NCBI GenBank assembly: GCA_002842285.1
Contig: PHCJ01000011.1
Coordinates: 1 to 64,000, forward strand
DNA: 64,000 nucleotides
Direction of reading: 5' to 3'
From: Betaproteobacteria bacterium HGW-Betaproteobacteria-22
GTDB taxonomy: Bacteria > Pseudomonadota > Gammaproteobacteria > Burkholderiales > Methylophilaceae
Part shown: positions 1 to 64,000 of the stretch, in pieces
How the letters are laid out: each line of letters begins with the position of its first letter
Position numbering within the stretch: position 1 is the stretch's first letter
The notes under the pieces: generated by a model
What the model was told of the DNA's origin: nothing
The model's database searches: none
The model's input: the letters and a program-made list of their open reading frames with translations, nothing else
Translations under genes and position numbers: made by a program

Positions 1-1
1 T

Positions 2-88
2 AAGGTGATCGAGCATATCTATGCAGCGCGCATGAGAGAGCAGCAGATGTCGCCTGCAAGTAGCGAAAATGCTCCGTCTTTGGGTTAG
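2..88 (+). CDS. 3' end of an unidentified gene (partial)
   Basis: An open frame enters from the left edge and ends at TAG 86-88, giving 28 residues that finish in a hydrophilic, Ser/Pro-rich tail (ends APSLG). It runs on the opposite strand to the cofactor cluster that follows. Too little is visible to assign a family, and the frame could be chance, although its codons look ordinary. No obvious terminator follows. Confidence 0.35.
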   Translation, partial: KVIEHIYAARMREQQMSPASSENAPSLG

Positions 89-456
89 CTCAATTACCTG
101 ATGAAACGCTGATTCAATGACTATACGGGCGATTCGCCACATTTGGTATATTCACCGATAAAACATCACCGCTACAATAACCAGTCCTACTGTTGCCTAG
201 CCTGTTGAAGGCCGGCTAATAAGTCGCCCCTGATTAACTCCCAACCAATTGATTATATTAGGTAATAGTTAACTTTTAGTGGTATAAATTTGCCATAAAT
301 GCGATAACGATGCTTTGATTTCTTGCAAATTCTAGCGTGTTTTATGGCCTCTAAACGTCAGTCACCTGCTTCTGGTGTAGTTGTTTCAGCAACGCAGAAA
401 TTCTGCTCGCGTAAGTGCTTAGTTCCGTGTTTCCAACAGCAAATCTTAACTGCTTA
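89..456. other. Gap of 368 bases with no supported gene
   Basis: This is the space between the partial gene at the left edge and the end of the pterin dehydratase-like gene. It is fairly AT-rich around 240-310. I see no convincing open frame, terminator with a T-run, RNA gene or dispersed repeat. A short minus-strand frame that reads through 351-614 overlaps the dehydratase gene out of phase and looks like a shadow. Confidence 0.5.
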
Positions 457-837
457 TCAAGCCTTATCAGCCTCATATTTGATGTATTTGAATCTGGCGT
501 CTTCATTGGGCGTACCTGTAAGCGCGCCCCCTTCCTTGCCAGGCTGCCACCCGATGACTGCTTCAATCTTATTTGCCAGCTCAAAATCCTTATCCGTAAT
601 GCCCTTGGCATCATGCGTACATAATTTCACAATCACAAAAGCATAAGACACTGTCAGGTCAGGATGATGCCATGCAGCCTCAGCCAAATGGCCTATGGTG
701 TTGACCACCATCATGGTCGCCTTCCAGCCGCTCGTTTTATATTTCCGTCTTATCCAGCCGTTTTCCAGGTACCAATGCGACAGCTCTGCTTTTAACCTGT
801 CTTCTGTTTCCTGCACTGAATATACTTTAGCCACCAT
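457..837 (-). CDS. Pterin-4a-carbinolamine dehydratase-like protein (DCoH family)
   Basis: A 126-residue protein of the DCoH/PhhB family. In the classical role it dehydrates 4a-hydroxytetrahydropterins. The family signature is visible: EAAWHHPDL (His57, His58, Pro59), then an aromatic YAF stretch, His75 and an acidic residue near 81-84. It is the last gene of the minus-strand cofactor cluster, 12 bases after the amino acid kinase gene. Related genes sit in H4MPT/methylofuran clusters of other methylotrophs, so a role in the pathway's pterin cofactor is more likely than phenylalanine hydroxylase recycling; no phenylalanine hydroxylase is nearby. The exact substrate is unknown, so no symbol is given. 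Confidence 0.88.
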   Translation of the reverse strand: MVAKVYSVQETEDRLKAELSHWYLENGWIRRKYKTSGWKATMMVVNTIGHLAEAAWHHPDLTVSYAFVIVKLCTHDAKGITDKDFELANKIEAVIGWQPGKEGGALTGTPNEDARFKYIKYEADKA

Positions 838-849
838 TATGATTCCATC

Positions 850-1500
850 CTATCTAACATTAAGCACAACATCTGTATTGATAAAAACACTGTTTTCTTT
901 CAACGTTTGCAATTCAAGCCCATCAGCCAAAACTGCATAATTATTTTTATGCAGGATATTGGCATGATAGCTTTTGCCATCGTAATAGAGACCGAAACCA
1001 GAATCAACCAGCCCATTCTGTATCAGCTCATCCAAATGCACCGATAGCGTGTTTTGGTAAAGTGTTAATGATTTCGATTTCACCAAGATTAACTGCTCCG
1101 CTGAAATCTTATTTGCAAGCCATGCACTTAAGCTGTCAGAAGTGATTTGCCAATTTTTGGGGACTGATTCATCTGCAAGTACCATTTTGCTCGGTAGCCA
1201 GACAATCGCCCTGTGCTGCCAGCCACGTTCTGCAATTTCGAGTTCGCTACTCGCCGTAGTTAGCTGCGGATGCATGCCCGCTAACAGTAAACCAAACTGA
1301 TCCATGGCCATTAATGCCAGCGTGTGGGCAACGGCATCATCCACATGCGAGCGTTGCTGTGCCTGACGCACTGCATCGGCAAAAACGCCGCCACCCGGCA
1401 CAATCAGCACCTTGCCGTCACTTATCTTAATCAGTGTCTCAAGCCAGTGCAACAACGCAGGCGCCCCTAACAAACTACCACCTAACTTCACCACCCACAT
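850..1500 (-). CDS. Amino acid kinase family protein, MfnE-like (methylofuran pathway)
   Basis: A 216-residue small kinase of the amino acid kinase superfamily. The N-terminus WVVKLGGSLL and the following VPGGGVFAD stretch are the nucleotide/phosphate-binding motifs. In methanogens MfnE of this superfamily phosphorylates the aminomethylfuran-methanol phosphate precursor of methanofuran; methylotroph clusters carry a homolog. I start at ATG 1500, which has a strong ribosome site (GAGGAAG) just upstream; a longer frame to 1554 would overlap pabB and lacks that support. It lies between pabB (28 bases) and the dehydratase-like gene (12 bases), so it is probably cotranscribed. Family is secure; substrate is inferred. 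Confidence 0.85.
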   Translation of the reverse strand: MWVVKLGGSLLGAPALLHWLETLIKISDGKVLIVPGGGVFADAVRQAQQRSHVDDAVAHTLALMAMDQFGLLLAGMHPQLTTASSELEIAERGWQHRAIVWLPSKMVLADESVPKNWQITSDSLSAWLANKISAEQLILVKSKSLTLYQNTLSVHLDELIQNGLVDSGFGLYYDGKSYHANILHKNNYAVLADGLELQTLKENSVFINTDVVLNVR

Positions 1501-1528
1501 AGACGCTTCCTCAGCATATAGCAACCAA

Positions 1529-2965
1529 TCACGAGTCGCTGCCTTTTTCGGCAAAAAACTGCATCACTTTCAGCATACTTGAAGCCTTATCAAGCGTTTC
1601 GGTATATTCTTTTTCCATATCAGAGTCGGCCACAATGCCACCACCCGCGTAAAAACTGACCTCCCCTGCACCAGGCTTGCCATGCGTACGAGCCACATAG
1701 ACAGCTGTGCGAATCGCAATATTCGTATCCATATTGCCATCAAATCCAATATAGCCTATCGCGCCACAATAGACGCCCCGGCGATGCGGTTCGAGCGACT
1801 CGATAATCTGCATCGCTCTTAACTTTGGTGCGCCGGTAATTGAGCCACCGGGGAAACAGCCGCGTAACAAGTCGAATGCGGTTTTCCCTGTTTGCAATTT
1901 CCCAGTCACGATACTCACCAAATGATGCACATTCGCAAAACTTTGCAATTGAAATAATTGCTCAGCCCGCACTGAGCCGATTTCACAATTTTTGCTGATG
2001 TCATTACGCAGCAAATCGACAATCATTAAGTTTTCAGCCCTATCTTTAGCGCTTGACTGCAACGCCCGCGCATTTGCAAGATCGAGCGTATTGTCTAGCG
2101 CACGTGGTCTTGTGCCTTTGATAGGGCGCGTTTCCACATCGCCACTCACCACTTGCAAAAAACGCTCGGGCGAGCCTGAAATCACGTGCACATCACCTAA
2201 ATTCATATAGGCCATAAAAGGTGCAGGACTGAACTCCCTAAGCTTCTGGTACATAGCCCATGGGTCACCTTTGACCTGTGCTGAAAAACGCTGCGCGAGA
2301 TTGACCTGATAGCAGTCGCCTTCTTGAATGTAATGCTGTATGGCATTAAAAGCCTGCTGATAGGTCAATATATCCATATTGGAATGCACCTCAGACAACA
2401 CCTCAAATGCACCTGAATCCAAAGTCGTGTGCGCGCCATCAAAAATTGCACATAGCGCATCCCAATTATCCAATGTTGCCTGATTAAAACCATTGGAAAC
2501 CAAATACGCAGTTTTCTGCCTGTGGTCTACAATTACTGCCCAGTCATACAAACCAAGCTGCATGTGCGGAATTAAAGCGTCATCTTGCGCAATAGATGCC
2601 AGGTTTTCCACACTGCGCGCTAAATCATAGCCAAAATAACCAACCGCCCCGCCCGTAAATGGCCAATCCGCACCGCTGCATGTATAGCCAGCCATCGCGG
2701 CTTTCACTAATTGAAACGGATCTTCTTTTGAAACATGTGTTTGCCCTTCATGGTGAATCACAGTACCGTCATCCGTGGTACAAAAAGTCATGAATGGATC
2801 AGCCACCAAAATATCATATCTTCCGTACTGGCTCGCAGGCTTTCCTGTCACGGCATCGGTAAATTGGCCGCTATCTAAAAACATCGCCCATGGCTTATGG
2901 GCAATGCGTGCAAATAATATCGCACTATCTGCGTGGTAGGGTAGCGCATGTTGCAAGAAAGACAC
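1529..2965 (-). CDS. pabB: Aminodeoxychorismate synthase component I (p-aminobenzoate synthesis)
   Basis: A 478-residue chorismate-using enzyme. With a glutamine amidotransferase partner it makes 4-amino-4-deoxychorismate, the precursor of p-aminobenzoate. The chorismate-binding half shows PIKGTRPR (the lysine typical of PabB rather than anthranilate synthase), PGGSITGAPK and a C-terminal YAGGGIVADS segment. I chose GTG 2965 because GGAGG lies seven bases upstream; ATG 3007 would lie deep inside the preceding gene. The start overlaps the previous stop by one base (TAGTG), suggesting translational coupling. p-Aminobenzoate feeds folate and also H4MPT, explaining its place in this cofactor cluster. 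Confidence 0.94.
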   Translation of the reverse strand: MSFLQHALPYHADSAILFARIAHKPWAMFLDSGQFTDAVTGKPASQYGRYDILVADPFMTFCTTDDGTVIHHEGQTHVSKEDPFQLVKAAMAGYTCSGADWPFTGGAVGYFGYDLARSVENLASIAQDDALIPHMQLGLYDWAVIVDHRQKTAYLVSNGFNQATLDNWDALCAIFDGAHTTLDSGAFEVLSEVHSNMDILTYQQAFNAIQHYIQEGDCYQVNLAQRFSAQVKGDPWAMYQKLREFSPAPFMAYMNLGDVHVISGSPERFLQVVSGDVETRPIKGTRPRALDNTLDLANARALQSSAKDRAENLMIVDLLRNDISKNCEIGSVRAEQLFQLQSFANVHHLVSIVTGKLQTGKTAFDLLRGCFPGGSITGAPKLRAMQIIESLEPHRRGVYCGAIGYIGFDGNMDTNIAIRTAVYVARTHGKPGAGEVSFYAGGGIVADSDMEKEYTETLDKASSMLKVMQFFAEKGSDS

Positions 2966-4026
2966 TAGACAACCTCCAATGATGCCACGGCATACGCGGG
3001 AAAGCACACCTCAGCCTGCGCTTTGACTGTGCCATTTTCCGCCTTGATAAAACTACTGGCTGCCAGATAATCCAGCCCAAGTTGCACTGCAATCTCTTTG
3101 ATCAGAAAAGCGCCTACCCCTGCCCCTATGACCTTTAAACGATTGCGGTCATCAGCCCGCAATGAAAGCTGTGTCAGCAATGCCTGCCTGATTTGGTGAG
3201 ATTGCGCCGCCTTAAATGCGCAGGCTAAATCTTCCCAGCTTGAAAATGGCGCATCCTCTGCATCCCAGCCTATCATACGCGCAATACGCCGCGCACAGGC
3301 CATACTGTTTTTTTCCATACCATCTGCTGTTTCTGCCACATAATCAGAGGATGAGATATCACCTGATAACATATAAACATCCGCAGTGGTTGCAAAGTGC
3401 TCAGCCGCCACATTGACCCACTTGCCACGAAAAGGCACTTTTTGCCCAAGTGCCATTAACGGCGTACGCACAACACCAGTGTATACAAGCTCGTCACACG
3501 CCATGCGCGTAGCGTCAGTCAGGCCGCGCACGCCGGGTTTACCCTGCTGCAAAAGTGCAATATCCGTTGTTGTACTGCCAATATCCACAAAAATTGCTGT
3601 TTCGACCTTTGTTGCCAAAAACTGCGCGCTGGCGTACCAGTTCATTGAAGCGATTTCATGGGTATAGGCTGCGAGCAGCCCGAATGCGACCCCGCCCAGA
3701 TTACGTGTAAAAAACTTGAGCTGCGCCTGAGGATGATGCGCTGTTAATTTACGATGCAAGGTTCGTGCAATCGCATCCACACCTGTGTGGCGATTAGGAA
3801 ATATATCTGCCAACTCACCGGTCATGGTGACAACATGCTGATTGGCACTCAATCTCATCAACACCTCATCAATTGCCTGCTCCAGCACCGCTAATCCACG
3901 CCACAATGGGCAGTACACTTGCTCCACGGCCAGCACTCGACCGTCTGCATCAATCTGCACCGCTTTAAGATGCGCACCACCTACATCCCAACCCACTATC
4001 GCGGGCGTTAATGCATTTATTGTCAT
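2965..4026 (-). CDS. MfnF-like protein (H4MPT-linked C1 pathway, hydantoinase/oxoprolinase fold)
   Basis: A 353-residue member of the hydantoinase/ASKHA-type family annotated as an H4MPT-linked C1 transfer pathway protein. In methanogens MfnF couples the furan unit to the tyramine-glutamate unit of methanofuran. Visible motifs are GWDVGGAHLKA at the N-terminus, VDIGSTTTDIALL (phosphate-binding loop) in the middle and VIGAGVGAFL near the end. I start at ATG 4026 (MTINALTP). A longer frame to 4149 adds 41 residues that are translated from the dispersed repeat ending at 4027, so I reject it. The repeat separates it from the ATP-grasp gene upstream; it overlaps pabB by one base downstream. Confidence 0.87.
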   Translation of the reverse strand: MTINALTPAIVGWDVGGAHLKAVQIDADGRVLAVEQVYCPLWRGLAVLEQAIDEVLMRLSANQHVVTMTGELADIFPNRHTGVDAIARTLHRKLTAHHPQAQLKFFTRNLGGVAFGLLAAYTHEIASMNWYASAQFLATKVETAIFVDIGSTTTDIALLQQGKPGVRGLTDATRMACDELVYTGVVRTPLMALGQKVPFRGKWVNVAAEHFATTADVYMLSGDISSSDYVAETADGMEKNSMACARRIARMIGWDAEDAPFSSWEDLACAFKAAQSHQIRQALLTQLSLRADDRNRLKVIGAGVGAFLIKEIAVQLGLDYLAASSFIKAENGTVKAQAEVCFPAYAVASLEVV

Positions 4027-4210
4027 AATCCCAGATTTTCCATAAGGCGATTTTACCTCTACTTGAATGTCAACTTGCCCATTCTGCGTTTTTTGTGCAA
4101 ATTTTCTGTCAAACTGTGTGGCGTTGCCATTTTCAGCAACACTCGCCAACTTGTTGGCTTTAGTGTTGATTATTAGCCGATGGCAAGTCCTGATGGAAAA
4201 TCTAGGTTAA
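4027..4210. repeat. MITE-like dispersed element, copy 1 (full length, about 184 bp)
   Basis: Both ends carry the same sequence in inverted orientation: left CCCAGATTTTCCATAAGG and right, read on the other strand, CCTAGATTTTCCATCAGG (2 of 18 differ). Inside are small hairpins, GTTGC...GCAAC and GCCAA-CTTG-TTGGC. Closely related sequence occurs at 8447-8503, 27835-28070 and 46184-46308. No transposase is encoded. This copy sits between the ATP-grasp and MfnF-like genes of what should be one operon; its right end supplies the ATP-grasp stop codon (TAG, 4202-4204) and its left end abuts the ATG of the MfnF-like gene. Confidence 0.85.
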
Positions 4211-5218
4211 TTGAACTTCTACCTGATTCTTCGCAATGTTCGGCATAATGAATTTCTCACTCAAGACACAATCCAAAACGAGCCTCGCCGGATTGCACGC
4301 CAAGGCAGCGCGCAAACCTACGTAGCTTGTTGTTAATCGCGGATTGATTTCAATCACATAAATCTTGTGGTTATTTTCAGTATCGATCACCACATCCACA
4401 CCGATATAACCCAAAGCATCCGGCAACATTTTAGCGATTTTTCTGGCAATTGTTTCAAAGCGCTGCCAATACGGCAGCATCCCGTTGATGGTAATGCCTG
4501 TTAAGACAACACCTGTTTCATCCAGCTGTATATGCTGCTCGTTACAGCTTAACAGCCATGCCTTACCGTTTCGACATAGGCAAGAAAAACTCGCATGCAT
4601 CCCCTGCTGAAATGGCTGCGCCAGATAGCGCAAATATCGATTATCTTCTGCCAGCCACGCCTGTAAATCAGGCAATGCACCAAACAAGCGAACCCCTTCG
4701 CAGCCTGCACCATCTTCAGGTTTAGCCACCCATTTTTTAATACCCAGCTTATCCAAACCAGCCATATAATCAGCCTGCATCAGCGCATCACCCGCATACA
4801 CAGGTAATGCATAAATATTTGCAGCCTGCAATGCTTCAAAACATAATGTCTTGCTGGTGCCAACCAAGGTTGCATCATAACCGCAGCCCAGGAAAACATG
4901 CCCCTGTGCATGCAGCCGGTAGCACAACTCACTCAACTCGAGCAAAACGCCATCTGTTTCGGGAGCAATCAGCCAGATATAGTCAACCTGCTCCAACATC
5001 TGCGTGAACATCTTCTTAAATTGCCTATCCTCAACCCGTACATTACGCGCAGCAAGGTCAGACGGCGCTATCCTTGCATCATGCATGACTGTCACCTCAA
5101 ATGCCCCTAACGCAGCAATATCATGCAACAGCGCATCACGCATACGCAACCCCTCATGCGCCAATGCGTCAGGTAAATCCGTGTCACCTAATCCACCGGC
5201 AGTGATAAACTCACACAC
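4202..5218 (-). CDS. ATP-grasp ligase, MfnD-like (methylofuran glutamylation)
   Basis: A 338-residue ATP-grasp enzyme. The family forms amide bonds through acyl-phosphates; MfnD in methanogens joins glutamate to tyramine in methanofuran, and methylotroph methylofuran carries a glutamate chain. Visible are KKWVAKPEDGAGCEGVRLF (ATP-binding lysine and glycine-rich loop, about residues 160-180), LGYIGVDVVID and VIEINPRLTTSY (metal-binding Glu/Asn). The start is GTG 5218 with only a weak ribosome site. The stop codon lies inside the terminal inverted repeat of the adjacent element. It is divergent from the HisA-like gene across 38 bases. Family certain, substrate inferred from context. Confidence 0.86.
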   Translation of the reverse strand: MCEFITAGGLGDTDLPDALAHEGLRMRDALLHDIAALGAFEVTVMHDARIAPSDLAARNVRVEDRQFKKMFTQMLEQVDYIWLIAPETDGVLLELSELCYRLHAQGHVFLGCGYDATLVGTSKTLCFEALQAANIYALPVYAGDALMQADYMAGLDKLGIKKWVAKPEDGAGCEGVRLFGALPDLQAWLAEDNRYLRYLAQPFQQGMHASFSCLCRNGKAWLLSCNEQHIQLDETGVVLTGITINGMLPYWQRFETIARKIAKMLPDALGYIGVDVVIDTENNHKIYVIEINPRLTTSYVGLRAALACNPARLVLDCVLSEKFIMPNIAKNQVEVQLT

Positions 5219-5256
5219 TAATATTTTTTTTAACTGTTTAATAATTCAAGTCCCTT

Positions 5257-6003
5257 ATGCATATTATCCCTGTCATCGACCTTTTAAACGGTGAAGTCGT
5301 CCATGCCAAACAAGGAAATCGACAGCGCTATCAATCTATTCAATCGCAGCTAACGCATTCTAGCAAGCCCTTGGATGTTGTAGCAGCTTTGCTTGAATAT
5401 TTTCCTTTCAAGCAACTGTACATCGCAGACCTGAATGCGATCCAGAAACTCTCACACGCGCCGAATAACTACACAATCATAGAAAATATCACAAGCGACT
5501 ATCCAGAACTTGAACTCTGGGTTGATGCCGGCATCCGCTCGACTATTGAACTTGGTCTTTGGGAAAAACTGAACGTGCGATTGATTTTAGGCAGCGAGAA
5601 TTTTTCAGACTTATCTGTCTATTTGGCAATCAAGCATCAAATCAACAGCCCATTTATATTATCTTTGGATTACATGCCAAACGGCTATCAGGGGCCTCTG
5701 GATTTGATCAAAAACACCCAACATTGGCCGCGAGACGTCATTCTCATGTCGCTCAATCATGTGGGCGCTGAACTAGGTATCAACATCGGATTATTAGAAA
5801 CTTTTAAAGCGCATACATCAAGCTATCATTTATATGCGGCGGGCGGCGTGAGGAATATTGATGATCTGGAATTGTTAAAAAAATCGGGGGTACATGGCGC
5901 ACTTACCGCCACGGCCTTGCACTTTAAAAAACTGAGCCACAGCCAGATTGAGTGTTTAACAAAACATGAAAGAGCCTGCCAGCAATCATGGGCTAGTCAG
6001 TGA
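5257..6003 (+). CDS. HisA/HisF-like TIM-barrel protein of the H4MPT/methylofuran cluster
   Basis: A 248-residue (beta-alpha)8 barrel related to HisA. The first strand MHIIPVIDLLNGEVVHAKQG keeps the acid/base aspartate position of HisA (Asp8), and FILSLDY keeps the second (Asp138). Phosphate-binding turns resemble VDAGIRS, LILGSE and AAGGVRNIDD. It differs from ordinary HisA, has no other histidine genes beside it, and faces the cofactor cluster. Related HisA-like genes occur in H4MPT gene clusters of methylotrophs with no settled function. I infer an isomerase or aldol-type step in cofactor synthesis. It is probably not the histidine-pathway enzyme. Confidence 0.82.
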   Translation: MHIIPVIDLLNGEVVHAKQGNRQRYQSIQSQLTHSSKPLDVVAALLEYFPFKQLYIADLNAIQKLSHAPNNYTIIENITSDYPELELWVDAGIRSTIELGLWEKLNVRLILGSENFSDLSVYLAIKHQINSPFILSLDYMPNGYQGPLDLIKNTQHWPRDVILMSLNHVGAELGINIGLLETFKAHTSSYHLYAAGGVRNIDDLELLKKSGVHGALTATALHFKKLSHSQIECLTKHERACQQSWASQ

Positions 6004-6107
6004 ATTTTCGCTGACTAACCGACCTGACTAGGCAAACTAGAACTCTTTCCGTATGGTTGTTAAGTGAATGATCTAGAGGTTTATTCAGCAATCTGCTTGC
6101 AAAAACT

Positions 6108-7202
6108 CTACTCGTCATCTTCATTAAATTCTTCGTCATCCCAATCGCCATATTCTGCATCGCCTTCGCAATCTTCATCTGCAAGGTACGGTTCTGCACT
6201 AAACTCAAACGCTTCTTCATCTTCATCACGCGGATCTTCATAACGCATGGCTTCCAGCAAGACTTTCATGTCATCGGCCAGCTCAATCTGCCATTCCATG
6301 AACTCGTTGGTCGCCGGATGCACCAGGCCTAACTTAATGGCATGCAAGGCTTGACGATGAAAACTGCTCACCGCATCACGCAACGTCTGCGTCATGGCGC
6401 GAATCGGCACTATGCCACGAAAGCCATACACAGGGTCACCTACCAGCGGTGCTTTTAAAAATTGCATATGTACGCGAATCTGGTGGGTGCGCCCGGTTTC
6501 CAGATTGCAACGTAGGTAAGTCTGCACTGAAAAACGCTCAAGAATCTCATAACGCGTTACAGCGGGCTTGCCCATGCGATTAATCGCCATTTTGGTACGC
6601 GAACGCGGATCGCGCCCGATGGGTTGATCAACCGCACCATTGCGCCACAACTGCCCCCAAACGATGGCCCGATATTCACGCTTAACTGTTCTGGCCTGTA
6701 GCTGCCGCACCAGATGGGTTTGTGCGCTCAGGGTTTTAGCCACCACTAGCAGACCACTGGTTTCTTTATCCAGCCGATGCACAATACCAGCACGCGGCAC
6801 ATCATGCAGTTGCGGTGCATGAAACAGCAAGGCATTGAGTAAAGTGCCTTCCCAATTGCCTGCTGCCGGATGCACAACCATGCCGGCGGGCTTATTAATG
6901 ACTAGAATATGATCATCTTCATACACGATATTCAGCGGTATATCTTGCGCTTTAAAAGCTTGCGATTCGGGCTTCAATTGCACTTGAACTGAAACTTTTT
7001 CACCACCCCACACTTTCGTTTTAGAGGTGCTAGCTTCACCGTCTACAGTCACTAATCCATCTTTAATCCAGGCTTGCAAACGTGAGCGCGAATGTTCTGG
7101 CAATAATTTTTGCAATACCACGTCCAGTCGCATACCGCCACTTTCATGCGGAATCGTCAGCAAAACTGGGTGAGTAAGAGTTTGTTGAGTAGTATCAGTC
7201 AT
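6108..7202 (-). CDS. rluD: Ribosomal large subunit pseudouridine synthase D
   Basis: A 364-residue RluA-family enzyme that converts specific uridines of 23S rRNA to pseudouridine. It has an N-terminal S4 RNA-binding domain (residues 20-80), then the catalytic domain with IVHRLDKETSGLLVVAK holding the catalytic Asp, and RTHQIRVHM further on. It is divergent from bamD, a common arrangement. The last 43 or so residues are strikingly acidic, more than half Asp/Glu, beyond the usual RluD end. The start ATG 7202 lies 38 bases from bamD, and the bamD promoter appears to sit partly inside its first codons. Confidence 0.95.
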   Translation of the reverse strand: MTDTTQQTLTHPVLLTIPHESGGMRLDVVLQKLLPEHSRSRLQAWIKDGLVTVDGEASTSKTKVWGGEKVSVQVQLKPESQAFKAQDIPLNIVYEDDHILVINKPAGMVVHPAAGNWEGTLLNALLFHAPQLHDVPRAGIVHRLDKETSGLLVVAKTLSAQTHLVRQLQARTVKREYRAIVWGQLWRNGAVDQPIGRDPRSRTKMAINRMGKPAVTRYEILERFSVQTYLRCNLETGRTHQIRVHMQFLKAPLVGDPVYGFRGIVPIRAMTQTLRDAVSSFHRQALHAIKLGLVHPATNEFMEWQIELADDMKVLLEAMRYEDPRDEDEEAFEFSAEPYLADEDCEGDAEYGDWDDEEFNEDDE

Positions 7203-7212
7203 CGGTTATAAT
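7185..7212 (+). promoter_or_regulatory. Candidate sigma-70 promoter of bamD
   Basis: TTGAGT at 7185-7190, 16 bases, then TATAAT at 7207-7212 on the plus strand. Transcription would start near 7219, giving a leader of about 20 bases that contains the AGAGGCGG ribosome site of bamD. The -35 lies inside the 5' end of rluD. It is read from consensus only. Confidence 0.5.
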
Positions 7213-7240
7213 TGCTTAAAATTTTAGAGGCGGTTTTGGC

Positions 7241-8044
7241 ATGAAGTATATCTTAATTTTAACGTTTACCCTGCTACTCAATGCGTGTGCAATTTTTGGT
7301 GACCCAACCGAGCTTGATGAAACGAAGGGCTGGTCAGCTGAGCGCATTTACCAGGAAGGCGCTGCAAAAATGGTAGATAAAGATTACGACAAGGCTATCG
7401 TCCTGTTTCAAAAATTGGAATCACGCTATCCGCATGGCCGCTTTGCCACACAAGCACAACTGGAAACCGCGTACGCGCACTACAAAAAGCAAGACCCCAT
7501 CCTCGCAGTGGCCGCTGCAGACCGCTTCATCTCGCTGCACCCCAACCACCCCAATGTTGATTATGCCTATTACCTGAAAGGTCTGGCCTTATTCAACGAG
7601 CGCGGCATCATTGAAAAACTATCCAGACAACAAATCAGCGACCGCGACCCACGCGCTTTACGTGACTCATTTTCTATTTTTAAAGAATTAGTCACGCGCT
7701 ATCCAAAAAGTCGCTATGCCAAAGATGCAACACAGCGCATGGTGTATCTAGCCAACAGCTTAGCCGAGCACGAACTGCATGTCGCACGCTATTACATGAA
7801 ACGCCAGGCCTACATTGCCGCAGTCAACCGTACGAAATATGTGATTGAATACTATCCGCAATCCCCCTCTGTTGAAGAGGCGCTGGTGATCATGATCAGT
7901 GCCTACGACCTGCTAGGCATGGATGACCTTAAAAATGACACCTTACGCATTCTAAAAACCAACTACCCGGACAGTGCCATGTTTGGCAACAAAACACCAA
8001 CTGATGAAAAAGTCTGGTGGAAGTTCTGGGAAAGTCTTTATTGA
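7241..8044 (+). CDS. bamD: Outer membrane assembly lipoprotein BamD (ComL)
   Basis: A 267-residue lipoprotein of the beta-barrel assembly machinery, which inserts porin-type proteins into the outer membrane with BamA. The signal peptide ends in the lipobox LLNAC (Cys16). The mature part is a run of tetratricopeptide-like helix pairs, for example YDKAIVLFQKLESRYPHGRFA and FKELVTRYPKSRYAKDA, the pattern typical of BamD. Length matches the family. A good ribosome site (AGAGGCGG) precedes ATG 7241. It is divergent from rluD; the small membrane protein gene that follows overlaps its stop. Confidence 0.96.
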   Translation: MKYILILTFTLLLNACAIFGDPTELDETKGWSAERIYQEGAAKMVDKDYDKAIVLFQKLESRYPHGRFATQAQLETAYAHYKKQDPILAVAAADRFISLHPNHPNVDYAYYLKGLALFNERGIIEKLSRQQISDRDPRALRDSFSIFKELVTRYPKSRYAKDATQRMVYLANSLAEHELHVARYYMKRQAYIAAVNRTKYVIEYYPQSPSVEEALVIMISAYDLLGMDDLKNDTLRILKTNYPDSAMFGNKTPTDEKVWWKFWESLY

Positions 8045-8409
8045 ACCAAACGCAACAAATTCCATCAATACTGCTGATGCGCTATTTCAACAAACTACCA
8101 GGCTTTATTAAAACACCCGCCGGGCTTGAGTGGGTACTATTTAAAAAAATACCGCTGATTTTTGCCGTTGGCACTGCGGTACCTGTCAGCTACATGCTCA
8201 CTATCTATCTTAGATACTCACCACTTAATGCAGAACAGCAGCAAATCATTTACCAATGCCTGGGCCTGCTCTTCACCATTTGGTTTTTTGTAGGTACACT
8301 CGCCATTGGATGTGTGGTCGTGATGCTAATGAAAGGCCCTGCCTATGTGGCTGACCCCTACGACCTGCCTAAAGAGAATAAACAGCTGGAACAGCATCCG
8401 GAACCTTAG
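8041..8409 (+). CDS. Small membrane protein of unknown function
   Basis: A hydrophobic protein of about 122 residues following bamD. Two transmembrane segments are clear: IPLIFAVGTAVPVSYMLTIYL and, after a short loop, the stretch from CLGLLFTIWFF to CVVVMLM. The C-terminus is polar and proline-rich (ADPYDLPKENKQ). The start is uncertain: I give TTG 8041, which overlaps the bamD stop (ATTGA) and has GGGAAAG upstream; ATG 8077 or a start at 8017 inside bamD are alternatives. I do not recognise a family. Its position suggests cotranscription with bamD, but nothing in the sequence ties it to outer membrane assembly. Confidence 0.65.
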   Translation: MNQTQQIPSILLMRYFNKLPGFIKTPAGLEWVLFKKIPLIFAVGTAVPVSYMLTIYLRYSPLNAEQQQIIYQCLGLLFTIWFFVGTLAIGCVVVMLMKGPAYVADPYDLPKENKQLEQHPEP

Positions 8410-8446
8410 CCAGCGCCAGATGCTGGATGCGACTCAGGTCAGTATT

Positions 8447-8503
8447 GAAACCAGATTTTCCATTAGGCGATTCTACATCTACCTGAATGTCAACTCGCCC
8501 ATT
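8447..8503. repeat. MITE-like dispersed element, copy 2 (left end only)
   Basis: The stretch starts AAACCAGATTTTCCATTAGG and continues with the same bases as the left arm of the copies at 4027 and 27835 through TGAATGTCAACTCGCCC, then loses similarity. No right terminal repeat is visible before the der gene, so this copy is truncated or decayed. It lies between two converging genes. Confidence 0.72.
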
Positions 8504-8624
8504 ACCTGACGTGACCCATGCCTGGCTTTGTGAATCACCTGCTTAATAGATTCTAGATTCATAGTGTCGAATCAGCGAGAGCGAGTCTATGCGGTTACAC
8601 GCAATGCTGTTAAACATTTTGCAA

Positions 8625-10079
8625 TCAGTGTTTTTTAGCTTTTCTTGCCTTGTCATCAAGCTCTTTTTTGGCTTTGAGCTCCACCCGCTGTGCAGTTTTC
8701 CGCCGACGCATGCTGACAATACCCTCGCCTGGTTTGCGTTTTTCTTCATCTTCGGCAAATGGATTGCTGCCCTGTTTGTACTCCACACGCAGTGGTGTGC
8801 CTGATAATTGGAAAGTTCTGCGGAAGGTTTTCTCCAAAAATCGTGTGTAGGCATCCTTCACACCATCCACATGGCTGCCATGAATGACTACGATGGGTGG
8901 ATTGCTGCCCCCCTGATGGGCATAACGCAATTTGGGGCGAATGCCCTTGCTGATGGGGGGCTGATGCTGCTGCAAAGCCTCCTGTAGCACACGGGTGAGC
9001 TGTGGTGTTGCCAGCTTGGCAAACGCCGCCTTATAGGCAATATCCACTGACTTGAATAATTCTGGCAGGCCTTTTTTGCGCAAAGCTGAGATGTAATGGA
9101 ATTCAGCAAAGTCCAGGAACTGTAATTTTCGGTCAATTTCACGCTTTATCCAGTCGCGCTCGTCGTCTTTAAGACCATCCCATTTGTTAATCCCCACTAC
9201 CAGGGCGCGTCCGGCATCCAGAATATAAGCCGCCACGTGCGCATCCTGCTCGGTGATACCTTCCTGGGCATCCACAACCAAAATCACCACATTGGCTTCC
9301 TCAATGGCTTGTATTGTCTTAATCACCGAGAACTTTTCCACCGCCTCGAACACGCGACCGCGCTTACGCACACCCGCTGTATCAATCAAGGTGTAATGCC
9401 TGCCATTTTTTTCTAGATCAATATGGATAGAATCGCGTGTCGTACCTGGCTCATCAAACGCAATCACACGCTCCTCACCCAACAATGCATTTACCAGCGT
9501 GGATTTGCCTACGTTAGGGCGTCCAACAATGGCCACTTTCGGTATTCTGTCGCCTGTATAGTCGGTAGCAGGTTCGTCTTCCACATCATTGAAATTTTCT
9601 AATGCCAGCTCTACGATATCACGCACACCTTCACCATGTGCCGAAGAAATCGACAACGGGTAACCCAAGCCCAGCGCGTGAAAATCCGCACTGACCACAG
9701 CCTTTTGCATGCCCTCAGTTTTATTCACGGCCAGCAACACAGGGCACTTGCATTTACGCAGACGGTTGGCAATATCCATATCTTGCGGCGTTGCACCCTG
9801 GCGGCCATCCACCAAAAAGATAATCACATCCGCCTCATCAATGGCTTGTAGGGTTTGCTTGGCCATGGCCTTTAAAATACCGTTGTCTGTGTTGGGTTCA
9901 AAGCCGCCGGTATCTACCACCAAGTAAGGCTTGCTCGCACCTATACCACGTCCGTAATGACGGTCACGTGTTAATCCTGGAAGATCAGCGACTAAGGCAT
10001 CTCGACTTTTTGTTAAACGATTAAATAATGTTGATTTGCCAACGTTGGGTCGGCCAACCAAAACAATGGTAGGTATCAT
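8625..10079 (-). CDS. der: Ribosome assembly GTPase Der (EngA)
   Basis: A 484-residue protein with two GTPase domains in tandem, unique to Der, needed for maturation of the 50S subunit. [10 protein letters not shown] occurs twice (near residues 8 and 186), each followed by DxPGx[11 protein letters not shown] and VNKTEG/GINKWDG base-recognition motifs. The C-terminal KH-like domain ends in a lysine-rich tail. It is the last gene of the housekeeping run that begins at ndk. The gap to bamB upstream (177 bases) holds a dispersed repeat, so der may have its own promoter or depend on read-through. Confidence 0.97.
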
Positions 10080-10134
10080 GAATGCCTTCTATTTTGCGAT
10101 TGCGTTTTTTGACTTTTCAGTAAACTTTTTTCTA

Positions 10135-10240
10135 CGGAAAGCACAAAAGACACGAAAGATAATCAGGGTATGCAATGTTATGGAAAAATTATGCGCGCTT
10201 TTCGTGTGTTATGTGAAAATCGTGTGTTTTGTGAAAGTAA
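10135..10240. repeat. Imperfect palindromic dispersed repeat between bamB and der
   Basis: The left part carries GCACAAAAGACACGAAA and the right part the complementary CTTTTCGTGTGTTATGTG followed by a second ATCGTGTGTTTTGTGAAAG. The arms are degenerate. It resembles the repeat at 26019-26152 (GTCCACGAAATACACAAA type). It fills most of the bamB-der gap and has no open frame. Confidence 0.6.
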
Positions 10241-10256
10241 AGTATAGTTGCTTTGT

Positions 10257-11447
10257 TTATTTGATCTGTATCGCATAAACACCGCCGTCACGCGATTGCG
10301 CCAAAAGCGTGCTGCTATTCAACAATGCCATTTGCGGCAATACGGCAGAAGTCCCCGTTTTAATCCTGCTCGCAAACGCACCGTCTTCACGGCTTAAAAA
10401 GTGCACATACCCTTCAACGTCACCCACAGCAATGAAGTCAGCAACGGGCAACGGTGCAGTTAACTGCCGATTCTTTAAAGCACCCTGACGCCAGAAAGTT
10501 TTACCTGTGCTGTAATCCAGCGCATAAACCGAACCTATGGCATGCGAAATGAAGATACGCGTTTCTGCCATATTCATGCCCGTCAGACTCGAGATGTCCC
10601 TGTTCCAAACCACACGCCCGGTTGCCCTGTCCACGGCAGCCACGCGACCCTGGTAGGCGACGGCATAAACCAGTGGGCCATCAACCACAGGTAAGCTGGT
10701 GATATCAGCAATACGCTCGATTTCTGTCACACCTTTGGGCTGGGCAACTGAAGCTTCCCACAGAGTCTTGCCATTATCCGCACGAATAGCAGCCAGCTTA
10801 CCTCCGGCAAACCCTGCATAGACGGCACCGCCGTCTACCACAACACCCGCGCTGCTGCGTAGCACCAACGCCGGATTGGTGCGGTCATAAACCCATTTTC
10901 GGCTACCGTCATCGGCATTAATCCCATAAATACGGCTGTCGCCCGTTCTCACAATCACAGTGCCGTCAAAATATCTGGGCGCACTTAAAATTTCACTGCT
11001 GAGGCGAGATAGCCACTGCAACTTGCCAGATAAGTCATAGGCGTACAACACGCCTCTCTGCGAACCCACCAGCACCAGACCACCCCCTACACCAACGCCG
11101 CCGGTCACTTTTTCACCGACATTAGCGCGCCAAACCTGGTTGCCGTTGCTTACATCAAGCTTAGCCAACTCACCCGCCGCACTGGCAATGTAAGCAAAAC
11201 CAGCTTCTATCGCGGGAGAAAGCTCGTAATGTTCAGCATCTCCCAGCTTGCTCTGCCACAATACCTGTGCATTTGCAGTTGCTTTAATTTCGCCAAGAGG
11301 CTCCATATCGGCCACTTCGCGTCCGAACATACGCTCAGATATGTCGGTTTTAAGGTCAGTGATGCTCGTGCAGGCCGTGAGCAGCAAAATAGAGCTCAAT
11401 GCAAAAGCCTGCTTAATGGAACACGGAATAAGTGAGATAAATCGCAT
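10257..11447 (-). CDS. bamB: Outer membrane assembly lipoprotein BamB
   Basis: A 396-residue lipoprotein of the Bam complex. The signal peptide ends in the lipobox LLTAC (Cys26 from ATG 11447), followed by an eight-bladed PQQ-type propeller. Blade repeats of the type GGKLAAIRADNGKTLWEA, YAYDLSGKLQWLSRLSS and YALDYSTGKTFWRQG are easily seen. A TTG two codons upstream (11453) touches the yfgM stop; I prefer the ATG. BamB, YfgM, HisS, IspG, RodZ and Der together are a well-conserved arrangement in beta- and gammaproteobacteria. Confidence 0.95.
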   Translation of the reverse strand: MRFISLIPCSIKQAFALSSILLLTACTSITDLKTDISERMFGREVADMEPLGEIKATANAQVLWQSKLGDAEHYELSPAIEAGFAYIASAAGELAKLDVSNGNQVWRANVGEKVTGGVGVGGGLVLVGSQRGVLYAYDLSGKLQWLSRLSSEILSAPRYFDGTVIVRTGDSRIYGINADDGSRKWVYDRTNPALVLRSSAGVVVDGGAVYAGFAGGKLAAIRADNGKTLWEASVAQPKGVTEIERIADITSLPVVDGPLVYAVAYQGRVAAVDRATGRVVWNRDISSLTGMNMAETRIFISHAIGSVYALDYSTGKTFWRQGALKNRQLTAPLPVADFIAVGDVEGYVHFLSREDGAFASRIKTGTSAVLPQMALLNSSTLLAQSRDGGVYAIQIK

Positions 11448-11454
11448 GTGCAAA

Positions 11455-12078
11455 TTAACCTAATGCCTCAAGTTTTTGTTGCGTCAACAGACGGTACTTA
11501 CCCTGCACATCAAGCTTGATTAGCGCCTGCTCATAGACAGCTTTAGCTTCAGTCGTTTTGCCTTGCGCAACAAGAATGTCGCCTTTTAGATCCGCGAATA
11601 AACCGTCAAAGCCTTCATCATGCGTTGCATTCAATAGCTTTAGTGCGCCTTCATAGTCTTTTTCTTCTACTAGAATGTTTGCCAATTGCAAACTGGCAAT
11701 GGCACTCACTGAGGTTTCTTTGGCATTCTTGATCGCCCATTCCAACTGAGCCTTGGCACTTTTAATCTCATTGGCATGATAGTTCGCTTTAGCAGCCAAC
11801 ACCGCTGCACGACCTGCATAGGGTGTCGCGCTGTACTTATCCATCAACTCGGCAGTTTTTGCCTGAATCGCCGTTAAATCTTTTTCATCGATTACTTGCA
11901 AGGCTTGATATTCAGTTGAGGCGCTTACTGACTGCTTGGTTTGATAATAGCTAAAGCCCTGATACCCTGCATATAGTACCAGTAGCCCCAGCACCGAATT
12001 GGTCACGGTTTTACCATAAGTTTTCCACCACGCTTTTAATTCGTCTATCTGTTCTTGCTCTTCTAAATCGTAAGCCAT
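11455..12078 (-). CDS. yfgM: YfgM-type membrane protein (SecYEG-associated, TPR-like)
   Basis: A 207-residue protein with one transmembrane helix (about residues 25-44, VTNSVLGLLVLYAGYQGFSYY) and a periplasmic domain of helical repeats. The N-terminal EEQEQIDELKAWWKTYG is the family's signature. In E. coli YfgM associates with the Sec translocon and periplasmic chaperones. It is placed directly before bamB, as in most proteobacteria, and ends one base or so before the bamB start region. An AAGG ribosome site lies close to ATG 12078. Confidence 0.92.
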   Translation of the reverse strand: MAYDLEEQEQIDELKAWWKTYGKTVTNSVLGLLVLYAGYQGFSYYQTKQSVSASTEYQALQVIDEKDLTAIQAKTAELMDKYSATPYAGRAAVLAAKANYHANEIKSAKAQLEWAIKNAKETSVSAIASLQLANILVEEKDYEGALKLLNATHDEGFDGLFADLKGDILVAQGKTTEAKAVYEQALIKLDVQGKYRLLTQQKLEALG

Positions 12079-12109
12079 ACCTTAATCCTAAATATTAATT
12101 CAACACCAT

Positions 12110-12931
12110 CTAAACATTACTGAAGCGCTCGCCATGCACGCTACTCTGGCCAGGAATTGCTGCCAGTAAATTTCGTGTATAAGCATGTTGAGGCTGTGCA
12201 TAAATTTCCACTACTTTGCCTTGCTCAACCACTTTGCCGGCATGCATTACTACAATATCATCCGCGATATGACGCACGACGCGCAAATCATGGCTGATAA
12301 AAATATAACTCAAGGCCATTTCCTGCTGCAACGCTTTCAATAACAACAAAATTTGTGCCTGTATCGACACATCCAATGCAGACACGGGCTCATCACATAC
12401 CACCACTTTCGGCTGCAATACCAAGGCACGTGCAATGCCGATACGCTGCCGTTGCCCGCCTGAAAACTCATGCGGATATTTTTGCATGTCAGACTCAGAC
12501 AAACCCACACGCTTTAGCATGGACACTACTTTTTGCTGCTGCTCGGCGCGGCTGCCTAAACCGTGAATCAGCAGGCCTTCTCCCACCAACTCCCCCACCC
12601 GCATACGCGGGTTAAGCGAGGCGAACGGATCCTGAAACACCATTTGCAAATTTTTGCGCAACGCGCGTAATGCGGGCGCATCCAACCTGGACAAATCACG
12701 CCCTTCAAACAGCACTTCACCGCTATCTAAAGATTGCAATTGTAACAGACAACGTGCCAGCGTGGATTTACCGCTACCGGATTCACCAACTACAGCTAGC
12801 GTAGTGCCCGCCCGCAGGCGAATGCTCACATCATCCAGCGCACGCACCATGGTAGCACCAAACCCGAAACGGCCACTGCGTTGCGTATAGGTTTTAACCA
12901 ATTGGTTAGCTGCAAGAATAATTTCACTCAT
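12110..12931 (-). CDS. ABC transporter ATPase, oligopeptide/dipeptide type (OppF/YejF C-terminal half-like)
   Basis: A 273-residue ABC ATPase. Walker A GESGSGKSTLARC (near residue 50), signature [14 protein letters not shown], Walker B VVCDEPVSALD and the switch histidine in FISHDL are all intact, so it should hydrolyse ATP. It resembles the second ATPase of Opp/Dpp/Yej peptide importers. Its start overlaps the stop of the preceding ATPase gene by four bases (ATGA), implying translational coupling and a heterodimer. No permease or binding protein gene is nearby. In many bacteria these two halves are fused as YejF; here they are separate. Confidence 0.92.
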   Translation of the reverse strand: MSEIILAANQLVKTYTQRSGRFGFGATMVRALDDVSIRLRAGTTLAVVGESGSGKSTLARCLLQLQSLDSGEVLFEGRDLSRLDAPALRALRKNLQMVFQDPFASLNPRMRVGELVGEGLLIHGLGSRAEQQQKVVSMLKRVGLSESDMQKYPHEFSGGQRQRIGIARALVLQPKVVVCDEPVSALDVSIQAQILLLLKALQQEMALSYIFISHDLRVVRHIADDIVVMHAGKVVEQGKVVEIYAQPQHAYTRNLLAAIPGQSSVHGERFSNV

Positions 12932-13845
12932 ATCTGACCATTTTGCTTTGCTATTGACTGTATTGAGTCAGTTTCCTGCAACCATGCATAATCAATAGGC
13001 TTCAAGGCTTTTTTGCCTTCAGCATCCGGCACACAGGCAAGCAACGCTTGCGTGTAGGGATGCTGTGGGTTACTAAGCACTTGCGCTTTACTCCCGGCCT
13101 CAACTATCTCACCTCTGAACATCACCACGACATCATCAGCAATATCAGCCACCACACCAAAATCATGCGTGATAAAAAGCATGCCCATATTCATGCGGCT
13201 TTTTAACTCAGCCAGCAACTTTAATATCTGTGCCTGCACTGTCACATCCAGTGCCGTCGTGGGCTCATCAGCAATTAACAAACGTGGCTCACAAGCAATG
13301 CTCATGGCAATCATGACACGCTGACGTTGCCCACCTGAAAGCTCATCAGGGTAACTGTTGGCACGGCCGGCAGGAATGCCGACCATCTCCAGCAAGCTGG
13401 CAATCTTGGCCTTCAGGGCATCGCCCTTTAACCCCAAATGCGTCGTGAGGCTTTCGCCAATCTGGTAACCTACCGTCAGCACCGGATTCAAAGAAGTCAT
13501 GGGTTCCTGGAAAATCATGGCGATTTTTGCACCGCGAATTTTTTGCAATTCGGCTTCGGTGAGTTTGCCAAGCGCCTGAACACCTGAAGCACCATTATTA
13601 AATAAAATCTCACCGCCACTTAACTGCAACTGGCTGGAAAGCAAGCCCATCACTGAAAGCGCGGTTAGACTTTTGCCGCTGCCAGACTCGCCCACCACGC
13701 AGGTAGTTTTGCCTGCAGCTATGGAAAAGCTCACATCATTCACCAACAAACGCGTAGGTGATTTCTTGGGCGTGATACTGACATGCGACAACTGCAGCAA
13801 AGGTGTTGCAGAATCTGGTATTTTCGTTTGTAAGTCAGCAGTCAT
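12928..13845 (-). CDS. ABC transporter ATPase, oligopeptide/dipeptide type (OppD/YejF N-terminal half-like)
   Basis: A 305-residue ABC ATPase with Walker A GESGSGKSLTALS, signature [17 protein letters not shown], Walker B LLIADEPTTALD, and a C-terminal HPYTQALLACVPD segment typical of the peptide/nickel importer subfamily. It pairs with the ATPase gene at 12110-12931. The pair is inserted between hisS and yfgM, which are normally adjacent, so these are guests in a conserved housekeeping operon. Substrate cannot be told from ATPases alone; peptides are the family default. Confidence 0.92.
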   Translation of the reverse strand: MTADLQTKIPDSATPLLQLSHVSITPKKSPTRLLVNDVSFSIAAGKTTCVVGESGSGKSLTALSVMGLLSSQLQLSGGEILFNNGASGVQALGKLTEAELQKIRGAKIAMIFQEPMTSLNPVLTVGYQIGESLTTHLGLKGDALKAKIASLLEMVGIPAGRANSYPDELSGGQRQRVMIAMSIACEPRLLIADEPTTALDVTVQAQILKLLAELKSRMNMGMLFITHDFGVVADIADDVVVMFRGEIVEAGSKAQVLSNPQHPYTQALLACVPDAEGKKALKPIDYAWLQETDSIQSIAKQNGQI

Positions 13846-13890
13846 AATGGGGTCGATACTATCCTTGAAACCTACTTACATCAACTTGGT

Positions 13891-15156
13891 TTAGTTTGCA
13901 GTTAACCGATTAATGGCTGCTTCAATGCTGCACTGCACCTGCTCAACTTTCATGTCTGCCTGCATAGGCTTCAATGTCACCTGCCGGTTATTCACTTCAT
14001 CATCGCCCAGTATCAGCGCATACCTCGCCTGGCTTCTGTCCGCTTTTTTCATCTGTGATTTAAAACTGCCGCCACCAGCATGCAACACCACTTGAATATT
14101 CGCATTACGCAATTGTTCGGCTATCACAAAAGCGGCCTTTTCGGCCAGCTCGCCTACGTTCACCAAATACACGTCCGGCGCATCATTCGCAGTCACTTCA
14201 TACTCCTGCATCAGCAGAAAAACGCGCTCCAGACCAATCCCAAAACCACAGGCTGGTGTTGCATTGCCACCCAGTCTTTCAACTAAAGTATCATAGCGGC
14301 CGCCACCTGCAATCGTGCCCTGTGCCCCCAGCTTGGTGGTTACCCACTCGAATACAGTGCGGTTATAGTAATCCAGGCCACGTACCAGGCGCGGGTTGAT
14401 GTTGTAAGCGACCCCCGCATCGGTCAATCTTTTACACAGACCATCAAAGTGCGCGCGGGTTTCATCCCCTAGGCAATCAATTAACTTCGGCGCGGCCTCG
14501 CACATGGCCTGCATGCGCGGGTTTTTTGTATCCAGAATGCGTAACGGGTTGGTGTGCAGACGACGCTTGGCATCTTCATCCAGTAAATCGGCATGCTGTT
14601 CAAAATAAGCAATCAGTACATTGCGGTATTCAGCACGTTCATGCGCGTCACCAATACTGTTAATTTGCAGTTCAACATCGGCAATGCCCAATTCACGCCA
14701 GAGTCGGGCCAGCATAACGATCTGCTCTGCATCCACCTCTGGCGTATCAAAACCGAAAGCCTCGACACCGATCTGGTGAAACTGGCGCTGACGGCCTTTT
14801 TGCACATTTTCATGCCTGAACATCGCACCGCTGTACCATAAACGCTGCGGGCCATTGTAAGTCAGGTTGTGTTCAACCACGGCACGCACACAGCCGGCAG
14901 TGCCCTCGGGACGCAATGCCAGTTTATCGCCATTGAGCGCATCTTCCCATGCGTACATTTCCTTCTCTACGATATCCGTATGCTCGCCAACGCTGCGCAC
15001 ATAAAGCTCGGTGGGCTCCACCAGTGGCATACGGATATTTTTATACCCATACTGCGCCAACACACGGCGTGCAGTGTCTTCAAGTTTGAACCACAGAGGC
15101 GTCGCCTCGGGCAAAATATCGTAAAAGCCCTTAATGCTTTGGAATTTGTTACTCAT
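13891..15156 (-). CDS. hisS: Histidyl-tRNA synthetase
   Basis: A 421-residue class II aminoacyl-tRNA synthetase that charges tRNA-His. Motif 2 is visible as LWYSGAMFRHENVQKGR, the histidine-specific stretch as LVRGLDYYNRTVFEW, and motif 3 as GFGIGLERVFLL. The C-terminal anticodon-binding domain follows (residues about 325-421). Length is typical. It follows ispG with a 17-base gap in the conserved rlmN-pilW-rodZ-ispG-hisS order. Confidence 0.98.
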   Translation of the reverse strand: MSNKFQSIKGFYDILPEATPLWFKLEDTARRVLAQYGYKNIRMPLVEPTELYVRSVGEHTDIVEKEMYAWEDALNGDKLALRPEGTAGCVRAVVEHNLTYNGPQRLWYSGAMFRHENVQKGRQRQFHQIGVEAFGFDTPEVDAEQIVMLARLWRELGIADVELQINSIGDAHERAEYRNVLIAYFEQHADLLDEDAKRRLHTNPLRILDTKNPRMQAMCEAAPKLIDCLGDETRAHFDGLCKRLTDAGVAYNINPRLVRGLDYYNRTVFEWVTTKLGAQGTIAGGGRYDTLVERLGGNATPACGFGIGLERVFLLMQEYEVTANDAPDVYLVNVGELAEKAAFVIAEQLRNANIQVVLHAGGGSFKSQMKKADRSQARYALILGDDEVNNRQVTLKPMQADMKVEQVQCSIEAAINRLTAN

Positions 15157-15173
15157 GGATGCTTAAATTATTA

Positions 15174-16490
15174 TTAACTTACTGATTGAATTGGAATGGT
15201 TTTCTGTAGCGGACGCACATGCAGCTTGCCGCCTTCGGCGTAGTTTTTCTGCACATAAGCTTCAATAATCGCCTGAAACTCCTGCGCGATACTGTCACCT
15301 TTAAGCGTGACTGTTTTTTCACCATCGACAAATACTGGCGCCACCGGCACTTCGCCGGTGCCCGGTAGGCTGATGCCGATATTGGCTAGCTTGGATTCAC
15401 CCGGGCCATTCACCACGCAGCCCATGACCGCAACGCTCATGTTCTCAACCCCGGCATACTGATTACGCCAGGCCGGCATCTGATTACGCAGATAGCTTTG
15501 AATCTGCATCGCCAATTCCTGAAAGTAAGTTGATGTGGTGCGGCCGCAACCCGGACAAGCCGTGACCAGCGGGGTAAAAGAACGGATGCCCATGGTCTGC
15601 AGAATTTCCTGCGCCACAACCACCTCTTTCGTGCGCGACTCATTCGGCTCAGGCGTCAACGATACACGAATGGTATTACCAACCCCCTGCTGCAGCAGTA
15701 TCGCCAGCGCTGCTGTAGATGCCACAATGCCTTTGGAACCCATCCCTGCTTCGGTCAAACCCAAGTGCAAGGGATACTCACAGCGATTCGCCAGTTCAGA
15801 ATAAACGCTGACAAGATCCTGCACATCACTGACCTTGCAGGAAATGATGATCTGGTTGGGTGACAAGCCCAGCTCGACAGCCTGTGCTGCACTTTCAAGT
15901 GCTGATTGAATCAAGGCCTCGCGCATCAGTGCATCTGCACTTAACGGCGCTGCCAGCTTGGCATTATCGTCCATCATCTGCGCCATCTTGGCTTGATCCA
16001 GGCTGCCCCAGTTCACGCCGATACGCACCGCTTTTTTGTATTGAACTGCAGTCTCGATCATGGCTGCAAACTGCTCATCACGCTTGGAGCCTTTACCTAC
16101 GTTACCGGGATTAATGCGATATTTGGCAAGTGACTCAGCGCAGTCAGGATACTGCGCAAGCAGTTTATGGCCGTTGTAATGAAAATCCCCAACCAAGGGC
16201 ACATTGCAGCCCAGGGCATCCAAACCGCGGCGGATATTGCCTACCTGGGCTGCAGCCTCAGGGGAATTGACAGTAATACGCACGACTTCTGAGCCTGCTT
16301 GCCATAATGCGTAAACTTGTTGAATCGTCGCCTGGGCATCGGCAGTGTCAGTATTGGTCATACTTTGCACCACCACAGGCGCGGCAAGCGTGTTCTCAAG
16401 CCCGCCCCCTACTGCAACATGACCGACCATAACCTGCAATGTCGGGCGACATGGTTTTTTATTCACATACTGCTGTACTGAAGAATCCAA
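15174..16490 (-). CDS. ispG: 4-Hydroxy-3-methylbut-2-enyl diphosphate synthase (MEP pathway)
   Basis: A 438-residue iron-sulfur enzyme that converts methylerythritol cyclodiphosphate to HMBPP in isoprenoid synthesis. The [4Fe-4S] ligands are visible as CPGCGRT (Cys312, Cys315) and GCVVNGPGE (Cys358 with the following Glu). The N-terminal TIM barrel contains [10 protein letters not shown] and RINPGNVG. It starts three bases after the rodZ stop and precedes hisS, the standard order. Confidence 0.98.
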
Positions 16491-16493
16491 TGC

Positions 16494-17483
16494 TTACTCC
16501 AAGACAACACGCGCAACATTGTTTTTAGTCTGCAAATTTAAATCCACACGCTGACCATCTACCATTAACTCAGCACCTTTTGCATTACCGACTACAACCG
16601 TCATAGGTGGCGGAAAGCTTAATGCCTGGCTATCACCTGCGTAGAACGTCTTTTCAAAGAGCACATCACCTGCTTTACCCGTCACCCTTATCCAAGTTTC
16701 CTGTGTGAATGCGAATGAAAGCTTTCTGGCATTTAAGCCGGTGGCATTCTGACTGACTACAGACGCATTTTGATTAATCGCTTGATTTGGTATAACTGTG
16801 GCAGTATTCGCTCCATCCAATGCAATCACACCAGGTTCTGCAGCTGGCTCAGCGCTTAAGTCTGAAGCCTGACGCTCAGCGGCTGGCAATGCAATTTCCG
16901 GTAATTGAATTTCGGTTGTTACCGCTGTAGTTGCATCATCAGCATTCACCTCATGCTCAACAGCCGACTGAGTTGGTGTACCACCTATTTCTATAGCTTT
17001 TTGCTTGGAAAAATAATCCACGTAGAAAATCCAGGCCAGTAAGAACAGCAAAAGCAAAATGGTCACTAGCACGTATTTCAACCAGGGCGATGAGTCTTTA
17101 GTCAACGCCACAGGCTGCATGGAGCTATGAAAGTTCAAGGTATCGGCAAATGCACTGGGGCCTGCAACACGATACAGCTCCACCAATGGCGCTGCGTCCA
17201 ACTCCAAAAGCTTGGCGTAACTGCGGATAAATCCACGTGTAATCATTGCATCGGGTAATTTCTCAAAAGCATCATGCTCCAGCGCATCAATCTGCTTTAC
17301 GCTGTAGCGCAGCTTGTTTGAAACATCTTGCAAAGACAACTTCCGGGCCGTTCTGGCGGCCTGTAACATTGTGCCGACCGATGCTGGCTGAACTTGAGCT
17401 ACATCCGATTGCAACGCCTCTGACACCGCTGCGGATTGCGAAATTTCCGGTTGTGCGACATCGATCTGATCTTTATCCGCCAT
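16494..17483 (-). CDS. rodZ: Cell-shape protein RodZ (cytoskeletal HTH membrane protein)
   Basis: A 329-residue bitopic protein. Residues 36-105 form a Cro/CI-type helix-turn-helix (LQAARTARKLSLQDVSNKL) that in E. coli binds MreB; a transmembrane helix lies near 135-155 (YVLVTILLLLFLLAWIFYV); the periplasmic part has a low-complexity Ala/Thr linker and a C-terminal DUF4115 domain (about 250-329). It links the actin-like cytoskeleton to the elongation machinery. It sits between pilW and ispG in the conserved order. Confidence 0.95.
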   Translation of the reverse strand: MADKDQIDVAQPEISQSAAVSEALQSDVAQVQPASVGTMLQAARTARKLSLQDVSNKLRYSVKQIDALEHDAFEKLPDAMITRGFIRSYAKLLELDAAPLVELYRVAGPSAFADTLNFHSSMQPVALTKDSSPWLKYVLVTILLLLFLLAWIFYVDYFSKQKAIEIGGTPTQSAVEHEVNADDATTAVTTEIQLPEIALPAAERQASDLSAEPAAEPGVIALDGANTATVIPNQAINQNASVVSQNATGLNARKLSFAFTQETWIRVTGKAGDVLFEKTFYAGDSQALSFPPPMTVVVGNAKGAELMVDGQRVDLNLQTKNNVARVVLE

Positions 17484-17485
17484 CT

Positions 17486-18286
17486 CTACTTCCCACTTAG
17501 TAATAACTTGGTTTGCTCTGAATTTGGAAACTGCCGCCTTAACTGCAAAGCGTAGCTAGCCTCATCATCACGATCACCCAACTTGCGCGCAATTTGCACG
17601 GCAAGCCATAACAGCTCAGGCCCAGGCTGGCTCAATAGCGCATTTTGCAACGTGTTTTTAGCACCTATTGCGTCATCACGTTTAAACTGAATGGTTGCAA
17701 GCTGATAAGCCGCAGCGTGAAATAAAGGCTCAATTTGCAACGCCTTCATGAAATAAATCTCGGCATTGACCTTATCCTGCTTGCGCAATGAGCAGATGCC
17801 GGCATTAGTATAAGCCACAGCCGGCGTACCATAGAGCGGGTTACTTACCGCTGCCATAAACTCATTGATTGATTCATCGATACGGTTTCTGGCGCACAAA
17901 AAACTGCCAAAATTATTGCGCGATTCCGAGTTGTTAGGCTCAATCTGTATGGCACGCCTGAAATTCAGCTCCGCCAGGTCATCCTGCCCCAGAGCAGAAT
18001 GCACCAAGCCCAGGCCGTTATAGGCTGAACCAAAAGTCGGGTCTATATTTTTGGCGATGGTAAATTCTTCAAGCGCGATTTCCAGCTTACGCTCCTGTAG
18101 ATAAACTGCGGCTAAATCGCTATGCGCGCGCGCCTGCGCTTTTAAGTTTTCGCTATTTCGTGCTTGCTGCTTTGGGCTGGCACAACCAAGCACCAGCACG
18201 CCTACCAAAGACAGTAGCACAATCAGGCCCACCTTACTGATATTGAATTTTTTACTTTGGGAGTCAGCTAAAACCATCTTATTCAT
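17486..18286 (-). CDS. pilW: Type IV pilus biogenesis/stability lipoprotein PilW (PilF)
   Basis: A 266-residue lipoprotein. Its signal segment ends in the lipobox VLGC (Cys35), later than usual because of a polar N-terminal extension; a start at Met4 is possible. The mature protein is a row of TPRs ([18 protein letters not shown] and [20 protein letters not shown]). PilW/PilF helps the secretin PilQ assemble in the outer membrane. Its start overlaps the rlmN stop by four bases. Other pilus genes in the window (pilU at 34106) agree with type IV pili in this organism. Confidence 0.93.
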
Positions 18287-19386
18287 TCAATCGCCTCTAT
18301 GGGAATTCGTTTAGAAGTACGCTTGGTTTTATCCAGTACTTTACCAGCTAATTGACCACATGCGGCGTCAATATCCTCGCCGCGTGTTTTACGCACAGTG
18401 ACAACATACCCTGCCTGCATCAAAATATCGCGAAATACGCGTACATGGCTAGGTTTGGAGGTTTCGTACCCGCTATTGGGGAAAGGGTTAAAAGGGATCA
18501 GATTAAACTTGCAGGAAACGTTTTTCACCAGTTCAAGCAACTGGTGCGCATGCTCTACGGTATCGTTCACACCATCCAGCATCACATACTCAAACGTCAC
18601 GAAATCACGCGGCGCTTTTTCAAGATAGCGGTTACACGCCGCCATCAGCTCTTTAAGCGGATATTTTTTGTTAATGGGTACGATCACATCACGCAGTGCA
18701 TCATTGGGCGCATGCAGCGATACTGCCAACGCTACTGGGCAATCTTCTTTCAGTCTGTCCATTGCTGGCACCAGCCCGCTGGTTGATAGCGTCACGCGGC
18801 GACGACTCAAGCCATAGGCGCTGTCATCCAGCATGATCTGCATCGCGGTGACCACATTGTCGTAATTGGATAAGGGCTCGCCCATGCCCATCATCACCAC
18901 ATTGCTGATGATGCGATCATTGGCAGACAGCATGTCATAACCCGTCTCCTGACGTAATGACTTGTCTGCAATGGCCAACTGACCAATGATTTCAGAAACA
19001 CTCAGGTTGCGATTAAAGCCCTGACGGCCGGTGGAACAGAAAGTACATTCCAGCGCACAGCCAACCTGACTCGAAACACACAAGGTGCCACGGTCGTCTT
19101 CTGGGATGAACACAGTCTCGATGCTATTGGCAGCATCCGCGCCAATCAGCCATTTACGGGTTCCATCATTGGATATTTGTTCGTGCTGCACGGTAGGCAG
19201 AACGATCTCTGCCTCAATGCTAAGTTTTTCGCGCAGACTTTTAGCAATATCGGTCATCTGCTCAAAATCATGCACGCCAAAATGGTGCATCCAACGCATC
19301 AACTGCTTGGCGCGAAAAGGCTTTTCGCCATGCTCTGCGAACCATTGCGCGAGTTGAGGCTGATTAAAGTTGAGCAGATTAACCAA
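18283..19386 (-). CDS. rlmN: Dual-specificity RNA methyltransferase RlmN
   Basis: A 367-residue radical-SAM enzyme that methylates C2 of an adenine in 23S rRNA and in some tRNAs. The cluster motif is CALECTFC (Cys110, Cys114, Cys117), and the late [14 protein letters not shown] and [15 protein letters not shown] segment carries the family's C-terminal catalytic cysteine. I choose TTG 19386: GGAGG lies six bases upstream and the protein then begins [11 protein letters not shown] as in relatives. ATG 19404 would place that ribosome site inside the gene. It precedes pilW with a four-base overlap. Confidence 0.95.
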
Positions 19387-19396
19387 AGAACACCTC

Positions 19397-19667
19397 CAAA
19401 ACACTTACTTTGAACGCACTGCGTCGTTGCGCGGTACTCGCAACCTCGCCGTATAACCACATACTGTCTCGGCTTCTGCGTTCCGTGCGCCTTGCATTGC
19501 ATCTCAAATTAAGCATTTTTTAGGCATTCTTAAATACAATAAAACTCTCAAAATAATTCAAGCTTCTAAGCTAAGCAAGGCACGAACAGAAGATTAAGAC
19601 GCCGCATACGTTGTGTATGCAAGGAATAATTTTCTTTGAGCAACGCAGCATAGCAACGAAGATTGAA
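19397..19667. repeat. Two degenerate dispersed repeats in inverted orientation (ndk-rlmN gap)
   Basis: The 292-base ndk-rlmN gap holds a repeat at about 19397-19505 (contains TGCGTCGTTGCG, CCTCGCCGTATAACCACAT and CGTGCGCCTTGCATTGC) and a weaker copy of the same pattern on the other strand at about 19567-19667 (CTGCGTTGCTC, CGTATGCGGCGTC and CGTGCCTTGC when read on the minus strand). Such GC-rich imperfect palindromes are scattered in related genomes. No gene is seen in the gap, and the ndk transcript would have to pass through it to reach rlmN. Confidence 0.55.
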
Positions 19668-19678
19668 TTATTAAATTA

Positions 19679-20083
19679 TTAGCCGAAGAAGTATTTGATT
19701 TCGATCGCAGCATTTTCAGCAGAATCTGAACCATGCACCGCGTTCGCATCGATGCTTTCAGCAAAGTCAGCACGGATAGTACCTGGTGCAGCTTCTTTAG
19801 GGTTAGTCGCGCCCATCAGGTCACGGTTCACTTGCACTGCGTTTTCACCTTCTAACGCCTGGATCATCACTGGACCTGAGATCATGAATTTAACCAGATC
19901 AGCAAAGAAAGGACGCTCTTTATGCACAGCGTAGAAACCTTCAGCCTCAGCTTGTGTCAATTGCGCCATTTTTGCAGCAACAATTTTCAAACCGGCATTT
20001 TCAAAACGTGTGTAGATTTTACCAATGACATTTTTTGCAACTGCGTCAGGTTTGATGATAGAAAGTGTACGTTGAACAGCCAT
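19679..20083 (-). CDS. ndk: Nucleoside diphosphate kinase
   Basis: A 134-residue enzyme that balances nucleoside triphosphate pools through a phosphohistidine intermediate. The active-site motif NAVHGSDS is intact (His117), and the N-terminus [11 protein letters not shown] and the stretch [14 protein letters not shown] are typical. Length is standard for the small bacterial form. ATG 20083 has GGAG upstream. It is the first gene of the housekeeping run to der, although a 292-base repeat-filled gap follows. Confidence 0.98.
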
Positions 20084-20142
20084 AATTACTCCATTAAATT
20101 AACTTACTTGAAAAGAACGATAAAATACCATTTTTAGCACTT

Positions 20143-20171
20143 AAAATAAACCGACTTTTAATGTATCTCAA
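20143..20171 (-). promoter_or_regulatory. Candidate sigma-70 promoter of ndk
   Basis: On the minus strand TTGAGA (20171-20166), a 17-base spacer, then TATTTT (20148-20143). Transcription would begin near 20136, about 53 bases before ATG 20083. Spacing is ideal but the -10 is only a moderate match. Confidence 0.4.
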
Positions 20172-20337
20172 CGCATAATGAATTTATTGTGGCATTTAGC
20201 ACCGTCACAGATATACAATAAAACAATCAAGTGAAAAGAATACGCAAACATAGATAACAGCGTTATTTTATGCGATGTATCGCAAGCTGGCACAACCTAA
20301 AGAAAAGTTAGCATTCATGAACAAATTGATAATTTAA

Positions 20338-20514
20338 ATGCCTTCGATATTATTTACACAAGGTTTTAGGTTTTTCTTTTTTAGCCAAGAAGACAACGAG
20401 CCGCCACATATTCATGTTGAACATGGCGATAACACGGATATATCAAGCCAATTTAAGCATTTGCAGCAGAAAATCGAGGGGTATCTGTGCCTATCCGTGT
20501 TTATCTGTGACTAA
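20338..20514 (+). pseudogene. Truncated DUF4160 protein gene, 3' end replaced by a dispersed repeat
   Basis: The frame from ATG 20338 encodes 58 residues. The first 31 or so match the start of DUF4160 proteins: MPSILF..FRFFFFSQEDNEPPHIHVEHGD, with the family's PPHIH motif. Similarity stops after HGDN exactly where the repeat with CACGGATA begins, and the frame runs through the repeat to TAA 20512-20514. The usual family length is about 80-90 residues, so this is a broken gene. DUF4160 genes usually pair with a DUF2442 partner, as small toxin-antitoxin-like pairs; no partner is present here. No clear ribosome site is seen. Confidence 0.6.
20427..20514. repeat. Dispersed repeat, CCGTGTTTATCTGTG family, copy 1
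   Basis: Left end AACACGGATATATCAAG, right end CCTATCCGTGTTTATCTGTG followed by ACTAA; the two ends are partly complementary (CACGGATA and TATCCGTG). A related element is at 52651-52797. Sequences of this type (CCGTGTTCATCTGTGG) recur in intergenic DNA of many bacteria. This copy lies just upstream of the fhc operon and replaces the 3' end of the DUF4160 gene. Confidence 0.65.
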
Positions 20515-20591
20515 ATAAGCCAACTTTTTATGATATGTTCTGTGTCAAACAGGTTTAGAATAATCAGAAATGTGACAAAATTGACATCAAC

Positions 20592-21884
20592 ATGAAAAAG
20601 ACGACAAGTTTGACCTTCCCCATTGCCGCCAGCTGTCCAGCCTGCGGTTTGCTGTGCGACGATGTGATATTGACTTCAGCCGCGCCTGTCGATCTAAAAA
20701 ACGCCTGCGCCAAAGGCATCACTTTTTTTGAGCAGTCTTTCCAAACCGGCGCGAATGAGTCTCCCAGCATTGCCGGCAAACCATGCGACCTGACCACGGC
20801 CATCCGGAAAGCTGCTGACATTTTAAGCAAAAGCAAATCGGCATTATTTGCGGGCTTAGGTACTGAAGTACAAGGCATGCGTGCCATCATGCGGCTGGCT
20901 GAAGAAACCAATGCCACCTTAGACCACATGCACAGCGACTCGACCGTGCGTAACACCTTAACCATGCAGAACGGCGGCTGGCTCACTACGACGCTGGCTG
21001 AAGTAAAAAACCGTGCAGATGTGATTTTGGCGATTGGTACCGACATTGCGACCAGCCACCCACGTTTTTTTGAAAAAACGGTTTGGAATACTGAAAGTCT
21101 GTTTAACAAACCAACGCCAGAGGTCATTTACCTAGGTGTACCTGCTGAAAAAACACAGGCTAGCATCTCACCAAACGGCACCAAACCCACAGTGATTGCT
21201 GCGGATTTGGATAAGATTCCTGAAATCGTCAACGCACTTAACGCATTGTTAGTGAACAAAAAGTTAAAAGCTGAAACCGTTGGCAGTGTACCGGTGACGA
21301 CATTACTAGCACTCGTGGATAAACTGAAAGCCGCACAATATTTGGTAGCGGTTTGGTCAGCCAGTAGCTTTAAGTTTACCCATGCCGAACTGACGATACA
21401 AAGTATCGTACAGTTAATTAACCAGTTAAATGAGACATCGCGCGCGGCCGGTTTACCGCTTAACTCCGGTGACGGCGACTCTTCTGTGAACAACACCAGC
21501 ACTTGGCTGAGTGGCTACCCAACTAGAAGCCGTTATGTTGATGGTAAGCCAGAATACGATACCTATCACTTTTCAATCAGTCAGCAATTGAAAAGCTGTG
21601 ATGCCCTGCTGTGGGTCAGCACCTTCAACCCGCACCCGCCGCCAGAATCAGAGGCGCCAACCATTGTGATTGGCCACCCCGGTATGCGGTTCAAGTATGA
21701 ACCTGATGTATTCATTCCGGTTGGCATTCCGGGCGTTGACCATACCGGATTGATGTTTCGGCTGGATAGTTCAATCACATTGCCATTGAAAAAACTGCGC
21801 GATAGCCAATTGCCTAAATTGAGCGATGTGATTAACCACATTGAAGCAGCACTTTTGAGTACTGATAAAGTGAGCCTAGATTAA
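20592..21884 (+). CDS. fhcB: Formyltransferase/hydrolase complex subunit B
   Basis: A 430-residue homolog of the tungsten/molybdenum subunit FwdB/FmdB of formylmethanofuran dehydrogenase. In methylotrophs the Fhc complex does not use the metal chemistry; it transfers the formyl group from formyl-H4MPT to methylofuran and hydrolyses it to formate. An N-terminal CPACGLLCDD motif (Cys15, Cys18, Cys22) remains from the iron-sulfur site. It is the first gene of the operon, 17 bases before fhcA. No strong ribosome site precedes ATG 20592. The assignment rests on family resemblance and the complete neighbouring set. Confidence 0.95.
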   Translation: MKKTTSLTFPIAASCPACGLLCDDVILTSAAPVDLKNACAKGITFFEQSFQTGANESPSIAGKPCDLTTAIRKAADILSKSKSALFAGLGTEVQGMRAIMRLAEETNATLDHMHSDSTVRNTLTMQNGGWLTTTLAEVKNRADVILAIGTDIATSHPRFFEKTVWNTESLFNKPTPEVIYLGVPAEKTQASISPNGTKPTVIAADLDKIPEIVNALNALLVNKKLKAETVGSVPVTTLLALVDKLKAAQYLVAVWSASSFKFTHAELTIQSIVQLINQLNETSRAAGLPLNSGDGDSSVNNTSTWLSGYPTRSRYVDGKPEYDTYHFSISQQLKSCDALLWVSTFNPHPPPESEAPTIVIGHPGMRFKYEPDVFIPVGIPGVDHTGLMFRLDSSITLPLKKLRDSQLPKLSDVINHIEAALLSTDKVSLD

Positions 21885-21901
21885 GTGAGTATGGATAAAG
21901 C

Positions 21902-23590
21902 ATGATTACCTTACTGAAAAACGGCAAGATTTATGACCCAGCCCACGGCAAAGATGGCGTGGTGGAAGATATTTACATTCATCAGGGACGCATCGTTCCC
22001 AAACCGCTCGACAACGCAAAAATCAGCCAGACTTTTGACTTAGCTGGCAAAGTGGTGATGGCCGGCGCGATTGACATGCACAGCCATATTGGCGGCGGCA
22101 AGGTGAACATTGCCCGCATGATGCTGCCGGAATATCAACAACAGTACCAGCTAAAACAGGCGCAGGAGCTTAAGAACTCAAGCGACCCCGAAGCCCATAT
22201 CTGCACACCGCATTGCAGCCATCACGCGACACCGAGCGCAACGGATACAGGTTTCAGATACATCGAAATGGGCTACACCGCCGCTTTTGAGCCAGCGATT
22301 TCACCGGTCAACGCACGTCAGGCGCACCTGGAAATGGGTGACACGCCAATGATCGACAAAGGCGGTTACGCCATGCTCGGTAACGACGATTATTTCCTGC
22401 GCATGCTGGCCGCAAAAAAAGACCAAAAGGCAATCAACGACTACGTGGCATGGATACTGCATGCAACACAGGCAATTGGCATCAAAGTGGTGAACCCCGG
22501 TGGTATCAACGCGTTTAAATTCAACCAGCGCAGACTCAATCTGGATGAAAATAACGTGCATTATCAGGTGAGCCCACGTGAGATATTGCAAAGCCTGAGC
22601 AAAGCGGTACATGATTTGGGCATCGCAAAGCCACTGCACGTACACTGTAACAACCTTGGGGCTGCGGGTAACTTTGAAACCACGCTCAACACCATGAGTG
22701 CGAGCGATGGCCTGCCGATGCATTTGACGCATATCCAGTTCCACAGCTACGGCACCGAAGGCGACAAGAAGTTTTCATCCGCCGCTGCGCAGATTGCTGA
22801 AGCGCTGAACAAACACAAGCACATCACCGCCGACGTCGGGCAGATTCTGTTCAACCAGACCGTGACTGCATCCGGCGACTCCATGATGCAGCATCTGAAC
22901 GCCAAACACGCCAACCCGAAAAAATCGGTGATCATGGATATCGAATGCGATGCAGGCTGCGGTGTGCTGCCATTCAAATATCGTGACCAGAACTATGTCA
23001 ATGCGCTGCAATGGGCGATTGGCTTAGAAATATTTTTAAGCGTTGAAGACCCGTGGCGCATCTTTTTAACCACTGACCACCCGAACGGCGCGCCATTTAC
23101 AAGCTATCCGCACCTGATTCGCCTGCTGATGGATAAATCGTTCAGAAACGAAGCTTTTGCCAAACTGAATCTGGACGCACAGGCCATGAGCAATCTCACC
23201 AGCCTGGAACGCGAATACAGCCTGTACGAGATTGCCATCATGACACGTGCCGGCGCCAGCAAGCTGATTGGCTTGAACGATAGAGGTCATCTGGGTGTGG
23301 GTGCTTCAGCTGATATCACCGTATATACAGACCAAGCCGACCGTGAAGCCATGTTCAGCAAGCCGGATTACGTATTCAAAAACGGCGAACTGGTAGTCAG
23401 GAATGGTCAGGTCGTTAAAGTGGTCTGGGGGTCAACGCATACCGCCAAACCGGCTTTTGACATTGGCGTGGAAAAAGACCTCAAAGACTATTTTGACAAA
23501 TACCAGACCATGCAAATGGACAACTTTAAAATCAGCGATGATGAAATCAGCGATGATGGCAGAGGCAGCATCGTTGTTCACAAACAATAG
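21902..23590 (+). CDS. fhcA: Formyltransferase/hydrolase complex subunit A (formylmethylofuran hydrolase)
   Basis: A 562-residue amidohydrolase-fold protein related to FwdA/FmdA. It hydrolyses the formyl-cofactor intermediate to formate in the Fhc complex. The metal-binding HxH is seen in DMHSHIGGG (His60, His62); later histidines in LHVHCNN and HLTHIQFHSYG, and the aspartate in TTDHPNG, complete the expected dinuclear site. The product formate leaves the C1 oxidation pathway. It is separated by 28 bases from a PPOX-fold gene, itself followed by fhcD. Confidence 0.96.
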   Translation: MITLLKNGKIYDPAHGKDGVVEDIYIHQGRIVPKPLDNAKISQTFDLAGKVVMAGAIDMHSHIGGGKVNIARMMLPEYQQQYQLKQAQELKNSSDPEAHICTPHCSHHATPSATDTGFRYIEMGYTAAFEPAISPVNARQAHLEMGDTPMIDKGGYAMLGNDDYFLRMLAAKKDQKAINDYVAWILHATQAIGIKVVNPGGINAFKFNQRRLNLDENNVHYQVSPREILQSLSKAVHDLGIAKPLHVHCNNLGAAGNFETTLNTMSASDGLPMHLTHIQFHSYGTEGDKKFSSAAAQIAEALNKHKHITADVGQILFNQTVTASGDSMMQHLNAKHANPKKSVIMDIECDAGCGVLPFKYRDQNYVNALQWAIGLEIFLSVEDPWRIFLTTDHPNGAPFTSYPHLIRLLMDKSFRNEAFAKLNLDAQAMSNLTSLEREYSLYEIAIMTRAGASKLIGLNDRGHLGVGASADITVYTDQADREAMFSKPDYVFKNGELVVRNGQVVKVVWGSTHTAKPAFDIGVEKDLKDYFDKYQTMQMDNFKISDDEISDDGRGSIVVHKQ

Positions 23591-23618
23591 CGTGCAAACA
23601 ACTCTCAAAGGGATCTGA

Positions 23619-24278
23619 ATGAGCAGACTATACGGCGAACAACATCGCAAACTACAGGATGACTTTGGTACGCGCAAGATGGCAGACCGCGTGGAAGAAC
23701 TGGTCTGTCGCATCGAGTTTGACGAGGATGTAAAAGCCTTTATTGAAAGTGCAGAAATGTTTTTCCTGTCCACCATAGACCATCAAGGCAGGCCAACTGT
23801 TTCTTACAAGGGCGGCGATGCCGGATTTGTGAAGGTCATTGACAGCACCACGCTGATTTTCCCAAGTTACGACGGCAACGGCATGTTTTTCTCGATGGGC
23901 AATATTAGCCAGAATCCCAATGTGGGCCTGCTGTTCATCTCATTTACCGCACCTGACCGCAGGCGCGTGCAGGGCACTGCAAGTATCTCAAAAGACCCTG
24001 CCCTGTTAGCGCACTACAAAGAGGCTGATTTTGTCGTCACGGTAAAATTGTCAGAATACTGGGTGAACTGCCCGCGCTATATTCCCAAGATGGAAAAAGT
24101 AAGGGATTCACGCTATGTGCCGCGCGCCAACTGCGAAACACCACTTGCAGAATGGAAACGCCTAGATCTAGTGCAGGACGTCATCCAGCCAGGCGATGTG
24201 AAAAAAGTAGAAGAATTAGGCACCATTCAGATTGAAGAATGGATCGGAAAAATAAAATCTGCTGACCCTACAGCTTAG
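23619..24278 (+). CDS. PPOX-fold (pyridoxamine 5'-phosphate oxidase family) protein inside the fhc operon
   Basis: A 219-residue protein of the split-barrel flavin-binding family. The core AEMFFLSTIDHQGRPTVSYKGG (about residues 46-67) followed by NPNVGLLFIS and RRRVQGTASI is typical. The family covers FMN- or F420-type oxidoreductases and heme- or flavin-binding proteins; the ligand is not determinable here. A strong ribosome site (AAGGGA) precedes ATG 23619. Its place between fhcA and fhcD, same strand with short gaps, implies cotranscription with C1 genes. A link to formaldehyde oxidation is inference from position only. Confidence 0.88.
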   Translation: MSRLYGEQHRKLQDDFGTRKMADRVEELVCRIEFDEDVKAFIESAEMFFLSTIDHQGRPTVSYKGGDAGFVKVIDSTTLIFPSYDGNGMFFSMGNISQNPNVGLLFISFTAPDRRRVQGTASISKDPALLAHYKEADFVVTVKLSEYWVNCPRYIPKMEKVRDSRYVPRANCETPLAEWKRLDLVQDVIQPGDVKKVEELGTIQIEEWIGKIKSADPTA

Positions 24279-24300
24279 CTAAACTAATGGCTTGATATCT

Positions 24301-25209
24301 ATGTTACTCAACGGAATACAAATCGACGACACCTTTGCTGAAGCGTTCAACATGCGCGGCACACGGGTGATTATTACCGCCCAAAATCACAAATGGGCTT
24401 ACCACGCGGCCAATGCCATGACAGGCTTTGCCACCTCGGTAATCGGCTGCGGCGTTGAAGCGGGTATTGAGCGCGACCTATCAACTGAAGAAACACCTGA
24501 TGGCAGGCCTGGCGTCAGCATCCTCATGTTTGCCATGGGTAGCAAAGTGCTAATGCAACAACTGGAAACCCGCATGGGGCAATGTATTCTCACCTGCCCG
24601 ACTGCAGCGGCATTTGCAGGCATTGATTCTGAGGACAAAATCAGCCTGGGTAAGCATCTGCGCTACTTTGGCGATGGTTTCCAGACATCCAAACTGATTG
24701 ACGGCCGGCGCTACTGGCGCATCCCCGTGATGGATGGCGAGTTTTTAACCGAAGAAACAACAGGTATGGTGCGCGCGATTGGCGGCGGTAACTTTTTAAT
24801 TCTGGCCACATCGCAGCCTGCTGCGTTAGCTGCTGCTGAAGTCGCGATCGAGGCGATGAAACAGGTGCCGAATGTCATCATGCCCTTCCCCGGCGGCGTG
24901 GTACGCTCAGGCTCCAAAGTCGGCAGTAAATACAAAACCATGTTTGCTTCTACCAACGACGCATTCTGCCCCACCTTAAAAGGTGCTACCAATACTGAGC
25001 TATCACCCGAAATTGAAAGCGTAATGGAGATCGTGATTGATGGTTTAACTTTTGAAGACATCGCACTTTCGATGAAAGTTGGCATTGAAGCGATCTGCAA
25101 ACTGGGTGAAAGTAGCGGTGTTAAACGTATCTCCGCAGGTAATTACGGCGGCAAACTTGGCCCGCATCTTTTCAAACTGCATGATATTTTGAATGGCAGC
25201 AAATCATGA
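24301..25209 (+). CDS. fhcD: Formyltransferase/hydrolase complex subunit D (formylmethylofuran:H4MPT formyltransferase)
   Basis: A 302-residue homolog of archaeal Ftr, which moves the formyl group between tetrahydromethanopterin and the furan cofactor. Start LLNGIQIDDTFAEAFNMRGTR, internal GVEAGIERDLS and TPDGRPG, and MPFPGGVVRSGSKVGSKY are strongly family-like. I use ATG 24301; a TTG three codons upstream is possible. The stop overlaps the fhcC start by four bases (ATGA), so the two are coupled. Confidence 0.96.
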   Translation: MLLNGIQIDDTFAEAFNMRGTRVIITAQNHKWAYHAANAMTGFATSVIGCGVEAGIERDLSTEETPDGRPGVSILMFAMGSKVLMQQLETRMGQCILTCPTAAAFAGIDSEDKISLGKHLRYFGDGFQTSKLIDGRRYWRIPVMDGEFLTEETTGMVRAIGGGNFLILATSQPAALAAAEVAIEAMKQVPNVIMPFPGGVVRSGSKVGSKYKTMFASTNDAFCPTLKGATNTELSPEIESVMEIVIDGLTFEDIALSMKVGIEAICKLGESSGVKRISAGNYGGKLGPHLFKLHDILNGSKS

Positions 25210-26012
25210 GCGCACTTACTTTCAATTTAAACCAGACACCGCGGCACTCGATCAACTGCAGCAATCTGACGCCAGATCACCTGGCAGGTAAAACTGCCGA
25301 CGAGATCGCCGCCATGCCGATTAACTATGGCAATAGCCGTGTAAGCGTTGGTGATTTATTTGAAATCTCCGGCACTGACACACAGCATATCGTCTTTAAA
25401 AACACTTCTAATAAACTGGATTACATCGGTGCCAGTATGTCATCTGGCACAATCACGGTTGAAGGCAACGCCGGCGCATATTTAGGTTTTAACCTGAAAA
25501 ATGGCGAGATTCACTGCCACGGCAACACCGAGGCATTTGCCGCATGCAACATGGTGAATGGCTTATTGCATATTAATGGCAATACCGGCGACTTTCTGGG
25601 AGCAGGTTCAGAAGGCCTGCGCAAAGGTATGCGTGGTGGTACTGTCATAGTCAAAGGCAACGCCGGCGACCGTGTAGGTGACCAGATGCGCCGTGGCCTG
25701 ATTCTGATTGAAGGCAACGCGGGCGACTACTGCGGCAGCCGCATGATTGCCGGCACCATTGGCGTGCTTGGCAATTTAGGGACTTACACTGCATTCAACA
25801 TGCACCGCGGTACCTTGCTACTCAAAAAACAGCCTCAGCTACACGCAACCATTCAAGACTGCGGCACGCACACACTGCCCTTCTTAAGCTTATTATTCAA
25901 ATCGCTGGCAAAATATGACACGCAATTCAGCAAGTTCAGTACACAACGCGTGCAGCGTTTTGTCGGTGATGCGGCCTACAAGGGCAATGGTGAGCTGCTG
26001 ATTTTAAGTTAA
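25206..26012 (+). CDS. fhcC: Formyltransferase/hydrolase complex subunit C
   Basis: A 268-residue homolog of FwdC/FmdC, a right-handed beta-helix related to the C-terminal domain of glutamate synthase. The repeating turn pattern is visible several times (VEGNAGAYLG, INGNTGDFLG, VKGNAGDRVGDQ, IEGNAGDYCGS). It is a structural subunit of the Fhc complex. The start overlaps fhcD by four bases. The operon ends here: a dispersed inverted repeat follows at 26019. Confidence 0.96.
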   Translation: MSALTFNLNQTPRHSINCSNLTPDHLAGKTADEIAAMPINYGNSRVSVGDLFEISGTDTQHIVFKNTSNKLDYIGASMSSGTITVEGNAGAYLGFNLKNGEIHCHGNTEAFAACNMVNGLLHINGNTGDFLGAGSEGLRKGMRGGTVIVKGNAGDRVGDQMRRGLILIEGNAGDYCGSRMIAGTIGVLGNLGTYTAFNMHRGTLLLKKQPQLHATIQDCGTHTLPFLSLLFKSLAKYDTQFSKFSTQRVQRFVGDAAYKGNGELLILS

Positions 26013-26018
26013 TACTCT

Positions 26019-26152
26019 GTCCACGAAATACACAAAAAACACGAACAAATTCAGAGGCTTTTTTTATATGAAAAATTGAAACCAAACGGGTGAATCTAGT
26101 CATTTATTTAAGCTTTTGCTTTATTTTGTCATTTTTGGTGTTTTTCGTGGAC
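26019..26152. repeat. Dispersed inverted repeat, GTCCACGAAA family
   Basis: Left arm GTCCACGAAATACACAAAAA begins at 26019; the right arm is its near-complement TTTTTGGTGTTTTTCGTGGAC ending at 26152. About 90 bases of AT-rich sequence lie between. It follows the fhcC stop by six bases and could help end the fhc transcript, but there is no compact hairpin with a T-run. The element at 10135-10240 looks related. Confidence 0.72.
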
Positions 26153-26233
26153 AACAACTCCCCCCTCCATAAAACCCACGCTGCCTAAAAAGCCATCTGT
26201 TAGAATAGTGTATTCAATCCTGATGTAACCGCT

Positions 26234-27160
26234 ATGTCCAAGTACTTAACTGCCGCCCTTTACAAATTCGTTAGCCTGCCTAATTACAAGGCATTGCAGG
26301 CACCAGTACTTGAAGCTTGCAAGGCTCACCATATCAAAGGTACGCTACTGCTTGCTGAAGAAGGCATCAATGGCACCATTGCAGGGTTACCGGACGATGT
26401 TCATCACCTCTTGAACTTCTTACGCACAGACCCGTTATTTGAAAACAAACTTTCCGACCTGGAGCATAAAGAGTCTTTTGCAGATGAACATCCTTTTTAC
26501 CGCATGAAAGTAAAACTGAAAAAAGAGATCGTCACACTAGGCGTGCCAGGCGTGAGTCCGACCAAGAAAGTAGGCACCTACGTAAAGCCGGAAGACTGGA
26601 ATGCATTGATCTCCGACCCAGAGGTAGTGCTCATAGATACACGTAATGATTACGAGGTCGGTATCGGCACATTCAAAGGCGCTATAGACCCCAAAACCGC
26701 TACTTTTCGAGAGTTTCCAGAATACGTCGCCAACCATTTCGACAAAACCAAGCATAAAAAAGTCGCCATGTTCTGCACGGGCGGCATACGCTGTGAAAAA
26801 GCCTCTTCCTACATGATAGATCAAGGCTTTGAAGAGGTTTACCATCTACAAGGCGGCATTTTGAAATACTTGGAAACCGTGCCGGAAGCAGAAAGCATGT
26901 GGGAAGGTGAATGCTTTGTCTTCGATCAGCGTGTGGCAGTGAAACACAACCTTGAAATTGGTGATTTTGACCAATGTTACGCATGCAGACACCCTTTATC
27001 ACCCGCAGACATGCAAAGTGAACACTTTATGGCAGGCATATCCTGCCCGCACTGTTTTGATAAAATCTCAGACGAGAAGCGTGCCCGCCTGATAGAAAGG
27101 CAGAAACAGGTTGATCTGGCAAAGAAACGTGGTGAAGTTCATATAGGCGAAAAACAGTAA
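26234..27160 (+). CDS. trhO: tRNA uridine(34) hydroxylase TrhO (rhodanese-related)
   Basis: A 308-residue protein of the YceA/TrhO family, which installs 5-hydroxyuridine at tRNA position 34 with oxygen. An N-terminal acylphosphatase-like domain ([12 protein letters not shown]) is followed by a rhodanese domain with the catalytic loop [11 protein letters not shown] and a C-terminal four-cysteine site (CYACRHPL and SCPHCF), normal for the family. Length is standard. Gene at 27164 starts three bases later and may be coupled. Confidence 0.95.
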
Positions 27161-27163
27161 CAA

Positions 27164-27829
27164 ATGGATATCTCGCGTGAAAAACAGGCCATCAGCGCCT
27201 ACTTTAAAATACTGCAGAAAAAAGGTGCCAAAACCGGCATGCTTTACAGGCGTTCTGTATTTTTGGATGAATTAACAGCACTGCTGGCAGGAAAACCTCT
27301 GGAACGCAGTATTTATAGCAAAGCCATTGAGCTCACCATTAAACATGTGGCAGAAAATGACTGGCATGACAGTTTAAATACGGCGCGTGAATTTTATCCG
27401 TTCTGGATGGGTGATATGAAGGCCATCGCGGCATTTAATGCTAAAGGTGGCTTTGATGTGGACCCGTTGCGATGGAAACCCGCGCCCACCACATTAAAAG
27501 CGCTGACTGACCGGCTCCCCACCGAAAAGTACGACGCAACCGATGCAAGACACTTAAAAGCCTATACTAATGCATTGCTAGAAAAAGGTGCCAATAAAAC
27601 CCTATTAAGCACGCGCACCAATCTTGCTAAAATACTGCTGATGCAGCTCAAAGGTGCGCCTATCGACGATGCGCGCGTTTACCGCACTGCGGTTGATTCT
27701 ACCTTGCCCCTATTTAAGGTAGATGAAACCAAGCAGCTGTTTTTATTTGTGATTCGCGAGTTTTATAGCTATTGGATTGGAAATTTGAATATTCAGGACA
27801 AAACTAAAGAGGATTCTTTTTATAACTAG
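27164..27829 (+). CDS. Unrecognised protein made of two tandem repeats
   Basis: A 221-residue soluble, helical-looking protein that I cannot assign. It has a clear internal duplication: residues about 10-86 and 130-208 align, ending in REFYPFWMG (75-83) and REFYSYWIG (198-206); both also share a KGA(N/K) turn and an LL..L.G.P pattern. A 45-residue linker rich in Lys/Asp joins them. It begins three bases after trhO and is probably cotranscribed. No signal peptide, membrane segment or cysteine-rich site. The stop is followed six bases later by the dispersed element at 27835. Confidence 0.75.
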   Translation: MDISREKQAISAYFKILQKKGAKTGMLYRRSVFLDELTALLAGKPLERSIYSKAIELTIKHVAENDWHDSLNTAREFYPFWMGDMKAIAAFNAKGGFDVDPLRWKPAPTTLKALTDRLPTEKYDATDARHLKAYTNALLEKGANKTLLSTRTNLAKILLMQLKGAPIDDARVYRTAVDSTLPLFKVDETKQLFLFVIREFYSYWIGNLNIQDKTKEDSFYN

Positions 27830-27834
27830 AAAAT

Positions 27835-28070
27835 TTTAATCCAGATTTTCCATAAGGCAATTTACATCTGCTTGGATGTCAACTTGCCCATTCTGCGTCT
27901 TTATTTTGTGCAAATTTTCTGTCAATAAAATAATCTATTGATCATAAAATTTGCAAAAAAAATCCATTAAACTGTGCGGCGTTGCCATTTTTAGCAACAC
28001 TTGCCAGCTTGTTGGCTTTAGTGTTGATTATCAGCTGCTGGCAAGTTCTAATGGAAAATATGGATTTAAG
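27835..28070. repeat. MITE-like dispersed element, copy 3 (longest, about 236 bp)
   Basis: Terminal inverted repeats TTTAATCCAGATTTTCCAT (left) and CTTAAATCCATATTTTCCAT (right, minus strand). The interior matches copy 1 (4027-4210), including TGGATGTCAACTTGCCC and GCCAGCTTGTTGGC, but has about 45 extra AT-rich bases near 27925-27970. It lies between the two-repeat protein gene and the nuclease-family gene. The stretch 28071-28217 that follows holds nothing I can identify. Confidence 0.85.
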
Positions 28071-28217
28071 GGAATACGGAATAAGACTGAAATTGAAGAG
28101 ATGGCATAGATGGAGGTTTGCGTTAACGCCAATGCCAAACTCTCAAGCAACACTGTTATGCTCAGGCCTTTATTCACGCTTTCTGAACATCGCTATTACT
28201 AACAGGGCAAAGCTCAC

Positions 28218-28979
28218 TTGCATAACACACTACGTATCGCGACTTTCAATATCCACAAGGGTTTTACGCACTTCAACGCTAGTTATGCCATTCATCACCA
28301 GCGTGAGTTGTTACGTGAACTTCACGCCGATGTGGTGTTTTTGCAGGAGGTACGAGGTGGCCATCACGGCCATAGCAAGCATGTTGCGCATTGGCCCAGT
28401 GCGGGTCAGGTAGAGTTTTTAGCTGATAGCATATGGTCTGACTACGCTTATGGCAAAAATTCAGTGTATCCTGCGGGGCACCACGGCAATGCTCTGCTTT
28501 CTAAATTTCCGATTATCAGGACGCATAACCTGGATATTTCAGCGCATACCACAGAAGAACGCGGCATGCTGCATTCAGAAATCCAAATTCCCCACTGGCA
28601 TTCACCCTTGCATACCATTTGCCTGCACCTTGGCTTGTTTGCACGCTGGCGTCGCCAGCAACTCAAAGTGGTAAGCGATTATATAAAAACACATATCCCC
28701 GCACATGCACCGCTGATTATCGCAGGCGACTTTAACGACTGGGGGCAACGTTCCGGTAAAATTTTTGCAGATCAATTGCACCTGCATGAGGTCTTTGAAC
28801 ATCATGCGGGCAAACCAGCGCGAAGCTTTCCTTCATGGATGCCGCTGCTAAGGCTAGACCGCATCTACACGCGGGGGTTTAAAATTGAGCAGGTGGAAGT
28901 GCATTCCGGCACCCGTTTTGTTAAACTGTCGGATCATGCAATGCTCTCAGCGACTTTAGTCAAAGACCGCTCATTATGA
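28218..28979 (+). CDS. Endonuclease/exonuclease/phosphatase-family protein (YbhP-like)
   Basis: A 253-residue member of the metal-dependent EEP superfamily. Visible are RIATFNIHKG (metal-binding Asn), VVFLQEVRG (metal-binding Glu), IIAGDFNDWG (catalytic Asp/Asn) and KLSDHAMLSA (catalytic His). The start is TTG 28218 with no good ribosome site, so it could be slightly different. It overlaps clsB by four bases; in E. coli ybhP likewise precedes clsB. The substrate is unknown; the pairing suggests phospholipid or phosphodiester metabolism. Confidence 0.88.
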   Translation: MHNTLRIATFNIHKGFTHFNASYAIHHQRELLRELHADVVFLQEVRGGHHGHSKHVAHWPSAGQVEFLADSIWSDYAYGKNSVYPAGHHGNALLSKFPIIRTHNLDISAHTTEERGMLHSEIQIPHWHSPLHTICLHLGLFARWRRQQLKVVSDYIKTHIPAHAPLIIAGDFNDWGQRSGKIFADQLHLHEVFEHHAGKPARSFPSWMPLLRLDRIYTRGFKIEQVEVHSGTRFVKLSDHAMLSATLVKDRSL

Positions 28980-30130
28980 TGCGCTTTAGAGGTGGCAACC
29001 ACATCCAGTTATTACGCAGTGGCGCGGAGTATTTTCCTGCGCTTGAATATGCCATTCTTCACGCCCAATTTGATATCTATATACAAACTTATATTTACGA
29101 AGCTGATGCCATTGGCGTGCGCATTGGCAATGCGCTCATCAGTGCAGTAAAACGTGGCGTCAACGCACGTGTGTTAATCGACGGTTTTGGTTCAAAAACG
29201 CTCAGTGCGTCTTATATAGACACACTGAGGGCGGCAGGTGTGGACGTAATGTTCTACCGCCCCAAGATTTCCCCATGGACCTTTAAAAAAAACCGCCTCA
29301 GACGACTGCACCAAAAAGTCACCATCATCGACAGTCAGATCGCGTTTGTCGGCGGTATTAACATCATTGATGATGCAAACACACCTAACCAGGTGCCGCC
29401 GAGAATAGACTACGCAGTACGCATAGAAGGCCCGCTGCTGCCGGTTATCGCATCCAGTGTGCACAAGCTATGGCAGCGGCTGGCATGGATGCATTTTCGC
29501 GTTAAGCACGCTTACGCACACAGACCCTCCTCTCACCGCAGCCATGTCGCGGGCAATATCAGTGCCGCTTATGTGATTAGAGATAACATCCTGCATCGAC
29601 GTGACATTGAAACCGCCTATTTAACTGCAATCCAACATGCAAAATCTGAAGTCATTATTGCCAACGCTTATTTCGTGCCAGGGATCAGGTTTCGTCGCGC
29701 ACTCATCAGCGCAGCAAAGCGTGGCGTGAAGGTGAAATTACTCCTGCAAGGCCGTAAAGAGTATTTTTTAATGTTTGCGGTACATGCTTTTTATGGATTA
29801 TTCTTAAAAAGCGGTATTGAAATATACGAATACCGAAAAAGTTTCATGCATAGCAAGGTGGCGGTCATCGACAGTGAGTGGTCCACTGTGGGCTCATCCA
29901 ACATTGACCCGTTTAGCCTGTTTCTGGCGCGCGAAGCCAATATCATTATCCGGGATCAGGCATTTAGCACGCTTTTGCGCGCAGATATCATTAAGAGCAT
30001 CGAAGAAGGTGCCATGAGCATTACCAGCCAACACTGGCAGAATGCATCTATTGGCATCCGTTTCATCTCGTGGGTGGCCTACGGTATCGTCAGATTCTTT
30101 TTAGGCATCATCGGCAACCCCAAGGCATGA
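28976..30130 (+). CDS. clsB: Cardiolipin synthase B (phospholipase D family)
   Basis: A 384-residue enzyme with two HKD motifs: HQKVTIIDSQIAFVGGIN (near residue 113) and HSKVAVIDSEWSTVGSSN (near residue 290). It condenses phospholipids to cardiolipin at the membrane. There is no N-terminal transmembrane pair, as in the ClsB rather than the ClsA type. ATG 28976 overlaps the preceding stop. Short gap to mnmD follows. Confidence 0.93.
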   Translation: MMRFRGGNHIQLLRSGAEYFPALEYAILHAQFDIYIQTYIYEADAIGVRIGNALISAVKRGVNARVLIDGFGSKTLSASYIDTLRAAGVDVMFYRPKISPWTFKKNRLRRLHQKVTIIDSQIAFVGGINIIDDANTPNQVPPRIDYAVRIEGPLLPVIASSVHKLWQRLAWMHFRVKHAYAHRPSSHRSHVAGNISAAYVIRDNILHRRDIETAYLTAIQHAKSEVIIANAYFVPGIRFRRALISAAKRGVKVKLLLQGRKEYFLMFAVHAFYGLFLKSGIEIYEYRKSFMHSKVAVIDSEWSTVGSSNIDPFSLFLAREANIIIRDQAFSTLLRADIIKSIEEGAMSITSQHWQNASIGIRFISWVAYGIVRFFLGIIGNPKA

Positions 30131-30164
30131 ACCCCATGAATAACCTTACAAAAGTGCTTCTCGG

Positions 30165-30881
30165 GTGCCGGAAGTGATAAATGCCACGCTAGATTGGAAA
30201 GCCGGCCAGCCATTTGCCAGCGCTTTTCAGGATGTCTATTTTTCAAGTGACAATGGCTTGCACGAAACAGAATATGTGTTCCTGCAAGGCAATGATCTGG
30301 GAAAGCGCTGGCAAGAGCCTGACCTTGCGGCATTCACAATCACCGAGACTGGTTTTGGCACAGGGTTAAACTTCTTGTGTGCTGCCAAATTATGGCTGGA
30401 AGCCGCCCCTGAAAACGCGATTTTAAATTTCATCAGTGTTGAAAAGTATCCACTAACCTTAACCGATATCACAACTGCATTACAGTTATGGCCGCAATTA
30501 AGCAACTGGACCGCCCCATTCCTTACGCAATATATCACACTGCTCGACACAGGCACTATCAGGCTTTATAACAACCGCGTTCAGCTGACGTTAATGCTAG
30601 GCGATGCATACGAGCAACTTTGCCAGCGTTTTGATAAAACTGACGCATGGTTTCTCGATGGGTTTTCGCCCGCTAAAAATCCCGATATGTGGCAAACCGC
30701 AATGTTTGAACAAATGGCAAGACTCTCACACTCCGGCAGCACATTTGCCACATTCACCAGCGCAGGCATGGTAAGACGAGGCTTAATGTCAGCAGGGTTT
30801 AAAGTGTACAAACGTGCAGGCTTCGGCAAAAAACGTGAAATGCTTCATGGGCGATGGGCAGAGGTTTGCCATGACGGCTAG
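30165..30881 (+). CDS. mnmD: tRNA 5-aminomethyl-2-thiouridine methyltransferase domain as a separate protein
   Basis: A 238-residue SAM-dependent methyltransferase that makes the last methylation of mnm5s2U in tRNA wobble positions. ITETGFGTGLNFL is the SAM-binding loop; WFLDGFSPAKNPDMW is the catalytic signature; FATFTSAGMVRRGL follows. In E. coli it is the N-terminal half of bifunctional MnmC. Here it stops at TAG 30881 and the FAD-containing half starts 11 bases earlier in another frame. The start is GTG 30165; GTG 30174 is an alternative. Confidence 0.93.
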   Translation: MPEVINATLDWKAGQPFASAFQDVYFSSDNGLHETEYVFLQGNDLGKRWQEPDLAAFTITETGFGTGLNFLCAAKLWLEAAPENAILNFISVEKYPLTLTDITTALQLWPQLSNWTAPFLTQYITLLDTGTIRLYNNRVQLTLMLGDAYEQLCQRFDKTDAWFLDGFSPAKNPDMWQTAMFEQMARLSHSGSTFATFTSAGMVRRGLMSAGFKVYKRAGFGKKREMLHGRWAEVCHDG

Positions 30882-32082
30882 CTCCGCAATCGTGATTGGC
30901 GGCGGAATTGCTGGGTGCAGCACTGCTTTTGCACTGGCAAAACGCGGCCTGAAAGTAACGCTGATTGAGCGCAACGCAAGTATTGCCAGTGCGGCCTCAG
31001 GCAACCCGTTAGCCATGCTCTACCCTCGCCTTGGCGGCGATGCAGCCAGCAGCCGGTTTGCACTTGCAGCTTACCTGCACAGTCTGGCACTATTTCAATC
31101 GCTGCAACTGCCTGAAGCTGATTTTAATCAATGCGGCATGCTGCAACTGGGATTCAACACGCGCGAGCTAACCCGTATTCAAAAAGTGGCGTCACAAGGC
31201 TACCCCAATCACATACTAAGACTTGTCAATTGTCATCAGGCCAGTGCATTAGCCGGCATTAAGATCGCCTATGATGCACTTTATCTGCCAGCAGCCGGCT
31301 GGGTCAACCCCAAGGCTCTTTGCGGCCGATTAACTCAGCACCCCAATATCAGCATTCAAAACTCACAGGCCGTGACTGCGGTTACTCACAATCAATGCCG
31401 AACCACTCTCCATTTTAACGGCTCAACCACACTCAGTGCAGACATCGTCGTGATAGCTAACGCCAATGACGCGCAGCAATTATTTCCTGACATGCCGCTT
31501 AACACACATGCGGTACGCGGCCAAGTGAGCCTGATTAAGGCCTCCACCAGCAGCCGTGCACTCAATACCATACTCTGCAGTGACGGCTATTTAAGCCCTG
31601 CGCGGCATCTGCGCCAAGCAATAGCGCATCACTGCCTGGGCGCAACATTCTCTACTGAAGAAGTAGACAATCTTGCGGTCAGCATACGCGACCACGATGC
31701 GAATCTGGAAAAACTTAAATCTCTATCACCTGGCCTGCACGAAGAACTTCAAAACAACGTGACAGATGGGCGTGTTTCATTAAGGTGTGCAGCCACTGAT
31801 TATTGGCCACTGGCAGGGCAATTGCTCGATGCATCCAGACTAAAAGCCACCCCCCCGCGACCCAGCGCATCTATGGCGTGTTTGCCATGGGTTGAGGGCT
31901 TATATCTCAATATTGCGCACGGCAGCAAAGGCTTTACCACGGCCCCACTCTGCGCAGAACTGATTGCACAGCAGATTGTTAACGAAACATCCGATATCTA
32001 CCGTGAGTTTGCAGGCTTGCTAAATCCAAATCGTTTTTTATTGCGCGAGCTGGGGTTAAAACGCTTGGCTAAAATGCGTTAA
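30871..32082 (+). CDS. mnmC: FAD-dependent cmnm5s2U oxidoreductase, MnmC C-terminal half
   Basis: A 403-residue FAD oxidoreductase of the DAO family that removes the carboxymethyl group from cmnm5(s2)U in tRNA. The Rossmann motif SAIVIGGGIAGCSTAFALAKRG opens the protein; SGNPLAMLYPRLG and YLNIAHGSKGFTTAPL (C-terminal FAD contact) match MnmC. It starts at ATG 30871, overlapping mnmD by 11 bases in a different frame. The same order as in the fused E. coli protein makes translational coupling likely. Confidence 0.92.
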   Translation: MTASSAIVIGGGIAGCSTAFALAKRGLKVTLIERNASIASAASGNPLAMLYPRLGGDAASSRFALAAYLHSLALFQSLQLPEADFNQCGMLQLGFNTRELTRIQKVASQGYPNHILRLVNCHQASALAGIKIAYDALYLPAAGWVNPKALCGRLTQHPNISIQNSQAVTAVTHNQCRTTLHFNGSTTLSADIVVIANANDAQQLFPDMPLNTHAVRGQVSLIKASTSSRALNTILCSDGYLSPARHLRQAIAHHCLGATFSTEEVDNLAVSIRDHDANLEKLKSLSPGLHEELQNNVTDGRVSLRCAATDYWPLAGQLLDASRLKATPPRPSASMACLPWVEGLYLNIAHGSKGFTTAPLCAELIAQQIVNETSDIYREFAGLLNPNRFLLRELGLKRLAKMR

Positions 32083-32091
32083 AATTCCACC

Positions 32092-33972
32092 ATGCAGAAT
32101 CCAGAAAACGAACTCAAGCAAAATCAGCAGCACTTGCTTAAAAACCCCAAAGACATCAATGCACAAATAAACTGCGGCAATCTGTGTGTGGAGCTTAAAC
32201 GCTACGAAGAGGCCGCCGGCTATTTCAGAAGGCTTTTACGTATCTTCAAAAATAATCAGGATTTAAAAAATGCCTTATGTTACGCTTTGCAAGCCCTAGG
32301 CAATGAAGCGCACATGCTAGGCCGTTACATGATGGCTGAAGCCTGCTTCGAAGAAGCGCTACAACACCAGCCCAACCATGCAGGCTACCGCTACAACCTG
32401 GGCAATGCACAGCGAGAGCTGGGTAAGGCAAAAGAAGCCGCGCTGCAATATCAAAAAGCCATCCAGCTAAACCCTGACGATGCGGATTTTCATAATAACC
32501 TGGGAAACGTGCAGCGCGAATTAGGCCAGCTGGATTTAGCCATTGCAAGTTATGAGCATGCACTCAAACTTAACCCGCAGCTTTATCACGCCAAGGTGCA
32601 TCTGGCGCATCAAAAGCAGCATGTCTGTGACTGGCCAGGTTTGGATCACGCAATCGCTGAAATCCGGCACTGGGTAAGCGCACGCCCTGACGCGCAAATC
32701 TCGCCTTTTGCCTTTTTGGCGATGCCTGCCACAACGGCTGAAGAACAAAAAGTATGCGCTGATAACTGGGTCAATAATCGCTATGCCAAACTGGTGGCGC
32801 TTGGCAAAACCCAGCACTTCACCCATGCAAAAAACGCCACACATAAAATAATCAGGATTGGCTATCTATCCGCTGACTTCAGATTACATCCGCTAGCCTT
32901 TCTCATCAGCGAACTCATCGAACTGCACGACAGAGCGCAATTTGAGATATTTGCATTTTCATTTGGTGTAAACGACAAATCCACGGCACGCGCAAGGCTG
33001 GAGAAAGCCTTTGATAAGTTTTATGACATTCGCGCTCTTTCTGAAATAGATGCCGCGAAAACAATACACCAAAACGAGATTGACATACTCATTGATTTGA
33101 CAGGCTTCACACAAACCAGCCGTAGCGGTATTGCAGCTTTGCGTCCGGCTCCTATCAACATCAACTGGCTGGGCTTTCCGGGCACGATGGGCTGCACCAA
33201 CGGCGCACCGCTCTTTGATTACCTGCTCACGGATAATTTCATCACCCCCGATGACGCCACCGCAAACCCCGCCAAAAATTACGCAGAAAAACTGGCACCA
33301 TTGCCTTACAGCTATCAGCCCAATGACCGCAAGCGCCCCGTAGGCAAGACACCAAGCAGACAGGCATGCAATCTGCCTGAAGGTAAATTTGTATTCTGCT
33401 GCTTTAACCAGAGCTTTAAAATCACCGCTGAAATATTTGCAGTTTGGATGCGGCTACTCAAAGCCATACCGGATAGCGTACTATGGCTGCTGGAATGCAA
33501 CCCATGGGCAACAGAGAATCTGAAGCGTGAAGCTGAAATTTCAGGTGTAGCAGTATCACGCCTCATTTTTGCACCACGTATCGGTATTGCTGACCACTTG
33601 GCACGACATGCACATGCGGATATTTTTCTGGACACGCTCCCCTACAATGCACACACCACCTGCAGCGATGCCTTATGGATGGGCTTACCCGTGCTTACCT
33701 GTGCCGGCAACACCTTTGCTTCGCGTGTTGCCGGCAGCTTAATTAAAACAGCAGGTTTAACCGAATGGGTTACCTTTTCCCTCAAAGACTATGAGCAAAA
33801 AGCGCTCGATTTTGCTAAAAATCCCGAGGCAATTCTATGCGCAAAACAGAAACTTTTAGCAGAAAAAATGCATTCTGAATTATTTGATACAGCTAAATTT
33901 GTGCAAGGATTAGAAAGCATCTTTCAAGGTATGTGGCAGCATTATCTTGGGCAAAATGATAATGAAAATTAG
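32092..33972 (+). CDS. TPR-containing GT41 (O-GlcNAc transferase/SPINDLY-like) glycosyltransferase
   Basis: A 626-residue protein. Residues 1-180 are tetratricopeptide repeats (YRYNLGNAQRELGKAKEAALQYQKAIQLNP and the next repeat of the same type). From about 255 to 620 is the GT41 catalytic region: RIGYLSADFRLHPLAFLI (the N-lobe HP motif), INWLGFPGTMG, and a C-lobe with FCCFNQSFKI, DIFLDTLPYNAHTTCSDALW. Such enzymes attach sugars to Ser/Thr of proteins; the bacterial targets include flagellin and envelope proteins. It starts nine bases after mnmC and precedes pilU. The target is unknown. Confidence 0.9.
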   Translation: MQNPENELKQNQQHLLKNPKDINAQINCGNLCVELKRYEEAAGYFRRLLRIFKNNQDLKNALCYALQALGNEAHMLGRYMMAEACFEEALQHQPNHAGYRYNLGNAQRELGKAKEAALQYQKAIQLNPDDADFHNNLGNVQRELGQLDLAIASYEHALKLNPQLYHAKVHLAHQKQHVCDWPGLDHAIAEIRHWVSARPDAQISPFAFLAMPATTAEEQKVCADNWVNNRYAKLVALGKTQHFTHAKNATHKIIRIGYLSADFRLHPLAFLISELIELHDRAQFEIFAFSFGVNDKSTARARLEKAFDKFYDIRALSEIDAAKTIHQNEIDILIDLTGFTQTSRSGIAALRPAPININWLGFPGTMGCTNGAPLFDYLLTDNFITPDDATANPAKNYAEKLAPLPYSYQPNDRKRPVGKTPSRQACNLPEGKFVFCCFNQSFKITAEIFAVWMRLLKAIPDSVLWLLECNPWATENLKREAEISGVAVSRLIFAPRIGIADHLARHAHADIFLDTLPYNAHTTCSDALWMGLPVLTCAGNTFASRVAGSLIKTAGLTEWVTFSLKDYEQKALDFAKNPEAILCAKQKLLAEKMHSELFDTAKFVQGLESIFQGMWQHYLGQNDNEN

Positions 33973-34105
33973 CTTTTTTTCACCACAGCTCACATGGAAA
34001 AATTATGCTAAAGTCTTACCTAATAAAAATCAACTTGGCTGATACAAGGCAACACACACAAAAAGCTAAAACAAGTATTTTGGAATAATGCGTTAGGAAT
34101 AAACA

Positions 34106-35206
34106 ATGGCAGCAATCGACCTCACCCCTGTTTTAAAATTCATGCTGGATAAAGGCGGCTCTGATTTATTTTTCAGCACAGGGGCGAGTATCCATATTGA
34201 AATTGAAGGTGACACAACCCCGATTAACACACAGATCATGCAGCCTGGCATGATTAAAGAGATCGCCTACTCTTTAATGACGGCAGAACAGATTAAAGAA
34301 TTTGAAACGCATCTGGAATGCAACTTCGCGATTGGAAAAACAGATATCGGTCGTTTCCGCGTCAATGTGTTCAGGCAACGCGGTGAAGTCGGCATGGTCA
34401 TTCGCCATATTAAAACAGACATCCCATCCATTGAAACATTGGGCCTGCCGCAAATCCTTAAAAACCTGATCGCGCGCAAGCGTGGCCTGATTCTGATTGT
34501 GGGAGCAACAGGTTCGGGTAAAACCACAACACTGGCTTCCATGATTGATTATCGCAATGAAACCACGAATGGCCACATACTGACACTGGAAGACCCGATT
34601 GAATTTATCCATCCGCATAAAAAATCAGTAGTTGATCAACGCGAAGTCGGCATTGACACGCTCTCCTTTGAAAATGGCCTTAAAAACGCCATGCGCCAAG
34701 CCCCTGACGTAATTTTAATCGGTGAGGTACGCGATATGGAGGGCATGAAAAATGCGCTGGCCTATGCAGAAACCGGCCACCTATGTTTAGCCACGCTGCA
34801 TGCCAACAATGCCAATCAGGCGCTGGAGCGCATTATATCCTTCTTCCCTGAAGATGGCAGAACTGGCCTCCTGCTGGGTATGTCGATGAACCTGGTGTCC
34901 ATTGTGTCACAACGCCTGATTCCTGGTGTGCACAATAAACGTGTGGCAGCGACAGAGGTCATGATCAACACACCTTACATGAGTGAGTTGATTCAAAAAC
35001 AAAAAATGAGCGAAATCAAAGAGATCATGGGTGAAAACAACGACATTGGCATGCACACTTTTGACCAGTCGCTGTTTAAATTATTTGCCAACGGCAAGAT
35101 TGATGAAGAAAACGCTCTGGCTTACGCAGATTCACGCAATGACCTATCCCTAAAAATACGATTTGCTGCCGAAGGCGAGCGCAGCAGCAGCGCGTTTACG
35201 GCTTAG
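34106..35206 (+). CDS. pilU: Type IV pilus retraction-type ATPase PilU
   Basis: A 366-residue PilT-family hexameric ATPase. Walker A GATGSGKTTT, Asp box, Walker B VILIGEVRDMEGM and HANNANQALERIISFFPED are visible; the last segment and DKGGSDLFFSTG near the start look more like PilU than PilT. PilU supports PilT-driven pilus retraction and twitching. It stands alone here, with pilT presumably elsewhere. A ribosome site (AGGA) precedes ATG 34106. It converges with the GGDEF-EAL gene. Confidence 0.92.
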   Translation: MAAIDLTPVLKFMLDKGGSDLFFSTGASIHIEIEGDTTPINTQIMQPGMIKEIAYSLMTAEQIKEFETHLECNFAIGKTDIGRFRVNVFRQRGEVGMVIRHIKTDIPSIETLGLPQILKNLIARKRGLILIVGATGSGKTTTLASMIDYRNETTNGHILTLEDPIEFIHPHKKSVVDQREVGIDTLSFENGLKNAMRQAPDVILIGEVRDMEGMKNALAYAETGHLCLATLHANNANQALERIISFFPEDGRTGLLLGMSMNLVSIVSQRLIPGVHNKRVAATEVMINTPYMSELIQKQKMSEIKEIMGENNDIGMHTFDQSLFKLFANGKIDEENALAYADSRNDLSLKIRFAAEGERSSSAFTA

Positions 35207-35320
35207 TCATCGCATCAGTGAAAATCAAACGAGCGCACTTTTCATAAGGGCAATCTTTGGCCTATTGTTGTTAGGCGTGCTCTCGTTACCACTCAATCGC
35301 AGCATAGACAATCGCGAGCC

Positions 35321-38300
35321 TTATCGCTTCTGCAAAAACTGCTGGAATAAGTCGGCAGGCACAGGTTTACTGTAATAGTACCCTTGCACTTCATCGCAAC
35401 CCTGCGCTCTTAAAAAAGCAAGCTGCTCTTTTGTTTCCACACCTTCAGCAATCGTCTTGTGTCCCAAACTGCGTGCCATATTAATAATCGCGCTGACTAT
35501 CGCCTTATCTTCAATATCCGTGCTGATGTCACGGACAAAAGACTGGTCAATTTTAAGCTTGTAAATCTTGAATTTTTTGAGATAACTCAAGGATGAATAA
35601 CCAGTGCCAAAATCATCAATTGACATGCGGATTCCCAGTTCATGTAGATTATTCATGATGGCAATCGCCCCTTCAGGGTCATGCATCGCTACACTTTCGG
35701 TAAGCTCTAACTCAAGATACTCAGGGGCCAAACCGGTTTCATTTAAAATACGTGTGACTAAGGCGGGTAAGTCCGGATGGCGAAACTGTATGGCAGATAA
35801 ATTGACCGACATAATCAACGGTTCATGGCCCGCTTCCATCCAAGCCTTGGCTTGACTTACCGCCTGCCTTAACACCCACTCACCTATCGCTAAAATCATG
35901 CCTGAGTCTTCAGCCACAGGAATAAATTCAGCGGGAGAAACAAAGCCCAGTTCAGGATGTCGCCAGCGCAACAAGGCCTCGGCACCTATCAGATGGTTAT
36001 CATCAACAGAAAATTGTGGCTGGTAGTGCAAGGCAAACTGATCCTTATCCTGTGCGTGACGCAATGCGGTGAGCAATTGCAGATTACGTGCGGAGCTTGC
36101 CTGCATTTCTGCCGTAAAAAATCGATAATCATTGCGACCTGCCTGCTTGGCCCGATACATGGCGGTATCAGCTTTTTGCGAAAGTATTTCCAAATTACTG
36201 CCGTCATCAGGATAAAGCGCAATGCCAATCGAGCCGGTTACCGTTAGCTCATAAGGCGCGATATGGTAAGGTTCCGACACCGTGCCTAACAGCTTTTGCG
36301 CCACATTCGAGGCACCGTTTGCATCTGCGTCCGGCAATAACAATATAAACTCATCGCCACCAAGGCGTGATAAGGTGTCTTCTTCTCGCAACAGCGTTTT
36401 TAGTCTGCGTGTCAGCTCCATCAGCAGCAGGTCACCGACACTATGGCCTAAGTTGTCATTAATGTCTTTAAAGTGATCCAGGTCCAAAAAGATAACCGCC
36501 AGGCGCCCTTGTTTGCGCTTCACTAGGCTCAAGGCATAATCAAAATGGTCTTGCAGCATGAGCCTGTTAGGCAGGTCAGTTAGCACATCGTAATGCGCAA
36601 GGTGCTGAATCTGATGCTCCGATTGCTTGCGCTCTGTAATGTCACGGATAAACGCACTAAAAAATATAGTATCACCACGCCTAATCTGTGCAATCGTCAT
36701 TTCAGCGGGGAACTCACTTCCATCCTTACGTAGCGCACTGACCTCTACCCGCTTACCGATCATTTTTGTGTGATGCGTCGTTAATACGCGTTGCAACCCT
36801 TGATGATGCGCCTCTCTATCTCTTTCAGGGACAATAAATTCTGCCAGATCCCGACCTAGCACTTCATCACGCACATAACCGAAAATTTGTACAGCCGCAT
36901 TATTCCACTCCGTCACCATGCCTGTATGGTCTATGCTTACAATCGCATCGAGTGAATTATCCAGCACCAGCCTCGCCCGCTCTTCACTGACTAACAGGGC
37001 TTGTTTCATTTGCTCACGCTCTCGCTCAAGACTAAAGTTATCCAGGGCGAAATCAATATCAGTTGCCATTTCAAGGAGCAGGTTTTTACCTGCGATATCA
37101 AAATAACTCGCATCCTCTGCGTACAAGTTAAGTGTGCCAATCACTTTACCAGCCTGATGCAATGGCAAAGCCGCAGATGCCGCCCAGCCGAACTGCACGC
37201 CAAGTACCTGCCACTTTTCGGTAGCAGGGTCATTTAAAAAATCCAGACACCAGAAAGGCGCATCGTCACGGAACGCAGTGCCGCTGGGGCCTCTGCCATT
37301 TGGAAGTGCGGCATCGACCGAGATGTTGATCATCTCCAGATAATTCAGCCCCTCACCATACGAGGCTACGGGTTTTAATAATTGCGTGGCTTCATCCAAA
37401 TGCCCGATCCAGGCCATTTTCAAACCACCAAAAGTCACTGCGTCACGGCAGATTTTAGGAAAAAGCTCTGCTTCACTTGCCGAGCGCACAATGGCCTGAT
37501 TACATTGACTTAACGCTGCATAAAGCTGGGTGAGTCGATGATTGCTGAGTTCAGCCGCTTTGCGGCTGGTATCGATCTGCAACAGATTAATCTGTGTCTG
37601 CGACAGCCACCCCATCACGCTGTCTTGCATGTCTGCATCCACAGGAATAGGTGATACAAAGTCCCCCCTGCCAATGCGCGCGATATGGGCATGAAGCAGT
37701 TCAGCAGGCGCGCCTAAGGTGTGATGCAAACCGCGATAAGCACGCCATAAGGCATAAGCCAGCAACAACCCTAAAGCAATCACAGAAAAACGCAATATCA
37801 GGGCAAGTTGCTCCTGATAGCGCACAATAGACAACGTGCGAACCTCCATCATATGATTAAACTCAGCGATGGGCTGCATGATATCCGCCTTGGCTTGGTG
37901 ATAGGTGGCGTCATATAACATATGAATTGCCGCCTGCCGCTGCAAAGTAGTCACCGGACCAATCGATTCAATCAGCCGCATTGCAGCTAGCTCTGTTTTA
38001 GTCAACTTGTCGGAGTTGGATTTAGCCTCAGCCAGTTTGGCCAACTCTGCCTCGGTAAAACCAGCCTGCCTCATCAGGTCAAGCAGCGGTATTGCCTGTC
38101 CAAATCCTCGCGGCCTGGCATCGTCAAGCACCAAATCCCAATAGATATCATCATAAGCTTCAGGACGAGGTGCCTTGCCGTCACGGATATCGAGAATTTC
38201 CTGATAATGTTGTTTGTAGCGCGGATTACCAGTGGCTATATAAGTACGCACCATGCGCGTCAGATCATTTGAAGATTGGCGCAACTCATCGGCGAGTGCA

Positions 38301-38446
38301 TGAGATTGAATGCGCATCTCGTTGGCACGGTCAATCTCTTTTTCTGCATAGATATAAACAAAAAACATGCCGCAAAAAGCAATAAGCGCCAGCAGTGCTT
38401 GCCAGAAACTTTTTGAAAGTCTTAATTGCTTTAGCTTAAGTGTCAC
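35321..38446 (-). CDS. Membrane-bound GGDEF-EAL protein with GAF and PAS domains
   Basis: A 1041-residue signalling protein. Order: transmembrane helix (about 12-32), periplasmic helical region with a RMVRTYIATGNPRY motif as in sensory domains (35-215), second helix (about 217-237), GAF (about 310-470), PAS (about 485-600), GGDEF (about 620-780, motif RLGGDEFILLL intact), EAL (about 795-1035, GAEALLRWRHPE and DDFGTGYSSL intact). It could both make and break c-di-GMP; which dominates cannot be told. The start I prefer is GTG 38446, since AGGGG lies five bases upstream; GTG 38452 is nearly on top of it. Cyclic-di-GMP often controls pili. Confidence 0.93.
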   Translation of the reverse strand: MTLKLKQLRLSKSFWQALLALIAFCGMFFVYIYAEKEIDRANEMRIQSHALADELRQSSNDLTRMVRTYIATGNPRYKQHYQEILDIRDGKAPRPEAYDDIYWDLVLDDARPRGFGQAIPLLDLMRQAGFTEAELAKLAEAKSNSDKLTKTELAAMRLIESIGPVTTLQRQAAIHMLYDATYHQAKADIMQPIAEFNHMMEVRTLSIVRYQEQLALILRFSVIALGLLLAYALWRAYRGLHHTLGAPAELLHAHIARIGRGDFVSPIPVDADMQDSVMGWLSQTQINLLQIDTSRKAAELSNHRLTQLYAALSQCNQAIVRSASEAELFPKICRDAVTFGGLKMAWIGHLDEATQLLKPVASYGEGLNYLEMINISVDAALPNGRGPSGTAFRDDAPFWCLDFLNDPATEKWQVLGVQFGWAASAALPLHQAGKVIGTLNLYAEDASYFDIAGKNLLLEMATDIDFALDNFSLEREREQMKQALLVSEERARLVLDNSLDAIVSIDHTGMVTEWNNAAVQIFGYVRDEVLGRDLAEFIVPERDREAHHQGLQRVLTTHHTKMIGKRVEVSALRKDGSEFPAEMTIAQIRRGDTIFFSAFIRDITERKQSEHQIQHLAHYDVLTDLPNRLMLQDHFDYALSLVKRKQGRLAVIFLDLDHFKDINDNLGHSVGDLLLMELTRRLKTLLREEDTLSRLGGDEFILLLPDADANGASNVAQKLLGTVSEPYHIAPYELTVTGSIGIALYPDDGSNLEILSQKADTAMYRAKQAGRNDYRFFTAEMQASSARNLQLLTALRHAQDKDQFALHYQPQFSVDDNHLIGAEALLRWRHPELGFVSPAEFIPVAEDSGMILAIGEWVLRQAVSQAKAWMEAGHEPLIMSVNLSAIQFRHPDLPALVTRILNETGLAPEYLELELTESVAMHDPEGAIAIMNNLHELGIRMSIDDFGTGYSSLSYLKKFKIYKLKIDQSFVRDISTDIEDKAIVSAIINMARSLGHKTIAEGVETKEQLAFLRAQGCDEVQGYYYSKPVPADLFQQFLQKR

Positions 38447-38561
38447 AACCACCCCTGCTGATAAGGTTCAGTTTTGCTCTGTGCGCGTCACAGCACGGTT
38501 AATACAAAATGAATCCTAATCATGATTGATAAACCACGACCATCGTATCTAATGCTTCTAT

Positions 38562-38783
38562 CTAATCAAAGTCATCTGCCTCATGCAACGCCATCTCGCA
38601 AGTAGCGCCTACAGCATCATAACCAGCTTTTTCCAGCTGAATTCGATAAGTGCAGGTTGGCAAGTGCCCTTCCAGCTTACCATTAATAGTGGTTGTCACT
38701 ACCTTGCAGAAAGCGCAACGGTAGCTGTGCGCCTGCCCCTCTATGTTCTCCTGAGGATAATCAATGTAAAAAAGCTTTTTCAT
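38562..38783 (-). CDS. Small conserved-looking protein with a CCHC zinc-binding pattern
   Basis: A 73-residue acidic protein. A C-x2-C-x13-H-x3-C arrangement (CAFC ... GHLPTC, residues about 23-44) looks like a small zinc knuckle. A good ribosome site (GGAGTG) lies before ATG 38783, supporting a real gene. It stands alone between the GGDEF-EAL gene and the EamA transporter. I do not recognise the family, and the metal site is inferred only from the cysteine/histidine spacing. Confidence 0.65.
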   Translation of the reverse strand: MKKLFYIDYPQENIEGQAHSYRCAFCKVVTTTINGKLEGHLPTCTYRIQLEKAGYDAVGATCEMALHEADDFD

Positions 38784-38844
38784 GTTGCACTCCTGACACT
38801 TGCAGTTTCGCCACGCATTTTAAGTTTAACCCAATTTTCCGTAC

Positions 38845-39738
38845 TCATTCTGACATTGTACGTTGTTGCTGAATTGCTGCAATGATTGCAGAGATCACGA
38901 TTAAACCACCACCAATCCATTCATTGATATCCATGATCTCATTAGCTAAATAATAAGCAGCCACCGCAGCGACCACCAGTTCAAATAAAAACAGTACCGA
39001 CGCACGTGTGGCCTCAATATGCGTCACACCATATTGCACAAACAAGGTAGCCGCCATTAACAGCAATGCGATTAGCCCCATAACCAGCCAACTGGTGAAG
39101 CTAAACACGTTTGGTGCAACAAATGGTGCATTTACCACAGGGATAAACACGATCGCTACCACCAGCACCCCCACCCACACGGCAAAAGACTTGGTTAGCA
39201 AGCTTAAATGGTTGGATCTTCGAGTGATGACATTGGTAAGTGAAAAGCCAAAACCCGAAGACAAAGCCAGCCACTCTGCGTTATTCCTGGGCAAAGGCAA
39301 GCCACCCAAGAAGGGGTCATGCAACATGATAAAAGCACCAACCAAAGAGATTGATATCGCCACATAACCAATGCGCTGCGGTTTTTCTTTTAGCCAGAAT
39401 CTGGCTAAAAGCAAGGTCCAAACTGGGGATAAATAAAATAGTAGCATGACCCGCATCACTTCCCCATCAATGATGGCGAGCACATAACTCAAATTTGTCC
39501 AGCCTGCCGCCAAACTCAGCCAAATCACCCCCAAAGGCAGATGTAGCATCCCGCGCCAGTTACGTGCAAATATGATGCTGGCAATAATCAAGGCAATTGC
39601 ATAGGTATAAACACTGGACACCACACCTGAAACGCCTGCCTCTGCCATGATGCGATACGGATACCAGATGACACCCCAACTCGCCGCGCCAAAAAGCAGG
39701 CCAAAAATTGCAAAAGAGTGTTTGTTTTGACTATTCAA
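38845..39738 (-). CDS. EamA/DMT-family transporter
   Basis: A 297-residue integral membrane protein with ten predicted helices in two EamA halves (first half opens FAIFGLLFGAASWGVIWYPYR, second half SLTNVITRRSN...). The family exports or imports metabolites such as amino acids and nucleotides; the substrate is unknown. The start is TTG 39738, 29 bases from the divergent dapC start. Ends before the small zinc-pattern gene. Confidence 0.88.
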   Translation of the reverse strand: MNSQNKHSFAIFGLLFGAASWGVIWYPYRIMAEAGVSGVVSSVYTYAIALIIASIIFARNWRGMLHLPLGVIWLSLAAGWTNLSYVLAIIDGEVMRVMLLFYLSPVWTLLLARFWLKEKPQRIGYVAISISLVGAFIMLHDPFLGGLPLPRNNAEWLALSSGFGFSLTNVITRRSNHLSLLTKSFAVWVGVLVVAIVFIPVVNAPFVAPNVFSFTSWLVMGLIALLLMAATLFVQYGVTHIEATRASVLFLFELVVAAVAAYYLANEIMDINEWIGGGLIVISAIIAAIQQQRTMSE

Positions 39739-39754
39739 TAGAATGCTCGCTCAC

Positions 39755-39760
39755 TATAAT
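39755..39760 (+). promoter_or_regulatory. Candidate -10 element of dapC with almost no leader
   Basis: A perfect TATAAT lies at 39755-39760, seven bases before ATG 39768. Transcription would start at about 39767, giving a leaderless or near-leaderless message; no ribosome site lies before the ATG. A TTGACT at 39727-39732 is too far (22 bases) for a standard -35, so a longer transcript from elsewhere remains possible. Confidence 0.35.
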
Positions 39761-39767
39761 AATACCT

Positions 39768-40958
39768 ATGAACCCAAATTTAAATTTACTGCAGCCCTAC
39801 CCATTTCAACGTTTGCGCGATTTATTCAAAGGCATTACGCCAAACCCTGACTTCAAAGCAATCAACCTATCCATTGGTGAGCCTAAGCACGCAACACCGC
39901 AACTCATTAAAGATGCATTGGTCAACAACTTGGCAGGGCTGGCTAATTATCCCACGACTATCGGTTCAAATGAGCTACGTGAAGCGATTTCCGCCTGGAT
40001 TTCGCGCCGCTACACGATACCGGCACCCAATGCTGAAAGAGCTATTTTGCCGGTAAACGGCAGTCGCGAGGCACTATTTGCTTTTGCACAAGCAGTGATA
40101 GACCAAAGCAAACCTGCGCCGGTAGTGATTTCACCCAATCCGTTTTATCAAATTTACGAAGGTGCCGCACTACTGGCCGGCGCCTCTCCTTATTTCATTA
40201 ACACAATACCGCAAAACAATCATGAAATGGATTTTAGTTCCGTGCCAGCCGATGTATTGGCACGCACCCAGCTAGTGTATGTTTGCAGTCCGGGCAACCC
40301 CTCCGGCAAAGTCATGAGCCTGGCACAGTGGAAAACCATGTTTGAGTTATCAGACAAATACGGCTTTGTAATTGCCGCAGATGAATGCTACTCGGAAATT
40401 TACTTTGATGAAGCACATCCCCCATTGGGTGCATTGCAGGCAGCCCATCAACTTGGCCGTAATTACAAAAACCTGGTGGTATTCAGCTCGCTCTCCAAGC
40501 GCTCCAACGTACCCGGCATGCGCTCAGGCTTTGTGGCGGGCGATGAAAAAATCATTGAAGCATTTACGCTTTACCGCACCTATCACGGCTGCGCCATGAA
40601 TCCTGCGGTGCAGACAGCATCCATTGCAGCATGGAAAGATGAGCAGCACGTGATTGAAAATCGCACGCAATATGCAGCCAAATTCAAAGATGTCACGCCA
40701 TTACTCACTGATACATTTGAAGTCAGTGTGCCGGATGCGGCTTTTTACCTCTGGGCGAAAATAAAACAGGCTAATCTTTCAGATACTGAGCTGGCAACGC
40801 AACTTTATCGCGACTTAAACATTACGGTTTTGCCTGGCAGCTTTCTAGCGCGTGAGGCACATGGCATCAATCCCGGGGAAAACTTTATTCGCATGGCGCT
40901 GGTGGCTTCTTACGATGAATGTATCGAAGCCGCAAATCGCATCCGCCAGAACTATTAA
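39768..40958 (+). CDS. dapC: Succinyldiaminopimelate aminotransferase (DapC)
   Basis: A 396-residue class I/II PLP aminotransferase. The N-terminus NLNLLQPYPFQRLRDLF and KAINLSIGEPKH, the PLP-lysine motif SSLSKRSNVPGMRSGF and FIRMALVAS near the end are those of the proteobacterial DapC group, which makes N-succinyl-LL-2,6-diaminopimelate for lysine and cell wall. The longer frame to 39708 would reach into the divergent transporter gene; I use ATG 39768. Other class I aminotransferases are possible, but the DapC match is good. Confidence 0.88.
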   Translation: MNPNLNLLQPYPFQRLRDLFKGITPNPDFKAINLSIGEPKHATPQLIKDALVNNLAGLANYPTTIGSNELREAISAWISRRYTIPAPNAERAILPVNGSREALFAFAQAVIDQSKPAPVVISPNPFYQIYEGAALLAGASPYFINTIPQNNHEMDFSSVPADVLARTQLVYVCSPGNPSGKVMSLAQWKTMFELSDKYGFVIAADECYSEIYFDEAHPPLGALQAAHQLGRNYKNLVVFSSLSKRSNVPGMRSGFVAGDEKIIEAFTLYRTYHGCAMNPAVQTASIAAWKDEQHVIENRTQYAAKFKDVTPLLTDTFEVSVPDAAFYLWAKIKQANLSDTELATQLYRDLNITVLPGSFLAREAHGINPGENFIRMALVASYDECIEAANRIRQNY

Positions 40959-41244
40959 GGAAGCACGGAATAAGTCTCCATAAACCGTGTTACAGATAAA
41001 ATTTTTTTGATAATTGCCAGGCGTGCGACGCTGGTCGTACTTGACGTACGAAGCCAAATAGCACAAAGCAAGCACACAAATTTATCGCAACCCGCACGGA
41101 ACAAGATTTTGCAAGCGGCCTGCTGCGTCAAGTTCCATGAGGAGCGAGTAAGCATTCGCAGCAAAAACTTTCTTGCATCCCATCTTGCAAAGCGGTTGTC
41201 GCGGTCATGAGGACTTAAGATGTGGCTCCTTATCACCTTAGCCA
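40959..41244. other. Gene-free gap of 286 bases with degenerate palindromic sequence
   Basis: Between the ends of dapC and the oxidoreductase gene (converging). It has short palindromes (TCGTACTTGACGTACGA at 41033-41049) and runs reminiscent of the repeat in the ndk-rlmN gap, but degraded. No gene or clear terminator was found. Confidence 0.4.
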
Positions 41245-42213
41245 TCACAAAGTGATGACGACATTCCCCTTCTTGCGCCCAGTATCGACGTAACGGTGAG
41301 CCTCGGCGATCTGCTCGAACGGATAGCGTCGATCAATCACCGGTTTGAATTTTCCTACTTCAGCTAGCCCCGCGAGAAAATGCAAATCTTCTACGCGCAC
41401 GGTGACTGGCCCGGCAATGACTTTTCTGTTGCTTGTCATCAACACCCATGGCGCTTGAAGCATGTCTGGCAGCCCAGCCAAAACCATAAGCAGGCGTCCG
41501 CCCTTTTTCAACGAAGCTTTGCAGCGGGAGAACGGAGCCGTGCCAACGGTATCGACAATCACATCATAGGTTTCGCCATTTTTGGTGAAGTCTTCCTGCG
41601 TATAGTCGATAACATGACTGGCGCCTAAAGACCTCACCAGTTCCATGTTCGCGCCACTGCACACCCCGGTGACAACTGCCCCGAAATGCTTAGCAAGCTG
41701 TACGTTAGCGGTGCCTACACTTCCAGAAGCACCATTGATGAGTACGCTTTCCCCGCGCTTAAGTTTTCCCCTTCGCAAAAAATCCAGCGCAGTTGTCCCG
41801 CCAAAAGATAGTGCTGCCGCTTCTTCAAAAGTCAGACTGGATGGTTTTGGCACTATAGCCCCGTCTTCGGCCATGCATTTGTATTCGGCATAACAGCCCA
41901 GGGCGGCATCGCTGAATGCAAAAACGGCGTCACCCACCTTGAATTTGCTGACGTCTTTGCCCACCGATTCAATGACTCCCGCCAGCTCCGACCCCAGTAT
42001 GGGTTGCCTTGGTTTTGAAATACCAAATACCAGACGCATGATGAACCTGAAGCCAGCAGGCACATTGAGACTTCGCACCCTACAGTCCCCGGATGTGACC
42101 GTTGCTGCATGTATCTTTATAAGGACTTCATTGTTCTTTGGCGAGGGCTTTTCGACCTCCTGTAGCTGTAGAACATCAGGAGAACCGTATCTTTCATACA
42201 CAATAGCTTTCAA
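41245..42213 (-). CDS. NAD(P)-dependent zinc-independent medium-chain dehydrogenase/quinone oxidoreductase
   Basis: A 322-residue medium-chain dehydrogenase family protein. MKAIVYERYGSPDVLQL start, GSELAGVIESVG (cofactor/substrate region), and the nucleotide-binding turn INGASGSVGTANVQLAK are typical of the quinone oxidoreductase (zeta-crystallin) branch; the catalytic zinc ligands of alcohol dehydrogenases are absent. The start is TTG 42213. Physiological substrate unknown. Stands alone, with nothing notable in the 183-base gap to the secreted protein gene. Confidence 0.85.
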   Translation of the reverse strand: MKAIVYERYGSPDVLQLQEVEKPSPKNNEVLIKIHAATVTSGDCRVRSLNVPAGFRFIMRLVFGISKPRQPILGSELAGVIESVGKDVSKFKVGDAVFAFSDAALGCYAEYKCMAEDGAIVPKPSSLTFEEAAALSFGGTTALDFLRRGKLKRGESVLINGASGSVGTANVQLAKHFGAVVTGVCSGANMELVRSLGASHVIDYTQEDFTKNGETYDVIVDTVGTAPFSRCKASLKKGGRLLMVLAGLPDMLQAPWVLMTSNRKVIAGPVTVRVEDLHFLAGLAEVGKFKPVIDRRYPFEQIAEAHRYVDTGRKKGNVVITL

Positions 42214-42396
42214 GCGTTATCGCCCTCGGTAAGTTGCCTTGACCCGCAAATTGACTTGACGAGTTCTAACGGTATCTACGCTGACTACATTTTAATGGGT
42301 AAGAAACCCTGAACCGGGCGCCATGAGTGGCCTAACGCCATCGTCGCCCCCATTTGTGTTATTTGTCCATATTTTATGCAATAGGAATTGCACGCG

Positions 42397-43065
42397 TTAA
42401 TCAATACTGATATTCTGCGACTGCTCACATTGAGGGTGTTTTCCATAATTTTTGTTGCGTGCCACGTCAACCCAATGCAGGCTCAATGTTGTTTCCTTGC
42501 CCATAGGAACAATCAACACCCCACTTTCACCTGGCTTAGGATTAAGGTGTTTTCCGTAACGTGCGTTTAGCTCCTGATGTAGCTGTTTTCTTTGTGATGG
42601 ACTTTCTAGTCCTTTATAGACGCGGTTGATCGATGTGACTCGCCACACCATATTATCTGCATCATTACTTGGCAAAAGGGATACATGAACATCGGTCTTA
42701 TGACCTCCTTCAGAACTAAAACTCCCCACCAACGCATTTGGGCTACAAGCTATTTTGACGCCCGCCATGTCATCAAGCAAATCGTTGTCAAAGACCCTCA
42801 CTATCAAGTAACTTGGAACACCATCGCGGCTAAAACCTCTGTAAGTTTTGGCTCTGCGCGCCCGTTCATCTTTGCGTATTCTTTCCACCCTCTTTTGCGT
42901 GTAATGTACCGGATGCCAATCGATTGCGCGAAGTTTGTCTAGGCCATCTCCAACACACACTTCCTTGACACAAGGGAAGTCAGAAGCTGCTTGTAGTGGA
43001 TACGATATGAAAATAGCAAATAATACTGCGAGCCTGAAAATTAATCCTTTTAAAATATACGACAT
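42397..43065 (-). CDS. Secreted protein of unknown function
   Basis: A 222-residue protein with a signal peptide (LIFRLAVLFAIFISYPLQAASD, cleavage probably after QAA near residue 27). The rest is hydrophilic with basic patches (RIRKDERARRAKTYRG) and five or so cysteines that could form disulfides in the periplasm. I recognise no domain. It follows the SH3-domain gene by 51 bases on the same strand and may be cotranscribed. Confidence 0.7.
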   Translation of the reverse strand: MSYILKGLIFRLAVLFAIFISYPLQAASDFPCVKEVCVGDGLDKLRAIDWHPVHYTQKRVERIRKDERARRAKTYRGFSRDGVPSYLIVRVFDNDLLDDMAGVKIACSPNALVGSFSSEGGHKTDVHVSLLPSNDADNMVWRVTSINRVYKGLESPSQRKQLHQELNARYGKHLNPKPGESGVLIVPMGKETTLSLHWVDVARNKNYGKHPQCEQSQNISID

Positions 43066-43116
43066 TATCTATCCTATTCTCTAAAACTTATTAAAGTTAA
43101 AGTGAAAGCTTGCTTA

Positions 43117-43515
43117 TTAGTTCTTTTTTACAAGAATTTTATCTACCCAACCTTCTCCTTTATCTGTTGCCACACGGAAAAAACCATTCACTTCCTCGCC
43201 TGTGTATACCATTTCATCCGATTTTGAAATACGCATGAGTACCGAAGATTTTTTATTCGCCTCTTTAAATATTGCCAAATTCGTTATTTTGCTAAAAATC
43301 ACATCGCCTGCCTGTGGTTCACCACCAGATTGCTGAGGTTGCGCACTTGAGTTTTGTCCTACACCCACAGCCTTACTTAACTCTTGCGCCTCTTGCGCTG
43401 CACCGCTGACTTCTCTAACCGTGCCACGTAGCTCTCGCAATGCATCCCACACGCCTTCAGCATAAACACTTTGGCTGGAAAGCAACACCAATAAACAAAA
43501 CCATGATTTCTTCAT
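43117..43515 (-). CDS. Secreted SH3-domain (SH3b) protein
   Basis: A 132-residue protein. Signal peptide MKKSWFCLLVLLSSQSVYA; then an alanine/glutamine-rich helical linker and, from about residue 70, a bacterial SH3-like fold (LAIFKEANKKSSVLMRISKSDEMVYTGEEVNGFFRVATDKGEGWV). Such domains bind cell-wall peptide or regulate partners in the periplasm. I start at ATG 43515, which has GGAG six bases upstream; ATG 43530 overlaps this ribosome site. Function unknown. Confidence 0.75.
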   Translation of the reverse strand: MKKSWFCLLVLLSSQSVYAEGVWDALRELRGTVREVSGAAQEAQELSKAVGVGQNSSAQPQQSGGEPQAGDVIFSKITNLAIFKEANKKSSVLMRISKSDEMVYTGEEVNGFFRVATDKGEGWVDKILVKKN

Positions 43516-43761
43516 TTTTAACTCCTTCATTGAATGTAAAGACTTTTAATTACGTAACAGAACGGTTTAAACCTGATCTGGTAACAAAGAATTTGTAACG
43601 TAAGCCACTTCAGGTTGACCCAACTCAATTCTTATCAACCTCTCGTCTTACCTCGTTTAATTTGTGTTTGAATTATGCAAGAATACCCACTAACAAAACA
43701 CCCAACCTTAGTAGGGTGCATGCTTTGCTTACACCTTGATATGATTTAATGAACTACTACA

Positions 43762-44421
43762 TTGAATAAAAACGTGAGTGCAACTAAAACAGCAATAGTG
43801 TTAGACGATCATCCACTCGTTGCGCGTGGAATTGCTAATTTTTTGCAGTCACACTGCAACTTTTCTACTGTAAAAACCGTTTTCAGCGCAAATGACTTTT
43901 GGAGCGCATTATGCGATGGTGAGCCGCCCAATCTAGTGCTGTTAGATTTTTGGTTGCCTGATGGCATGGCATTGGCCTTACTGGAACCATTGAAATCCAA
44001 ACATCCAACTATACCTGTGCTAGTGATCAGTGCTGATGACGACTTTATAGTGCAACAAAAAGTACAGGCTGCAGGCGCACAAGGTTTCATCAATAAACAG
44101 GCTACTCCTGATATCTTTATGCTGGCCGTGAGCAGCTTATTGAAAAATAAAACATGGTTTAAAAAGTCCATCTATTCCCAAGCACCGAAAGAGCTGACCG
44201 TCACCGCACACGAGCTTGGTCTAACGGCCAGACAAGGTGAAGTCTTAGCTTTGATATTATTAGGCCTGCCAAACAAACGTATTGCTCAAACTTTGTCACT
44301 CTCGGAACAAACCGTTAAAGAGCATGTGAGTGGAATACTCAGTAGATTGGGCGTTGGCAATCGCATTGAGGCAATTACTAAATTGCGGGGAAAGGAGCTT
44401 CTGCCGAAGTCATATGAGTAA
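43762..44421 (+). CDS. LuxR/NarL-family response regulator
   Basis: A 219-residue two-component regulator. The receiver domain has the acid pair in VLDDHPLVARG, the phosphoryl-accepting aspartate in LVLLDFWLPDG (Asp62) and the lysine in FINKQA; the C-terminal LuxR helix-turn-helix is LTARQGEVLALILLGLPNKRIAQTLSLSEQTVKEHVSGIL. It binds DNA when phosphorylated. The start is uncertain (TTG 43762 or GTG 43774). It overlaps the histidine kinase gene by eight bases and is surely its partner. Confidence 0.92.
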   Translation: MNKNVSATKTAIVLDDHPLVARGIANFLQSHCNFSTVKTVFSANDFWSALCDGEPPNLVLLDFWLPDGMALALLEPLKSKHPTIPVLVISADDDFIVQQKVQAAGAQGFINKQATPDIFMLAVSSLLKNKTWFKKSIYSQAPKELTVTAHELGLTARQGEVLALILLGLPNKRIAQTLSLSEQTVKEHVSGILSRLGVGNRIEAITKLRGKELLPKSYE

Positions 44422-46225
44422 TTCCAGCAATTTAAGATTTGACCAATTAAGTGCCTCTGGAAAAGCCAAATTACTCGATATGGCCTTTATGCCATTCGTA
44501 TTTGGCATCAGCTCTATTCCAGTATGCGCATTAGCGCTCGCTATATGGGCATATAAATCAGACAAAAGTATCACTGGCTTTTTGATTTGGGGAGGCATCT
44601 ATATCGTAGCTGCGATGGGAATTCGATTATTGAACCACCAATATAAGCTCGATCGTCTAAAAACAGAACATAAGCTGTTGGTCGTTAAGTGGATACCGAT
44701 TGCATGCTATGTGGCTTTGGGGCATGCACTCGGTTTGACAGCTCCGCTCTTTTTAATTATTGGTCGATTCCCATTTGACTTTACGTTACTGTACTACGTA
44801 ATTGTTGCTGCTGTACTTGCCACTTATGCAACACATCTAACGCCTTTACTAAAAGCCTTTCAATGGCTTTTTTACCCATGCTGGGGGACTTTTATGCTAC
44901 TTTCGCCTTGGACATTCCCAGCACATTGGCACTTTATGCTCTTGTTAATGCTGGTATTCGCGGGTTCAATTTATAAACATTCCTTAACTGGACATCAATT
45001 TTTTCTAAGGCAGATATTGTTAGAAGAAAACGAAGCACGCCTAGCAGAGGATTATAAATCCGCTAAAGAACTCGCAGAAACAGCCCTAAAAGCAAAAAAC
45101 CAATTCCTCACCACTGCCAGTCACGACTTACGCCAACCCGTTCACGCCATGGGTTTTTTAATTGAGTCTATCGCTCGCCGTAATCATGACAGCACTCTAG
45201 AACCCGCGCTTAAAGATTTAAAACAAAGTGTACGCTCGGTGACACAAATGTTTAATTCGCTACTTGATTTATCAAAAATAGAATCTGGTAAAGTTGAGTT
45301 AAATACAAGTAACGTTCATCTTGACTCCATCATTCAAGAAATAGCTACCGTGTTCAGTGAAGAAGCACATGCAAAAAATCTGGAAGTTCGTATGCGCTTA
45401 AGCAACGGCAATGCCATAGTACGAGCCGATGGTACATTGTTGCATCAATCCATTATGAATTTAATGCACAATGCATTGCGTTATACCCAACAAGGCGGTG
45501 TATTAATTGCTGTTAGAAAGCGCGAAAATGATTGGCAGCTAGATGTTTGGGATACTGGAATGGGCGTAGCAAATGAAGACCAAGGCCGAATTTATTCACC
45601 CTTCTACCGTAACGAACATGCCTGGAAAATTGAGAGTGCGGGACATGGTCTAGGGTTATCAGTAGTTGCCCGTTGTTGCGAGATGATGGATTGTCAGTAT
45701 GGATTCAATTCACGCCTAGGTCGAGGTTCGCATTTTTGGCTGCGCTTGCCAGCCGCCATTGGCCGTACGCCATCAGAAAATATTTATGGCAATTCCAAAC
45801 AACCTGAAACATGGCAATCTGAATCAGCACTTTCAGGAACTTGTTTGATTGTGGACGATGACCCGTTAGTGACTGCCGCTTGGGAATCGTTACTGACTTC
45901 TTGGGGCGTTACTGTGCGCTGTGTCGAATCAGGCAAGCAGGCATTAACTTTGTTAGACGAAGGCTTTCAGCCGCAAGCGATTTTTTGTGACCAACGCTTG
46001 CGTGCTGGTGAAAGTGGCTTTGAAGTTTTACGCGCACTCCTAGAACGCAACCCCGAAGCGCACGGTGCGATGATTAGCGGGGAATTCAATTCGCCCGAAC
46101 TTCAAGAGGCTGAAAGCGAAGGTTACCTTGTGCTGCACAAACCCCTTGAACCAGACCAACTGTTTGCTGTTTTATCGAGATGGTTAAACCCAGATTTTCG
46201 ATTAGGCGATTTCACATCCACTTGA
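44414..46225 (+). CDS. Hybrid histidine kinase partnering the NarL-type regulator
   Basis: A 603-residue sensor kinase. Six or so transmembrane helices (residues about 22-185), a coiled linker, the phosphoacceptor site in TTASHDLRQPVHAMG (His237), an ATPase domain (NLMHNALRYTQQGG; GHGLGLSVVARCCEM), and a C-terminal receiver (CLIVDDDPLV; AIFCDQRL with the phosphorylated Asp). It starts at ATG 44414, overlapping the regulator by eight bases. Residues 591-603 (LNPDFRLGDFTST) and the stop codon come from the dispersed element at 46184, so the native C-terminus was altered. Signal sensed unknown. Confidence 0.92.
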   Translation: MSNSSNLRFDQLSASGKAKLLDMAFMPFVFGISSIPVCALALAIWAYKSDKSITGFLIWGGIYIVAAMGIRLLNHQYKLDRLKTEHKLLVVKWIPIACYVALGHALGLTAPLFLIIGRFPFDFTLLYYVIVAAVLATYATHLTPLLKAFQWLFYPCWGTFMLLSPWTFPAHWHFMLLLMLVFAGSIYKHSLTGHQFFLRQILLEENEARLAEDYKSAKELAETALKAKNQFLTTASHDLRQPVHAMGFLIESIARRNHDSTLEPALKDLKQSVRSVTQMFNSLLDLSKIESGKVELNTSNVHLDSIIQEIATVFSEEAHAKNLEVRMRLSNGNAIVRADGTLLHQSIMNLMHNALRYTQQGGVLIAVRKRENDWQLDVWDTGMGVANEDQGRIYSPFYRNEHAWKIESAGHGLGLSVVARCCEMMDCQYGFNSRLGRGSHFWLRLPAAIGRTPSENIYGNSKQPETWQSESALSGTCLIVDDDPLVTAAWESLLTSWGVTVRCVESGKQALTLLDEGFQPQAIFCDQRLRAGESGFEVLRALLERNPEAHGAMISGEFNSPELQEAESEGYLVLHKPLEPDQLFAVLSRWLNPDFRLGDFTST

Positions 46226-46308
46226 ATGTCAACTTGCCAACTTGTTGGCTTTAGTGTTGATTATCAGCCGCTGGCAAGTCCTAATAATAATGGAAAATCT
46301 GCGTTTAA
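46184..46308. repeat. MITE-like dispersed element, copy 4 (internally deleted, 125 bp)
   Basis: Terminal inverted repeats TTAAACCCAGATTTTC (46184-46199) and GAAAATCTGCGTTTAA (46293-46308) with one mismatch in 16. Compared with copy 1 the middle part is missing, apparently lost between short CTTGCC/TCGCC repeats. It reads into the end of the hybrid kinase gene and gives it its last 13 codons and stop. It lies between converging genes. Confidence 0.87.
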
Positions 46309-46342
46309 TCTAAAGACAAGCCATAACTTAGTGACAGTCAAA

Positions 46343-47278
46343 CTATTTCGCTATATATTTTTGATTCAACTTCACTGCAAGCGTACTAAGCGCAATAAGC
46401 GCGATACCTGTCATCACCAGCGCAATCGGCCAGCCTAAGGTATCGGCAAAGTGTTGTGTGGTGTAATAGCCGATATACACCAACATCGACATGGTGCCCA
46501 CCAGCAACAAGGTTCTGCTGCGTACATAAGTGCTCAAAAAGATGATCAGGGCAGACAAACCAAGATAGACAAGTTCCTGCGGGGTGTTTTTAACCGCATC
46601 GAATACTGAAATTAGCAGTATCACTGCACCGATAAAGTACCAGAATGGCGCAATGGCAAGATGCTTTGACTGATTCAACGCATAGGCGACACACAGTAGC
46701 GAAACGCCCACGACCATGCCATTCAGCTTTTCATCCCCGCTCAAGACATCAAATAAATTGGCAAAGAAAATGCAGCCGAATAAAATCGCGCTAAAGGCTA
46801 GCACCGTGCGGCCTTTAGCCCAGAAAGTCGCGCCCTGCTGAATCAGCATATAAACTGCCATAAACATTAAGCCATGGCGCGCATCACCACCGGATGAATA
46901 CTCCTGCAGCATGACCAGAATCCCCGTAGGCTGCAATAGGGCTGCAATTAAAAATAACGGTGTTGCGGCCCGCTCATATTTTTTATCTGTGAGGCATACC
47001 AAGCCCATGGAAAACGCTACCAGCCCAGTTCCCAGTGTCACAACCACGCGCGCTGCCGAGCCAAAATCATCCCAGTACATGGAGATAAACACGCCGATGC
47101 CGGCGAATATAAAAATACCGCCAATATAGCCAAATAATTTGGATAGCACACTTGAAGATTCTTTGCGGACTTGCTGTTGCGGCGCCTGCAGCGCGGCGGC
47201 AATTTCCTGAAGCGTAATGTTATTGTGGCGGGCGAGCGAAACTATGTCCTGCAGTGCATCTTCTTTGAGCGACATCAT
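46343..47278 (-). CDS. DUF2157-like integral membrane protein
   Basis: A 311-residue protein: a soluble N-terminal helix-turn-like part (LARHNNITLQEIAAAL), then eight or more hydrophobic segments (YIGGIFIFAGIGVFISM, VVVTLGTGLVAFSMGLV, LVMTGIALIALSTLAV). It resembles DUF2157 membrane proteins of unknown function. It follows the membrane-anchored protein gene at 47285 by six bases, and both follow miaA, so the three form a transcription unit. Confidence 0.75.
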   Translation of the reverse strand: MMSLKEDALQDIVSLARHNNITLQEIAAALQAPQQQVRKESSSVLSKLFGYIGGIFIFAGIGVFISMYWDDFGSAARVVVTLGTGLVAFSMGLVCLTDKKYERAATPLFLIAALLQPTGILVMLQEYSSGGDARHGLMFMAVYMLIQQGATFWAKGRTVLAFSAILFGCIFFANLFDVLSGDEKLNGMVVGVSLLCVAYALNQSKHLAIAPFWYFIGAVILLISVFDAVKNTPQELVYLGLSALIIFLSTYVRSRTLLLVGTMSMLVYIGYYTTQHFADTLGWPIALVMTGIALIALSTLAVKLNQKYIAK

Positions 47279-47284
47279 GACCTC

Positions 47285-47863
47285 CTAATTTTTAACAACC
47301 CAGCCAATAAACTGCATCTGATTATAGTAGGCATCCCCCTTGTAATACGGCACTTTATAGGCCACACCGCCCTTTTTGATGCGGTAGCCGCTATTGTGAT
47401 AACCGCCGCCAAACATCCCCATCATCATCCCGCCGCCACGATAACTTGGGCCATCCAGCGCATAACCATCCGGCGACACATTGCCAGTATCAATCTCGAA
47501 ACTTTTTGTTTCTTCCAACACCACTTCCACGCCATCAGTAAACTTACTTTTATCAAACGCAAGCTCACGTGTAGTCTCAGTTTTTCCATCATAAACAAAC
47601 AGCCTCACTTGGTTGTAATTGGCGTTTTTATCTTCAACTTTCTTAGGCTTAACCATTAACTGCCTGTTTTTAACATTAAAGTTCAGCGTAAACTCGGACG
47701 TCCTCTGATAATCATACTGCGTTGCGCTAAACAGCATCTCGTATTGCGGGGGCGTGCCAAAAGCCTTGGGAATCACCGTGGCAACGAAAAAAAGTACAAT
47801 CAACAACAATGGCAGTGTGAGGCCAATGACTAATACCAAATTTTGTTTCATCCAGTCTTTCAT
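47285..47863 (-). CDS. Membrane-anchored protein of unknown function
   Basis: A 192-residue protein with one N-terminal transmembrane helix ([23 protein letters not shown], residues 8-30) and a soluble domain, presumably periplasmic, rich in beta strands, plus a Gly/Met-rich stretch ([13 protein letters not shown], near 145-157). I recognise no family name, but a similar protein often neighbours DUF2157-type genes. The start overlaps the miaA stop by four bases (ATGA). Confidence 0.7.
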
Positions 47864-48822
47864 GCAATTACCCCTTCAATTCTAATAAATTGCTGAATAT
47901 ACTGTAGCACAATCTCGTGCATCTCAGAGCGCAAGCAATCCACTACCTGCAAATCCTCCATGCCGCGCAACCAGGTAAGCTGACGCTTTGCCAACTGACG
48001 CGTGGCAAAAACGCCTCTATCCCGAAATTCAGCCAAGTCGTATTCACCTGCCAGATATTCCAGTGCCTGCCGGTAGCCTACACAGCGCATTGAAGTCGAG
48101 TCTTTGGTCAGTGCAGGATATTTTGCCTTGAGCGCTTTCACCTCATCTATCAATCCATCTGCCAGCATTTGGTTGAATCGCTGTGCGATGCGCTCATGCA
48201 GCACTTTACGGTCACTTGGTACCAGGGCAATTTTAAGCAGTCGATAGGGCAGCGCCTCACCGCCAGATGACTGATGTAACGCTGTCATGGTTTTACCCGT
48301 AATGCGATACACCTCTAGAGCACGCTCGATACGCTGCATGTCATTTGGCTGCAAGCGTGCTGCCGTTTCCGGGTCTATCTGCGCCAGCCTGGTGTGCATC
48401 ATCGGCCAGCCAACCTGCCTGGCCTCGTGTTCTATCTGTGCGCGAATTTCGGGGTTCGCCTCCGGCAAACGGCTCAACCCTTCCTGCAACGCTTTAAAAT
48501 AAAGCATGGTTCCGCCCACAAGCAATGGCACTTTGCCACGTGCGGTAATGTCGGCCATGAGACGTAACGTATCGTTTCTGAAATTTGCTGCCGAGTAGGC
48601 TTCGGTAGGTGAAATAATATCGATTAAATGGTGAGGTGCTTTTGCCAGCGTTGCCCTGTCAGGCTTGGCAGTGCCGATATTCATATCCCTGAACACCAGT
48701 GCAGAGTCAACGCTAACAAGTTCTACCGGCAATTCTGCGTAGAGCGCTACCGCCAGCCCTGTTTTGCCACTGGCCGTTGGCCCCATTAAAAAAATGGCAG
48801 GAGGCAATGTGTCTGAATGCAT
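47860..48822 (-). CDS. miaA: tRNA dimethylallyltransferase
   Basis: A 320-residue enzyme that prenylates adenine 37 of tRNAs reading UNN codons. The P-loop [17 protein letters not shown] opens the protein; [18 protein letters not shown], the [23 protein letters not shown] stretch and [13 protein letters not shown] are all typical. Length is standard. It overlaps the next gene by four bases. Confidence 0.97.
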
Positions 48823-48948
48823 AGCATGTTTTCTTTAAAAATTTTTATTTTAATAAGATCAGGCGTGGGAAACTAGCCGAACCAAGCAGTCGCTTACCAA
48901 AATTAGCTCCCAAAAACCACCCATACAGGTGGCCTCCGCATGCTATTT

Positions 48949-48988
48949 AGCCATGTGATGGCTGTATAATTATCATTATATAGCCATG
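48949..48988. promoter_or_regulatory. Candidate operator with three AGCCAT half-sites
   Basis: A perfect 6-3-6 inverted repeat AGCCATGTGATGGCT (48949-48963) is followed, after an AT-rich stretch containing TATAAT, by a third TAGCCAT at 48981-48987. It lies in the gap upstream of the channel operon (start 49074). It may be a regulator site; no regulator is evident, and the AT-rich part may be a promoter. Confidence 0.3.
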
Positions 48989-49073
48989 GTTGTTTGATTT
49001 TAGTAGTATGGCGATGATGCGTCATTCCAGACCGTTTATAATTTTTGTATTTAATTGACTAGTAGGATTATCC

Positions 49074-49448
49074 ATGAATTTAGAAAAAGTTGTGTTTGGT
49101 TTTTTTATCGTACTGGCAATGACCCTAAACTTTGGCTTTTTTATCGGAGATATCGATAACCCAAGCCATCATCACGTCTATGAATTATATGCCGCCATTG
49201 TTATCAGCCTGATTGCAACCGTGCTCAAGTTCGGCGACCGCACCCAGGTTGGTGCCATATTACTTTCTACCAGCCTTGCGGCAGATCTACAACTAATAAC
49301 CGCAGCGATTCTTTGGGCAGCTTTAAACGGGAAATATGACGAACCCAGTCTTACCGTATATATCGTATCGCTCTCGGGTGGCGCATTAATGGCCAACATC
49401 GTTTCAGTAGTATTGCTAATCTCAGAAACCATTAGCCAACGCCGCTAA
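49074..49448 (+). CDS. Small membrane protein (DUF6394-like) upstream of an ion channel gene
   Basis: A 124-residue protein with three to four transmembrane segments (VVFGFFIVLAMTLNFGFFIG, YAAIVISLIATVLKF, AADLQLITAAILWAALNG, MANIVSVVLLISET). A histidine-rich NPSHHHVYE loop follows the first helix. It precedes the K+-channel-like gene by 39 bases on the same strand, so it may be an accessory subunit. Function unknown; the DUF name is from memory of similar proteins. Confidence 0.75.
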   Translation: MNLEKVVFGFFIVLAMTLNFGFFIGDIDNPSHHHVYELYAAIVISLIATVLKFGDRTQVGAILLSTSLAADLQLITAAILWAALNGKYDEPSLTVYIVSLSGGALMANIVSVVLLISETISQRR

Positions 49449-49487
49449 ACATGATAGCCTGCCAACCAAATGAATTGAGCCTAACAC

Positions 49488-51182
49488 TTGGATAGCATTC
49501 TTTTTCTGATACTGCGACGATTAAGACGCCCACTGATCTTAATCATCGTAAGTTTTGCTGTTTCAATCCTGGGTCTTACGCTCATGCCTGGCACAGATGA
49601 CCAGGGCAACCCCTGGCAGATGAGCATATTTCAGGCGCTGTACGTGATTAGCTATACCGCCACGACAATCGGCTTTGGTGAAGTGCCCTATCCATTCAGC
49701 CAGGCACAGCGATTATGGGTGACATTTTCCATTTACATGACGGTTATACCGTGGTTTTACGCCATCGGTAAAATCATCACCCTCCTGCAAGATACCGGGT
49801 TAAGGCAAGCCATTACTACCGAGCGTTTTTCACGTGCGGTTCGGCGATTGCAGGAGCCATTTTATATATTGTGCAGCTATGGGCAGTCGGCCAGCTTAAT
49901 CGCACATTCCCTTGACCAAAAAGGCATGCGCGTAGTCGTTATTGAGTCCTCAGCCGAACGTCTCAACGAGTTGGAACTGGCTGACACAAAAAATGTGATT
50001 CCCTATTTATGCGCCGACGCTGTGCTACCAGAAAACCTGATCAAGGCCGGTATTTTGCACCCCCTGTGCAGCGGCATTGTGACGCTCACCGACAACGATG
50101 ATGTCAACCTTGGCGTTGCTATTGCAGTCAAATTATTGAACCCTAAGCTTTTAGTGGTTGCGCGAGCCGAGCGCGATGATATCACTGCCAACATGGCCTC
50201 TTTTGGCACTGACCACATCATTAATCCCTATACACTGTTTGGCGACCAGTTAGCGATGTGCGTACATGCACTGGGCACTTACTTACTGCATGAATGGTTA
50301 ACCGGCGTTCCTGGTGATACGCTGCCCCCTCCGGAAAGCCCCCCCAGAGGACGTTGGATTGTATGCGGTTATGGGCGCTTTGGTAAAGCCGTGGTTGAAA
50401 ATCTTGAACGCGAACACATCAGCACGACCATTATTGAGGCCATGCCGGAAATGACAGGCTGCACCAACTGCATTATAGGTAGCGGCACCGAAGCCAGAAC
50501 ACTGCTGGAAGCCGATATTACTAGTGCAGTAGGAATTGTCGCCGGCACGGATAACGATATCAATAATTTATCCATAGTGATGACTGCATTTGAGCTTAAC
50601 CCCAGCTTGTTTGTCGTTATCCGCAAAAACAAACGTCACAACAGCGCCTTATTTAAAAAATTCGCTGCCGACATCACGATGCAACCCACTGAAATCATTG
50701 CACATGAATGTCTGGCACATTTGATTTCTCCATTGCTTGCACAATTTTTAAGCTTGCTGCGCTTACAATCAAACGACTGGGCCAACAAACTGATTAGCGA
50801 ACTGGTATCGGTAGTAGGTGAACACGTGCCGGAAACCTGGGCTGCGACAATTGACATTGAAAACGCCCCAGCAATCTGCGAATTTTTATTAAATGACAAC
50901 CGGCAAGTTTTACTGGAGCATTTGACACAAGACCCGGCAATGAGGGAGCGCAGACTTGATCTTGTGCCTATATTGCTTGTGCGCAAAAATCAGCCCACGC
51001 TGCTGCCTGCATTGGATACGCCAATTCATTATGGTGATCGCATTTTGTTCTGTGGCACGCCACTTGCAAAATTCATTCTGCCCACCTTGCTGCACAATCC
51101 CAAAGCGCTGACTTACGTGGTAGATGGCGTAGACTTGCCCAATAGTCTACTCTGGTGCTGGCTAAAGAATAAACTGCAGTAA
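49488..51182 (+). CDS. K+-channel-like protein with two RCK (TrkA-N) domains
   Basis: A 564-residue protein. Two transmembrane helices (about 13-33 and 75-98) flank a pore loop with the selectivity-like sequence TTIGFGE (Thr60-Glu65), a variant of the potassium filter TVGYGD. Two RCK domains follow: FYILCSYGQSASLIAHSL (about 125, the GxGxxG motif partly altered) and WIVCGYGRFGKAVVENL (about 290, intact NAD-binding motif). Start is TTG 49488; an in-frame TAA at 49482 excludes a longer version. Likely a ligand-gated cation channel; ion choice unproven. Confidence 0.85.
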   Translation: MDSILFLILRRLRRPLILIIVSFAVSILGLTLMPGTDDQGNPWQMSIFQALYVISYTATTIGFGEVPYPFSQAQRLWVTFSIYMTVIPWFYAIGKIITLLQDTGLRQAITTERFSRAVRRLQEPFYILCSYGQSASLIAHSLDQKGMRVVVIESSAERLNELELADTKNVIPYLCADAVLPENLIKAGILHPLCSGIVTLTDNDDVNLGVAIAVKLLNPKLLVVARAERDDITANMASFGTDHIINPYTLFGDQLAMCVHALGTYLLHEWLTGVPGDTLPPPESPPRGRWIVCGYGRFGKAVVENLEREHISTTIIEAMPEMTGCTNCIIGSGTEARTLLEADITSAVGIVAGTDNDINNLSIVMTAFELNPSLFVVIRKNKRHNSALFKKFAADITMQPTEIIAHECLAHLISPLLAQFLSLLRLQSNDWANKLISELVSVVGEHVPETWAATIDIENAPAICEFLLNDNRQVLLEHLTQDPAMRERRLDLVPILLVRKNQPTLLPALDTPIHYGDRILFCGTPLAKFILPTLLHNPKALTYVVDGVDLPNSLLWCWLKNKLQ

Positions 51183-51238
51183 CTACCATGAGCACTGATT
51201 TTAAGGCAGGTGGGGTTTAACCCAGATTATTCATTTCG

Positions 51239-51272
51239 CACCAGTCTTGTTGCTTTAGCAACAAGACTGGTG
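51239..51272. terminator. Strong 15-bp perfect hairpin between converging genes
   Basis: CACCAGTCTTGTTGC, loop TTTA, then the exact complement. It lies between the channel gene and serS, which converge. No T-run follows on either strand, so it is either a factor-assisted terminator, an RNA-stability hairpin or a repeat-type palindrome. The preceding GGTTTAACCCAGATTATTC resembles the end of the dispersed element described at 46184. Confidence 0.5.
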
Positions 51273-51346
51273 GTGACCTTTACGATTTAGCTAAAAATGT
51301 CTTTTCTTAGGTAATTTTTATTTTTGATTAGCCAGCGTTAATCGGA

Positions 51347-52624
<1,278 letters not shown>

Positions 52625-52650
52625 TTAATTTTCCCAAAGGTCTTTATTTT

Positions 52651-52797
52651 GGCCACAGACAAACACGGGGGAACACGAATAAACACGGATATCAACCTTT
52701 TAAATCATGCCAACTTAACTACATAAAGCAATGAAACCTGAATGATTAAGTAATGGATTGGTTTTATCAGCGTGTATCCGTGTTCATCTTTGGCTAA
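52651..52797. repeat. Dispersed repeat, CCGTGTTCATCTTTGG family, copy 2
   Basis: Left end GGCCACAGACAAACACGGG then AATAAACACGGATATCAAC; right end GTATCCGTGTTCATCTTTGG ending near 52797, complementary to the left. About 60 bases of unique AT-rich sequence lie between. The same family occurs at 20427-20514. It fills the serS-rarA gap and abuts the end of rarA. Confidence 0.72.
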
Positions 52798-52798
52798 T

Positions 52799-54115
52799 TT
52801 ATTTTTTTGCTTTTATATCCAGCTCGCGCAGATGCGCCAGTTTTTCCGCTATTTTACCTTCTAAGCCACGCGGAGTGGGTACATAAAACTGCTGTGGCGG
52901 CAAATCATCCGGGAAATATTGCTCACCTGCCGCATAGGCTTCAGGTTCATGATGCGCATAGCGATATTCTTTGCCATAGTCCAAAGCTTTCATGAGCTTG
53001 GTGGGTGCATTCCTCAAATGCAACGGTACTGGGCGTGATTTATCCTGCGCAACAAATGCCTTAGCCTGATTATAAGCCATATAGGCGGCATTGCTTTTTG
53101 CCGCAACAGCCAGATAAATAACTGCATTAGATAGTGCCAACTCTCCCTCAGGCGACCCAAGACGCTCATAAATCTGGCAAGCTTCAAGCGCCATGGTCTG
53201 TGCTCGCGGGTCTGCAATGCCAATATCTTCTACAGCCATGCGCACAATGCGTCGTCCGAGATATAGCGGATCAGCTCCGCCATCAATCATGCGCAGAAAC
53301 CAGTATAAGGCTGCATCAGGATTAGAGCCTCGCACAGATTTATGCAATGCAGAGATTTGATCATAGAATGCTTCACCACCTTTATCAAACCGGCGCAGCT
53401 TACTCGCCATCGTGGTCTGCAAAAAGGTTTCATCAATCTCCGGCACGCCTGCGCCCTGCGCTGCATTAAACAGGCCCTCTGCAAAGTTGAGCAGGCGCCT
53501 GGCATCCCCATCAGCGTATGCCAGCACCTGCTCACGCACTTCCGACGTAACTGTCAAATCATGCGCCACCAATTGTTGCGCACGATCCAGCAGCAATGAC
53601 AGCTCGGCCTCAGATAAGGAGTTGAGCACAAACACCTGCGCACGGCTAAGCAGCGCACTATTGACTTCAAATGAAGGATTCTCTGTCGTCGCGCCAATAA
53701 AGGTAATTAATCCACTCTCAACATAAGGCAAAAAAGCATCTTGCTGACCTTTATTAAAACGGTGCACTTCATCTACAAACAGAATGGTTTTGCGGCCATG
53801 CTGCTGCAGAGTGAGCTCGGCACGCTCCACGGCTTCGCGTATGTCTTTAATGCCCGACAGCACAGCAGAAATCGGGATAAATTCGGCTTGCGCCGTATTC
53901 GCAATCAAGCGCGCCAATGTCGTTTTACCAACCCCCGGCGGCCCCCACAAAATCATCGAAGGTAGCTTTCCTGACTGAAAAGCCAGCCTCAGCGGTTTGC
54001 CCGCGCCCAGTAAATGCGACTGCCCGACCACCTCATCCAACGTTTTTGGACGCAATCTCTCAGCCAGTGGAGCTTCTGGTGTATTGGGGGTAAAAAGGCT
54101 ATTCAAAATAGTCAC
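52799..54115 (-). CDS. rarA: Replication-associated recombination protein RarA (AAA+ ATPase)
   Basis: A 438-residue clamp-loader-like ATPase. Walker A LWGPPGVGKTTLA, Walker B ILFVDEVHRFNK, sensor TTENPSFEV, and a C-terminal tetramerisation region (YGKEYRYAHHEPEAYAAGEQYFPDDL). It acts at stalled replication forks. The start is GTG 54115; 15 bases separate it from lolA, and ftsK, lolA, rarA form a conserved run. Confidence 0.96.
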   Translation of the reverse strand: MTILNSLFTPNTPEAPLAERLRPKTLDEVVGQSHLLGAGKPLRLAFQSGKLPSMILWGPPGVGKTTLARLIANTAQAEFIPISAVLSGIKDIREAVERAELTLQQHGRKTILFVDEVHRFNKGQQDAFLPYVESGLITFIGATTENPSFEVNSALLSRAQVFVLNSLSEAELSLLLDRAQQLVAHDLTVTSEVREQVLAYADGDARRLLNFAEGLFNAAQGAGVPEIDETFLQTTMASKLRRFDKGGEAFYDQISALHKSVRGSNPDAALYWFLRMIDGGADPLYLGRRIVRMAVEDIGIADPRAQTMALEACQIYERLGSPEGELALSNAVIYLAVAAKSNAAYMAYNQAKAFVAQDKSRPVPLHLRNAPTKLMKALDYGKEYRYAHHEPEAYAAGEQYFPDDLPPQQFYVPTPRGLEGKIAEKLAHLRELDIKAKK

Positions 54116-54130
54116 TGACGGTTTATTTAT

Positions 54131-54760
54131 TTATTCACCCACCACATCCACACCCTTGGGCGGTTTGAACAAAAAACTATTTTCATCCAATTCCGGATTG
54201 GTTTCAACGTCTGTAAATTCAATTTTCGTGTGATGCCCAAAGCTATCAATGAGCGACATGACCTGTATTTTGTTATGTTTAAATCCTAGCAAAATCTTGT
54301 CAAAGCCTGACTCCTTTGCCTTAGGGCTGGCACTAACCCAATCCATATCATCCTTACGATAAGCGTTTGCCAGTCTAAAGGTGTTCTCAATGGCTTTTCC
54401 GCCAGCCAGCAAGGCCGCAGGGCTCGTCCCCAACGCATCACCCAGTGCTCGCACCGTCACTTGCGCCAAGTCCATATCGTATAGCCATACCTGCCTGCCA
54501 TCGCTGATAATCTGCTGCTCATACGGTTTGTAATAATCCCAGCGAAATTTATTGGGGCGTTTAAGCTGCATTTTACCCGTCACATCCTGCACCTTACGCC
54601 CTTGCTTATCGGTCACCACCTGATGAAAGTCAGCACGTATCGATTGCGTTTGCTCATAAAACGCCTTGACGCTGGCCATGCCGTCTGCCAGAGCATGTAG
54701 CGGCAACAAGCCAGAGAACAATACAAGTACCCATAAAGTTTTAACATAGTGCAATCTCAT
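54131..54760 (-). CDS. lolA: Outer-membrane lipoprotein carrier protein LolA
   Basis: A 209-residue periplasmic chaperone that carries lipoproteins from LolCDE to LolB. Signal peptide ends ALADG (about residue 25). QTQSIRADFHQVVTDKQGRKVQDVTGKMQLKRPNKFRWDY and QIISDGRQVWLYDMDLAQVTV are characteristic LolA segments. It lies 37 bases after ftsK and 15 before rarA. Confidence 0.95.
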   Translation of the reverse strand: MRLHYVKTLWVLVLFSGLLPLHALADGMASVKAFYEQTQSIRADFHQVVTDKQGRKVQDVTGKMQLKRPNKFRWDYYKPYEQQIISDGRQVWLYDMDLAQVTVRALGDALGTSPAALLAGGKAIENTFRLANAYRKDDMDWVSASPKAKESGFDKILLGFKHNKIQVMSLIDSFGHHTKIEFTDVETNPELDENSFLFKPPKGVDVVGE

Positions 54761-54797
54761 ATTTTATTTTCCGGCTGTGTCAATAAGGCAAACTTCA

Positions 54798-57110
54798 TTA
54801 CGCTTCATGATGAGGTGCCAGTACTTCACGATTGCCATTGCTTTGCATTGTAGAAACTAGGCCGGCACGCTCCATATCTTCGATCAGGCGTGCTGCACGG
54901 TTGTAACCAATGCGCAACTGTCTCTGCACCGATGAAATACTGGCTCTACGCGTTTTCAGCACAATTGAAACTGCCTCATCATAAAGCGGGTCAACCTCAG
55001 AACCACCATCGCCAGATCCACCACTGGCAAAATCACCACCACCCTCTTCTGTCTCGTTGGTTAGGATACCTTCGATGTAATTAGGTTCCCCCTGCGCTTT
55101 AAGATGATTCACCACCTTGTGCACTTCCTGATCAGATACAAACGCACCATGAATCCGTACCGGGTAACCCGTCCCCGGCGGCATATAAAGCATATCTCCT
55201 TGCCCTAACAATGCTTCTGCACCCATTTGATCCAGAATCGTACGTGAGTCAATTTTGCTGGAAACCTGAAAAGAAATACGCGTAGGCACATTGGCTTTTA
55301 TCAGCCCCGTAATCACATCCACGGATGGCCGCTGCGTTGCCAGTACTAAATGGATGCCGGAAGCACGGGCTTTTTGTGCCAACCTGGCAATAAGTTCTTC
55401 CACTTTTTTACCCACCACCATCATCAAATCCGCCAACTCATCAATCACTACAACAATCAACGGCATTTCGGTTAGAGGTTCAGGGGCATCAGGTGTTAAA
55501 CTAAATGGATGCGGGATTTTCTCGCCTGCTTTTTCCGCCTCTTTAATTTTTTGGTTGTAGCCCGCCAGATTACGCACGCCCAGCATCGACATCAATTTAT
55601 AACGTCGCTCCATTTCAGCCACACACCAGTTCAGTGCATTAGCCGCCTGACGCATATCTGTGACTACTGGGGCCAACAAATGCGGAATCCCCTCATAAAC
55701 TGAAAGCTCCAGCATTTTAGGGTCTATTAGAATCATGCGCACCTGGCTTGCATCTGCCTTGTAGAGTAAACTCAAGATAAGTGCATTAATCGCAACCGAT
55801 TTGCCGGATCCTGTCGTCCCCGCAACCAGCACATGCGGCATTTTAGCCAAATCCGCCACCGCAGGCTTGCCGCCGATATCCTTACCTAAGGATATCGCCA
55901 AAGGTGAATGCACATCGGCATACGCCTGACTGCCCATAATTTCAGACAAATATACAATCTGGCGTTTAGGATTTGGAATTTCCAGACCCATGCAGGTTTT
56001 ACCCGGAATGGTCTCCACCACACGCACACTAATCACAGATAAAGCACGCGCGAGATCCTTAACCAAATTCGTAACCTGGCTACCTTTAACGCCAGGGGCA
56101 GGCTCTAATTCATAGCGCGTAATCACAGGGCCAGGCAGTGCCGTCAGCACTTTGACTTCAATGCCAAAATCCATCAGCTTGCGCTCAATCAGGCGTGAGG
56201 TGAAGTCCAGCGTTTCAGCTGAAGGCAGTTCCACAGTGCCGGACGGCTCATCCAGCAAATGGATAGGGGGTAATGGTGTATCCGGATGCGCATCGAACAG
56301 TGGCACCTGTTTTTCTTTTTGCACACGTGCACTTTGTACAATCTCAAGCACCGGCGCTTCAATCTGTACGGGTTCGCGACGCTCTACACGCTTGCGCTCA
56401 TTTTCAACAAACTCGGTGCGCTCAATTTCGGCGACCCTACCCGCCTTTCTGTCCTGCCAATCCTGCCATTTAAATTGAATGAATTCATAAGTGTAAATTA
56501 AACAAGCGCCAAGTTTCTCGGTGATGACAATCCAGGACCATCCTGTGAATAGGCTGAACCCAACAACAAACAGCAGCAGCAACAGCATACTGGATCCTGT
56601 ATAACCAAACAGGCTACGCAATCCACTATCAACCGCGGCACCCAACATACCTCCTGGCGCCAACGGCAGTTGTGCCGGCATATCAATCAAATGACCAGAC
56701 TCAAGCGCACTGGAAGCTACCAGCAGCAGGCCAAATCCAATAAAATTAAATAACAGAAAAGGCCGCTCGCTTTGATCAACCACTTCTAGTTTAAGATAAA
56801 CAAACCACATGGCATAAAAAGCCAGCACTGCCCACCACCAGGCTGAAAAACCAAATACATATAACAGCAAATCTGAAATCCATGCACCGACTGCGCCGCC
56901 TGCATTCTGAATGGCAGCACCTTCCGGTGCGCTATGTGACCAGGAGCTATCGTTAGGGCTATAACTAAACAGGATTACCGCAATATAAGCACCAACCAGC
57001 ACCAGCGCTAGCCACCATGCCTCTTTAATCAGCGTTGCCGCAAGGGCATTAGATTGAACCGCCTCTGCCTCACGACGCGCATTGACTGGTTTGGATTTTT
57101 TGAAAAACAA
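54798..57110 (-). CDS. ftsK: DNA translocase FtsK
   Basis: A 770-residue divisome protein that moves chromosome ends through the septum. Four N-terminal transmembrane helices (about 25-175), a short charged linker, the motor with Walker [16 protein letters not shown] and Walker [30 protein letters not shown], and a C-terminal winged-helix gamma domain ([28 protein letters not shown]). The linker is short for FtsK, as in many SpoIIIE-like forms. Start is TTG 57110 with AAGG upstream. Shares a 114-base gap with the divergent dps. Confidence 0.97.
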
Positions 57111-57145
57111 GATAAACCTTCAGCATATTTTAAATGTCGAATCTA

Positions 57146-57154
57146 ATTATAGCA
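57146..57154 (-). promoter_or_regulatory. Candidate extended -10 promoter of ftsK
   Basis: On the minus strand TGC-TATAAT (57154-57146), an extended -10. A recognisable -35 is absent, which is usual for such promoters. Start of transcription would be near 57139, about 29 bases before TTG 57110. Confidence 0.4.
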
Positions 57155-57163
57155 GTATCAAAG

Positions 57164-57194
57164 TCGCTACGTAGCGATTAGAATATCATTCTAA
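57164..57194. promoter_or_regulatory. Two adjacent perfect palindromes in the ftsK-dps gap (candidate operator)
   Basis: TCGCTACGTAGCGA (57164-57177) is a perfect 14-base palindrome; next to it is TTAGAATATCATTCTAA (57178-57194), a perfect 7-3-7 inverted repeat that includes TAGAAT as a possible dps -10. The second resembles peroxide- or iron-responsive boxes (PerR/Fur type). Both would control dps, and the first overlaps the place of a -35 for ftsK. Regulator unproven. Confidence 0.45.
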
Positions 57195-57224
57195 CTTCAA
57201 CGAGTATCAAGATAGGAAATCATC

Positions 57225-57689
57225 ATGGATATTGGCATCAATGAACAAGACCGAAAGCAAATTGCACAAGGCTTATCACACCTTTTGGCAGATACTTACA
57301 CCCTGTATTTAAAAACGCATTATTTTCACTGGAATGTCACAGGGCCAATGTTCAGCACCTTGCACCTGATGTTTGAAACGCAGTATAACGAGCTTGCCCT
57401 CGCGGTAGATTTAATTGCAGAGCGCATTCGCGCGCTCGATGTATATGCGCCGGGCACATATCGCGACTTTGCCAAACTCACCTCAATTAAAGAGTCGGAG
57501 TCCGTGCCTAAAGCACAGGACATGATTGCGGAACTGGTTGCCGGACACGAAGCCGTTTGCCGTACCGCACGCACAGTATTCCCCAGCGCGGATGCCGCCT
57601 CGGATGAAGCCACAGCCGACCTGCTCACACAACGTTTACAGCTGCATGAAAAGACAGCTTGGATGTTGAGGAGTTTACTGGAAAAATAA
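57225..57689 (+). CDS. dps: DNA-protection ferritin-like protein Dps
   Basis: A 154-residue ferritin-like protein that forms dodecamers, oxidises Fe(II) with peroxide and shields DNA. The ferroxidase motif [27 protein letters not shown] (His31, His34, Glu50 region) is intact. Start ATG 57225 with AGGAAA upstream. It lies before trxB on the same strand; the upstream palindromes suggest oxidative or iron control. Confidence 0.94.
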
Positions 57690-57704
57690 GCCAGCAAACA
57701 CAAG

Positions 57705-57748
57705 ATACGAAACACAACATTAAATAATACGAAACACAACATTAGATA
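57705..57748 (+). repeat. Tandem 22-bp duplication in the dps-trxB gap
   Basis: ATACGAAACACAACATTAAA(TA) occurs twice back to back (57705-57726 and 57727-57748) with one difference. It lies directly before the trxB ribosome site. It may be a slippage duplication of no function. Confidence 0.7.
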
Positions 57749-57757
57749 AAAAGGTAA

Positions 57758-58714
<957 letters not shown>

Positions 58715-58759
58715 GCCAGGGTCGGCTTATGCCTTTCTGAACGCGGGCAAGGATGCAAC

Positions 58760-59644
58760 ATGCAAACAGCACAGATCAAGACCGTTAAAAAGTTACACAG
58801 CATACAACGTAGCAGTGGCAGCCACTGGGTAGGCAATGGCTTTCCGGTGCGAACTTTGTTTGCATATCCGAACTTAGGGTCGGTCATCAGCCCGTTTTTA
58901 ATGCTCGACTACGCAGGACCTGCCGTTTTTCCGCCTACACAGGAAAAATTAGGCGTGGGCGAGCACCCGCACCGTGGCTTTGAAACAGTGAGCATTGTCT
59001 ACAGCGGCGAAGTTACCCACCGCGACTCCGCAGGCGGTGGCGGCACCATAGGTGAGGGCGATGTGCAATGGATGACCGCCGCCTCAGGGCTGGTTCATGA
59101 GGAGTTCCATAGCGCCAATTTCGCAAAACGCGGCGGCAGGTTTGAAATGGTGCAACTTTGGGTCAACCTGCCGGCACAATATAAAACAGCGCCACCTCGC
59201 TACCAAAGTATCAGTAGCGAGCAAATCCCCGTCATTCATTTCCCAAACGGCGAAGGCACTGCACGCATCATTGCCGGCACTCTCACAGGCAGCCATGGCC
59301 CGGCAGAAACCCACACGCCTTTGCAAGTATGGGATATGCGACTCAATCATAAAGAAGCCCTGCAACTGCCAATTACGGATGGGCATAACGCCATGCTCGT
59401 GTTACTGAGTGGCTCGCTGCAGGTTGATGGCACTCAACTACAGACAGCGGAAGTGGCTTTGTTTGACCGCGTGGGCAACACGCTGCAAATTGACCATGCA
59501 AAAAATGCAACCTTGTTATTACTGAGCGGTGAACCCTTACGCGAGCCGATTGTGGGTAGCGGTCCATTCGTCATGAATACGCCAGAAGAAATCCGCCAGG
59601 CGATCTCTGATTATCAACAAGGTAAGATGGGACGTTTGGCATGA
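58760..59644 (+). CDS. Pirin family protein
   Basis: A 294-residue bicupin. The N-terminal metal site HPHRGFETVSIVYSGEVTHRDS and the HEEFHS motif are intact, as in quercetinase/YhhW-type pirins. The pirin role in bacteria is varied; some regulate pyruvate metabolism or detoxify flavonols. A good ribosome site (AAGGA) precedes ATG 58760. It overlaps the Smr-domain gene by four bases. Confidence 0.9.
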   Translation: MQTAQIKTVKKLHSIQRSSGSHWVGNGFPVRTLFAYPNLGSVISPFLMLDYAGPAVFPPTQEKLGVGEHPHRGFETVSIVYSGEVTHRDSAGGGGTIGEGDVQWMTAASGLVHEEFHSANFAKRGGRFEMVQLWVNLPAQYKTAPPRYQSISSEQIPVIHFPNGEGTARIIAGTLTGSHGPAETHTPLQVWDMRLNHKEALQLPITDGHNAMLVLLSGSLQVDGTQLQTAEVALFDRVGNTLQIDHAKNATLLLLSGEPLREPIVGSGPFVMNTPEEIRQAISDYQQGKMGRLA

Positions 59645-60180
59645 ATAAAGAGGCACACTTCCCTGACATAGACTTGTTTATTGAAGAAGTTAAGAACGTG
59701 CGGCCACTACAACACGACCGTGCTGTGCATATGTCAAAAAAACCCAAACCCATTCCCAAACAATTCATTAGGGATGAAAAACAGGCGCTTGCTGACTCAT
59801 TGTCTGATCATTACATCCCGGCACACGAGTTAGAAACAGGTGAAGAGTTGCTCTATTTGCGGGAGGGCCACTCACCCGACATTCTCAGCAAGCTGCGGCG
59901 TGGTCACTGGGTCATACAAGCCGCCATTGATTTGCATGGCCTGGTTTCAGACGAAGCAAGAATCTATGTTGCTAGCTTTCTTAACGACTGCAAAAAACGT
60001 GGCTTACGCTGTGTGCGTATTGTGCATGGCAAGGGTCTGGGTTCACGCAACCGAGAACCGGTGCTGAAACATAAACTACGTAGCTGGCTGATACAGCGCG
60101 ATGAAGTTATCGCCTATGCACAGGCAAAACGTGAGGATGGTGGCAGTGGTGCGGTGGTTGTGCTGATTAAATCCGCTTAA
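59641..60180 (+). CDS. Smr-domain protein (MutS2 C-terminal-type nuclease)
   Basis: A 179-residue protein with a disordered, charged N-terminus (about 75 residues) and a C-terminal Smr domain (about 95-178): AIDLHGLVSDEARIYVASFL and the hallmark VRIVHGKGLGS. Smr domains nick DNA or cleave RNA; standalone forms (YdaL type) are common in proteobacteria. Start overlaps the pirin stop (ATGA). Confidence 0.9.
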   Translation: MNKEAHFPDIDLFIEEVKNVRPLQHDRAVHMSKKPKPIPKQFIRDEKQALADSLSDHYIPAHELETGEELLYLREGHSPDILSKLRRGHWVIQAAIDLHGLVSDEARIYVASFLNDCKKRGLRCVRIVHGKGLGSRNREPVLKHKLRSWLIQRDEVIAYAQAKREDGGSGAVVVLIKSA

Positions 60181-60268
60181 TACTGGACTCATCAATCAGG
60201 CTTACATGCCCCAAGCTAGCGAATGGATAAAGAGTGCACCCTGAGCTTTTCAGAGTGTGCCCCAAAAA

Positions 60269-61132
60269 CTATCGCAATAATAATGTCGGAATTTTTGCTG
60301 AGCGCAGCAAGTCAGAAGTTTTACTCCCCAGCAACATCGTGCGTAATCGCGAGTGGCTATAGCCTCCCATCACTAGCAGATCAATGGCATGCTCGCTGAT
60401 GTATTGCGCGATCACACGCTCCGCATCACCAGGAATAATGGCAACAGTCACTTCGTGACCTTGTGCTTCCAAGGTTGACTTTGCCAATGCCACCTGCCGG
60501 GCAGCCTCAGCACTTTCTTTTCCAGACATGACAAGATGCAAAGACAAGTTTTTAAATAGCGGGCTATTTGCCACCATATCCACACCTTTACGTGTTACCA
60601 CTCCACCATCAAATGCAATTAAAACACGCTTGGGTTCAGTAAAGCCCTCAGTGATCGTCAAAATCGGGCGCGCTAAGGCGCGCACGATGCGCTCTACATT
60701 ACGGCCTAAATCACGCTGAGTGACTTCGGCTGACTCGCCACGTCTGCCCAATACAAAAAGCTGCACTGCATCTTGCTGCTCAACCAGGGTTTCCTCCAAC
60801 TCGCCATAGCGCTGACGCACATCAGGTGACTGAATGCCGGCAACCAAGACACGTTCACGCAGGCGATTGAGAAAAATCCGGCCCGACTCTCTGGCGGCCT
60901 TGCTACTTAACTCATCCTGTGCTGATAAAGTATTCAGCAGGTTTTTTTCGGCATTAATGCCAATCGCACCGCTGTGATCATTGTCTTTAGCTGTTTCCGG
61001 GTGACGGTCAATAATATGCAACAACTCCAAAGGCGCATCTAGGCGGCGCGCAGCCCACGCGGCAAAATCAGCCACATAATCGGCAAAATGTGATTGATCT
61101 ACACAAGCCAGCACTTTGTTTTCATTATTCAT
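60269..61132 (-). CDS. Universal stress protein with two Usp domains
   Basis: A 287-residue protein with two consecutive Usp folds (about 1-150 and 160-287). The second keeps the ATP-binding pattern LVMGGYSHSRLRTMLLGSKT; the first is divergent. It follows the SulP transporter gene by nine bases, on the same strand, and is likely cotranscribed. Tandem Usp proteins often accompany anion transporters. Confidence 0.9.
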   Translation of the reverse strand: MNNENKVLACVDQSHFADYVADFAAWAARRLDAPLELLHIIDRHPETAKDNDHSGAIGINAEKNLLNTLSAQDELSSKAARESGRIFLNRLRERVLVAGIQSPDVRQRYGELEETLVEQQDAVQLFVLGRRGESAEVTQRDLGRNVERIVRALARPILTITEGFTEPKRVLIAFDGGVVTRKGVDMVANSPLFKNLSLHLVMSGKESAEAARQVALAKSTLEAQGHEVTVAIIPGDAERVIAQYISEHAIDLLVMGGYSHSRLRTMLLGSKTSDLLRSAKIPTLLLR

Positions 61133-61141
61133 TTATCACCC

Positions 61142-62617
61142 CTAGTGACCCATGAGCTGTTCAACAGCTTCCGGTTTATCGTGCACTGCAAAGCGGTCTA
61201 CCATTGTAGCGCTCGCCTCATTCATACCAATCACTTCAACTTCAGTATTCTCACGGCGAAACTTAATCACCACTTTATCCAACGCACTCACTGCCGTGAC
61301 ATCCCAAAAATGCGCACGACTCACATCAATACGCACTTTTTCAATCACCTCTTTGTAATCAAAGGCGGCTACAAAACGGTCAGCCGAGGCAAAAAATACC
61401 TGACCTGTGATTTTATAGGTGCGTGTACGTCCCTCATCTTCAGATTTTGATTGAATATGCAGTATCTGCCCCACGTTGTGCGCAAAGAAGAAACCTGACA
61501 GCAACACCCCCACTAAAACACCTTGCGCCAAATCATGGGTTGCCACCACTACCGCAACCGTGGCTAACATCACTACGCTATAGCTTCTTGGCATTTCGCG
61601 CATATCTCTAATTGACGCCCAGTTAAAAGTGCCAATAGAGACCATAATCATCACAGCCACGAGCGCCGCCATCGGAATACGCGCTACCCAGTCGCCTGCA
61701 AATACCACCATCAACAACAGCAAAACACCTGCCGCCAAGGTTGAAAGTCGCCCACGGCCACCAGATTTTATATTAATCACAGATTGCCCGATCATGGCGC
61801 AACCCGCCATACCGCCGAGAAAGCCTGTCGCAATATTTGCCACACCCTGACCCACACACTCACGGTTTTTGTTACTGGTAGTATCTGTTAAATCATCCAC
61901 AATAGACGCCGTCATTAACGATTCAAGCAAGCCAACCACCGCCAGTGTTGCAGAAAACGGAAAAATAATGCGTAACGTTTCCCAGTTAAGCGGGATATCC
62001 GGAATCAGAAAAATCGGCAAACTGTCCGGCAACTCACCCATATCTCCCACGGTACGTACATCCAAACCCAGCAAAATGGCTAATGCCGTTAATACGACAA
62101 TGGTAACCAAAGGCGAAGGAATCGCTTTGGTGATAAAAGGGAACAAATAAATGATCGCAAGCCCCCCTGCTACCATTAAGTAGGTTGTCCATGTCACGTT
62201 TGTAAGTTCAGGCAGCTGCGCCATAAAAATCAATATCGCCAGCGCATTCACAAATCCGACAATCACCGCCCGTCCGACAAAGCGCATTAACGAGCCAAGC
62301 TTAAACCAACCCGCCAGAATTTGTAGCACGCCGGTTAATACGGTTGCAGCCAGCAAGTATTGCAAGCCATGCTCTTTTACCAGCAGCACCATTACCAAAG
62401 CCATGGCACCTGTTGCGGCAGAAATCATGCCCGGACGACCACCTGCAAAAGCAATCACCGTTGCAATGCAGAAAGATGCATAAAGCCCAACTTTAGGGTC
62501 TACCCCTGCAATAATTGGAAAGGCGATTGCCTCAGGGATGAGGGCAAGCGCTACTACCAGCCCTGCCAAAAGATCACTGCGAACATTTGAAAACCAGTCC
62601 TGGCGTAATGATTTCAT
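61142..62617 (-). CDS. SulP-family anion transporter with C-terminal STAS domain
   Basis: A 491-residue membrane protein with about ten to twelve helices ([31 protein letters not shown] opens the family's first repeat) and a C-terminal STAS domain (about 385-490). SulP members carry sulfate, bicarbonate or other anions; the substrate cannot be read off. The bicarbonate branch (BicA/DauA-like) would suit a methylotroph, but that is a guess. Confidence 0.9.
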
Positions 62618-62761
62618 TGATTATTTCCGTTTTTGCACTAATACCACTGCCGGTTTGCAGGCAGAATAGGCGATAAATTAAATTGACGACAGTGACTCAA
62701 ATTTCTAAACAACACAAAATTTGTAGTTTGCAATGAGTTTGAAGATACGTTAAGCGAAGTC

Positions 62762-62789
62762 ATTATAGCAGAATACACTTTTCACGCAA
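62762..62789 (-). promoter_or_regulatory. Candidate promoter of the sulP-usp operon
   Basis: On the minus strand TTGCGT (62789-62784), 16 bases, then TATAAT (62767-62762) preceded by TGC, an extended -10. The leader to ATG 62617 would be about 138 bases and contains the small hairpin at 62649-62667. Confidence 0.5.
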
Positions 62790-62898
62790 CTTGGCTTGAA
62801 ATTTTGGTTTTAAAATTTATTTAACAAATGTTGCACTTAAAATTTGAGCGCGCCTGGTAAAAATATTAATTTATTTTCAAAATAATTGCATTTCACCC

Positions 62899-62925
62899 TA
62901 AATTATCTTAATTCTCTGCCGTTAA
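62899..62925 (+). promoter_or_regulatory. flaG: Sigma-28 (FliA) promoter of flaG
   Basis: TAAA (62899-62902), exactly 15 bases, then GCCGTTAA (62918-62925). The flagellar sigma-28 consensus is TAAA-N15-GCCGATAA, so 11 of 12 positions match with perfect spacing. Transcription would start near 62932, about 70 bases upstream of flaG with its own AGGAG ribosome site. The gene identity supports the match. Confidence 0.8.
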
Positions 62926-63003
62926 ATGCTTAACGAGATAAGGTTAATAGTAGCCAAACAATCTTAAACGCATTAAAAGATAAAGTATTAATAGGAGAAG
63001 GTC

Positions 63004-63381
63004 ATGTTCAACTCTTCACTAGAGGCTTATGGTGGCATCAAAGTGACAACCCCTGTACAAAAAGTGGCAGACAGCAGAGCCAATGTGCAGAATATCAGTA
63101 ATGCCAGAGCTAACCTGCCTGCTGAAAATGCAAGTAACAGGCCTGCAACCGAAGTGAATAAAGAAGCGCTCACCAATGCGGTTGGCAAACTCAATGAACT
63201 GGTTGCACCTGCGTTGCAAACGGTGCAGTTTTCAATGGATGATGAAGCAGGCCGTATGGTGGTAAAAGTGATTGATACCGCGACACAAAAAACCATCAGG
63301 CAAATTCCTAATGAAGAAGTCCTGGCATTTTCCAAAACCCTGGGCAGATTACAAGGCTTGGTTGTGAGAGAGCGCGCTTAA
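63004..63381 (+). CDS. flaG: FlaG-family protein (flagellar filament length)
   Basis: A 125-residue protein with a variable Ala/Asn-rich N-terminal half and the conserved FlaG core LQTVQFSMDDEAGRMVVKVIDTATQKTIRQIPNEEVLAFSKTLG (about 75-120). FlaG affects flagellar filament length in several Gram-negatives. Ribosome site AGGAGAAGG precedes ATG 63004. Just upstream is a sigma-28 promoter at 62899. No other flagellar gene is in the window. Confidence 0.88.
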   Translation: MFNSSLEAYGGIKVTTPVQKVADSRANVQNISNARANLPAENASNRPATEVNKEALTNAVGKLNELVAPALQTVQFSMDDEAGRMVVKVIDTATQKTIRQIPNEEVLAFSKTLGRLQGLVVRERA

Positions 63382-63411
63382 TACGCCTCGCTCAATTTCT
63401 GTAGTCCGCTA

Positions 63412-63441
63412 GCCGAATCAGTTTAATCCCATTGATTCGGC
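63412..63441. terminator. Hairpin between converging flaG and ABC exporter genes
   Basis: GCCGAATCA (63412-63420), a 12-base loop, then the exact complement TGATTCGGC (63433-63441). It could end both transcripts, though neither strand has a T-run after the stem, so it may act with Rho or be an mRNA 3' stabiliser. Confidence 0.45.
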
Positions 63442-63477
63442 AAACCCTTGGCATTAGACTCTCTCTAGAAGCCCGGG

Positions 63478-64000
63478 TTAATCTTTACCCAAAAAACCAC
63501 CACTTTGGTGCTTCCACAATTGCGCATACAAACCATTTTTAGCGAGTAAGGTTTGGTGGTCACCTTGCTCAACAATACAGCCTTCATCCAGAATCACTAA
63601 CCTGTCCATTGCAGCAATGGTGGATAAACGATGTGCAATGGCAATCACCGTTTTACCCTGCATCAGGTCGTAAAGACTGCTTTGTATCACAGCCTCTACT
63701 TCTGAATCCAAAGCGCTGGTGGCTTCATCCAGCACAAGTATGGGGGCATCTTTAAGCATTACGCGTGCTATGGCAATGCGCTGACGCTGGCCACCTGACA
63801 ATTTAACACCGCGCTCGCCCACATGTGCATCGTAACCCACCCGGCCTTTGGCATCACGCAACTGTAGAATAAATTCATGCGCCTCTGCACGCTTGGCAGC
63901 AGCCACCATCTCTGCGTCGGTTGCATCCGGCTTGCCATATAATATATTTTCTCGCACACTGCGGTGCAGCAAAGAGGTGTCCTGCGTGACCATGCCAATC
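63478..64000 (-). CDS. 3' part of an ABC exporter (fused ATPase, MsbA/multidrug type; partial)
   Basis: The C-terminal 174 or so residues of an ABC ATPase, cut by the window's right edge. Q-loop [21 protein letters not shown], signature [16 protein letters not shown], Walker [17 protein letters not shown], and switch [19 protein letters not shown] are seen; the Walker A lies outside. The pattern (D-loop SALDSEVE and [12 protein letters not shown]) is that of exporters with a fused membrane domain. Substrate unknown. Confidence 0.9.

Follow-up and report, generated by a model that had tools for sequence, protein, structure and literature searches.

Correia, ERIC and REP repeats are short, palindromic and intergenic and have effects at the mRNA level, features that the element described here recalls. 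They have other ends and TA or no target duplication, and by this description they are set apart from the MITE of the present study. The Chunjie MITE of Geobacter uraniireducens was presented by Chen and colleagues in 2008, reportedly under a title stating that operon structure is not disturbed. According to the available part of a source on Chunjie, its full length is 235 bp, 37 further copies measure 178 to 235 bp, and one copy lies in an operon which it is said to disrupt (PMC10969869). Thus, the MITE kind is already known, and so is the insertion of a MITE into an operon. The element reported here resembles Chunjie in size range, copy number and the presence of one copy in an operon, a likeness taken from the descriptions; it differs in supplying a stop codon, which the available part of that source does not mention (PMC10969869). 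For ISPsp10 of the IS5 family a stop codon coincides with the insertion site, and the available text gives a preference for TAA targets as the authors' suggestion (PMC4133298); in that case the transposase takes its stop from the target, whereas at our locus a host gene takes its stop from the element. Duplications of 5 bp are recorded in the consulted parts of the sources on IS1247 (PMC3281130, table) and ISEcp1 (PMC2887853), both of the IS1380 family, a group that includes ISEcp1 as a mover of beta-lactamase genes (PMC9330008, in part). In the literature searched, as far as its texts were available and IS and MITE databases aside, no pairing of a high-copy MITE with IS1380 was found.

The window (64,000 nucleotides, positions 1 to 64,000 of contig PHCJ01000011.1 of Betaproteobacteria bacterium HGW-Betaproteobacteria-22, Methylophilaceae) holds such an element between two methylofuran genes. 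We consider it very likely that a MITE of IS1380 kind was inserted, by a transposase supplied in trans, across the overlap of myfA and mfnF, and that its repeat supplies the stop codon of the first gene while the second retains its original ATG; pairing of the repeats may preserve some coupling. The features concerned are the following.

2965..4026, minus strand: MfnF-like gene (TIGR03123 over cut-off; NF040623, MfnF, below cut-off)
4025..4029, no strand: 5-bp target duplication, ATAAT on the plus strand (ATTAT in gene sense), covering the A and the T of the mfnF ATG
4030..4206, minus strand: MITE copy of 177 bp, in the same orientation as the operon
4030..4047, plus strand: terminal inverted repeat on the mfnF side, CCCAGATTTTCCATAAGG
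4109..4112, minus strand: TTGA at a deletion junction, where the 16-copy consensus has two TTGA words and 44 bases absent here
4189..4206, minus strand: terminal inverted repeat on the myfA side, CCTAGATTTTCCATCAGG on the minus strand
4202..4204, minus strand: TAG stop codon of the ATP-grasp gene, within the terminal repeat of the element
4207..4211, no strand: 5-bp target duplication, TTAAT on the plus strand (ATTAA in gene sense), matching the other copy at four of five bases
4202..5218, minus strand: ATP-grasp gene, MfnD-like (NF040722 below cut-off, NCBIfam E 2.5e-22)
27840..28064, minus strand: second family copy in the window, 225 bp
46189..46303, no strand: third family copy in the window, a short derivative of 115 bp

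Names were transferred from PMC8141765, as far as that source was available, by family matches. In this naming the ATP-grasp gene is probably MyfA/OrfY and the MfnF-like gene probably Orf9; Orf17 would correspond to the HisA-like gene at 5257-6003, and Orf21 to the MfnE-like gene at 850-1554.

The initial annotation had given the element 184 bp (4027-4210) and 18-bp ends. The ends stood, with a core of 18 bp and two mismatches (4030-4047 and 4189-4206) inside inverted arms of 23 nt each (4025-4047 and 4189-4211) that are 83% complementary. The length had to be revised to 177 bp: comparison of copies fixed the boundary, CCC...GGG, at 4030-4206, and the interval 4027-4210 takes in parts of both 5-bp flanking duplications, which disagree with each other at one of five bases. 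In an alignment of 16 chosen near-full-length copies (15 from the host, the window copy included, and one from genome G030) the window copy is without the 44 consensus bases between the two TTGA words, which marks it as derived by internal deletion from a form of about 225 bp. As annotated, no transposase gene is present inside the element, since 177 bp are too short for one; among the listed open reading frames, those of the two host genes alone reach into it, with their ends.

The element belongs to a large repeat family. The stretch 4010-4225 gave at least 46 blastn matches in the host genome, a lower bound with 40 of 99 first-look candidates scored and several matches representing two halves of one copy. 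A 20-base end with up to 3 mismatches matched the host genome 50 times in forward and 49 times in reverse orientation, and the reversed control pattern 0 and 0 times, so the element is not a product of chance. A 227-base consensus was matched in 17 of 52 genus genomes, host included, among at most 15 candidates scored per genome; for 4 of the 17 the best E value lay above 1e-4. Shorter size classes reach down to 49 bp. From 103 loci of the host and the genomes G030, G037 and G021 we assembled 83 two-ended copies (at most 5 mismatches per end and 8 summed, one-ended copies excluded, and at least one pair, L042, doubtful). An exact 5-bp duplication flanks 35 of the 83, compared to 12.0 on average and 19 at most over 500 partner shuffles, and there is no excess among these copies at duplication lengths of 4 and 6. 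The exact duplications read TTAAA (13) and TTTAA (12), followed by ATTAA, ATAAT, TTCAA and TTGAA (2 each) and TTAAT and ATCAT (1 each). By its sequence the element looks like a non-autonomous transposon of an apparently new MITE family of IS1380 kind.

Several further observations concern the family as a whole. The 115-bp copy at 46189-46303 sits between converging frames, and one host frame ends 34 bases inside it, which may be a further gene end created by the family. A lone family end is located at 8448-8467, with no partner nearby either in the host list of ends (up to 3 mismatches) or in 1 kb of sequence read at up to 6 mismatches. The fetched two-ended copies of G030 are mostly of a class of about 172 bp, with a single one (L141) in the 225-bp class; unlike G030, the host has many copies of the 225-bp class, which suggests different amplification histories. 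Two loci (L101, 1060-1679, and L121, from 542 onwards) have a common extra sequence after the left half of the MITE, together with a short frame which we took to resemble the end of an IS110 transposase; a Pfam search with this peptide returned no family. The longest inverted pair noticed by eye in the host (G000:C2:76059-77749) was considered as an autonomous two-ended copy and turned out to be two separate elements of 620 and about 110 bp, the 620-bp one being where the IS110-like peptide lies. What looked like a MITE end within the G021 ATP-grasp gene proved to be normal coding sequence with a resemblance to an end. Plasmids gave no match to the window stretch and phages none to a MITE locus, and the exact 20-base end was not found in viral contigs.

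A protein search with the ATP-grasp gene product yielded matches in 51 of the 52 genus genomes, host included, and the myfA/mfnF junction was read at the 30 best loci of these 51 genomes. The host alone has an insert there, and the other 29 of the 30 loci read have none. In 24 of the 29 insert-free loci, some of which also offer other possible MfnF starts, a possible MfnF start codon shares 4 bases with the stop (ATGA, GTGA or TTGA). The remaining five comprise one locus with MfnF starts 7 and 25 bases past the stop (L055), one with an overlap of 8 bases (L072), one with starts at +7 and -17 (L078), one with an overlap of 17 bases (L080), and one (L079) whose available piece has no MfnF match, so that its overlap is not scorable. 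A scan of public genomes added 4 loci whose junctions are identical to four among the 30, and the count stays at 30. This comparison in relatives bears out the earlier proposal that an insertion separated two overlapping genes; an element at the same place in all relatives, the outcome held to speak against it, was not seen. Judged from these sequences, the history of the insertion looks unusually clean.

The same loci weigh on the alternative that the interval between myfA and mfnF is a conserved intergenic RNA, such as a leader, attenuator or riboswitch. Its fold would fit, as the element strand is predicted to fold strongly (z -5.1 compared to shuffles), yet this strength follows from the inverted repeats. 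Dozens of further copies are present in the host genome, Rfam gave no family for the element at gathering thresholds, and two-sided change was seen in 1 of 38 pairs across the 16 aligned copies, pair changes that we read as the drift of a transposon. Conservation as structured RNA, the second outcome named in advance as contrary to an insertion, was therefore not observed. With the element absent from the junction in all 29 relatives read, we regard this explanation as refuted and give it practically no credence. We return to the reading of the element as an inserted MITE.

The host junction consists of CAATTA, the element and ATTATGACA. This agrees with an original CAATTATGACA in which TGA was the stop codon and ATG the start codon. 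Insertion after ATTAT severed this stop, and the myfA frame across the insertion now reads TTA ACC TAG, so that the myfA protein is extended by one threonine (VEVQL-T). The annotated provision of the TAG by the right repeat was confirmed, as the codon lies on the minus strand inside the repeat. It derives from a CCTAG form of the end, found in 5 of the 99 host ends counted (four AACCTAG and one ACCCTAG); with the commoner CCCAG form the myfA frame would continue without a stop. Because the TAG requires this minority form, supplying a stop is not a trait of the MITE family in general. The mfnF ATG (4026-4024) straddles the flanking duplication and is thus host sequence and not part of the element; it is the original start codon. 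Upstream of this ATG the mfnF frame continues without a stop into the element, up to a TTG at 4149 (4026-4149), and a gene caller could add a false N-terminal extension of 41 residues of transposon sequence to MfnF.

The left repeat had further been said to contain the ribosome site of mfnF by necessity. This is not supported: no canonical site was found in the element leader, whose best anti-SD duplex has -4.0 kcal/mol compared to -3.8 kcal/mol for the pre-insertion leader, and hence the insertion neither created nor removed a strong ribosome site. The position of the stop relative to the start may offer another route. In the free RNA of a 311-base mRNA piece, opening of 15 bases on each side of the ATG costs a predicted 12.1 kcal/mol, and with a ribosome-sized block at the TAG the same region costs 5.8 kcal/mol, values calculated for one sequence without a shuffled control or ribosome kinetics. 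By this drop a ribosome ending at the TAG could help the start of mfnF, much as coupling works in overlapping genes, and an effect of the element on translation is plausible from folding.

The initial annotation had also assumed mobility to depend on help in trans, and our results support this, the helper being probably a transposase of IS1380 type. We took the CCYAGATT ends together with AT-rich 5-bp duplications as pointing to this family. A search of the 52 genus genomes with NF033539 gave matches in 3 genomes, none of them over cut-off. The host genome (G000) had no IS1380 transposase match at E 0.001; its draft consists of 40 contigs, so that a collapsed IS could escape detection. Since an IS1380 transposase was not found in the host, present mobility of the family is doubtful. 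The strongest match (G041, E 1.9e-51) is a 335-aa open reading frame without the N-terminal part, which also matches Pfam DDE_Tnp_1_4 (7.2e-38). Its stop codon is followed by a MITE end, AATCCCAGATTTTCCATTAGG when read from outside. Relatives of this transposase occur in 5 of 187 family genomes at 8 distinct places, most of them short pieces and three at contig edges in G040. A MITE end lies near the 3' end of the transposase with at most 2 mismatches in 14 at 7 of these 8 places and with 3 mismatches at the eighth. In G040 three contigs (L130, L133 and L136) start inside the same IS1380 3' end, a pattern expected of a multi-copy IS that breaks the assembly, and intact autonomous copies may be present in this genome. 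In G097, which belongs to another genus, both ends lie about 1.34 kb apart around a broken transposase frame; the flanks of this IS, the sole two-ended one among the relatives, are TTAAA and TTTAA and do not form an exact direct duplication. A long transposase frame in G030 (L126) was considered as a source of the MITE and rejected, its own ends being different.

More distantly, an Aliarcobacter plasmid (pACIB) carries an annotated IS1380 element whose inverted ends include CCCGCATTATGCAATAG and CCCAGATTATGCAATAG, one of them beginning with CCCAGATT. With its boundary set at CCC the element is flanked by ATAAT on both sides; this boundary is the sixth of six alignments listed, was chosen by analogy and for its exact duplication, and the five higher-ranked alignments place the end elsewhere. 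A second Aliarcobacter locus had no convincing ends. Likeness to the IS1380 family thus extends to the first bases of the Aliarcobacter element, the AT-rich 5-bp duplications and the DDE_Tnp_1_4 transposase in relatives that carry the MITE end. The MITE differs in being without a transposase and in its 177 bp compared to about 1.34 kb in G097, and as far as seen the terminal repeat is all that it has in common with the IS.

The MITE might instead have been moved by a transposase of another family (Tn3-like TIME, IS5, IS630 or REP/RAYT), the shared IS1380 ends being accidental. That no IS1380 transposase was detected in the host, where the search covered the IS1380 family alone, and that the IS1380 pieces in the genus are incomplete would agree with such an origin. 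An accident is at odds with the recurrence of the end beside the transposase at 7 of 8 places, with a distant annotated IS1380 element that begins with the same bases and has a duplication of this kind, and with the 5-bp duplications in the available accounts of published IS1380 elements (PMC3281130, PMC2887853). We judge another transposase family very unlikely and retain an IS1380-type transposase as the probable mobilizer.

The way in which the myfA stop was hit raised the question of how copies relate to stop codons elsewhere in the family. In a first count, which used 76 of the 83 two-ended copies (7 lie too near the end of a piece), 29 of 73 flanking frames entering a copy stop at or past the 5 bases outside the element, 21 within these 5 bases and 8 inside the element. 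A second count with equal 400-base flanks retained 73 of the 83 copies and 70 frames. Of these frames, 20 stop in the duplication, 42 stop up to 150 bases upstream and 8 end within the element. Stops in the duplication thus make up 20 of 62 outside stops (32%). When insertions were simulated at these pentamers in 464 kb of host sequence, the share was 10.6%, about a third of that observed (binomial p 3.7e-6); this control is a single genome that itself holds family copies. The counts refer to reading frames of 70 codons and not to curated genes, and copies and frames are not all independent. By genome the fractions are 8/29 for the host, 10/21 for G030 and 2/12 for G037 with G021, the last showing little bias; where both flanks are TTAAA or TTTAA, the fraction is 8/25 compared to 11.4%. 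Selection against other sites would give the same excess at stop codons.

A parallel to the myfA/mfnF junction was found at a gene pair that we named by eye as nadB and a nuclease-like gene. Copies lie on the nadB stop just before the nuclease-like gene in the host (L111, 386-493) and in G030 (L137, 703-874), with duplications, ATTAA and TTAAA, that are one base apart. Among 30 loci obtained with the nuclease query, nadB lies upstream in 29 and the element is at the junction in 2; in one further locus (L225) a single end lies 355 bases farther along, and TAAATG stands at the junction in four others. On sequence grounds the two copies may represent either parallel insertions or one old insertion that shifted.

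It is conceivable that IS1380-type ends aim at WTNAW and that, where a start codon directly follows the stop, the hairpin keeps the two adjacent and the operon translationally coupled, which would make a "translation-transparent" transposon with the myfA/mfnF and nadB/nuclease junctions as natural cases. The targets, mostly TTAAA and TTTAA, contain TAA, and native stops would for this reason be hit far above expectation. We put this forward as a rather unlikely generalization.

A different question is whether the insertion was favoured for a rewired expression of the methylofuran genes or tolerated by chance. Its location between genes serving a coenzyme on which most methylotrophs depend (PMC8141765, as far as available), a stop in the minority CCTAG form that could be a selected change, and a hairpin predicted to hide the mfnF start in free RNA would suit an adaptive origin. 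Tight stop/start junctions are, however, not over-represented among the insertion sites, and their enrichment was rejected (3 of 73 copies compared to 1.9 expected, p 0.30); no promoter-like site was found, and the single terminator-like site is not on the operon strand but on the other one. An adaptive origin is therefore quite improbable to us.

From the family, its ends and duplication, the empty site in relatives, the source of the stop and the ends common to IS1380 pieces we infer the following course, including its direction. A transposase of the IS1380 family, supplied in trans, would have recognized the CCCAGATTTTCCATTAGG ends and inserted the element at the pentamer ATTAT (gene sense), which extends across the 4 bases shared by the myfA stop and the mfnF start, so that the TGA stop would have been split after its first base. 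Translation of myfA would then run one residue further and end at the TAG of the repeat, and mfnF would start from its own ATG. In the mRNA the repeats would pair, hiding the start region of mfnF and placing the new stop beside the old start. A ribosome terminating at the TAG would open the stem, by which some coupling may be kept.

The family ties a high-copy MITE to IS1380. At the myfA/mfnF junction it also offers a readable change of an operon, from a 4-base gene overlap to two genes separated by a transposon hairpin, and it raises a testable question, namely whether coupled translation can survive an insertion whose ends join stop and start. If the bias toward stop codons reflects targeting, it would be one way for a transposon to spread while costing its host little; this bias and the coupling through the hairpin are the parts worth testing.
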